The translations under genes and the position numbers were made by a program. Of a stretch of 34,467 nucleotides of DNA, positions 1 through 34,467 are shown piece by piece. Source of the DNA: Bacillota bacterium (GTDB taxonomy: Bacteria > Bacillota > Limnochordia > DTU087); contig JAAYSL010000127.1 of assembly GCA_012518315.1 (NCBI GenBank), positions 1 through 34,467 on the forward strand, written 5' to 3'. Position 1 is the stretch's first letter. The number at the start of each line of letters is the position of its first letter. The notes below the pieces were generated by a model. It had not been told where the DNA came from, searched no databases, and saw only the letters and a program-made list of their open reading frames with translations.

Positions 1-1032
1 ATTAGGCGAAGGATTCGCACTCCTCATCTTCATGTTAGGACACTGGCCATTGGTAGGCTTACTCAAACCACGGTGGCCTATGTGTATATCAAGGGCCTAG
101 CTGATGATGGTCTAGTTCAAGAAGTCAAGCATCGCCTAGAACGCATCGATATTGATGGAGTACTGACTAGTGGCTATCTGGAGGATTTCATCGAGGATAC
201 TCCCTTCACACTCTTTCCTTTGGTACTCAACACAGAAAGGCCTGATCGGGTAGCTGCCCATATACTGGAAGGGAAGGTTGCCATCTTCACCGATGGTACC
301 CCAGAAACCTTGGTAGTGCCTGTCACACTGATTGCCACATTGCAGGCTCCGGATGACTACTATGAGCGGGCGACCATCGGCTCCTTTATTCGGTTTGTGA
401 GGATTGTTGCTTATACCACTGCCATTCTCTTACCAGGTACTTATGTGGCCTTAGTCAATTTCCATCAGGAGCTCTTGCCTACAGCATTGCTCTTACGGGT
501 GGCTAGTTTTAGAGAAGGCATCCCCTTTCCGGTGGTGGCAGAGATCCTAGTCATGGAGTTCCTCTTTGAGGTGTTGCGGGAAGCTGGAGTGCGTCTACCC
601 CGAGCAATCGGCTCTGCTCTTAGTATAGTCGGGGCACTGATCCTCGGTGATGCCGCTATCGGAGCCGGCTTAGTCTCTCCTTCGGTGGTGATCATTGTCG
701 CCTTAACAGCCATCTCTTCCTTCTCCGCACCGACTTTCTCAGCGGCAATCGCCGGTCGCCTATTAAGGTTTGTCTTTATCATATTGGCAGGTACTTTTGG
801 ACTCTTTGGCCTTCAGTTTGGCCTCTTAGTACTGATCACCCACCTGAACAGCCTACGTTCCTTTGGTGAACCATATCTATCTCCAATGACGCCTTTGATA
901 CTTAGCGACCTAAAGGACACCTTTATCCGAGCACCTTGGTGGAGAATGGTCTACCGCCCGGGAGGGCGAGAGCGGAAGCGGCAAGACATTGGGCAAAGAC
1001 CTCGGCCTCGTCCAGATGAGAGCCAATCTTAG
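1..1032 (+). CDS. gerAA: Spore germination receptor subunit A (GerA family), 5'-truncated
   Basis: This is the C-terminal 343 residues of a GerAA/GerKA-type subunit of the inner-membrane germinant receptor, which senses nutrients and triggers spore germination. The frame is open from base 1 with no stop, so the true start lies upstream of the window; the GTG at 73 is internal. Visible family motifs are SGYLEDFIED, LNTERPDRVAAHILEGKVAI, PDDYYER, then membrane segments beginning near VRIVAYTTAILLPGTYVAL, followed by REGIPFP, LREAGVRLPR, GSALSIVGALILGDAAI and the conserved end SDLKDTFIRAPWW. The hydrophilic, arginine-rich tail after about position 950 is usual. It heads an A-B-C receptor operon. 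In Bacillus such operons are forespore-expressed under sigma-G, but the promoter is outside the window. Confidence 0.96.
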   Translation: MRRRIRTPHLHVRTLAIGRLTQTTVAYVYIKGLADDGLVQEVKHRLERIDIDGVLTSGYLEDFIEDTPFTLFPLVLNTERPDRVAAHILEGKVAIFTDGTPETLVVPVTLIATLQAPDDYYERATIGSFIRFVRIVAYTTAILLPGTYVALVNFHQELLPTALLLRVASFREGIPFPVVAEILVMEFLFEVLREAGVRLPRAIGSALSIVGALILGDAAIGAGLVSPSVVIIVALTAISSFSAPTFSAAIAGRLLRFVFIILAGTFGLFGLQFGLLVLITHLNSLRSFGEPYLSPMTPLILSDLKDTFIRAPWWRMVYRPGGRERKRQDIGQRPRPRPDESQS

Positions 1033-1079
1033 CTAGTCGAGCCTATAGGGTACGATAGTGCGGGGAAGATGATGCTAGA

Positions 1080-2210
1080 ATGGTTAACCGGAACAATAAA
1101 GGTAAGAAAATGCCTGGAGGACAGATAGCCAACCGCCAATTGCTGTCTATCTTATTCATCATGCGTTCTACCTTGGCCATCGCCTTCTTACCGGTGGTCA
1201 CCACCGGTAATGCTAGGCAGGATGCCTGGGCGGCCGGTTTGCTGACAGGGGTTTGCTCAGCCCTAATTACGGTGGCCATTGGTGGCCTAGGTCCTAAGTT
1301 CCCCGACAAGACAGTGGTAGAGTATAGCCAGGAGCTCTTGGGTACATTCCTGGGCAAATTTGTGAGCTTGATTTATCTTACCGTTTTTCTCTTGCTGGCC
1401 TCAATCGATGTAAGGGTTTATGGAGAAGTGCTGGTAACAGGGTTTATTCCCGAGACGCCTTTGCTGTTTATTATCTCGACTATGGTTATTGCTTCAACTT
1501 ATGCCGCCTTCCACGGTGTCGAGATCATCGCCCGCAATGCCGAATTTGTTTTCCCCCTGTTTGCTGGCATTCTCCTTGTGACATTTGTGGCGGCAATTCC
1601 CAGTATTGACATCGGCAGGCTACAACCGGTTTTGGCCCGAGGTGTAAAGCCGATCTTGATCGGCAGTATTACCCCGATTAGTGTTGTTTTGCAGATGATG
1701 ACGTTGCCTTTTCTGCTCCCTAGAGTCAGAGAGCCAAGTAAGGCAGTAAACACTGCCATCTGGGCGGTAGTCCTCGCATCAGTATTGCTGGCCGCTGGAG
1801 CTTCTATCACAATTGGAGTTCTAGGTGCAGACTTGGCGGAGCGTTCAGTGTTTCCGTTTTTCGTTTTGGCCCGGGCCATCAGATTAACAGATTTTCTGGA
1901 GCGGCTGGAGGCTCTGATTGTATTCCCCTGGGGGTTTGGGTTGTTTATTGGGGTGGCAGTCTACATATATTGTGGTGCCAAAGGTTTGTCACAGGTGTTT
2001 GGCTTAAAGGACTACCGGCCCTTACTTCCCGCCATGGCCGTCATCTGGATAGCCATGTCTTTACATCTTGCAACTGACGTATTTGAGCTAACCCGGTTTC
2101 TAAAGCCCGATGCCCTTGGCCCTTTGGCATTGTTCCTCATTGGTATACCCCAGGGCTTGCTTTGGCTAGCCTATGGGGTCAAGACCCTACTTTCTCGCAT
2201 GGGAGGGTGA
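1080..2210 (+). CDS. gerAB: Spore germination receptor subunit B, APC-superfamily transporter-like (GerAB)
   Basis: This 376-residue integral membrane protein of the endospore germination permease family is the B subunit of the germinant receptor, thought to bind the nutrient germinant. About ten hydrophobic segments fill the sequence, starting with the family-typical N-terminus around RQLLSILFIMRSTLAIAFLP and including WAAGLLTGVCSALIT and VEIIARNAEFVFPLFAGIL. Length matches the family. It follows gerAA by 47 bases and stops two bases before the gerAC start, so the genes are probably co-transcribed. The ATG at 1080 has a weak GGGGAAG ahead of it. An in-frame ATG at 1110 preceded by AAAGG is an alternative that would remove a basic ten-residue head. 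Confidence 0.96.
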   Translation: MVNRNNKGKKMPGGQIANRQLLSILFIMRSTLAIAFLPVVTTGNARQDAWAAGLLTGVCSALITVAIGGLGPKFPDKTVVEYSQELLGTFLGKFVSLIYLTVFLLLASIDVRVYGEVLVTGFIPETPLLFIISTMVIASTYAAFHGVEIIARNAEFVFPLFAGILLVTFVAAIPSIDIGRLQPVLARGVKPILIGSITPISVVLQMMTLPFLLPRVREPSKAVNTAIWAVVLASVLLAAGASITIGVLGADLAERSVFPFFVLARAIRLTDFLERLEALIVFPWGFGLFIGVAVYIYCGAKGLSQVFGLKDYRPLLPAMAVIWIAMSLHLATDVFELTRFLKPDALGPLALFLIGIPQGLLWLAYGVKTLLSRMGG

Positions 2211-2212
2211 AG

Positions 2213-3451
2213 ATGAACTGGCGGCGTCTAATCATCTATGGGGTGACTATACTGGCATGTGCTTCCTTGGCAGTAGGGTGCTGGAATCGTAGGGAACCTG
2301 AGAATATTGCATATGTTTTGGGGCTCGGCTTTGATTATGACAAGAAAACTAGGTTGTATAAGGCGTATGCTCAGTTTAGCAACCCCAAAGGGGCCGGAGC
2401 CGGGGCCAGTAATCCTTCACAAGGGGGCAAGGGCTCACCGCCGCAAGCCGCCTGGACAACCTGGGCCCATGGGACAACTCCCTATGAAGCGATTTTCAAT
2501 TTAGTGCCTCTAGTGTCACGACAGTTGTCTGGTTCTCATGTGGCTATCGTAGCTATATCTGAGGAGCTCGCTAGGTCTGGGATAGGCCCGGTACTCGATG
2601 TTTTCGAAAGGGAACGGGCCCTGCGAATCACGACCCGGCCTGTGGTGGTGAAAGGGGATCTAGAAAACCTGTTTATGGCAGATTTGCCTCTGGAGGAGAT
2701 CACCTCCTTGGGTATATCTCGGGAGCTTTCCGTTGCCCGGCTGCAGCGCTCCATTGTCCCGGCAAAATACCTAACAGAGATCATTGATACTTTGGCTCAG
2801 CCTGGCAAGGAACCCTTGATACCCAAAATTGAGGTTTTTGAAACCAAGGCTCAATCACAAGGTGAGCCAAAGGAGGGGGGGAATCAGAACAGGAACCCTT
2901 CGCCACCGATGAAACTCGCAGGTGGAGCGGTGTTTCGAGGTGACAAAATGGTGGGCTGGATGAACGAACGAGAGATCAGGGGTTGGTGTTGGGTGGCCGG
3001 TAGGAGTTTCAGGGCAGTATTGTCCTTGCAGGAGCCTGAGTACGAATCGGGAGAGCACATCACGGTAGTAATCCACCAAGCCAGTAGTCAGCTGAAGGCC
3101 GTGGTAGATGGAGATGATATTCGCTATGAGCTAAAGCTTTTGGTAGATGGTAGAGTTGAGGATCTGACAGGACCCCTTGACCTATTGGGTTCCCCAGAGA
3201 TTATCGCCAGCATCAACCGGCGGGTGGCGGCAGTAATTCGCAATGATATCGAAATGGCTTTATCTAGAGCCCAGGCTTTGAATGCAGATGTCTTTGGTCT
3301 GGGCTGGTTATTGTACCGAACCCGTTACAAAGATTGGTTAAGAGTGCAAGATCGGTGGAATGAGGTCTTCCCCCAAGTATCATTGAAGCTGGATATTAGA
3401 GCTGACATTAGGCGAGTTGGGCAGATTAGTAGAACTGGTACCATACGGTAG
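2213..3451 (+). CDS. gerAC: Spore germination receptor subunit C lipoprotein (GerAC)
   Basis: This 412-residue Ger(x)C-family lipoprotein is the C subunit of the germinant receptor, anchored on the outer face of the spore inner membrane. The ATG at 2213 is chosen because GGGAGGGTGAAG lies just upstream and the product then begins with a clean lipoprotein signal: basic MNWRR, a hydrophobic stretch, and a lipobox ending LAVGC, followed by WNRREPENI, which resembles the CWDRRE start of the family. A longer frame exists but would bury the signal. The middle shows the family LVPLVSRQLSGSHVAIV region, and the C-terminal third the typical AVIRNDIEMALSRAQALNADVFGLGW region. A Gly/Ala/Pro-rich insert (GAGAGASNPSQGG) near residues 55-70 is unusual. 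It overlaps nothing and follows gerAB by two bases. Confidence 0.96.
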   Translation: MNWRRLIIYGVTILACASLAVGCWNRREPENIAYVLGLGFDYDKKTRLYKAYAQFSNPKGAGAGASNPSQGGKGSPPQAAWTTWAHGTTPYEAIFNLVPLVSRQLSGSHVAIVAISEELARSGIGPVLDVFERERALRITTRPVVVKGDLENLFMADLPLEEITSLGISRELSVARLQRSIVPAKYLTEIIDTLAQPGKEPLIPKIEVFETKAQSQGEPKEGGNQNRNPSPPMKLAGGAVFRGDKMVGWMNEREIRGWCWVAGRSFRAVLSLQEPEYESGEHITVVIHQASSQLKAVVDGDDIRYELKLLVDGRVEDLTGPLDLLGSPEIIASINRRVAAVIRNDIEMALSRAQALNADVFGLGWLLYRTRYKDWLRVQDRWNEVFPQVSLKLDIRADIRRVGQISRTGTIR

Positions 3452-3467
3452 CAGGGGGGGGATATCA

Positions 3468-3665
3468 GTGTTCAAGCTTTGGGTTGTGATGCTGGCACTG
3501 GCAGCCATAGAAGTCCCTATACTGATCAATCGTCAGATGTGGGGTGAGCTAGCCGCCTTTCTTAGTCTTTGGCTTGTCGCCACAATCTATGCCTCGCTGG
3601 TTGCGGCTCGGACAGTCATTCCCAGTTTGGTTACTATCTTGCTGCGAGTACTTGGTGTGACATAA
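3468..3665 (+). CDS. Small two-helix membrane protein at the end of the ger operon
   Basis: This 65-residue protein is almost entirely hydrophobic, with two likely membrane helices (WVVMLALAAIEVPILI and ELAAFLSLWLVATIYASLVAA). I do not recognise its family. The GTG at 3468 is chosen because a GCAGGGGGGG Shine-Dalgarno lies 5-12 bases upstream; the frame extends further 5' but that part overlaps the end of gerAC and is not membrane-like. Starting 16 bases after gerAC suggests co-expression and a role linked to the receptor, such as a small accessory D-type subunit as found in some Bacillus receptor operons. That role is inferred from position only. Confidence 0.7.
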   Translation: MFKLWVVMLALAAIEVPILINRQMWGELAAFLSLWLVATIYASLVAARTVIPSLVTILLRVLGVT

Positions 3666-3730
3666 TGTTTAAGAGGCTGATAGCCTGTGGCGGTGAGGGG
3701 GATTGAGTCAAACCTCCACACCCGGTCTGC

Positions 3731-3778
3731 AAAACAAAAACGCCCTCGCAAGGCGCCTTTGGCTACCAATAGGGCGTT
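3731..3778 (-). terminator. Rho-independent terminator downstream of tRNA-Leu
   Basis: Read on the minus strand, AACGCCCT (3778-3771) pairs with AGGGCGTT (3746-3739), enclosing a smaller palindrome AAGGCGCCTT, and is followed by TTTTTGTTTT. It lies about 70 bases past the tRNA 3' end. The same hairpin could help stop the converging ger transcript, although the plus strand has no T-run. Confidence 0.85.
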
Positions 3779-3847
3779 CAATAATGCAGGTCGTTCTAGA
3801 TGTGGTCTAAAGCTTGTTTGCAGAGCAAGTCAGATAGGGTAATAATC

Positions 3848-3935
3848 TGGTGCCGAAGGAGGGAGTCGAACCCTCACGGGGGGTTACCCCACACGATTTT
3901 GAGTCGTGGGCGTCTGCCTATTCCGCCACTTCGGC
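3848..3935 (-). tRNA. tRNA-Leu (anticodon CAA)
   Basis: The minus strand gives an 88-base class II tRNA. The acceptor stem GCCGAAG pairs with CTTCGGC, then discriminator A and an encoded CCA. The anticodon stem CACGA/TCGTG carries loop CTCAAAA, giving anticodon CAA, which reads UUG leucine. The long variable arm GTGGGGTAACCCCC fits a leucine tRNA, and the T arm has GGTTCGACTCC. Promoter and terminator flank it, so it is a single-gene unit. Confidence 0.97.
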
Positions 3936-3987
3936 ACGGTATAATCAAACTGCAACAAGCTCTTGCCGCTATTTTGGCGACAAAATC

Positions 3988-4016
3988 ATGATAGCACATT
4001 TCTCTAGTATTGACAA
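3988..4016 (-). promoter_or_regulatory. Sigma-A-type promoter of tRNA-Leu
   Basis: On the minus strand TTGTCA (4016-4011) and TATCAT (3993-3988) are separated by 17 bases, about 50 bases upstream of the mature tRNA 5' end. Confidence 0.8.
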
Positions 4017-4142
4017 GGGCAATTTTGTGGGACGAAGAACATCCCGGGGCATCGCTTTGGTCTATAGCAGTGGATTCGAGTTCGCTACCTTCTCTAGCCT
4101 TCTTGGTGGCATCTTCCCCTGGTTGCGTTGACATGGGCCCAA

Positions 4143-4176
4143 TTGAGTGCTAGTATGAAGATGGTAATTATTATTG
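4143..4176 (+). promoter_or_regulatory. Candidate perR promoter with overlapping PerR/Fur-like box
   Basis: TTGAGT at 4143 and AATTAT at 4166 are 17 bases apart and make a plausible promoter. Bases 4162-4176 read TGGTAATTATTATTG, matching the Bacillus PerR box (TTATAAT-N-ATTATAA) at 10 of 14 fixed positions and covering the -10. This fits autoregulation of the gene that begins at 4227. The match is imperfect and AT-rich, so it is a candidate only. Confidence 0.45.
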
Positions 4177-4226
4177 TTTCAATCATCAATTTTTGACAGG
4201 CTGGTCAAGGCCCAGGAGGGGTTGTC

Positions 4227-4676
4227 GTGGTAACAGAAAGACGAGGGTTTGTCCGGCACACCAAGCAGCGAGAGGTGATCCTGTCAGTATTGCGGGGGAC
4301 CGATACCCACCCTAGTGCTGACTGGGTCTATCAAGAAGTTAGGAAAGTGCTTCCCAATATTAGCCTTGGTACTATTTATCGTAACTTGGGCATCTTAGTT
4401 GATTCAGGTGAAGCCCTGGAGCTCGCCTTTAGCAATACATCCAGTCGCTTCGATGGTAATCCCGAGAACCATTACCATTTTGTTTGCGAGCAATGTGGCA
4501 ATGTATATGACCTTGATTTTCCTGTAGATCGTGAGTTGAATGGTAAAGCCCAGGCGGTTAGTGGGCACAAGGTGATTTCTCACCGCTTAGAATTCTATGG
4601 AACCTGCAAAAACTGTGAGTCAGTGCCCAGGGATAGTAATCCTACAGGTGAAGATGTAGATGTGCAAGCCAACTGA
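4227..4676 (+). CDS. perR: Fur-family regulator, PerR type (peroxide sensing)
   Basis: This 149-residue Fur-family repressor is most like PerR, which senses peroxide by metal-catalysed oxidation of histidine ligands and controls oxidative-stress genes. The N-terminal winged helix includes HTKQREVIL and SLGTIYRNLGIL. The regulatory-site residues of PerR are all present: His28, Asp76 in SSRFD, His82 and His84 in HYH, and an acidic residue in YDLDF (95/97). Two CxxC pairs (Cys87/90, Cys127/130) make the structural zinc site. The aspartate in SSRFD favours PerR over Fur, which has glutamate there. GTG 4227 follows AGGAGGGG by about seven bases. The final 17 bases overlap sfsA. The hydrophilic tail after Cys130 is slightly long. 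Confidence 0.88.
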   Translation: MVTERRGFVRHTKQREVILSVLRGTDTHPSADWVYQEVRKVLPNISLGTIYRNLGILVDSGEALELAFSNTSSRFDGNPENHYHFVCEQCGNVYDLDFPVDRELNGKAQAVSGHKVISHRLEFYGTCKNCESVPRDSNPTGEDVDVQAN

Positions 4677-5388
4677 GCTGCGGGATGGGCTGCAGGATGG
4701 TTGGTTTGTTAGGAGGCTAAATCGTTTTGTCTGTTTGGTAGATGTGGGCAATGGTCAACCGATACCTGTGCATGTGCCTAGTTCTGGTCGTATGGAGGAA
4801 CTCTTAGTACCGGATGCCCAGGTGATCATTCAACCTTTCCCCGAAAACGGGAAGTATAAGACCAAGGGGCGCCTAGAACGAGTGCTTTATGTCGGCCAGA
4901 GCAGCTCGTGGGTATCAGTAGACTCGCATTTGCCTAATCGGCTCTTTGCGGAAGCATTCAGGCGGGAAAGTCTCTCAGAATTCAAACCATATGGAAAGCT
5001 AGACGCGGAAGTAGCTTTCGGTGACAGTCGCTTGGATTTCCTTTGGCAAAAAGAGGACAGGCAAGCTCTCATCGAAGTAAAATCAGTCACTTTAGTGGAG
5101 AATGGGATTGCCCTTTTCCCCGATGCCCCTACCATGCGGGGAACTCGCCATGTAAAGACCCTGATGCGGGGGATCGCTGAGGGCTATTTGGCCTACCTTG
5201 TTTTTATCATTCAGCGGGAGGATGCCATCCAGTTCTCACCCCATGGTGTAAGGGATCCAGCCTTTGCGGAAGCTGTAGGAGAAGCTATGGCTACCGGAGT
5301 CGAGGTACTCGCCTATGACTGTACGGTGACACCTAACGAGGTAGCTTTGCGGGGATTGGTGCCAGTGGTGCTAGAAGCGAGAGATTAG
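4660..5388 (+). CDS. sfsA: SfsA family nuclease-like protein
   Basis: This 242-residue SfsA-family protein belongs to a group first linked to sugar fermentation in E. coli and carrying a PD-(D/E)xK-like nuclease fold. Diagnostic motifs in order are FVRRLNRFVCLVDV, HVPSSGRMEELL, VDSHLPNRLFAEA, SRLDFLW, the catalytic-looking IEVKSVTLVENGIALFPDAP, TMRGTRHVKTL and GVEVLAYDCTVTPNEV. Length is normal for the family. The ATG at 4660 lies inside the end of perR with AGGTGAAG upstream, which suggests translational coupling; no independent promoter is visible. The cellular role in Bacillota is not established, and pairing with a peroxide regulator is only contextual. Confidence 0.94.
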   Translation: MCKPTELRDGLQDGWFVRRLNRFVCLVDVGNGQPIPVHVPSSGRMEELLVPDAQVIIQPFPENGKYKTKGRLERVLYVGQSSSWVSVDSHLPNRLFAEAFRRESLSEFKPYGKLDAEVAFGDSRLDFLWQKEDRQALIEVKSVTLVENGIALFPDAPTMRGTRHVKTLMRGIAEGYLAYLVFIIQREDAIQFSPHGVRDPAFAEAVGEAMATGVEVLAYDCTVTPNEVALRGLVPVVLEARD

Positions 5389-5456
5389 GACGTGTTTACT
5401 TGACTAGAACCTTTGCATAGGTGTAGGTCACAGCTTTTTGAGAGCAAAGTGACATT

Positions 5457-5499
5457 AAGAGGGTGACACTAGGCTAGATACCGAGTGCCACCTCTTTTG
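5457..5499 (+). terminator. Terminator after sfsA
   Basis: AAGAGGGTGACACT (5457-5470) pairs, with one bulge, with AGTGCCACCTCTT (5484-5496), and the T-run CTCTTTTG follows. It sits in the gap between the converging sfsA and nrdJ genes. Confidence 0.8.
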
Positions 5500-5537
5500 A
5501 TTCATGGCGTATGTGGAAGAATATCTTTCTCGAATTC

Positions 5538-7757
5538 TTAACTACACCTAGAATAGCCACACTGTGGGCAGTTGCTACAGCCTTCCTCGTATTTAAGAAT
5601 ACTGCCGCAATCCGGACACTCACCGGCGGGAGCAGCGGTATCCAAGGCAGTCTGGACACTAGCAAGTTCCTGGCCGGTGCTGCGCCAGTGGAGATACCGT
5701 TCTAGAGCAATGGCGATACCATCCGGACCTGACAGAACCATACCACCATTAAACCAGACCGGTGTAGAAGAGCGGATACCCCTTAGCTGTTTGATTACAT
5801 CCTCTGGTGGTACCCCTGCCCGTAGGGCAGTGGAAATGAGCCGGGCAATGGCTTCATTGTTGGCAGCGGCATCACCACCGGATTTGCCGGTTTGAGCAAA
5901 AACTTCACAAATGCCATACTTATCTTCATTTATGGTGACATACATATTGCCATGGGCGGTGGGGATCCTCTGTGTGCGTCCCGTGGTGACTTGGGGTCGT
6001 GGCCGGACGACAGCTCTGGGAACCCCGGACTGGGTACCCTTGTCGGCGGGTTCGGCCTTCTGGACAGTCAGAACTTGGCCTAAGCGGCTACCATCTCTAT
6101 AGATAGTGATACCTTTACAGCCCAACCGATAAGCCTCCCAAAACACCTGGTTTACATCGGCCTGGGTTGCTTCATGGGGGAGATTCACCGTCTTGGAAAC
6201 GGCATTATCGGTGAACTCCTGAAAAGCTGCCTGGATATTTACATGATATTCAGGGGAGATGTCATGGGCAGTAGCAAATAGATTCTGGACTTTTTCAGGC
6301 ACTTCTTTCATACCCCGAACCGTGCCTCTCTTAGCTACAACTTTCATGAGCTCAGGGCTGGAAAAATCTCCACGCTTAGCCATTTCCTCAAAGAGGGGGT
6401 TAACCTCGATCAGCTCATCATTATCCATCACATTGCGAACATAGGCCACCGCAAACAGCGGCTCAATCCCTGAAGAGCAGCCCGCGATAATGCTAATCGT
6501 TCCGGTAGGTGCGATGGTAGTGACTGTGGCATTGCGCAGGGGTGGGATCTCGCCATTATCATAGACACTGCCTTTGAAATTGGGGAAAGCACCCCTTCTT
6601 TGGGCTAGCTCTGCCGATGCCAGACGAGCCTCCTGCTGGATAAAGGCCATTATCTCTCGGGCTGTCTCGATGGCCTTTGGCGAATCATAGGCAATACCTC
6701 TAAGGATTAGCATATCTGCAAAGCCCATGACCCCAAGGCCGATTTTCCGATTGGCCTTAGTCATATCTTCGATCTCAGGTAGGGGGTAGTGATTGGCGTC
6801 AATGACATTATCGAGGAAATGAACCGCTAGGTGAATGACATAACGCAAACGCTCCCAATCAAGTGTATCCTTTGAAACGAACTTGGCAAGGTTGATTGAA
6901 CCAAGGTTGCAGGATTCATAAGGAAGTAGGGGCTGTTCGCCACAAGGGTTGGTGGACTCAATTTCGCCTACATGGGGCGTTGGGTTGGCCTGATTGAGGC
7001 GATCAAGAAAGATGATACCGGGCTCCCCGTTATGCCATGCCATCTCCACCAGTTTATCGAATACATCTCGGGCATTTAACCTGCCGCAGGGTTCGCCTGT
7101 ACGTGGATTGATTAAATCATAGGAGGTGTCTTCCTCCACAGCCTTCATGAAATCCTCAGTGATACCACAGGAGAGATTAAAGTTGGTTAGATCTCTTGAA
7201 TCCTGCTTGCAGGTGATGAATTCGAGAATATCAGGGTGATCGATCCGCAAAACGCCCATATTTGCTCCCCGTCGGGTGCCACCTTGTTTGACTGCTTCAG
7301 TGGCTGCATTGAAAACCTTCATGAAGGAGATCGGTCCACTGGCTACCCCTCCGGTAGAGAGCACCTTATCATTCTTGGGCCTGAGACGGGAAAAGGAAAA
7401 CCCGGTGCCACCGCCACTCTTATGGATAAGGGCGGCATTCTTGACAGTCTCAAAGATGCCTTCCATGGAGTCTTCCACTGGTAATACAAAGCAGGCCGAG
7501 AGCTGCTGCAATTCCCGCCCAGCATTCATCAAAGTGGGGGAGTTGGGTAGGAATTCCATTTGTTCCATGATCTCTATGAAGGCGGCCTCGGTCTTGGCAA
7601 CCTCCTCTTGGCTAGCCCCATAGTTGGCATCTACCGCGGCAATGTTGCTAGCTACTCGAGCAACCAGTTCCTCTGGTGTCTCCAGTAAATTGCCCTCGGT
7701 ATCTTTGGCGAGATAGCGCCTTTCTAAAACTGTACGGGCATTATCGGTGATTTGCAT
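5538..7757 (-). CDS. nrdJ: Adenosylcobalamin-dependent (class II) ribonucleoside-diphosphate reductase
   Basis: This 739-residue class II ribonucleotide reductase makes deoxyribonucleotides using coenzyme B12, so it needs neither oxygen nor a small subunit. Features in order: PNSPTLMNAG and QLSACFVLPV (Cys89 in the redox-cysteine region), the GGGTGFSFSRLRP loop, GVASGPISFM, the active-site block STNPCGEQPLLPYESCNLGS (Cys272, Glu274, Cys283), the APTGTISIIAGCSSGIEP region, a TSCPD domain (about 620-690), and a cysteine-rich tail (CPDC, CSNCPQC, SRCS) that resembles a redox shuttle plus zinc ribbon. The frame opens 50 codons earlier, but that part covers the promoter. The ATG at 7757 has AGGAGGGG upstream and gives the expected start MQITDNARTVLERRYL. 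It is monocistronic. Confidence 0.95.
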   Translation of the reverse strand: MQITDNARTVLERRYLAKDTEGNLLETPEELVARVASNIAAVDANYGASQEEVAKTEAAFIEIMEQMEFLPNSPTLMNAGRELQQLSACFVLPVEDSMEGIFETVKNAALIHKSGGGTGFSFSRLRPKNDKVLSTGGVASGPISFMKVFNAATEAVKQGGTRRGANMGVLRIDHPDILEFITCKQDSRDLTNFNLSCGITEDFMKAVEEDTSYDLINPRTGEPCGRLNARDVFDKLVEMAWHNGEPGIIFLDRLNQANPTPHVGEIESTNPCGEQPLLPYESCNLGSINLAKFVSKDTLDWERLRYVIHLAVHFLDNVIDANHYPLPEIEDMTKANRKIGLGVMGFADMLILRGIAYDSPKAIETAREIMAFIQQEARLASAELAQRRGAFPNFKGSVYDNGEIPPLRNATVTTIAPTGTISIIAGCSSGIEPLFAVAYVRNVMDNDELIEVNPLFEEMAKRGDFSSPELMKVVAKRGTVRGMKEVPEKVQNLFATAHDISPEYHVNIQAAFQEFTDNAVSKTVNLPHEATQADVNQVFWEAYRLGCKGITIYRDGSRLGQVLTVQKAEPADKGTQSGVPRAVVRPRPQVTTGRTQRIPTAHGNMYVTINEDKYGICEVFAQTGKSGGDAAANNEAIARLISTALRAGVPPEDVIKQLRGIRSSTPVWFNGGMVLSGPDGIAIALERYLHWRSTGQELASVQTALDTAAPAGECPDCGSILKYEEGCSNCPQCGYSRCS

Positions 7758-7810
7758 ATCGATGTCCCCTCCTAGAATAGCCACTCTCCCTAGTCTTGTC
7801 AGAGAGATAA

Positions 7811-7826
7811 ACCCTATATGTAGGTG
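7811..7826 (-). promoter_or_regulatory. NrdR-like box 2 (near the transcription start of nrdJ)
   Basis: Bases 7811-7826 (ACCCTATATGTAGGTG) match the 16-bp NrdR consensus ACACWATATATWGTGT at 11 positions. The box is 15 bases from box 1, so centre-to-centre spacing is 31 bp, as in known NrdR box pairs. Confidence 0.55.
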
Positions 7827-7833
7827 CTCGTTT

Positions 7834-7862
7834 ATTATACTATACAACATGTTGTGAGTCAC
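7834..7862 (-). promoter_or_regulatory. nrdJ promoter
   Basis: On the minus strand GTGACT (7862-7857) and a perfect TATAAT (7839-7834) are 17 bases apart, about 77 bases upstream of the nrdJ start. The spacer is nearly filled by a palindrome, described as NrdR-like box 1. Confidence 0.7.
7842..7857 (-). promoter_or_regulatory. NrdR-like box 1 in the nrdJ promoter spacer
   Basis: Bases 7842-7857 (ATACAACATGTTGTGA) match the NrdR consensus at 12 of 16 positions and contain the perfect 12-bp palindrome ACAACATGTTGT at 7844-7855. Placed between -35 and -10, a bound repressor would block RNA polymerase. NrdR, which senses ATP/dATP, commonly represses ribonucleotide reductase genes. Confidence 0.65.
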
Positions 7863-7978
7863 GGCAGTATATTGGCCTATATCTGGGAAGTAGTGCCGCA
7901 GATTCACCTAAGCTTTTCCTTGCGCAGGAGGACATGCTTTTTCACATTTGTCCCGCACATATGTTTGGACTAGAGGGC

Positions 7979-8011
7979 AAAAAGCAGGCTACCAAGGTTG
8001 CTTGGCAGCCT
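7979..8011 (-). terminator. Terminator after the SLH-domain gene
   Basis: On the minus strand AGGCTGCCAAG and CTTGGTAGCCT pair across a short loop (8011-7986), followed by GCTTTTTG. It lies about 70 bases past the stop of the SLH gene. Confidence 0.85.
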
Positions 8012-8082
8012 AATCAGATACTGGCACTTACCATGATACTTGCTCAGCGACTAGCCACTTTTTATTGTATATCATCTATCAT

Positions 8083-9273
8083 CTAGAACGAATCATTGAG
8101 TAGTCCACCCAAAAGGCGCTGAGTCAGCTCAACCTGGCCATATTCTTGGGCTGTTTGCCAGTCTCGTTCCAGCAAAGCAATGATGAGCTCGGCTGGTACA
8201 TCCCATTGGTCAGCTAAGGCTTCAGCTAGACGCTCTTGACCTAGACCTCCCAGGGCAGTCCAATCTTGGGTGATAAGTGCCTCGGCCTCATGGGGTCTCA
8301 CCCCGTTTTGGAGTAGCTCGTCATAGAGGCTGTATTTCATCTCATTGCGCACAGTTTGCCAGTCACCCCGGACAAGTGCACCCAGCTGTTCTTTGGTGAC
8401 AAGGCCCTTCGATAGGTCAGTAACCTTAGACATGACATCAGCTTGAGTGACAATTCCATTAGCCTTGATAAACTGAGCACTACCGGAGTTGCTGGCCACT
8501 ACATAGACTTGGTCACCGTCAACGAGGTTACCAGCCTGTGATCTGGTGCTATTTCGCAGGATACTAGCATCATGGGCTACTTCCAATACCAATGGTTGCC
8601 CAACTAAGGGGTTTACCATGAGTGTGGTTTGGTGATCGGTGAGTTTGAGAGTACCCTGAACAGTCGTTAGATCCCGGGCAGCCCTCACCATAGCAGCCGT
8701 CTCTTCTCGGTTGGTAGCCCGATCGGGTTGAAAGGCGGCTTCAAAGACCGGTGGGAGTATACCTAGACGACTGGCGATCTCCACAGAATTGTATGCCCAG
8801 TGTCCTTCGGGGACATCGGAAAAAGTCGGCCACCAGCCAAACTGACCGCCCTCAAAGCCACTATCCAACTTCAGTGCCCTGGTCAACATGGTTGTCATTT
8901 CAGCCCTGTTTATCTGTGCATCAGGATGGAATTTGCCATCAGGATAACCTTTAATGATCCCCTTCTCGGTTAAAGCACTAATGTCTTTCTTGGCCCAATG
9001 GTTTTGGATATCTGGGAAATCGGGTTTGCCAGATGATTCGTAACGGAAAGCCTTGGCTAGTATCCGGGCAAATTCAGCCCTGGTGACCGGGTTTTTCGGA
9101 CGAAATGTCTGATCTGGGTAACCATTGATCACCCCATCGGCCAGTAAAGCTTCAATATCAGTCTTGGCCCAGCTAGCCGATATATCGCTAAGCTTGGCCG
9201 CATTGACGACACCACCGATAGAGAACACTATAAGGAGAGCCAGGGTCGCCATCCAGATTGTGTACCTTCGCAT
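8083..9273 (-). CDS. Exported protein with three SLH domains and a C-terminal DW repeat
   Basis: This 396-residue surface protein has a Sec signal (MRRYTIWMATLALLIVFSIG, likely cut after VVNA). Three S-layer homology domains follow at about 28-75, 85-133 and 150-198, each with a recognisable FxDI/V...HWA...GYPD...TRAE-type pattern; they normally bind pyruvylated cell-wall polymers, or the peptidoglycan side of an envelope layer. Residues 204-277 look beta-rich (TLKLTDHQTTLMV, DGDQVYVVASNSG). Residues 290-393 are helical with an internal repeat of about 33 residues marked by DW at 304, 337 and 371. The function beyond cell-surface attachment is not recognised. ATG 9273 is preceded by GGGAGAGG, and the gene appears monocistronic with its own terminator. 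Confidence 0.88.
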   Translation of the reverse strand: MRRYTIWMATLALLIVFSIGGVVNAAKLSDISASWAKTDIEALLADGVINGYPDQTFRPKNPVTRAEFARILAKAFRYESSGKPDFPDIQNHWAKKDISALTEKGIIKGYPDGKFHPDAQINRAEMTTMLTRALKLDSGFEGGQFGWWPTFSDVPEGHWAYNSVEIASRLGILPPVFEAAFQPDRATNREETAAMVRAARDLTTVQGTLKLTDHQTTLMVNPLVGQPLVLEVAHDASILRNSTRSQAGNLVDGDQVYVVASNSGSAQFIKANGIVTQADVMSKVTDLSKGLVTKEQLGALVRGDWQTVRNEMKYSLYDELLQNGVRPHEAEALITQDWTALGGLGQERLAEALADQWDVPAELIIALLERDWQTAQEYGQVELTQRLLGGLLNDSF

Positions 9274-9657
9274 TGGAATAAACCTCTCCCTTCCTGTCTG
9301 TCATTATCTACTAGATAGGTGACAGCATAACCCCGAGTATAGGACTTAAGTCCCCTCTTGCTGCCATAATGCTAACATAACATGATTCACAATACTACCT
9401 TTATCATTATGTAAGTTTAGACGAAGGTGGGAATCTATACACATTGCTACCAGTTTCTAGCTGGGCTCTAGATGAGGAGGAACGGAGCAAAAAGGTAAAT
9501 TAGGTTCTGATATGGAATACTTGCTGGGAACTTCAATGCCCGACCTGGCCCACCCAAATCTTTACCAATTGCTCTTTACGGGCCAACTATCTGTGATAGC
9601 CGAGATGAGACTTTCGTGACTGTATTTATGTGAATCTAAAGACCTGAGGTGATAGTA
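9274..9657. other. 384-base divergent intergenic region between the SLH gene and polA
   Basis: No convincing gene is seen. Visible structure includes the odd palindrome TATCTACTAGATA at 9305-9317 and the perfect 12-bp palindrome GGACTTAAGTCC at 9342-9353, both on the SLH side and possible operator sites for it. Promoters for the two divergent genes must lie here, but no hexamer pair was clear enough to call. Confidence 0.5.
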
Positions 9658-12426
9658 ATGCAGGCCGATACCGGCAGCTCCCCTGACAAAGTGATCCTAG
9701 TGGATGGTAATAGCCTAGTCCACCGTGCATTTTATGCTATGCCAACACTCACCACAAGTCAGGGAGAGCACACAAATGCGGTGCTCGGGTTTACTAATAT
9801 GTTACTGCGCTTATTGGATGATGAGGAGCCGGACTTTGTAGCGGTTGCCTTTGATCTTTCCGGCCCTACTTTCCGCCATGAACAGTTTGAGGATTACAAA
9901 GGCAATCGCCCCCAAATGCCAGATCAATTGGTTCCACAGATGTCCTTAGTGAAGGATGCAATTCAGGGTTTTGCCATACCCATTGTGGAACTAAAGGGCT
10001 ACGAAGCTGATGATATCATCGGTACCCTTGCCTGTCACCATGCCGCTTTGGGCAGAAGCGTTTTGATTGTCACAGGTGATCGGGATTGCCTACAATTGGT
10101 TAATGATCAAGTGACTGCACTAATTACTCGCAGGGGCATCAGTGATCTGGAGGTTTATGACCCAAAGCATGTGGAGAAAAGACATGGCATACCCCCTCAT
10201 TTGGTGGCTGATCTAAAGGGACTAATGGGAGATTCATCTGATAATATCCCGGGAGTGCCCGGTATTGGACCCAAGACAGGAGTCAAGTTGCTGCGGGAAT
10301 ATGGCAGCCTGGAAGGTGTTTTAGATAATGTCCAGGAGCTGCGGGGCAAGCAACAGGAAAACCTCATACGATATGCGGACCAAGCGAGGCTCAGTCGCAA
10401 ACTTGCCACCATCCACTGTGATGTTCCGGTAAAATGCGACCTCGCCCCCTATGCCCGGGAGATGTGGCATGAGGGGGAGTTATCCCAGCTGTTTTCCCGG
10501 CTCGAGTTTAAGAACTTGCTTGCCCGTCTCTCCTTAACCGATGATTCCTTGGAGGTACAGACCCCTACGGGCGAAGGCGGGAGGGAAGCTAGAGGAGAGC
10601 TAGCAGATTTTAGTCTCCTTTCTTCTGACGACGAGATCCAGGATTTGGTCAACACCCTAAAAGAAAGTAAAGAGAAGACCGTCTATCTCGACCCTTATAT
10701 TGACTGTTTTGATAGTATCGATGCCATGCTTGTGGGACTGGGAGTGAGTGATGGCCGGGTTGGTGGATTCATTCCCCTTTACGGAGGTAATGGTGGGGAA
10801 GATGAGAAGAGATTTGAGAAGAACCGATGCCTTGAGGTTTTAGGTGAATTACTTGGTGACACTCACTTAGTAAAGGTTTGTTTTGCCACAAAACCCCTGA
10901 GGCATGCACTGGCCAATCTAGGCACTGTGCTTGCTGAACCGCTTTTTGATCTTGCTTTGGCAGCCTATCTCCTCAACCCGGGGCAAAACATTAGTGGGCT
11001 CGATGATCTCATTTTGCAGGTGCTAGATGATTACCAGCCAGGTATCGAGGATTTGACCGGGAAAGGTGCAAAAGCCATCGCCTTATCGGAAATAGAGTTG
11101 GTAAAGCTGACACAGTTCAGCCAGATGCGGCTCTCCAAGATGGCTGCCTTGAAGGCCAGGCTTACAGAGCAGCTCGCAGATTATGAACTAGTCAGATTAT
11201 ATGAGGAAGTTGAGCTCCCCCTAAGCCGAGTGCTAACGGCGATGGAGCGACGGGGGGTAGCAGTGGATATTGATGAGCTACAGGGTATCTCCCAGGAGTT
11301 TGGCCAAAGGATCGATGATCTAACTAATGCCATTTATGATCTTGCGGGGATGGAGTTTAACATTAACTCTCCTAAACAATTGGGCGAAGTGTTGTTTGAG
11401 CGCTTAGGTTTACCTGTTCTCAAGGAGACTAAGACCGGTCCCTCGACTAGTGCTGAGGTCTTGGAGCAGTTAGCCGAGGAGCATGAGATAGTCCTGTTAG
11501 TCTTGGATTACCGGCAACTAGTGAAACTCAAATCAACCTATCTAGACAGTCTGGAGCCATTGGTACATCCCGTTACAGGACGTATTCATACAAGTTTCCA
11601 CCAAACAGCTACTGCCACTGGACGTTTGTCTAGTGTCAATCCGAATCTACAGAACATCCCAGTTAGGACAGAGGAAGGTAGGCGAATTCGCCGTGCCTTT
11701 GTGGCAAGGCGGCCAGAACATGTCCTTGTGTCGGTAGATTACTCTCAGATAGAGCTGCGAGTATTGGCTCATATGTCTGGAGATCCGGCGTGGGTAGAGG
11801 CTTTTCGGGCAGGGGCAGATATCCATGCCCGCACAGCCGCAGAGGTATTTGGCTTGGAAATGGATGAGGTCACTCCCGCTTTGCGGAATGCGGCTAAGGC
11901 GATCAACTTTGGAATTGTTTATGGGATCAGTGGTTTCGGCTTGGCCAAAGGTACTGGCCTTAGTATCCAGGAAGCCCAAAGCTATATAAACAAGTACTTC
12001 CATAAATACGCTGGAGTTAAGGCATATCTTGACGGGGCTGTGGCGGAAGCCAAAGAAAAGGGATATGTGACAACCCTGTTTAATCGGCGCCGATATTTGC
12101 CAGATATCCGGAGTCGCCGATGGGCACTGCGGAATTTCGCGGAGCGGGCGGCAATGAATGCGCCCATCCAAGGTACTGCCGCGGACATCATCAAGATGGC
12201 GATGGTAGCTGTAGAAAAGGAGATCCAGAAGTGTGGGCTAAGGGCTGATATGCTACTCCAGGTCCATGATGAGCTAGTATTTGAGGTTCATACAGAGGAT
12301 CTCATGCCAGCGGCTAGGCTAATCAAGGAAACCATGGAGGGGATTGTCACCTTGGATGTCCCGCTGGTGGTGGAGGTAAAAGCGGGCCCCAACTGGCGGG
12401 ATGCAAAGACTATATGTTGGGGTTAG
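9658..12426 (+). CDS. polA: DNA polymerase I
   Basis: This 922-residue family A polymerase is for Okazaki-fragment processing and repair synthesis. The N-terminal 5'-3' exonuclease domain (about 10-295) shows LVDGNSLVHRAFYA, YEADDIIGTLA, VTGDRDCLQLV and DSSDNIPGVPGIGPKTG. The 3'-5' exonuclease-like domain (about 315-500) lacks the DxE catalytic pair (VYLDPYIDCFDS in its place), so proofreading is probably absent, as in Bacillus and Thermus enzymes. The polymerase domain has motif A VDYSQIELRVLAHMSGD (Asp694), motif B RNAAKAINFGIVYG and motif C QVHDELVFEV (Asp871). ATG 9658 is preferred to the GTG at 9649 because GAGGTGATAG is well spaced ahead of it. It begins a conserved polA-mutM-ytaF-coaE cluster. 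Confidence 0.97.
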   Translation: MQADTGSSPDKVILVDGNSLVHRAFYAMPTLTTSQGEHTNAVLGFTNMLLRLLDDEEPDFVAVAFDLSGPTFRHEQFEDYKGNRPQMPDQLVPQMSLVKDAIQGFAIPIVELKGYEADDIIGTLACHHAALGRSVLIVTGDRDCLQLVNDQVTALITRRGISDLEVYDPKHVEKRHGIPPHLVADLKGLMGDSSDNIPGVPGIGPKTGVKLLREYGSLEGVLDNVQELRGKQQENLIRYADQARLSRKLATIHCDVPVKCDLAPYAREMWHEGELSQLFSRLEFKNLLARLSLTDDSLEVQTPTGEGGREARGELADFSLLSSDDEIQDLVNTLKESKEKTVYLDPYIDCFDSIDAMLVGLGVSDGRVGGFIPLYGGNGGEDEKRFEKNRCLEVLGELLGDTHLVKVCFATKPLRHALANLGTVLAEPLFDLALAAYLLNPGQNISGLDDLILQVLDDYQPGIEDLTGKGAKAIALSEIELVKLTQFSQMRLSKMAALKARLTEQLADYELVRLYEEVELPLSRVLTAMERRGVAVDIDELQGISQEFGQRIDDLTNAIYDLAGMEFNINSPKQLGEVLFERLGLPVLKETKTGPSTSAEVLEQLAEEHEIVLLVLDYRQLVKLKSTYLDSLEPLVHPVTGRIHTSFHQTATATGRLSSVNPNLQNIPVRTEEGRRIRRAFVARRPEHVLVSVDYSQIELRVLAHMSGDPAWVEAFRAGADIHARTAAEVFGLEMDEVTPALRNAAKAINFGIVYGISGFGLAKGTGLSIQEAQSYINKYFHKYAGVKAYLDGAVAEAKEKGYVTTLFNRRRYLPDIRSRRWALRNFAERAAMNAPIQGTAADIIKMAMVAVEKEIQKCGLRADMLLQVHDELVFEVHTEDLMPAARLIKETMEGIVTLDVPLVVEVKAGPNWRDAKTICWG

Positions 12427-12450
12427 CAGGAAACAAAGAGGTGAAAGAAG

Positions 12451-13275
12451 TTGCCTGAACTACCGGAAGTAGAGACTATCCGTAGAACGCTACAGACAAA
12501 GATCTTGCATAGGCCAATTCAAGGCATCAAAGTGTCCTACAAAAAGGTGCTGCAGAGCTGCACGGAGCAGGAGTTTGGGCAAGCCCTTCAAGATAGGGAG
12601 TTTATCAGACTAGAACGTCGGGGCAAATACTTGATCTGGGCATTGGATTCGGGAGATCGTGTGGTTATCCATTTGCGGATGACCGGTCAGCTGGTAGTAG
12701 TGCCTACAGGCTACCCAAGGGAAAAGCATACTTCCTTGCAGATCTATATGTATGGCGATGAGGAGCTGCGGCTAATTGATCAGCGGAAGTTTGCCACTGT
12801 TTATCTCCTCCATGAGCCCGGCTATGGCTCCATTAAGGGCCTAAGTAGTCTGGGGAAAGAACCCTTAGACGAAGGTTTTACCCCTACTTACCTTGCAAGG
12901 GAAGTGCTGAATCGAACCGCACCGATCAAATCGTTCCTTTTGGATCAGCGCCGAATCGCGGGTCTGGGGAATATCTACGCCGATGAGAGCCTACACCGGG
13001 CAGGAATTCTCCCTAACCGATCTGCTGGCTCATTGGGCAAGGTAGAGATTGAACGATTGTGCAGTAGCATCAAAGAGGTCATCCAAGAAGGTATCGCCCA
13101 TCGGGGCACAACCTTCCGAAATTATGTGGATGGTGATGGGCGTAAAGGGGGCTTTCAGGAGTTGCTACGGGTCTATGGCAGAGAAGGAGAGCCTTGCGGG
13201 ATGTGTGGTGAGCCTATCCATCGCATAAAGCTATCTGGCCGCAGCTCCTATTACTGCCCTCATTGTCAAAACTAA
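12451..13275 (+). CDS. mutM: Formamidopyrimidine-DNA glycosylase (Fpg)
   Basis: This 274-residue base-excision glycosylase/AP lyase removes 8-oxoguanine and formamidopyrimidines. The TTG at 12451, after GAGGTGAAAG, gives the mandatory N-terminus PELPEVETIRRTL, where Pro2 is the catalytic nucleophile and Glu3 the general acid. Further family motifs are RRGKYLIW, HLRMTGQLVV, the H2TH region around GLGNIYADESLHRAGI and GTTFRNYVDGDGRKGGFQ, and a C-terminal zinc finger CGMC...YYCPHC that lesion enzymes need for DNA binding. Length is typical. It starts 24 bases after polA and is almost certainly in the same operon. Confidence 0.97.
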   Translation: MPELPEVETIRRTLQTKILHRPIQGIKVSYKKVLQSCTEQEFGQALQDREFIRLERRGKYLIWALDSGDRVVIHLRMTGQLVVVPTGYPREKHTSLQIYMYGDEELRLIDQRKFATVYLLHEPGYGSIKGLSSLGKEPLDEGFTPTYLAREVLNRTAPIKSFLLDQRRIAGLGNIYADESLHRAGILPNRSAGSLGKVEIERLCSSIKEVIQEGIAHRGTTFRNYVDGDGRKGGFQELLRVYGREGEPCGMCGEPIHRIKLSGRSSYYCPHCQN

Positions 13276-13364
13276 GCAAATTGCCTTTGGTCTTGTAACT
13301 AGCCCTATTGCTTCTCCATAGGATAGAGATAGATCATACGAGTCCTTTTGGGGGAGGCATCAGC

Positions 13365-14033
13365 GTGAATCTGTCGGCTGTCTTGCTTCTGGCGATAGGG
13401 ATTAGTCTTGACGGCTTTGTCGCAGGTATAGCCTATGGGCTGCGACGGGTGAGAATACCATTGACATCGGTTGGGATAGCCAGTCTTGTTTCGGGAGTTG
13501 CAGTACTGGTAGGTATGCAGGCAGGTGTTTTCGTTGGACACTATATCGATGGTGGCTTTGTGCCCAGGCTCGGTGCAGTGCTCTTGATTGGCCTTGGCCT
13601 TTGGGGTATGATCCAGAGTCAGCGTGAGGCGGATCCTGCTGTGATTTCAAGTAGTGTCCAATCAAAGGAAGAAGACATGATCCTGCGGGTTAAGCTACAG
13701 CCCTTTGGCCTGGTTATTCAGGTGTGGAAAGAGCCCCTAACCGCTGACCTTGATTGTTCCGGGACCATTGGTGGTTGGGAGGCAGTTTTGCTAGGGTTAG
13801 CACTGGCTCTAGATGCCATGGGTGTAGGCTTGGCCGCGGCTTTGGCTGGGTTTCCGCTACTGGCCACTAGTAGTAGCATAATCGTGGTTAGTTTCTTGGC
13901 CCTTAGTGGCGGTCTGTTATTGGGGAGCCACTGGGCCGCTCAGGATAAGGTGTCTAGAGGAGTATTCCGCTATTTGCCTGGTGGAGTATTGATGACTATA
14001 GGTTTGTGGTGGCTGATTACAGCCGGGAGGTGA
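13365..14033 (+). CDS. ytaF: Sporulation membrane protein YtaF (MntP-like fold)
   Basis: This 222-residue membrane protein of the YtaF family, related to the MntP/manganese exporter group, lies between mutM and coaE in Bacillus too. It has two homologous halves, each opening with a family signature: AIGISLDGFVAGIAYGLR near residue 10 and LGLALALDAMGVGLAAALA near 145. The linker carries KEPLTADLDCSGTIGGWEA, strongly like the YtaF motif. About six membrane helices are expected. The GTG at 13365 is selected because GGGGGAGG precedes it; the in-frame upstream extension is hydrophilic and lacks a ribosome site. Transport of a metal is plausible from the fold but unproven. Confidence 0.92.
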   Translation: MNLSAVLLLAIGISLDGFVAGIAYGLRRVRIPLTSVGIASLVSGVAVLVGMQAGVFVGHYIDGGFVPRLGAVLLIGLGLWGMIQSQREADPAVISSSVQSKEEDMILRVKLQPFGLVIQVWKEPLTADLDCSGTIGGWEAVLLGLALALDAMGVGLAAALAGFPLLATSSSIIVVSFLALSGGLLLGSHWAAQDKVSRGVFRYLPGGVLMTIGLWWLITAGR

Positions 14034-14037
14034 GAGT

Positions 14038-14643
14038 GTGCTAGTGGTCGGGCTAACCGGGGGGATTGCCAGCGGGAAATCCACTGTCTCCGCTTTACTT
14101 AAGGAACGTTGTTATATGGTGCTAGATGCAGATGAATTTGCCAGGGACGTGGCAAAGCCCCATACAGCTGGCTGGCAGGAAATATGGGAGGTCTTTGGTG
14201 AAGAGTACTTCCATCCCGATGGTAGCTTGGATCGCTCGCGACTGGCAGAAACTATCTTCAGAGATGCAACGGCCCGGCATCGGCTAAACGAGATCATTCA
14301 TCCCAAGGTTCTGGCGCTGATAGAAAGCCGTATCCAGGAGTCAAGAAACCGGGGGGAATCCTTAGTCATTGTCGATGTGCCTTTGCTTTTTGAAGTGGGC
14401 TGGGACAAGCAGGTGGACAAAGTAGTTGTCGTCTATGTCAAACCCGAGATCCAGTTAGCACGCTTACTAGAAAGAGACAATCTCACACTCGAGGAAGCCC
14501 AAAACCGAATTGCAGCCCAACTACCACTTTCTCTGAAGGCTCAACAAGCCGACTATGTGATTGACAACTCTGGTTCTCTAGAGGATACCTCCCGCCAGGT
14601 CGATATGATAATGGACACGCTGCTCCGGGGATATAGACAGTAG
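14038..14643 (+). CDS. coaE: Dephospho-CoA kinase
   Basis: This 201-residue P-loop kinase catalyses the last step of coenzyme A synthesis, phosphorylating the ribose 3'-OH of dephospho-CoA. The Walker A motif GLTGGIASGKS lies at residues 5-15; DADEFARDV, HPKVLALI, VIVDVPLLFEVGWD and the lid-type RLLERDNLTLEEAQNRI follow in family order. The GTG start four bases after the ytaF stop, with GGGAGGTGAGA overlapping that stop, indicates tight coupling. Length is typical. Confidence 0.97.
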   Translation: MLVVGLTGGIASGKSTVSALLKERCYMVLDADEFARDVAKPHTAGWQEIWEVFGEEYFHPDGSLDRSRLAETIFRDATARHRLNEIIHPKVLALIESRIQESRNRGESLVIVDVPLLFEVGWDKQVDKVVVVYVKPEIQLARLLERDNLTLEEAQNRIAAQLPLSLKAQQADYVIDNSGSLEDTSRQVDMIMDTLLRGYRQ

Positions 14644-14834
14644 GTGCATATCGGCATCTGACCTGCCGACAAACGGGAAACGACCAATATCGACACAGTA
14701 ATGTAGGACGCGCATGGGGGCATAATCTAGAATTGTACGCCTATGGCGAAGCATGGGTAAGTAGAACACAGAGAGCATTACCCTGATGGAGTCTGGGTTT
14801 TCCACAAAGTGGTGTAGAGGGGGCCGCTAGTCCT

Positions 14835-15554
14835 TTGCGCTGGAGACGGAATTTCCTTTCGCTTCTTATCATAGCTATAGTGGCAGTCTCACTTAACTGG
14901 CAAGTGGTTTTGCGGTGGTTTTACCCAATCCGCTATGTAAGCGAGATCTCTACCCACACCCAAGCACTCCCCTTGGATCCATATTTGGTGGCGGCGTTAA
15001 TTCGGGTGGAAAGTAACTTCACGCCTGATGCTCGCTCCCAAAAAGGTGCCACTGGGCTCATGCAGTTAATGCCAGAGACCGCTGAGTGGGTGGCACAGCA
15101 GCTAGGGCTCAAGATTAGCGATCTTGAGCTGCTTGATCCCGATACCAATATTCGCCTGGGCACATGGTACTTATCGATGCTGCAAGAGGAGTTTGGTGGT
15201 AATTTGGTAGTGGCTCTAGCCGCCTATAATGGTGGCCGAGGCAATGTCTCGCGGTGGCTAGCTGAGCAGCGCTGGAATGGGCGTCTGGAATCTGTCGATG
15301 ATATACCTTTTCTGGAGACCCGCCTGTATGTACAACGTGTGCTAGGGGTATACACCTGGTATGTTCGGCTCTATCGCGGGATGTGGCCTCCTTCCGCCAC
15401 AGAACTGCCGATTCTGCCAGATATCGGGCGGCACCTGGAATCATGGTGGCATAGGGCACGGCAGATACTTGAGCGCTATCGGTATCTTCAGGGCAAACCA
15501 GGAGGCAGACTGAAAGTACTTAATGATTATACGACTTGGGCGCATAATCATTAA
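14835..15554 (+). CDS. Membrane-anchored lytic transglycosylase (SLT domain)
   Basis: This 239-residue peptidoglycan lytic transglycosylase cleaves the MurNAc-GlcNAc bond to give anhydro ends. An N-terminal hydrophobic helix (about 8-27) anchors or exports it. The goose-lysozyme-like SLT domain spans about 44-180 with catalytic Glu59 in RVESNF, then GATGLMQLMPETA, NIRLGTWYLSML and AALAAYNGGRGNV. It resembles the YjbJ/Slt-like enzymes found downstream of coaE in several Clostridia. The TTG start lies 11 bases after AGAGGGGG; an in-frame stop close upstream was not found, so a slightly longer N-terminus cannot be excluded. The 191 bases between coaE and this gene hold only small hairpins. A 14-bp inverted repeat spans its stop codon. 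Confidence 0.92.
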   Translation: MRWRRNFLSLLIIAIVAVSLNWQVVLRWFYPIRYVSEISTHTQALPLDPYLVAALIRVESNFTPDARSQKGATGLMQLMPETAEWVAQQLGLKISDLELLDPDTNIRLGTWYLSMLQEEFGGNLVVALAAYNGGRGNVSRWLAEQRWNGRLESVDDIPFLETRLYVQRVLGVYTWYVRLYRGMWPPSATELPILPDIGRHLESWWHRARQILERYRYLQGKPGGRLKVLNDYTTWAHNH

Positions 15555-15557
15555 GTA
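15517..15557. repeat. 14-bp perfect inverted repeat spanning the transglycosylase stop codon
   Basis: TACTTAATGATTAT (15517-15530) and ATAATCATTAAGTA (15544-15557) are exact reverse complements around a 13-base loop. The TAA stop at 15552-15554 lies in the right arm. There is no T-run, so it is either an mRNA 3'-end stabiliser, a poor terminator or a protein-binding site. Confidence 0.75.
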
Positions 15558-15589
15558 ACGGATCAGGACATCCCTGGGGATGCTGGATA

Positions 15590-15599
15590 TTGTATACAA
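15590..15599. promoter_or_regulatory. Palindrome TTGTATACAA upstream of the UTRA-type regulator
   Basis: This perfect 10-bp palindrome lies about 205 bases ahead of the regulator gene. GntR/UTRA-type regulators often bind short GT...AC palindromes, so this could be its operator, but the spacing differs from the known HutC consensus and no second copy was found near 16700. Confidence 0.25.
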
Positions 15600-15803
15600 G
15601 GAAGAGTCCCGGTGTTATCGGAGAGTGTTCCTCGCCATGAACCAGGGTTTTTGGCCAATTCGGCAAGTCTCTAGTGATTTTTTATGCCTGTTCGGAAGGA
15701 TTTTCATGTATTTCTTCGAATTACAATTATTAATACGGCCATACCTTGCACCTTCTGAGGCTAAGTAATCAGGCTGAACCCCGGGCTAGAAAGAGGAAGG
15801 ATA

Positions 15804-16520
15804 ATGTCAGCAGTACCCGAGACAAAAAAGGAGCAAATCCTAAGGCTAGCCCGCCAGGATCCGTTTCTAAAAGTCGAAGAGATCGCGGCGAAGGTGGATA
15901 CGACACCACGTTATGTGCGGACCATTCTTTCTGAAGCCAAGATTTCCTTAATGCAGCTAAGACGGAGCTATGCCAGGCGAATGGAACAACGCCTTGGTAT
16001 AGATGTTGGGATAAGGGGTAGTGAGCCTGGTTTGACAACACCCATAGCCGATACTGATAGGTGTTTAGGTAGTGACGAAATCCGCATCCATAAGGTGGAG
16101 CGGAGCGATTGGGCGACTCTATTGGGAGTTGCCGCAGATGAGCCGCTACTCATGTTGAGTCGGGTACGGATGATGGATGGGCAGCCGTTTTTTGTCAGTC
16201 AAGTGGTAACCACCGGCGATTTTAGCCTATCAGAAGAAATGCTGGCGAGTGACATGCCCTTGCCGGAGCTTTTGGGCCTTACGCAGCCTGATGCCACAGA
16301 GCTTAAGAAGTGGAGTCTTGAAGTCGAGCCCGCCGATCCCTATATCACCGCTTGCTTGGGCGTGTCCAACGGTGAACCAGTTATGCGCTCCGGCAATCTA
16401 ATTGTTGCCAAGGGGCGACCTGTAGGACTGGAATTTAGCATCTTTCCCGCCTATGGGGTAAGGTTCATTCTGGATGGGGATGGCGAGTACGAGCTAAGAG
16501 TTGTGGAAAAGACGGGCTAG
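15804..16520 (+). CDS. Transcription regulator, N-terminal helix-turn-helix plus UTRA-like ligand domain
   Basis: This 238-residue probable regulator has a short N-terminal helix-turn-helix (about 8-55, LKVEEIAAKVDTTPRYVRTIL), not the usual GntR winged helix. The C-terminal 160 residues resemble the UTRA ligand-binding domain with the chorismate-lyase fold, with duplicated motifs LGVAADEPLLMLSRVRMMDGQPF and LGVSNGEPVMRSGNLIVAKGRPV. Such proteins sense a small molecule. Immediate placement before a peptide transporter operon suggests control of that operon, but this is inference. The ATG at 15804 follows AGGAAGG. The combination of domains is uncommon; a degenerate GntR relative is the alternative. 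Confidence 0.75.
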   Translation: MSAVPETKKEQILRLARQDPFLKVEEIAAKVDTTPRYVRTILSEAKISLMQLRRSYARRMEQRLGIDVGIRGSEPGLTTPIADTDRCLGSDEIRIHKVERSDWATLLGVAADEPLLMLSRVRMMDGQPFFVSQVVTTGDFSLSEEMLASDMPLPELLGLTQPDATELKKWSLEVEPADPYITACLGVSNGEPVMRSGNLIVAKGRPVGLEFSIFPAYGVRFILDGDGEYELRVVEKTG

Positions 16521-16533
16521 AATGAGCAGGTGA

Positions 16534-16586
16534 CAGCTTGTGGGCAAACAGACGTCAGTCTGGTGACGTCCTACCACAAGAAGCTG
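16534..16586. repeat. Nested inverted repeat at the head of the peptide transporter operon
   Basis: The inner arms GACGTCA (16551-16557) and TGACGTC (16564-16570) enclose GTCTGG. The outer arms CAGCTTGTGG (16534-16543) and CCACAAGAAGCTG (16574-16586) pair with a small bulge. No T-run follows. It lies between the regulator stop and the binding-protein start, so an operator or structured leader are both possible. Confidence 0.55.
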
Positions 16587-16711
16587 GCAAACAGGAATGG
16601 AACGCCGGAAAGGGGGACGGGCGGCTTAAAGGACAATAGATAGTGGTAGCGGTGAATGTAAGATAGGTTTGTTGAGAGTAGTAGATTCTAACGGAAATTA
16701 GGAGGGTGAGA

Positions 16712-18340
16712 TTGTTGCGAAAACATATAGTGGCTATGTTAGTCGTTGTGTTGGCACTGGGATTAGTGGGCGGTATCGCTGCTGCTGAGCAGCCCAAGTA
16801 TGGCGGTATCTGGAAGGATGCTTTGGGGTCTAACCCACCTCATATCGATCCAGTATTCGCCACGGATACTACCTCGGCTGAGGTTGGCTACCAGATATTT
16901 GAGACATTGGTCGGCCTGGACGCTGATGGTGAGATGTTTCCACTCTTGGCAGAATCTTGGGAGGATCAAGGCGGCAGAAAGTTCATCTTCAACCTGCGCA
17001 AAGGTGTGCACTTCCATGCTACCACTGAAGGTGGGCAGCCTACAGCCAATGGTGGACGAGAAGTTACAGCCCATGACTGGGTATGGACTTTCAATTACAT
17101 TTGTAGTCCCGAGACCAATTCACCGAGAGCTTATTTCGTTGATATGATTAAGGGCTATGAGGAGTATCAGGCAGGTAAAGCTGATTCCCTCGCCGGTGTT
17201 AAGGCTCTAGATGATTATACGCTGGAGATCGATACAGCATACTTCTTTGCACCGTTTATCCAGGTCTTAACCTACAATACCTTTGTGGTACTCCCCAGAG
17301 AAGACGTGGAGAAGTGGGGTACTGCTGACTTCAACTTCCATCCTGTTGGCACCGGACCTTTCAAGTTTGAAGAGTGGCTCCAGGATGAGAAGGTCGTTCT
17401 CTCCCGCAATGAGAACTATTGGATGAAAGACGAGTCTGGTAACCAGCTACCTTACTTGGACGGCATTGAGTTTAGAATCATCGTGGATTACACTATCGAG
17501 TATACCGAGTACAAGCTAGACAACATCTATCAGACCTATGTAGATAACCCTTACTATGAGGAAGCCAAGAGTGGTACAGTGGGTCAGTTCTTTGAACGCC
17601 CCCAGATGGGTACCTACTACTATGGCTTTAACGTAGAGAAGGAACCCTTTACCGATAAGCGTGTACGCCAGGCCTTTAACTATGCCATTAACCGGGAAGC
17701 CTTGATTGACCTGGTACTTGATGGTCGTGCAAGTTCTGCCAAGGGTGTACTACCTCCTGGTATGTTCGGATATAACGACGATCTAGAAGGCTATGAGTAC
17801 AATCCCGCCAAGGCAAAGGCATTGCTTAAGGAAGCTGGCTATGGTTCTGGGCTCGAGGTTACCCTACAGTACAATACCAGCGCAGGCCATAAGCGCATTG
17901 CCGAGGCTTTGCAGGCTCAGTTTGCCCAGATTGGCATAAAGGTAAATCTGCACAATATCGACTGGGGAGTACATCTAGACACTACTGAGCGGGGCGAGGT
18001 GGCATTCTTCCGCATGGGTTGGGTAGTTGACTATCCTGATCCAGACAACTTCCTCTATGTGCTGCTGCATTCTGCCAATATTGGGCCACAGGGTAATTAC
18101 TCTCGGTTCAATAATGCTAGGTTCGATGCCCTAACCGAAGCTGCCCGTTTTGAGGGTGACCCAGAGAAACGGCGCAACCTCTATCAGTTGGCAGAAAAGA
18201 TCGTTGTCGAGGAAGCACCATGGCTATTTGTCTATCACTATGTTGACCATACCCTGATTAAGGACTTCGTCAAGGGTTACGAGTTGCCATCATTTGGCCA
18301 GTATACCAACAAGTTCACCAAAGTATGGCTGGATCAATAA
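16712..18340 (+). CDS. Peptide/oligopeptide ABC transporter substrate-binding protein (SBP family 5)
   Basis: This 542-residue family 5 extracellular solute-binding protein of a Dpp/Opp transporter captures peptides (some members take nickel or sugars). The Sec signal is MLRKHIVAMLVVVLALGLVG, with likely cleavage after IAAA. No cysteine is present, so it is not a lipoprotein. Family motifs are EQPKYGGIWKDAL, YQIFETLVGLDADGEMFPLLAESWE, VHFHATTEGGQPTANGGREVTAHDWVWTF (shortened in practice to the family FHDGEPVTADDV block), PVGTGPFKFEEW, VRQAFNYAINREALIDLVL and YDPAKAKALL-like YNPAKAKALLKEAGY. The TTG at 16712 sits six bases after AGGAGG; a GTG at 16706 abuts the ribosome site and is less likely. 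Substrate is unknown. Confidence 0.93.
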   Translation: MLRKHIVAMLVVVLALGLVGGIAAAEQPKYGGIWKDALGSNPPHIDPVFATDTTSAEVGYQIFETLVGLDADGEMFPLLAESWEDQGGRKFIFNLRKGVHFHATTEGGQPTANGGREVTAHDWVWTFNYICSPETNSPRAYFVDMIKGYEEYQAGKADSLAGVKALDDYTLEIDTAYFFAPFIQVLTYNTFVVLPREDVEKWGTADFNFHPVGTGPFKFEEWLQDEKVVLSRNENYWMKDESGNQLPYLDGIEFRIIVDYTIEYTEYKLDNIYQTYVDNPYYEEAKSGTVGQFFERPQMGTYYYGFNVEKEPFTDKRVRQAFNYAINREALIDLVLDGRASSAKGVLPPGMFGYNDDLEGYEYNPAKAKALLKEAGYGSGLEVTLQYNTSAGHKRIAEALQAQFAQIGIKVNLHNIDWGVHLDTTERGEVAFFRMGWVVDYPDPDNFLYVLLHSANIGPQGNYSRFNNARFDALTEAARFEGDPEKRRNLYQLAEKIVVEEAPWLFVYHYVDHTLIKDFVKGYELPSFGQYTNKFTKVWLDQ

Positions 18341-18374
18341 TTTGCTTAAGTAGACCGAAGTAGTCAATGAGATG

Positions 18375-18418
18375 AGGGCGACTTGGCTTCTAGGGCAAAC
18401 CTTGGGCCAAGTCGCCCT
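18375..18418 (+). repeat. 13-bp perfect stem between binding-protein and permease genes
   Basis: AGGGCGACTTGGC (18375-18387) and GCCAAGTCGCCCT (18406-18418) are exact inverted repeats around an 18-base loop, GC-rich and without a following T-run. It starts 35 bases after the binding-protein stop. A stem here commonly protects the upstream message, giving more binding protein than permease, or acts as a partial terminator. Confidence 0.8.
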
Positions 18419-18464
18419 ATGTCTAGACCATGGGTTTGGTTGTAAGTGGATGGGGAGGGTGAAT

Positions 18465-19391
18465 ATGGGACGCTATGCTTTCCGCCGGTTAATCGGTGCT
18501 ATTCCCGTTTTTATTGGTGTTATTATCGTGGTGTTCATTTTAACGACCATCGTTCCCGGCGATCCGGCCCGAATCATGGCAGGCCAGGCCGGCAAACCGG
18601 AGACTATTGCCAAGATCAGACGTGAAATGGGTCTTGATGATCCCATTCTTGTACAGATGTGGAGATTCTTCAAGTCAGCCATTACCTTTAACTTGGGCAG
18701 ATCGTATCGCAATAATATGGATGTGAATGAGGCCATCTGGTCACGTTTTCCGGCAACAGTTAGGCTTGGTTTGGCGGGAATGGTAATCGCCATTGTTTTG
18801 GGGATGACCTTTGGTATCATATCTGCGGTGAAGCAGTATTCTTTTCTGGACTATGCCAGCATGTTTGTGGCTTTGCTCGGGATCTCTGCGCCATCGTTTT
18901 GGGTTGGTCTGTTACTGATTTATCTTTTCGCAGTGACTTTGCGTTGGATCCCAGGTACCGGCACTGGCAATGGCGAGTTTGTCTATCTGATTTTACCGGC
19001 AGTGACCTTGGGAATCAGGCCGGCAGCTTTGATCGCCCGGATGACCCGGTCCAGTATGCTGGAAGTCATTAGGCAGGACTATATCAGAACTGCCTGGGCA
19101 AAAGGCTTAGGAGCTAAGACGGTGATCCTCAAGCATGCACTGAAAAACGCAATGATTCCTGTTATTACCATTATAGGAGTCGAGACGGCGAGCCTCCTAA
19201 GTGGTGTGGTCTTGATTGAATCTGTATTTCAATGGCCGGGTGTGGGTCGATTGTTCGTGGAAGCTCTTACCTATCGTGATTTTCCCATTATCCGGGGTGA
19301 GGTGCTATTTCTCGCGGGGCTATTCATTTTCGCCAACCTGATTGTGGATATGTCATATGCCTTTTTTGACCCCCGCATTCGTTATGATTGA
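18465..19391 (+). CDS. Peptide ABC transporter permease, DppB/OppB type
   Basis: This 308-residue inner-membrane permease is half of the channel of the peptide importer. The typical N-terminus FRRLIGAIPVFIGVIIVVF carries the first helix, followed by PGDPARIM, GLDDPILVQ, FNLGRSY, and the BPD-transport domain (about 95-300) with the EAA loop around VIRQDYIRTAWAKGLGAKTVILKHALKNAMIP and the end DMSYAFFDPRIRYD. The ATG at 18465 follows GGGGAGGGTGAAT. The frame extends back to 18372, but that part overlaps the intercistronic stem and is excluded. About six helices are expected. Confidence 0.95.
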   Translation: MGRYAFRRLIGAIPVFIGVIIVVFILTTIVPGDPARIMAGQAGKPETIAKIRREMGLDDPILVQMWRFFKSAITFNLGRSYRNNMDVNEAIWSRFPATVRLGLAGMVIAIVLGMTFGIISAVKQYSFLDYASMFVALLGISAPSFWVGLLLIYLFAVTLRWIPGTGTGNGEFVYLILPAVTLGIRPAALIARMTRSSMLEVIRQDYIRTAWAKGLGAKTVILKHALKNAMIPVITIIGVETASLLSGVVLIESVFQWPGVGRLFVEALTYRDFPIIRGEVLFLAGLFIFANLIVDMSYAFFDPRIRYD

Positions 19392-19441
19392 GCTAGTCGG
19401 TGGGTGATTAGCAATTCTAGTTGTACAATGGAGGGATTATC

Positions 19442-20365
19442 TTGGGTGAGACTCTACTAGGTTCAGCACCGGCTAAGCAGCAGATTAGAGCAGGAGAGCG
19501 AAAAGGGCGCAGTCTTTGGGCTGATGGTTGGCGCCGTTTGAAAAAGAACCGCTTAGCGATGCTTGGTTTATTTATCATATTGCTTATGACCGTCTTGGCA
19601 ATTTTCGCCCCTTTGATTGCACCATATGACCCGATAGAACAGTTAATCTGGACAGAAGGGAAGGCGGCCAAACTTGCTCCACCCAGTGCCAAGCACTGGT
19701 TTGGTACAGATCTGTATGGCAGGGATATTCTAAGTCGGACTATCTACGGAACTAGGATCTCTTTGACGATAGCAGTCGCGGCTAGTATAGTATCTTTAGT
19801 TATTGGTGTTACTTTGGGGGCTGTAGCAGGTTACTATGGTGGTCGGGTTGACGACTCTATTAGTTGGCTGATCAATGTCATCTATGCCTTTCCGTTTCTG
19901 CTGTTTGTGCTCTCGATCGTGGCTTTTCGCCCGGCAAGCCTGTCTTTGGTTTATGTCGCCATCGGATTTGTTAGCTGGCCATCAATTGCCCGAGTTGTTC
20001 GGGGACAGGTACTAGCTATCAAGGAGACCGAATTCGTGGAGGCGGCTCAGGCAGTGGGAGCTAGGGATTTTAAGATTATCTTCCGGCACATTCTCCCTAA
20101 TGTAATTGCACCTGTAATTGTGCAGATTACACTGGGTATGGGCTCAGTAATCATGATCGAGGCTTCGTTGACTTTTCTGGGGTTTGGTACTCAGCCACCG
20201 ACACCAAGCTGGGGTTATATGATTAACCAAGGAAGGGAATATCTGCTATCGGGCCAGTGGTGGTGGTCTGTGTTTCCCGGGGCGGCAATTTCCCTCACTG
20301 TTCTAGGGTTTAACTTGCTTGGAGATGGCCTTCGGGATGCCCTAGACCCAAGGTTGAATAAGTAG
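19442..20365 (+). CDS. Peptide ABC transporter permease, DppC/OppC type
   Basis: This 307-residue partner permease has the DppC layout: a cytoplasmic lead-in (SLWADGWRRLKKNRLAMLGL), helix 1, the periplasmic segment APLIAPYDP with HWFGTDLYGRDILSR, then the transport domain with an EAA loop (VEAAQAVGARDFKIIFRHILPN) and the C-terminal LGFNLLGDGLRDALDPRLNK. TTG 19442 is chosen because GGAGG lies eight bases upstream; an earlier TTG at 19421 lacks a ribosome site. It follows dppB-like gene after 50 bases. Confidence 0.95.
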   Translation: MGETLLGSAPAKQQIRAGERKGRSLWADGWRRLKKNRLAMLGLFIILLMTVLAIFAPLIAPYDPIEQLIWTEGKAAKLAPPSAKHWFGTDLYGRDILSRTIYGTRISLTIAVAASIVSLVIGVTLGAVAGYYGGRVDDSISWLINVIYAFPFLLFVLSIVAFRPASLSLVYVAIGFVSWPSIARVVRGQVLAIKETEFVEAAQAVGARDFKIIFRHILPNVIAPVIVQITLGMGSVIMIEASLTFLGFGTQPPTPSWGYMINQGREYLLSGQWWWSVFPGAAISLTVLGFNLLGDGLRDALDPRLNK

Positions 20366-20579
20366 GTACAGGTGGGGGCCAGCACCTCTTGAGGTGGGAG
20401 TTTTCGATAGAATGTGGTTGTTCGGGAGGATTTTCCCGTCAGGTAGCAAGAGGGAAAAGTGAAGTTCTATCGAATATACCACGATAGCGGCTTAGTGGCT
20501 TATCATAGCCTAAGATAGATTTGTGCCTGCCAGAGTATGTAGGAGTTGTTGTTTTTGGTAATGGAGGAGGCGAGGACCG
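20366..20579 (+). other. Structured 214-base intercistronic region in the transporter operon
   Basis: Several inverted repeats occur: CACCTC/GAGGTG at 20383-20396, the long-range pair TTCGATAGAA (20403-20412) and TTCTATCGAA (20465-20474) enclosing CGGGA/TCCCG (about 20423-20439), and TTAG-GGCT/AGCC-TAA around 20492-20513. It separates membrane and ATPase genes. No terminator T-run of note follows any of them. Confidence 0.55.
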
Positions 20580-21575
20580 GTGGCAGATAAACTGCTTGAC
20601 GTTCGAGGGCTGAAAACGTATTTCTACACTGAAGATGGCGTTGTACCAGCTGTCGATGGTGTGGATTTTAGTATCAATAGAGGTGAGACCTTAGGTATCG
20701 TTGGGGAATCAGGTTGCGGCAAAAGTGTTACCTCTTTGTCAATTATGCGCTTAATCCCCGATCCGCCAGGTAAAGTCGTTGACGGTGAGATCCTCTTTGA
20801 GGGCTCTGACTTGCTCAAGAAAAGCGAAGCGGAGATGCGCAAGATTCGGGGCAATGAAATATCCATGATTTTCCAAGAACCCATGACATCATTGAATCCG
20901 GTTTTTACTATTGGCAATCAAATCATGGAAGCTATCATGTTGCATCAAAAGCTAGATAAGACTGCAGCTCGTAAGAAGGCCATAGAGATGCTGCATTTGG
21001 TGGGCATTCCTTCACCGGAGAGGCGAGTGGATGAATACCCACACCAGCTAAGTGGTGGTATGCGCCAAAGGGTAATGATTGCCATGGCTTTATCCTGCAA
21101 TCCAAGGCTTTTGATCGCCGATGAACCGACAACAGCATTGGATGTAACAATTCAGGCCCAGATTCTGGATCTAATGAGACATCTTCGGGATGAGTTTGGT
21201 ACATCCATTATGCTGATTACCCATGACCTGGGCGTGATAGCGGAATTGGCAGAACGAGTGGTTGTTATGTATGCAGGAAAGATCGTGGAAAGAGCTGATG
21301 TTAAGTCACTCTTTGGTGATCCAATGCATCCTTATACATTGGGGCTCTTGGGCTCGATCCCTAAGTTGACGGAGCAGCAGGATAGGCTTCAGGTAATTGA
21401 TGGCGTAGTACCAGACCCAGCTTTCATGCCTAAGGGTTGCCGGTTCCACCCCAGGTGTCAGGAAGCCCGAGAGATCTGCAAAGTAGAGGAACCGGAATTA
21501 ATCCATCATAAGCCAGGTCATGAGGTGGCTTGCTGGAAATACACGGAGTTCCGTGGGATGAAGGAGGTCGGATGA
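20580..21575 (+). CDS. Peptide ABC transporter ATP-binding protein, DppD/OppD type
   Basis: This 331-residue ATPase powers the peptide importer at the cytoplasmic face. Walker A GESGCGKS is at 42-49, the Q-loop in [11 protein letters not shown] near 98, the signature LSGGMRQR at 157-164, Walker [13 protein letters not shown] at 177-188 and the switch histidine in LITHDLG near 214. A C-terminal oligopeptide-transporter domain ends with [20 protein letters not shown] and a late CW, four cysteines that bind an iron-sulfur cluster in related proteins. The GTG at 20580 has GGAGGAGG about nine bases upstream. Its stop is separated by one base from the next ATPase gene. Confidence 0.96.
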
Positions 21576-21576
21576 G

Positions 21577-22557
21577 ATGGGTGCTGCTCCTTTGCTAGAA
21601 GTAAAGGATCTAATTAAGCATTTTCCTATTCATAAGGGCTTTATCGTCTCAAAGCAAGTGGGGGCGGTAAAGGCGGTGGATGGGGTGAGCTTTAGCATTA
21701 ATCGGGGCGAAACCCTAGGCTTAGTGGGAGAGTCAGGCTGTGGCAAATCCACTACCGGGCGACTGATCCTTCGGCTCATCGAAGCCACTTCCGGAGAAGT
21801 CTGGTTTGAAGGTAGAAATATCCTAGACCTAGGGCGGGAAGAGATGCGGGAGCTTAGGCGGGATATGCAGATTATCTTCCAGGATCCCTATGCTTCGCTA
21901 AATCCCAGGATGACTGTGGGGGACATTATTGGAGAGCCTCTCCAGATTCATGGTATTGCTCGGGGTCGCGAGCAAGAGCAGCGGGTGAGGCAGCTCTTGG
22001 AGGTCGTGGGTTTAGCGAGTTATCATGCTCGGCGCTATCCCCATGAGTTTAGTGGTGGGCAAAGACAGAGGATTGGTGTAGCTAGGGCGCTGGCGGTAAA
22101 TCCAAAGATTATCGTCTGTGATGAGCCAGTTTCAGCCTTGGATGTATCCATTCAGGCACAGGTTGTCAACCTTCTGCAGGATCTACAGGCTGAGTATGGA
22201 CTCACATACCTATTTATAGCGCACGATTTGAGTGTAGTGAAGCATATATCTGATCGGGTAGCAGTAATGTATTTAGGGAAGATCGTAGAGCTAACCGACA
22301 AAGAGTCTCTTTATGACAAACCGCTTCATCCGTATACTAGAGCTCTTTTGTCTGCCATTCCGATTGCGGATCCGACTTTGACTCGAGACAGGATCATATT
22401 GGAGGGTGATGTGCCATCACCAATTAATCCGCCATCGGGATGTCGATTCCATACCCGTTGCTCGGAGGCTAAAGAAATTTGTCGACAAGAGGAGCCGGTC
22501 TTTGCCGATGCCGGGGGTGGACATTTGGTAGCATGTCATCTAGTAAACCGAAGCTAA
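21577..22557 (+). CDS. Peptide ABC transporter ATP-binding protein, DppF/OppF type
   Basis: This 326-residue second ATPase of the importer has Walker [10 protein letters not shown] at 51-59, the Q-loop [15 protein letters not shown], signature FSGGQRQR at 158-165, Walker [13 protein letters not shown] and switch histidine in IAHDLSVV. It too carries the C-terminal domain with [20 protein letters not shown] and a final CH. ATG 21577 begins one base after the preceding stop, and AAGGAGGTCGG lies inside the previous gene, so translation is coupled. It closes the five-gene importer. The SCIFF gene begins about 117 bases later on the same strand with no terminator seen between. Confidence 0.96.
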
Positions 22558-22615
22558 CTTAAGGAAAACGTGGCATGCGGATGATGAAAGCGTGTATAGA
22601 GGAATTTGATCTTAT

Positions 22616-22674
22616 GGGGAGGATGGAGTTCCCCGAACTCAACCAAAGGAGGGAAGGCGGGGTTTCCCGCCAAG
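22616..22674 (+). promoter_or_regulatory. scfA leader with Shine-Dalgarno and GC hairpin before the start
   Basis: The strong AAAGGAGGG (about 22646-22653) is followed by hairpin GGCGGG-GTTT-CCCGCC (22656-22671) and then AAG-ATG at 22675. If the hairpin folds, the Shine-Dalgarno comes within about five bases of the ATG. Upstream, GGGGA (22616-22620)/TCCCC (22630-22634) and GAGTT (22626-22630)/AACTC (22636-22640) are mutually exclusive small stems. Confidence 0.5.
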
Positions 22675-22854
22675 ATGCGGGAACTAGCCACTGCAATGAA
22701 AAACAATGTAACACAGAGACACGTAAGGACTCTCAGTCACTATAATCTAAAAGCTAGTCTGGAGACGGGTGGTTGTGGCAAGTGTCAGGCTGCCTGCCAA
22801 TCTGCCTGCAAGACTTCATGTACTGTAGGGAACATCGCTTGTGAAAACAAGTAA
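22675..22854 (+). CDS. scfA: SCIFF family ribosomally made peptide precursor (six cysteines)
   Basis: This 59-residue precursor of a thioether-crosslinked peptide belongs to the SCIFF family (six cysteines in forty-five residues), widespread in Clostridia. The conserved part reads HVRTLSHYNLKASLETGG, then six cysteines spaced C-x2-C-x3-C-x3-C-x3-C-x6-C in GCGKCQAACQSACKTSC and TVGNIAC. The radical SAM enzyme encoded next installs bonds from cysteine sulfur to neighbouring residues. The start is uncertain: ATG 22675 is used because a strong ribosome site, separated by a hairpin, lies ahead; ATG 22696 would give 52 residues and is nearer the family norm, but has no good ribosome site. A strong terminator follows, so this short message may outnumber that of the maturase. 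Confidence 0.92.
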   Translation: MRELATAMKNNVTQRHVRTLSHYNLKASLETGGCGKCQAACQSACKTSCTVGNIACENK

Positions 22855-22889
22855 TAGACGATAGTCTTTGGGGAACTAGGATAAGACTC

Positions 22890-22928
22890 ATCCACGAGAG
22901 GCACTTGGCAGTGCACTCGTGGATTTTT
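22890..22928 (+). terminator. Terminator between the SCIFF peptide and its maturase
   Basis: ATCCACGAG (22890-22898) pairs with CTCGTGGAT (22916-22924); inside, GCACT-TGGC-AGTGC extends the stem, and TTTTTC follows. Partial readthrough would give excess peptide over enzyme. A further hairpin AAGCAAC/GTTGCTT (22939-22959) lies downstream, before the maturase ribosome site. Confidence 0.9.
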
Positions 22929-23010
22929 CATGATTCGCAAGCAACATCCGTTGTTGCTTACCTCCCACGGATAAGTCCGGGGGCTTCACGTAGCTTGGAG
23001 GTGAAAAGAG

Positions 23011-24468
23011 TTGATCAATATACACAGATTTTGTCAGGGCGAACTCTACTTTGCGGTGGATGGCGGCAGTGCCGGTATTCATCAACTAGACAAGACTGCC
23101 TATGATCTTTTGGGTCTGTGGAGTGAGCTAGCTCAAGGTCAAGGGGAGGGAGAGGATCTCGCTTTTTCTGATCTACTGGAGGAATGGCAAGCTTGGGTCG
23201 CTGATGCTAACGCAGGTCTCACCCCTTCTTGGAGGCACGCACACTCAAAGCTATTCTCCGCCTATGGGACGGATGTAGTTAGGGAGGCTGGTGCTGAGCT
23301 GATTGAGCTAGTTGATCACGGGCTATTATTTCAAGATGATGCGTATCTTGATGACTTGGTAGGTGAAAAGCTGGCGACTCACCCTCTTAAGGCTCTTTGT
23401 CTCAATGTCTCCCACGACTGTAACCTAAGATGCCGGTATTGCTTTGCCGGTACTGGTGCCTTCGGTGGAGAAAGGCTAAATATGCCCACCGAAGTCGCCC
23501 TAAATGCCATCGATTTCCTACTGGAAAACAGTTTCGACCGTGAGCGGGTGGAAGTTGATTTCTTTGGAGGAGAACCTCTGCTAAACCTACCTGTGGTTAG
23601 AGAGGCTGTGGAGTATGGGGAAAAACAGGCCGCCAAGCAAGGAAAAGAAATCCGCTTTACGCTTACCACCAATGGGTTGCTTTTGGATGAGGAAACAGCG
23701 CACTATCTCAATGAGAAGATGTTTAATCTAGTGCTTAGCCTAGATGGTCGCTCTGAGACCAATGACAGGATGAGGGTAGCTTTGGATGGCAGCTCAGTCT
23801 ATGATACCATCTTGCCTTCATTTCAGCGGATGGCCGAGCTAAGGCAGGCCAGGCAATACTATGTACGTGGCACTTATACAGCCTATAACAAGGACTTTTT
23901 CCAGGATGTACGGCATTTAGTGGAGATAGGCTTTGATAGGGTATCAGTGGAACCAGTAGTTACTGAGCCGCATAGATCCTATGCCTTGCATTTGGATGAT
24001 CTACCGATGCTATTCCAGCAGTATGACCAACTTGCCGAGTATTACTGTGAGCTTCACCCAACAGACAAGCGTTTTGAGTTCTATCATTTCAATCTCTCTT
24101 TGCTGGAGGGACAATGCCTTGCTAAAAGACTGACTGGCTGTGGAGCAGGTACTGAGTACCTAGCTATCACACCCAATGGCGATATTTACCCTTGCCATCA
24201 GTTTGTCGGCCGCGAAGGCTACAAAATGGGTAACATAGATGACTGTGTTTTGGATCAGGAAATCCAAGAAAGCTTCAAAGCCTCCCATGTGCTAGCTAAA
24301 GATGAATGCCGAAAGTGCTGGGCCAGGTTTTTCTGTAGTGGGGGCTGCCACGCCAATGCCCTCAGTGCCAATGGAGATATTCGCAAGCCGGATAGCCTTA
24401 GTTGCGCGCTGCTCAAGAAGCGTCTGGAATGTAGTATTTATATACAGGCTCGGGTAGCACAAGCATAG
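23011..24468 (+). CDS. scfB: SCIFF peptide maturase, radical SAM with SPASM domain
   Basis: This 485-residue radical SAM enzyme installs thioether crosslinks in the SCIFF peptide. The N-terminal part (about 1-120) resembles the precursor-recognition region of the family. The SAM cluster motif is C137-x3-C141-x2-C144 in HDCNLRCRYCFAG, followed by the FFGGEPLLN motif near 188 and TLTTNGLLL. The C-terminal SPASM region begins near GCGAGTEYLAITPNGDIYPC and ends CRKCWARFFCSGGCHA, supplying ligands for two auxiliary iron-sulfur clusters. The TTG start follows GGAGGTGAAAAGAG. It is adjacent to its likely substrate scfA, as in other Clostridia. Confidence 0.95.
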   Translation: MINIHRFCQGELYFAVDGGSAGIHQLDKTAYDLLGLWSELAQGQGEGEDLAFSDLLEEWQAWVADANAGLTPSWRHAHSKLFSAYGTDVVREAGAELIELVDHGLLFQDDAYLDDLVGEKLATHPLKALCLNVSHDCNLRCRYCFAGTGAFGGERLNMPTEVALNAIDFLLENSFDRERVEVDFFGGEPLLNLPVVREAVEYGEKQAAKQGKEIRFTLTTNGLLLDEETAHYLNEKMFNLVLSLDGRSETNDRMRVALDGSSVYDTILPSFQRMAELRQARQYYVRGTYTAYNKDFFQDVRHLVEIGFDRVSVEPVVTEPHRSYALHLDDLPMLFQQYDQLAEYYCELHPTDKRFEFYHFNLSLLEGQCLAKRLTGCGAGTEYLAITPNGDIYPCHQFVGREGYKMGNIDDCVLDQEIQESFKASHVLAKDECRKCWARFFCSGGCHANALSANGDIRKPDSLSCALLKKRLECSIYIQARVAQA

Positions 24469-24557
24469 TCTTTGGTATCACACACATAGTTGGATAGCTG
24501 GTTCTGAAGTCGAGGGCTTCGTGCCCTTGATAGACTCCCGCCATGGATAGCAAATGA

Positions 24558-24590
24558 CAAGAAGCCCTTGAGTTGATCAAAGGCTTCTTG
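24558..24590. terminator. Hairpin between converging scfB and groEL
   Basis: CAAGAAGCC (24558-24566) and GGCTTCTTG (24582-24590) are perfect arms, extended inward by TTGA/TCAA. There is no good T-run on either side, so efficient bidirectional termination is only inferred from its position. Confidence 0.6.
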
Positions 24591-24621
24591 CCTGTACCTG
24601 TCAATGCCTACTTGCGGCTTT

Positions 24622-26232
24622 CTAATAGTCCATATCCTCAGGTGGGTATGCTGGGGTCTCGGGTTTGGGAATATCGGTGACCAAAGCTTCGGTGGTGAGG
24701 AGCATGCCTCCAATACTTGCCGCATTCTGCAGGGCACTACGGGTGACCTTGGCGGGGTCTGCAATCCCGGCTTTGATCATCTCAACATATTCTTCTGTCA
24801 CAGCGTCAAAGCCGATACCAGGTTTCTCCGTCTTTACACGCTCAACAATTACAGAGCCTTCCAGTCCCGCATTGGAGGCTATTTGCCGCAATGGTTCAGT
24901 GAGAGCTCTACGCAGGATTGCTACACCGACACCCTCATCACCGGGAAGTTCTAGCTTATCAAGGGCGTGGAGGATATCAATGAGAACAGTTCCACCGCCG
25001 GCTACTATCCCTTCTTCTACCGCGGCACGGGTGGCGTGAACTGCGTCCTCGATGCGTTTCTTTTTGTCTTTCAATTCTGTTTCAGTGGAGGCTCCTACTT
25101 CAATGATGGCTACTCCTCCAGCCAGTTTTGCTAAACGCTCTTGTAGTTTCTCCCGATCATAGTCAGAATCAGTTTCATCGATCTCCCGTTTAAGCTGTTC
25201 AACCCGACCTTTGACCGCCTCAGGGCTACCTTTGCCTTCAATAATCGTGGTGTTTTCTTTGGTAACTGTCACTAGTCGGGCTTGCCCTAGCATGTCGAGA
25301 TCCACGTTTTCTAGTTTCTGCCCCAGATCCTCCGATATGACGGTACCACCGGTAAGAACGGCAATATCCTGCAACATTGCTTTACGACGATCGCCAAATC
25401 CAGGGGCCTTAACCGCACAGACACTGAGTATGCCTCGCAATCGGTTAACGACTAAGGTGGCAAGGGCTTCCCCTTCTACATCTTCGGCTATGACTAATAG
25501 TGGTCGGCCAGTTCCAACTACCTTTTCTAAGACCGGCAGAAGCTCGTGGATGGCAGTAACCTTCTCTTCATGGATGAGAATATACGGGTCTTCTAGCCTG
25601 GTCTCCAGAGTTTCGGTATTGGTGATGAAATAGGCGGAGATGTACCCACGGTCAAACTCCATACCTTCCACAACCTCGACCTTAGTGCCCATGCCCTTGC
25701 CTTCCTCTACAGTAATGACGCCATCCTTACCTACTTTTTCCATAGCCTCACTAATCAGCTCACCAATATGCTTGTCATTTCCGGCAATGGCACCGACATG
25801 GGCAATACTTTCCTTGCCTTCCACTGGGATGGCTATCCGCCGGATTTCATCTACCGCCACCTTTACTGCTTTGTCAATTCCCCGTTTTAGAGCAATGGGA
25901 TTAGCTCCAGCGGCCACGTTCTTTAGACCCTCAGTGACTATAGCGTTGGCGAGGACTGTAGCGGTAGTGGTGCCATCACCTGCCACATCATTTGTTTTGG
26001 CGGCAACTTCTCGGCAAAGTTGAGCACCCATGTTTTCATAGGGGTCTTCTAGCTCGATTTCTTTGGCTACGGTGACACCGTCTTTGGTAATAATGGGGGA
26101 TCCATACTTACGTTCCAGGACTGCATTACGGCCACGGGGCCCGAGAGTGACTTTGACAGCATCGGCCACGGCAGTGACTCCTCGCTCTAGGGCTCGCCTG
26201 GCTTCAAAATCAAATAGGAGTTGCTTAGCCAT
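24622..26232 (-). CDS. groL: Chaperonin GroEL (Hsp60)
   Basis: This 536-residue 60-kDa chaperonin forms the double ring that folds proteins with GroES. Family signatures are [51 protein letters not shown], a [17 protein letters not shown] apical segment, [10 protein letters not shown] and [14 protein letters not shown]. The tail ends [10 protein letters not shown] and lacks the flexible GGM repeat common in bacteria, though that tail is dispensable for folding in E. coli. The start ATG at 26232 is preceded by AAGGAGG; the codon before it is an in-frame TTG. It is cotranscribed with groES, 33 bases upstream. CIRCE at 26704 indicates HrcA control. Confidence 0.97.
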
Positions 26233-26265
26233 CAAAAAACCTCCTTATGATATGTTCACAAAGAT

Positions 26266-26547
26266 CTAGAGAATGGCCAAAATGTCCGATTCCCTGAGGA
26301 TGAGATATTCGTCACCTTCTACCTCGACTTCCGTGCCGCCGTATTGGGCATAGATTATTCTGTCACCTACTTTTACGTCCATAGGTGCTCTCTCACCACT
26401 ATCTAGTAGTTTCCCCGGTCCTACTGCAACAACCTTGCCTTTCTGAGGTTTCTCCTTGGCTGTGTCCGGTAGCACGATACCCCCTTTGGTTTTTTCCTCC
26501 TGCTCCATGACTCTGACGACGACCCTATCTCCCAGCGGTTTTAGCAT
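26266..26547 (-). CDS. groES: Co-chaperonin GroES (Hsp10)
   Basis: This 93-residue heptameric lid of the GroEL chamber has [10 protein letters not shown] at the start, the mobile loop [19 protein letters not shown], and [18 protein letters not shown] toward the end, all in family order. The ATG at 26547 is preceded by GGGGAGG. It is the first gene of the heat-shock operon, with CIRCE about 155 bases ahead of it. The leader between carries a CGGGCA/TGCCCG pair, so the 5' untranslated part may fold. Confidence 0.97.
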
Positions 26548-26703
26548 TCAACATACCTCCCCAGTACAATATAGTCAGTCATTCACACCACTGAGTTCAT
26601 TTGACTCCGACAAGTAAAAGGATTCAAAGCTGCAGGCTAACACTCTTGCAGGGGCCGGGCATTTCCTTCAACCTCCCTTGGGAAGCTGTGCCTGCCCGCG
26701 CTA

Positions 26704-26730
26704 TTAGCACTCGACCAAGATGAGTGCTAC
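26704..26730 (-). promoter_or_regulatory. CIRCE element (HrcA operator)
   Basis: Plus-strand TTAGCACTC (26704-26712), nine bases, then GAGTGCTAC (26722-26730) match the CIRCE consensus TTAGCACTC-N9-GAGTGCTAA with one mismatch. The repressor HrcA is not encoded in this window. Confidence 0.95.
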
Positions 26731-26738
26731 TAATTTCT

Positions 26739-26766
26739 AATATATACAAATACCGCGTCTTGTCAA
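26739..26766 (-). promoter_or_regulatory. groESL promoter
   Basis: On the minus strand a perfect TTGACA (26766-26761) and TATATT (26744-26739) are 16 bases apart, and CIRCE begins eight bases past the -10, covering the start of transcription. Confidence 0.88.
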
Positions 26767-26841
26767 GGGGGTAATCGCCAAACAAGGCTACGACTGCCAG
26801 GGACAGCGGCATACTGGCAAGATTGCGGTCAGGTCAACTAT

Positions 26842-27999
26842 CTAGTTAAGAGGTTCACTCTGGTGCCGGTTAAGTAGTGCTTGGGGTGCAAGCAATCTCT
26901 TCACCAAGTCCCAGACATCCTGGTAGTTGCGGTGTCCTTGCACTAGCTCGAAATACCAGCGAAGCATCTGCTGGTTAGTCTTAAACAAATGGAAAAAGAC
27001 TTTGGGAAGAGCATAAAAAGTACTAGAAAGCTGTTTGGCCATCCGGAGATCACTGTTGATCTCTTTTTCTATGATGGCCTGATAGTTATCCATGGAAAAA
27101 TCACCGGTTGCTAGAGCGGCGAGGACGCTATCAGCAGCTAATTTACCGCTATGGACAGCATGTGCTATACCCTCTCCGGAGAGTGGATCGGCAAGACCAG
27201 CTGCATCACCAACCAAAAGAAGTCTGGGTCTGCAAAATTCCCGATCTCTGCCACCGAGGGGAATGGGATGTGCTTTTAGATCCTGTCTTTGCCACGTAAT
27301 CTCAAGAGAGTCGGTAAAGGCGCTAAAGTCTTTGACAATATCCCGATGACGGGGTGAAAAAGTGCCAGTACCTATGGAAACGTGCTCCGACTTGGGGAAT
27401 ACCCAGGCATAACCATGGCGGGGGGCTCCATATGAGATCAGGACGGTGTTTTGCCACTTGGCTAGTTGCTGGGGGGATACTGGTGCTTCGATCTCCAGTG
27501 CGACACCACTAGATTGTGGGACATATAGGTCAGTTTGACGGGCAACGACCCCAGTAGCACCATCAGCACCGATGACTGTAGCTGCTTTATAGGTGGAGTG
27601 GGTAGTCTGAACCTGCACACCCCAAGGCTCGATGCTGATAGCTTGAACCCTTTCGCCATCATGGATTGTAGCACCGGCACACACAGCTGTGTTGGTGAGA
27701 AGCTCATCAAACCTAGAACGCATGACTAGGTAAGCTATGGGCATTTTTGAGGTATACTCCACCGGTGCAGCATTAGAGTTGGCCCAACAAACCTTGACCC
27801 TATGGATAGTATCTTCCACGACAGATGAGAAGTCTGTTGTTAGGAAACTAGCCGCTCGGCCCGAGACGGCACCGGCGCAGGCTTTGTAGCGTGGCAGAGC
27901 GTGTCTCTCCAAGACGAGCACCCGGGCACCGGCATTGGCCAATTTGGATGCAGCAATTGTACCGGCGGGGCCTGCTCCTACCACGATAGAATCATACAT
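26842..27999 (-). CDS. Geranylgeranyl reductase family flavoprotein
   Basis: This 385-residue FAD-dependent enzyme of the geranylgeranyl reductase (ChlP/GGR-like) family reduces isoprenoid double bonds or similar. The N-terminal FAD motif is VVGAGPAGTIAAS (8-GxGxxG-13), then the family block PRYKACAGAVSGRA, the region VIGADGATGVVARQ, and the second FAD motif LLLVGDAAGLADPLSGEGI near 275. ATG 27999 follows AAAGGA at a good distance and starts the product at MYDSIVVGAG, whereas the GTG three codons earlier sits almost on the ribosome site. Substrate is unknown; possibilities are polyprenyl phosphates, quinone side chains or membrane lipids. It is monocistronic. Confidence 0.88.
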   Translation of the reverse strand: MYDSIVVGAGPAGTIAASKLANAGARVLVLERHALPRYKACAGAVSGRAASFLTTDFSSVVEDTIHRVKVCWANSNAAPVEYTSKMPIAYLVMRSRFDELLTNTAVCAGATIHDGERVQAISIEPWGVQVQTTHSTYKAATVIGADGATGVVARQTDLYVPQSSGVALEIEAPVSPQQLAKWQNTVLISYGAPRHGYAWVFPKSEHVSIGTGTFSPRHRDIVKDFSAFTDSLEITWQRQDLKAHPIPLGGRDREFCRPRLLLVGDAAGLADPLSGEGIAHAVHSGKLAADSVLAALATGDFSMDNYQAIIEKEINSDLRMAKQLSSTFYALPKVFFHLFKTNQQMLRWYFELVQGHRNYQDVWDLVKRLLAPQALLNRHQSEPLN

Positions 28000-28031
28000 C
28001 CTTGTCACATCCTTTGCAGATTTCAGAGTGC

Positions 28032-28059
28032 GTACTATTCAAGGTGTAGCATGTGTCAA
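28032..28059 (-). promoter_or_regulatory. Candidate promoter of the geranylgeranyl-reductase-family gene
   Basis: Minus-strand TTGACA (28059-28054) is consensus; TAGTAC (28037-28032) 16 bases on is a weak -10. The start codon is 33 bases further. Confidence 0.35.
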
Positions 28060-28218
28060 CTACATTTATGGAATACTTACATAGAAGCATTTCTCGCAAG
28101 CAAAAGGCAAATCCTGCGCTGGGGTATCTAATTGGACCAGTAGGGCAGTAGGTTGGGCAAACACAGATGGATCAAGTATTTGCCAGAGAATCTGCTTCGA
28201 TTAGCAAATTGCAGAAGG

Positions 28219-28260
28219 AATCACGCCCCGTGCCGCAGAAGAAGGAGTGCGTGATTTTAC
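28219..28260 (+). terminator. Terminator-like hairpin in the leader of the purine permease gene
   Basis: AATCACGC (28219-28226) and GCGTGATT (28249-28256) are exact arms, ending in TTTTAC. It lies 22 bases ahead of the start, and upstream TTTGC/GCAAA and CTGC/GCAG arms could compete with it. That layout suggests attenuation, but I do not recognise a purine riboswitch core. Confidence 0.45.
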
Positions 28261-28281
28261 GATTATGTGGGAGGTAGTGAC

Positions 28282-29616
28282 GTGAGTAAAGCAAGAAATG
28301 TAGCTGATGAAGGATTCCTGGAACGGACATTTCATCTCCAGGAGCGGGGGACTGATGTAAGAACCGAAATCGTGGCAGGTATTACTACCTTCATGACTAT
28401 GGCTTACATAATCTTCGTGAATCCTTCAATTTGCCAAGAGACTGGTATGCCTTTTGCCGCAGTAATGTATGCAACGATCGCTTCCACGGTGTTGGCTACG
28501 GTATTGATGGCCTTCTTGGCCAACTATCCCTTTGCCCTAGCACCAGGTATGGGCCTCAATGCCTATTTCACCTACTCGGTGGTACTAGGGATGGGAATGT
28601 CATGGCAAGCAGCCTTAGGAGCGGTGTTTCTCTCCGGTGTCGTTTTTGTGATCTTGACTTTTACTAAGGTTAGGGAAGCGATTATCGATGCAGTTCCAGC
28701 TTCACTAAAGAGTGCTATTGGGGCAGGCATCGGGCTTTTTATCGCATTTATTGGCTTCAAGAGTGCTGAGTTTATTGTTCCTGATGCGGCAACATATTTG
28801 ACCGTTGGGAAACTCACTAACCCTGTTCCCATCGTTGCGGCTATCGGCCTTTTGGTAACCAGTGTTCTACTGGCCCGGGGTGTAAAGGGTGGGATCCTTT
28901 GGGGGATTCTAATATCCACTGCTGTCGGTATCCCATTTGGAGTGACACCTTTGCCGGAAGGGATTATCCAGTGGCCCAGGCTTAGCCTTTGGTCACCGGT
29001 TTTGTTTAAACTTGATATCAGGGGAGCACTATCCTGGGGGATTCGAGATATTATCTTTGCCTTCCTGTTTGTCGACATGTTTGACACAGTAGGTACCCTC
29101 ATCGGTGTTTCCGCTCGAGGTGGGTTTCTAGATGAAAATGGGCGTTTGCCTCGGGCGGAGCGAGCATTGCTGTCTGATGCCATCGGAACCGTCGCTGGTG
29201 CATTCTTTGGTACTCCAACGGTAACCACTTATGTGGAGTCAGCTAGCGGGGTAGCAGCTGGTGGTCGAACAGGCCTGACCGCTTTGGTCACAGCAGCCAT
29301 GTTCCTTTTGTCACTGCTATTTTTGCCCATTGTTAGCATTGTGCCAGGGGCGGCTACAGCTCCAGCTTTAATAGTGGTTGGAGCTATGATGATGGGTTCC
29401 ATTGTTAACGTTGAATGGAATGACTTTTCTGAGGCAATTCCTGCTCTAATTACCGCGGTTGGTATGCCCTTCACTTTTAGTATTGCCACAGGCATTGCTT
29501 TTGGGTTCATTAGCTATAGTGCAATTAAGCTATTGTCAGGTAAAGGCAAAGAGGCCAGTTGGCTAGTTCATCTATTAGCCCTGTTGTTTGTGATACGCTT
29601 TATTTATCTGGCTTAG
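28282..29616 (+). CDS. Purine permease, AzgA/PbuG type (NCS2 superfamily)
   Basis: This 444-residue membrane transporter for hypoxanthine, guanine or adenine is of the AzgA-like group. The N-terminus carries the signature RTEIVAGITTFMTMAYIIFVNP; later LAPGMGLNAYFTYSVV, GAGIGLFIAFIGFK, and the DMFDTVGTLIGVSARGG motif with GTPTVTTYVESASGVAAGGRTGL. About twelve to fourteen membrane segments are expected. The GTG at 28282 has GGGAGG eight bases upstream; an earlier GTG at 28267 overlaps that ribosome site. It stands alone on the plus strand with a structured leader. The exact purine is not predictable from sequence here. Confidence 0.93.
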   Translation: MSKARNVADEGFLERTFHLQERGTDVRTEIVAGITTFMTMAYIIFVNPSICQETGMPFAAVMYATIASTVLATVLMAFLANYPFALAPGMGLNAYFTYSVVLGMGMSWQAALGAVFLSGVVFVILTFTKVREAIIDAVPASLKSAIGAGIGLFIAFIGFKSAEFIVPDAATYLTVGKLTNPVPIVAAIGLLVTSVLLARGVKGGILWGILISTAVGIPFGVTPLPEGIIQWPRLSLWSPVLFKLDIRGALSWGIRDIIFAFLFVDMFDTVGTLIGVSARGGFLDENGRLPRAERALLSDAIGTVAGAFFGTPTVTTYVESASGVAAGGRTGLTALVTAAMFLLSLLFLPIVSIVPGAATAPALIVVGAMMMGSIVNVEWNDFSEAIPALITAVGMPFTFSIATGIAFGFISYSAIKLLSGKGKEASWLVHLLALLFVIRFIYLA

Positions 29617-29666
29617 TTGGATAGGTTTTGAACTGGCCTCCCGGTGCTTTTGAGCCTCCCTTTTTG

Positions 29667-29695
29667 GTATGAATTTGGCTAGGGTGGTCAAAATA
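29667..29695 (+). promoter_or_regulatory. Candidate sigma-G promoter of spoVT
   Basis: GTATG (29667) matches the sigma-F/G -35 pattern GHATR and, 17 bases on, CAAAATA (29689) resembles the sigma-G -10 CATNHTA. spoVT is made by sigma-G in Bacillus. The expected start site would fall at the ribosome site, which weakens the call. Confidence 0.3.
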
Positions 29696-29715
29696 GTAGC
29701 GAGGAGGTCGGTTCG

Positions 29716-30264
29716 ATGAAAGCAACTGGCATAGTGCGTAGAATAGATGAGCTAGGGCGAGTCGTGGTACCCAAAGAACTGCGAACACAGCTGAGGATCG
29801 ATGAGGGTGACGCGATTGAGATTTTCACAGAGGCAAACGGTGAGATTGTTCTAAAGAAGTTTTCCCCGCTGTGGGGATTGCGCAAGGAAGCGGAAGGCTA
29901 TGTTGAAGCATTAGAACAGTCAACTGATTGTCAGGCACTGATCACGGATAAGGATCAAGTGATTGCTAGTAGCGAAGTAATTAAGTCTATGCAGGAACGT
30001 TCGGTGAGCAATAGCTTAAAGAAGATTGCCATTGACCGCAAATCAATGATCGTTCAAACAGAACAACTGCAAAAGGAGCCTTACTTGGACTGGCCCAGGG
30101 ACTACGATTTGCGCTCCCTGGTCATCGCTCCAATTATCAGCCCTACAGGGGATCTTTTGGGGACAGTGCTTTTGGCGGCCACCGACCGAGAACTAGGTGA
30201 TTTTGAGCTAAAAGTTGCCGAGACAGCGGCTAGCTTTCTCAGTAAACAAGTGGGTATCGATTGA
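29716..30264 (+). CDS. spoVT: Stage V sporulation protein T, AbrB/GAF regulator
   Basis: This 182-residue SpoVT is the transcription regulator of late forespore genes in Bacillus and Clostridium. The first 50 residues are a swapped-hairpin AbrB DNA-binding domain with the typical start MKATGIVRRIDELGRVVVPK and the LRIDEGDAIEIF strand. The rest is a GAF-like domain with a helical linker (about 55-180, SPLWGLRKEAEGYVEALEQS and the end VAETAASFLSKQVGID). Length and layout match SpoVT, not AbrB, which lacks the GAF domain. ATG 29716 follows GAGGAGG. A strong terminator ends the unit. Confidence 0.96.
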   Translation: MKATGIVRRIDELGRVVVPKELRTQLRIDEGDAIEIFTEANGEIVLKKFSPLWGLRKEAEGYVEALEQSTDCQALITDKDQVIASSEVIKSMQERSVSNSLKKIAIDRKSMIVQTEQLQKEPYLDWPRDYDLRSLVIAPIISPTGDLLGTVLLAATDRELGDFELKVAETAASFLSKQVGID

Positions 30265-30300
30265 AAAGCCCAATACCAACTGCAAGATCTAGACTAAACG

Positions 30301-30328
30301 AACCCGCCAGTAGAGTGGCGGGTTTTTG
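30301..30328 (+). terminator. Terminator of spoVT
   Basis: AACCCGCCA (30301-30309) and TGGCGGGTT (30316-30324) form a nine-base-pair stem with a six-base loop, followed by TTT. It is intrinsic and strong. Confidence 0.93.
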
Positions 30329-30354
30329 CTGTCCCCAAGGCGCCATGGTATACT
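30326..30354 (+). promoter_or_regulatory. Candidate promoter of the two-component operon
   Basis: TATACT (30349-30354) is a good -10; TTGCTG (30326-30331), 17 bases upstream, is a weak -35 and overlaps the tail of the spoVT terminator. Start would be near 30361, giving a short leader to the GTG at 30392. Confidence 0.5.
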
Positions 30355-30391
30355 GAAAGCATATAAGACGATGCAAGGGGAGTTGAAGCCA

Positions 30392-31114
30392 GTGGCGCAA
30401 GGGAAAGTCCTCATTGCCGATGATGATCCCAATGTACTGGAACTATTATCTCTCTATTTGGTGAAGGATGGTTACGAAGTGCTAACCGCCCTAGACGGAG
30501 CGGAGGCACTGGAAAAGACGCGAACGACAAAACCTGATCTACTGATTCTAGATGTCATGATGCCCAAACTCGATGGGTGGGAGGTCTGTCGTGCCGTTAG
30601 AAAGGATAGCTTTGTTCCCATCATCATGCTCACTGCCAAGGGAGAGGATTATGACCGGATCCTTGGTCTAGAGCTAGGTGCCGATGACTATGTAGTTAAA
30701 CCCTTCAATCCAGTGGAAGTGGTGGCACGGGTGAAAGCAATCTTACGAAGAGTAAACAGGGAGAGGGATGGGGCTAAGATCTTGGAGTTTCCTGGCTTGC
30801 ATATCGATGTGGACCGCCATGAGGTGACGGTAAACCACCAGCCCGTAGCTCTTACTCCCAAGGAATTCGATCTTTTGGTTTTTCTTGCGGAAAGACCGGG
30901 ATGGACCTATACAAGGGAGCAAATCCTGTCACAAGTATGGGGCTACGATTTTGCCGGTGATGGGCGTACTGTAGATGCCCACATTAAGCGCCTAAGACAG
31001 AAAATAGCATCTCCTAAACCAGTGCCTTGGAGCATTGCCACAGTCTGGGGTGTAGGCTACAAATTCGAAGAGCAACAGGGGGCCGAAGGTGGTGTCACCA
31101 AAACGCAGCATTAG
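30392..31114 (+). CDS. OmpR/PhoB-family response regulator
   Basis: This 240-residue two-component response regulator has a receiver domain (about 4-118) with acidic pocket DDD (10-12), phospho-acceptor Asp54 in LLILDVMMPKLDGW, Thr81 and Lys103 (GADDYVVKPF). The C-terminal winged helix (about 135-235) shows LTPKEFDLLVFLAERPGWTYTREQIL, VWGYDF and RTVDAHIKRLRQKI. The GTG at 30392 is chosen because AAGGGGAG precedes it; the longer frame runs back through the promoter and terminator and cannot be real. It overlaps the sensor kinase gene by 26 bases. The pair resembles PhoPR/ResDE-like systems of the phosphate-type class, but the signal is not known. Confidence 0.94.
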   Translation: MAQGKVLIADDDPNVLELLSLYLVKDGYEVLTALDGAEALEKTRTTKPDLLILDVMMPKLDGWEVCRAVRKDSFVPIIMLTAKGEDYDRILGLELGADDYVVKPFNPVEVVARVKAILRRVNRERDGAKILEFPGLHIDVDRHEVTVNHQPVALTPKEFDLLVFLAERPGWTYTREQILSQVWGYDFAGDGRTVDAHIKRLRQKIASPKPVPWSIATVWGVGYKFEEQQGAEGGVTKTQH

Positions 31115-32867
31115 AACTAAACTAATCGTCTCCTATGTGACCTTAACGGTGCTGAGCCTGGCAGTATTAGGTGTACTTTTTTCACGGCTGCTTTCAGATT
31201 ATCTTTTCACCCAGCAGGAACGGGTGCTTATTACTCGAGGACAGGCTGTAGCTAAAATCGTCAAAGATGTGGCTCAAGGACGACCTCTGCACTATCAAGC
31301 TAGGGTGGTTCTAGAGAATATGGGAGAGTTTTTGGGTGCACAGGTTTGGCTAGTTGATCGCTCAGGTTTGATCATTGCCGCATCAAAAGGGTCTGTGGAG
31401 TGGGAAGGAATTCAACTGGATGCAGACGAGTTTAATGATGTGATGAAGGGAACTGTGGTGACTCGCCGAGCACGCACAGGGCGGTTCAATATGCCAATGA
31501 TTACGGTAGCTGTACCGGTGACCATGGGAAACCAGGTACTAGGTGCCCTGTTTATGAATACGCCGGTATCGGCGGTAGAGCAGACTCTAGCCCACGTCCG
31601 ACGCTTGGTGCTGACGGCATCGGTTTTTGCTTTTCTGATTTCTAATCTCGTGGGTATTGGACTATCCCGGAGTATCACAAGGCCTCTACGGGCTATGACT
31701 AGCATGGCTCAGGAGATGACTAAGGGAGTCTTTGATCGGCGGGTACCCATTGAGACCAAGGATGAAGTGGGTGAGCTAGGCCAAGCGATTAATCTTTTGG
31801 CTGAGAAGCTAGAAAGAAGTCTCGGTGATCTGCAGGAAGAAAGAGACAAATTCCAAAGCATCGTAACCGGTATCGATGAGGGAGTGATCGCTGCTGACAA
31901 TGAGAACCAGCTCCTTTGGATCAACCCACAGGCTGGAGAACTTTTGCGGGTAGGTCATATCCCCTTGGAAAAGCTCAAAATGGATGATTTGCCGGTTCCC
32001 CTACTTGACTTGCTCCATCGAGTCAGTGTAACAGGACATGTGGAAGCATTAGATGTATCACCATACCCTTTAGTGGTGCTTCGGGCATACGGTAGTCCCA
32101 TCCGCCGGGGTGATGAACGTGTCGGCAGCGTTATTCTTTTGCAGGATGTGAGTGAAGCAAGGCGCCTTGAGAATATGCGCCGTGATTTCCTGGCTAATAT
32201 TACCCATGAGCTGCGTACCCCACTCACTTCAATTCGAGGTTTTGTGGAGCCTCTGCTAGATGGAACAGTGGAGGATGACAGGACTAGGCATCGCTATTTG
32301 GGTATTGTGCGGGACGAAGCATTGCGGCTGAACCGCCTCATGGATGATATTCTAGACCTGGCAAAACTTGAGTCTGGCAGCATGAGTATTGCTTTTGATC
32401 TGATGGATATCCGTGATTTGGTTTACCGAGTACGGAATATCTTCGAGCCCCAGGCCAAGCAAAAGGATTTGGAACTGGTTTGCCAGTTGCCTGCAGACTC
32501 AGATAAGGAAATTCTCGTTTGGGGTGATAGTGATCGATTACAGCAGGTCTTGACTAACTTCATCGATAATGCTTTCCGCCATACAGAACCTGGTGGTGTT
32601 GTCACTGTTTCAGTAGGTATAACTGAACACCGTGTGATAGTCAGGGTGGCAGATACTGGTAGGGGGATTGACCCAGAGCAATTGCCCTATGTTTGGGATC
32701 GCTTTTACAAGGTCGATAAGGCTCGAGAGAAAGGCAAAGAAGGAACTGGGCTTGGGCTTTCCATCGCCCGGGGCATTATCGAGAACCATGGAGGAGAGGT
32801 CTTTGCCACTAGCAAGCCAGGTGAAGGTGCGACTTTTGGCTTCATGCTACCCAAAAGCGAAGCCTAA
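31089..32867 (+). CDS. Sensor histidine kinase (HAMP-PAS-HisKA-HATPase)
   Basis: This 592-residue membrane sensor kinase pairs with the regulator ahead of it. A first helix at about 12-35, an extracellular sensing region of about 130 residues (to about 170), a second helix near 180-198, then a HAMP linker (RPLRAMTSMAQEM), a PAS domain (about 255-350), HisKA with phospho-His373 in FLANITHELRTPLTS, and the ATPase domain with N-box DNAFRH, G1 DTGRGI, F-box DRFYKVD and G2 GTGLGLSIA. The GTG at 31089 is used; the next GTG at 31092 is equally possible. This layout is typical of PhoR/WalK-like kinases. Its own stop is followed by a stem-loop at 32878. Confidence 0.94.
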   Translation: MVSPKRSIRTKLIVSYVTLTVLSLAVLGVLFSRLLSDYLFTQQERVLITRGQAVAKIVKDVAQGRPLHYQARVVLENMGEFLGAQVWLVDRSGLIIAASKGSVEWEGIQLDADEFNDVMKGTVVTRRARTGRFNMPMITVAVPVTMGNQVLGALFMNTPVSAVEQTLAHVRRLVLTASVFAFLISNLVGIGLSRSITRPLRAMTSMAQEMTKGVFDRRVPIETKDEVGELGQAINLLAEKLERSLGDLQEERDKFQSIVTGIDEGVIAADNENQLLWINPQAGELLRVGHIPLEKLKMDDLPVPLLDLLHRVSVTGHVEALDVSPYPLVVLRAYGSPIRRGDERVGSVILLQDVSEARRLENMRRDFLANITHELRTPLTSIRGFVEPLLDGTVEDDRTRHRYLGIVRDEALRLNRLMDDILDLAKLESGSMSIAFDLMDIRDLVYRVRNIFEPQAKQKDLELVCQLPADSDKEILVWGDSDRLQQVLTNFIDNAFRHTEPGGVVTVSVGITEHRVIVRVADTGRGIDPEQLPYVWDRFYKVDKAREKGKEGTGLGLSIARGIIENHGGEVFATSKPGEGATFGFMLPKSEA

Positions 32868-33098
32868 TGGGAGGTGGGGGCAGGAAACTCCGTTTTCCTG
32901 CCCTGTCCGGTCTCCCAAGTTCACTACTTTTGCTGCTTCGGTAGTGATTTCACCCCAACCCTGGGGTTGCCTTGCCCTTAGGAGACCTAGTTCATCGGCT
33001 ACCTCGCTCTGACTGAGTGCTAACCCAAGCCAGGCACGAGGTTTGGTTCTAGGATGCCACTGACTGGGGATGTTTATGCGAAGACGAGCAAAAAACAT
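32847..33098 (-). CDS. Possible second SASP-like small protein, coupled to the SspF-like gene
   Basis: This 83-residue ORF begins at ATG 33098, which shares a base with the stop of the preceding SASP gene (TGATG), so coupled translation is possible. Residues about 30-62 (LSQSEVADELGLL, then GWGEITTEAAKVVNLG) resemble the core of the SspF-like/alpha-beta SASP family, where a helix with E-x-A-x-E-L-G is followed by GWG and T-x-E. The 29-residue N-terminal extension and the C-terminal tail, which crosses the kinase terminator stem and ends 21 bases inside that gene, are not typical. It could be a decayed paralogue or a chance frame. No hit was run. Confidence 0.4.
   Translation of the reverse strand: MFFARLRINIPSQWHPRTKPRAWLGLALSQSEVADELGLLRARQPQGWGEITTEAAKVVNLGDRTGQENGVSCPHLPLGFAFG
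32878..32903 (+). terminator. Stem-loop after the kinase gene
   Basis: GGGCAGGAAA (32878-32887) and TTTCCTGCCC (32894-32903) form a perfect ten-base-pair stem with a six-base loop. No U-tract follows on the plus strand, so efficiency is uncertain. Confidence 0.6.
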
Positions 33099-33289
33099 CA
33101 AGTCTGATCCTGCCGATATTTCTGGAGGAGCGCTACTTCTCCGCGCCGAATCATCTCCCGAACCATTAATCCGATCTCTTTGGTGGTCACGTCATCCCAA
33201 CCACTTTCCCGCACCTTATCGGCAAATCCGACTTCTTCTGCTGCCTCCATCTTTAGCCGTTCGGAAGCTACTTTGCCCCGACGAGCCAC
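33098..33289 (-). CDS. Small acid-soluble spore protein, SspF-like alpha/beta type
   Basis: This 63-residue protein resembles SspF-type alpha/beta SASPs, which coat spore DNA. The start MARRGKVAS and core EAAEEVGFADKVRESGWDD followed by TTKEIG and LMVREMIRRGEVALLQK parallel Bacillus SspF (RRRGVMSDEFKYELAKDLGF ... GGW ... ARDAGNMVKR). GTG 33289 is preferred because GGAGGTGA lies eight bases upstream and the product then begins like the family; an ATG five codons earlier covers the ribosome site itself. It lies 101 bases after the polymerase gene on the same strand and is followed by an overlapping SASP-like ORF. SASPs are forespore products, but a sigma-G promoter was not clear; only a CATACT -10-like sequence is seen near 33360. 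Confidence 0.8.
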   Translation of the reverse strand: MARRGKVASERLKMEAAEEVGFADKVRESGWDDVTTKEIGLMVREMIRRGEVALLQKYRQDQT

Positions 33290-33390
33290 ACCAGTCACCT
33301 CCATGGTTAGTGTGACCTAAGGCAAGTCAGGTCATGCTGTCAGTAGTGCCCAACAGTGAGTATGGTATCAAAAGGAAAACTCGCCTGATA

Positions 33391-34311
33391 TTAGGTCACC
33401 ACAAGACCAATATCGGCTAAAGCCCCATCGAGTGACTGACCGGGGCCAAGTACCGGAGCAAATAGATCTGGTGTCTTTTGCAGTCGCCCCAGAATACTGC
33501 CTAGGTGAAACTGATGGGGGTAGACGTTTTCTAGCTCTTGCCAAGTAACTGGTGTCGAGACCGGGGCTTCAGGTAAAGGTCGGGGACTATAGGGAGCGGC
33601 TAGAGTCTTGCCCTGAAGGTTTTGCAGATGGTCTACATAAACACGGCCGGTACGATGCTTAACCAGCCTTTCGGTGGTAACTTTTGATGGATAGACAGTC
33701 TCCAAGATCTTTCCCACACTACCGACAAAGCTGCTGGTAGTCTTGTATGTATATCGAGGCTCAATGGGGACGTAAATATGGATTCCCGTGGCACCAGAGA
33801 GCTTTGGGTAAGAGACTAGCCCTAGCTCATCTAGGGCTTTTTTGACTAGAAAGGCGATTTCTCTGGCATCATCAAAATCTGTGCCTTCCGCCGGATCCAA
33901 ATCAAACACCAGCCAATCCGGGTATTGGGGGCGAGAGTAAAGAGATAGCCAAGGGTGCAACTCAATACAAGCTTGGTTAGCCAACCAAATCAGTGTCGCC
34001 CTGTTTTGCACGAGAATATAGTTGATGGTCTTAGATGGCTCATCACCGCTTATGGGGATAGTCTCGATGAAGTCTGGTGCGTACTCGGGACAGTTTTTCT
34101 GATAAAACGATGCTTCATCAATGCCTCGGGGATAGCGGGTGACTGTGAGGGGACGGCCTCGTAAGTGAGCTAAAAGATAAGGCGCGGCCAAACTGTAATA
34201 CCGGATCAGATCCCCTTTGGTATAGCCTGTTTTGGGCCAAAGTATTTTGCTCCAATTACTGATGGTTACATCCTCTCCATCCACCAGTATCCTTTGCCGC
34301 TGCTCCTTCAT
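33391..34311 (-). CDS. Stand-alone LigD-type polymerase/primase (end joining)
   Basis: This 306-residue archaeo-eukaryotic primase-like polymerase domain of the LigD family fills or extends ends during non-homologous end joining. Motifs: NWSKILWPKTGYTKGDLIRYY, RPLTVTRYPRGID, FYQKNCPEYAP, the metal-binding DLD (Asp137, Asp139) in WLVFDLDPAEG, SGATGIHIYVPI, and the third acidic residue Asp227 in RVYVDHLQN. It lacks fused ligase and phosphoesterase domains. ATG 34311 is chosen because AAAGGAGG lies six bases upstream; it overlaps the stop of the upstream ligase gene as TGATG. In Bacillus, LigD combines the activities in one chain, so this is a split arrangement. A Ku gene is expected but not in the window. 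Confidence 0.94.
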   Translation of the reverse strand: MKEQRQRILVDGEDVTISNWSKILWPKTGYTKGDLIRYYSLAAPYLLAHLRGRPLTVTRYPRGIDEASFYQKNCPEYAPDFIETIPISGDEPSKTINYILVQNRATLIWLANQACIELHPWLSLYSRPQYPDWLVFDLDPAEGTDFDDAREIAFLVKKALDELGLVSYPKLSGATGIHIYVPIEPRYTYKTTSSFVGSVGKILETVYPSKVTTERLVKHRTGRVYVDHLQNLQGKTLAAPYSPRPLPEAPVSTPVTWQELENVYPHQFHLGSILGRLQKTPDLFAPVLGPGQSLDGALADIGLVVT

Positions 34312-34466
34312 CACCATCCTCCTTTCGGTAAGAACTGTACGGTGCCTTGGAACAGACACCGCTTGGGCAGAAGATCCTCCCGTATACGACGATAGCTTGG
34401 ATGCCTTAGATTACCACTGGGAGTGTATTCTAGGTAGCCAACCTCCACTACCATTTCCGGTTTGAC
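34311..34466 (-). CDS. ATP-dependent DNA ligase, C-terminal end (LigD ligase type), 5'-truncated
   Basis: The last 51 residues of a gene that enters from beyond the window edge read EMVVEVGYLEYTPSGNLRHP and SYRRIREDLLPKRC, which matches the C-terminal OB-fold end of LigD/LigC ATP-dependent ligases (V-E-V-x-Y-x-E-x-T-x-x-G-x-LRHP-x-F/Y-x-x-x-R-x-D). Its TGA at 34313-34311 overlaps the polymerase ATG, so the two are translationally coupled, which supports a shared role in end joining. Only the tail is visible, so length and catalytic lysine cannot be judged. Confidence 0.88.
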   Translation of the reverse strand, partial: VKPEMVVEVGYLEYTPSGNLRHPSYRRIREDLLPKRCLFQGTVQFLPKGGW

Positions 34467-34467
34467 C

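Follow-up and report, generated by a model that had tools for sequence, protein, structure and literature searches.

Start codon of the SCIFF precursor gene

By the textbook rule, the spacer between a Shine-Dalgarno (SD) sequence and its AUG is short and unstructured, and gene finders score starts accordingly. The gene scfA, whose SD is parted from the coding sequence by a predicted stable hairpin, raises the question of how translation would begin behind such a spacer, and at which of two in-frame ATGs. The window analyzed here (34,467 nucleotides, contig C267) belongs to a 2.72-Mb assembly of an uncultured member of the Bacillota. In it, the scfA product matches the model for SCIFF (the six-cysteine ranthipeptide precursor) and the product of the next gene, scfB, matches that of its maturase, both above cut-off (Table 1). 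With the maturase adjoining, peptide and enzyme belong to the known SCIFF pairs (TIGR03973/TIGR03974), although SCIFF genes outside the window's family have ordinary SD spacing.

Table 1. Features of the scfA-scfB region, in window coordinates
Feature	Position	Strand	Remarks
SD AAAGGAGGG, core GGAGG 22648-22652	22645..22653	+	AGGAGG-type SD in 10/10 family leaders
5' spacer GAA, 3 nt from GGAGG to stem	22653..22655	+	3 nt in 9/10 species, 4 in one
Putative bridging hairpin	22656..22689	+	Closing pairs 22656-58/22687-89 (GGC/GCC), inner stem 22665-70/22677-82, loop 22671-76
Local hairpin GGCGGG-GTTT-CCCGCC, minor alternative fold	22656..22671	+	-13.1 kcal/mol, pairing probability ~0.02
In-frame ATG, earlier proposed start, rejected	22675..22677	+	Missing in 9/9 relatives
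3' spacer ACTGCA, 6 nt from stem to AUG	22690..22695	+	Exactly 6 nt in 10/10 species
scfA, SCIFF precursor, 52 aa	22696..22854	+	Likely start ATG 22696, stop TAA 22852-22854; TIGR03973, 72 bits (cut-off 50)
Inverted repeat ATCCACGAG..CTCGTGGAT followed by TTTTC, terminator- or attenuator-like	22890..22924	+	9-bp arms identical in 9/9 species with sequence there
scfB, SCIFF maturase (radical SAM/SPASM)	23011..24468	+	TTG start, GGAGG at normal spacing upstream; TIGR03974, 559 bits (cut-off 425)

Leaders were compared across the 10 species (MAGs) of the window's uncultured Bacillota family in which scfA was found, the family being represented by 11 genomes. The first-pass annotation had left the choice between a 59-residue peptide from ATG 22675 and a 52-residue peptide from ATG 22696 to the folding of the leader. 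Its reading of the letters was accurate: AAAGGAGGG occupies 22645-22653, GGCGGG-GTTT-CCCGCC follows at 22656-22671, ATG 22675 lies 21 bases past the SD, and ATG 22696 is in the same frame. The comparison favors the shorter product. ATG 22696 (as ATGAAA or ATGAAG; ATGAAR) is common to all 10 species, whereas ATG 22675 occurs in none of the nine relatives, lies inside the hairpin and has its G22677 paired in the favored fold. Moreover, the insert between the SD and 22696 varies from 42 to 55 nt among the species, and because these lengths change without keeping the frame (they are not conserved modulo 3), the stretch upstream of ATG 22696 is non-coding. The hairpin analysis as a whole settles the likely start of the window's SCIFF precursor as ATG 22696 (52 aa). 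Genome G007 also carries, on a different contig (L041; G007:C189), a further SCIFF-like sequence that is more distant (57% identity) and represents either a paralog or a binning contaminant.

Predicted fold of the scfA leader

From the SD onward, the leader reads AAAGGAGGG, AA, GGCGGGGTTTCCCGCCAAGATGCGGGAACTAGCC, ACTGCA and ATG. The window's SD-to-start insert folds at -20.5 kcal/mol compared to a mean of -12.5 kcal/mol for shuffled sequences, 1.3% of which fold as low. For the nine orthologous inserts, which differ in sequence, 0 to 2.2% of dinucleotide shuffles fold as stably in each species, and folding energies across all 10 species range from -14.5 to -21.9 kcal/mol (≤2.2% of shuffles as low per species). 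By these predictions, the hairpin between the SD and the scfA start is more than a product of chance. In the window's ensemble fold the SD is predicted to be unpaired at 0.94 to 1.0 and the AUG at 0.75 to 0.98, and the inner stem of the hairpin pairs with a probability of approximately 0.9 to 0.98.

The earlier proposal that a hairpin fills the gap and that folding brings the SD near the start is sound in principle, but the conserved hairpin is the one at 22656-22689. The local GGCGGG/CCCGCC stem originally drawn, which was to bring the SD to about five bases from ATG 22675, competes with it and is predicted at a probability of only ∼0.02. Two small stems placed further upstream (22616-22640) can likewise be drawn but are without counterpart in relatives; apart from the window species, just two relatives have this stretch, and theirs folds differently. 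The window's unconstrained minimum free energy structure shifts the outer register to 22657-60/22691-94, leaving only the A before the AUG free, and exceeds the family register in stability by 1.8 kcal/mol; with the 4 nt before the AUG held open, as under a bound ribosome, the window fold returns to the family register.

Conservation and covariation of the hairpin

The SD, the hairpin and ATGAAR occur in the same order in all 10 species. In each relative the insert folds into a single hairpin, with 3 nt between GGAGG and the stem (4 nt in one species) and exactly 6 nt between the stem and the AUG. Hairpin lengths range from 33 to 46 nt and raw GGAGG-to-AUG spacing from 42 to 55 nt (a spread of 13 nt), while effective spacing is 9 nt in nine species and 10 nt in one. 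Normal GGAGG-to-ATG spacing in the family peaks at 7 to 9 nt (538 genes of genome G004).

The stem was recovered unprompted by RNAalifold from a plain MAFFT alignment of the ten leaders. Compensatory changes in relatives, which the first-pass annotation had named as a check on its hairpin, were found, with 7 of 11 stem pairs in this alignment changed on both sides. Paired cells made up 82.7% of the total compared to 26 to 53% with the partner slid by 1 to 3 columns (a control that retains the relatedness of the species), and the covariation score of 0.368 (0.205 for shuffles) was reached by none of 500 shuffles, a count that is not a probability because the species are related. A covariance model matched the window hairpin at 57.9 bits, the window itself being a training sequence. 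Neither the sequence nor the length of the loop is conserved, and the arms vary freely with pairing kept. What is kept is the pairing together with the two flanking distances, not arm or loop sequence, which fits a device for shortening the spacer and not a ligand or protein site.

A probable hairpin-bridged ribosome binding site

For scfA, four features of a split ribosome binding site of the T4 gene 25/38 type were found: an over-long SD distance, a stable structure predicted to leave SD and AUG free, an effective spacing within range, and compensatory change. On these comparative grounds, the scfA leader very probably contains a split ribosome binding site bridged by a hairpin. In this reading, the 30S subunit would pair with AAAGGAGG (22645-22652) while the 34-nt hairpin remained folded and looped out. 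The 3 nt before the stem and the 6 nt after it would then place AUG 22696 at an effective 9 nt from GGAGG, a distance usual for the lineage, where 7 to 9 nt is commonest. Selection would preserve the stem and both flanking distances, not the sequence of the stem or the loop, and the device would be reused within this bacterial family before unrelated genes. Sequence, geometry, covariation and recurrence were observed; from them we infer that a ribosome bound to the SD leaves the hairpin folded and initiates at 22696, and that scfA translation relies on the hairpin.

A stable structure in a leader might also be a switch (a thermometer, protein operator or ligand sensor), with SCIFF synthesis set by its folding state, as the first-pass annotation had suggested, and in the grpE relatives described below the SD GGAGAG can pair with CUUUUC just before the AUG, which suits a thermometer. 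For scfA we consider such a regulatory leader unlikely, since SD and AUG are predicted to be mostly open when folded, the variable loop and freely changing arms are unlike a ligand or protein site, and the same layout stands before genes of unrelated function. Against the Rfam 15 covariance models, positions 22400-23100 had no hit at E ≤ 1, and the whole window at gathering scores had only a tRNA, with no riboswitch or leader family. There was no sign of a switch: because the SD is predicted to be unpaired and is not sequestered as in an RNA thermometer, the fold looks constitutive rather than regulatory.

A stable hairpin near the 5' end of an mRNA can protect the mRNA, and the scfA hairpin could be a stability or processing element that happens to sit in the spacer, with translation unfolding it or taking another route. 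The chances of this seem slim, as such an element has no need of flanks of exactly 3 nt (to GGAGG) and 6 nt (to the AUG) in ten species whose hairpins differ in length. Slimmer still is the prospect of translation from ATG 22675 through the short local hairpin. The frame is open and that hairpin would give an effective spacing of 5 nt, but this start is absent from every relative, the upstream stretch changes length out of frame, and the stem on which it relies would hardly form while G22677 is paired in the favored fold.

Recurrence before other genes

A covariance model (R1) trained on the ten scfA leaders was run on the 11 family genomes. Its second tier of matches contained grpE in eight genomes, galE, queA and an orthologous lipoprotein gene in two genomes (gene names here are our reading of the translations), each with an SD, a hairpin, 6 to 7 nt and an AUG. 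A search with the pattern AGGAGGNNNGGC..GCCNNNNNNATG returned eight scfA leaders and two convincing new sites (gmhA and DUF1292); its remaining matches appear to fall within coding sequence. A mixed-gene MAFFT alignment misaligned the 3' arms and was replaced by a model-fitted alignment. A broader covariance model (R2), run on 40 genomes (11 of the family, 29 others), gave 44 matches at E ≤ 0.1 in the family genomes compared to 6 in the others, or 19 compared to 4 without training sequences. The matches that were read include grpE in two more genomes, galE in four genomes of genus g6, and genes for a 120-aa membrane protein, a chromate-transporter-like protein, a DRTGG-domain protein and CinA.

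Candidate bridged sites thus precede grpE in 10 family genomes, galE in at least five, the 120-aa membrane protein gene in at least five and the chrA-like (chromate-transporter-like) gene in two, as well as queA in 5 of 11 genomes and the lipoprotein gene in 4 of 6 (orthologs of these last two were found by protein alone, and their hairpins differ). Further bridged genes are gmhA, DUF1292, floA, a ytkL-like gene, cinA and the DRTGG-domain gene, and for several bridged genes the hairpins differ between species. The putative layout is therefore not specific to SCIFF. Across 39 bridged sites collected, effective spacing was 8 to 12 nt (exactly 9 in 22) and raw spacing 33 to 57 nt, although sites found by model or pattern were partly selected for this geometry, unlike those of scfA and some of queA and the lipoprotein gene.

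The galE genes of genus g6 have a GUG start behind the bridged site, and their hairpins, which vary by species, are long and almost perfect. In the grpE leaders of the 10 family genomes, the SD of the bridged site is also able to pair with CUUUUC, and because grpE is a heat-shock gene, these leaders could be RNA thermometers.

Distribution within and outside the family

A survey covered ATG starts without a strong SD at normal spacing but with one 22 to 69 nt upstream, outside other genes; expectations came from shuffles of the same segments. A first, looser version was too permissive and was swamped by internal GTG and TTG starts, and the criteria were then tightened. In 682 kb of genome G004 (a quarter), 14 hairpins of the right geometry were observed compared to 2.7 expected, some of the 14 being false (one before scfB takes its GGAGG from the intercistronic inverted repeat). 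In ∼1.4 Mb from five genomes outside the family (G011, G023, G050, G015 and G054, of which G015 is a weak control with few strong SDs), 5 were observed compared to 4.4 expected. This enrichment is suggestive rather than a clean test, because G004 itself guided the tuning of the survey criteria and family members served as training sequences for the models.

Clear bridged cases beyond the family were an HtrA-like gene in three genomes of family f3, two genes in G011 and one in G023. The HtrA-like protease genes carry hairpins that differ by species, and these sites imply that the device extends beyond the window's family. For scfA itself, 56 of 91 leaders outside the family had an ordinary SD by automatic count, and most of the remainder proved on reading to have one too, having been missed by the count through its anchor or weaker SDs. 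A bridge is thus not essential to scfA and, given this distribution, looks derived within the family. We see an even chance that this family of uncultured Bacillota uses bridged sites recurrently, to initiate translation of at least a dozen unrelated genes in each genome, and that hairpins are repeatedly gained and rewritten around an effective spacing of ∼9 nt; the ribosomes of the family may tolerate a folded spacer unusually well or be tuned to one.

Relation to known systems

Two known examples of such a bridge were found in the open-access literature, both in phage T4. According to a review (PMC3014915, citing Nivinskas 1999 and Malys & Nivinskas 2009), intervening RNA structure cuts SD-AUG spacing from 22 to 5 nt in gene 38 and from 27 to 11 nt in gene 25; the structures are conserved in close phages, and breaking them lowers initiation. 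The scfA leader would share with these an extended spacing shortened by RNA structure. The T4 cases are phage genes with short inserts, whereas scfA is a chromosomal RiPP precursor gene with 33- to 46-nt hairpins, compensatory changes over ten species, fixed flanks, and a layout that recurs before many unrelated genes of one family. The split site of Escherichia coli thrS (discussed in PMC3936740) is similar in that a long hairpin is thought to be accommodated by the ribosome without unfolding; there, however, the hairpin parts an upstream single-stranded landing region from the SD and start region, while that of scfA lies between SD and AUG. Among the open-access titles and abstracts listed, none described SD-hairpin-AUG sites in use by a bacterial lineage or a chromosomal gene family, which is weak evidence of novelty because the search was confined to that literature.

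In scfA, compensatory change maintains the putative bridge on a bacterial chromosome, and the layout recurs across unrelated genes and species. Such recurrence would offer dozens of natural variants for studying how the 30S subunit accommodates a folded spacer and how effective spacing is measured. Because gene finders assume short, unstructured spacers, bridged sites also invite misannotated starts and missed small genes.

Intergenic repeat between scfA and scfB

Whereas the arms of the scfA hairpin covary, those of the inverted repeat downstream of scfA (Table 1) are fixed in sequence, as would suit an attenuator or a protein site.
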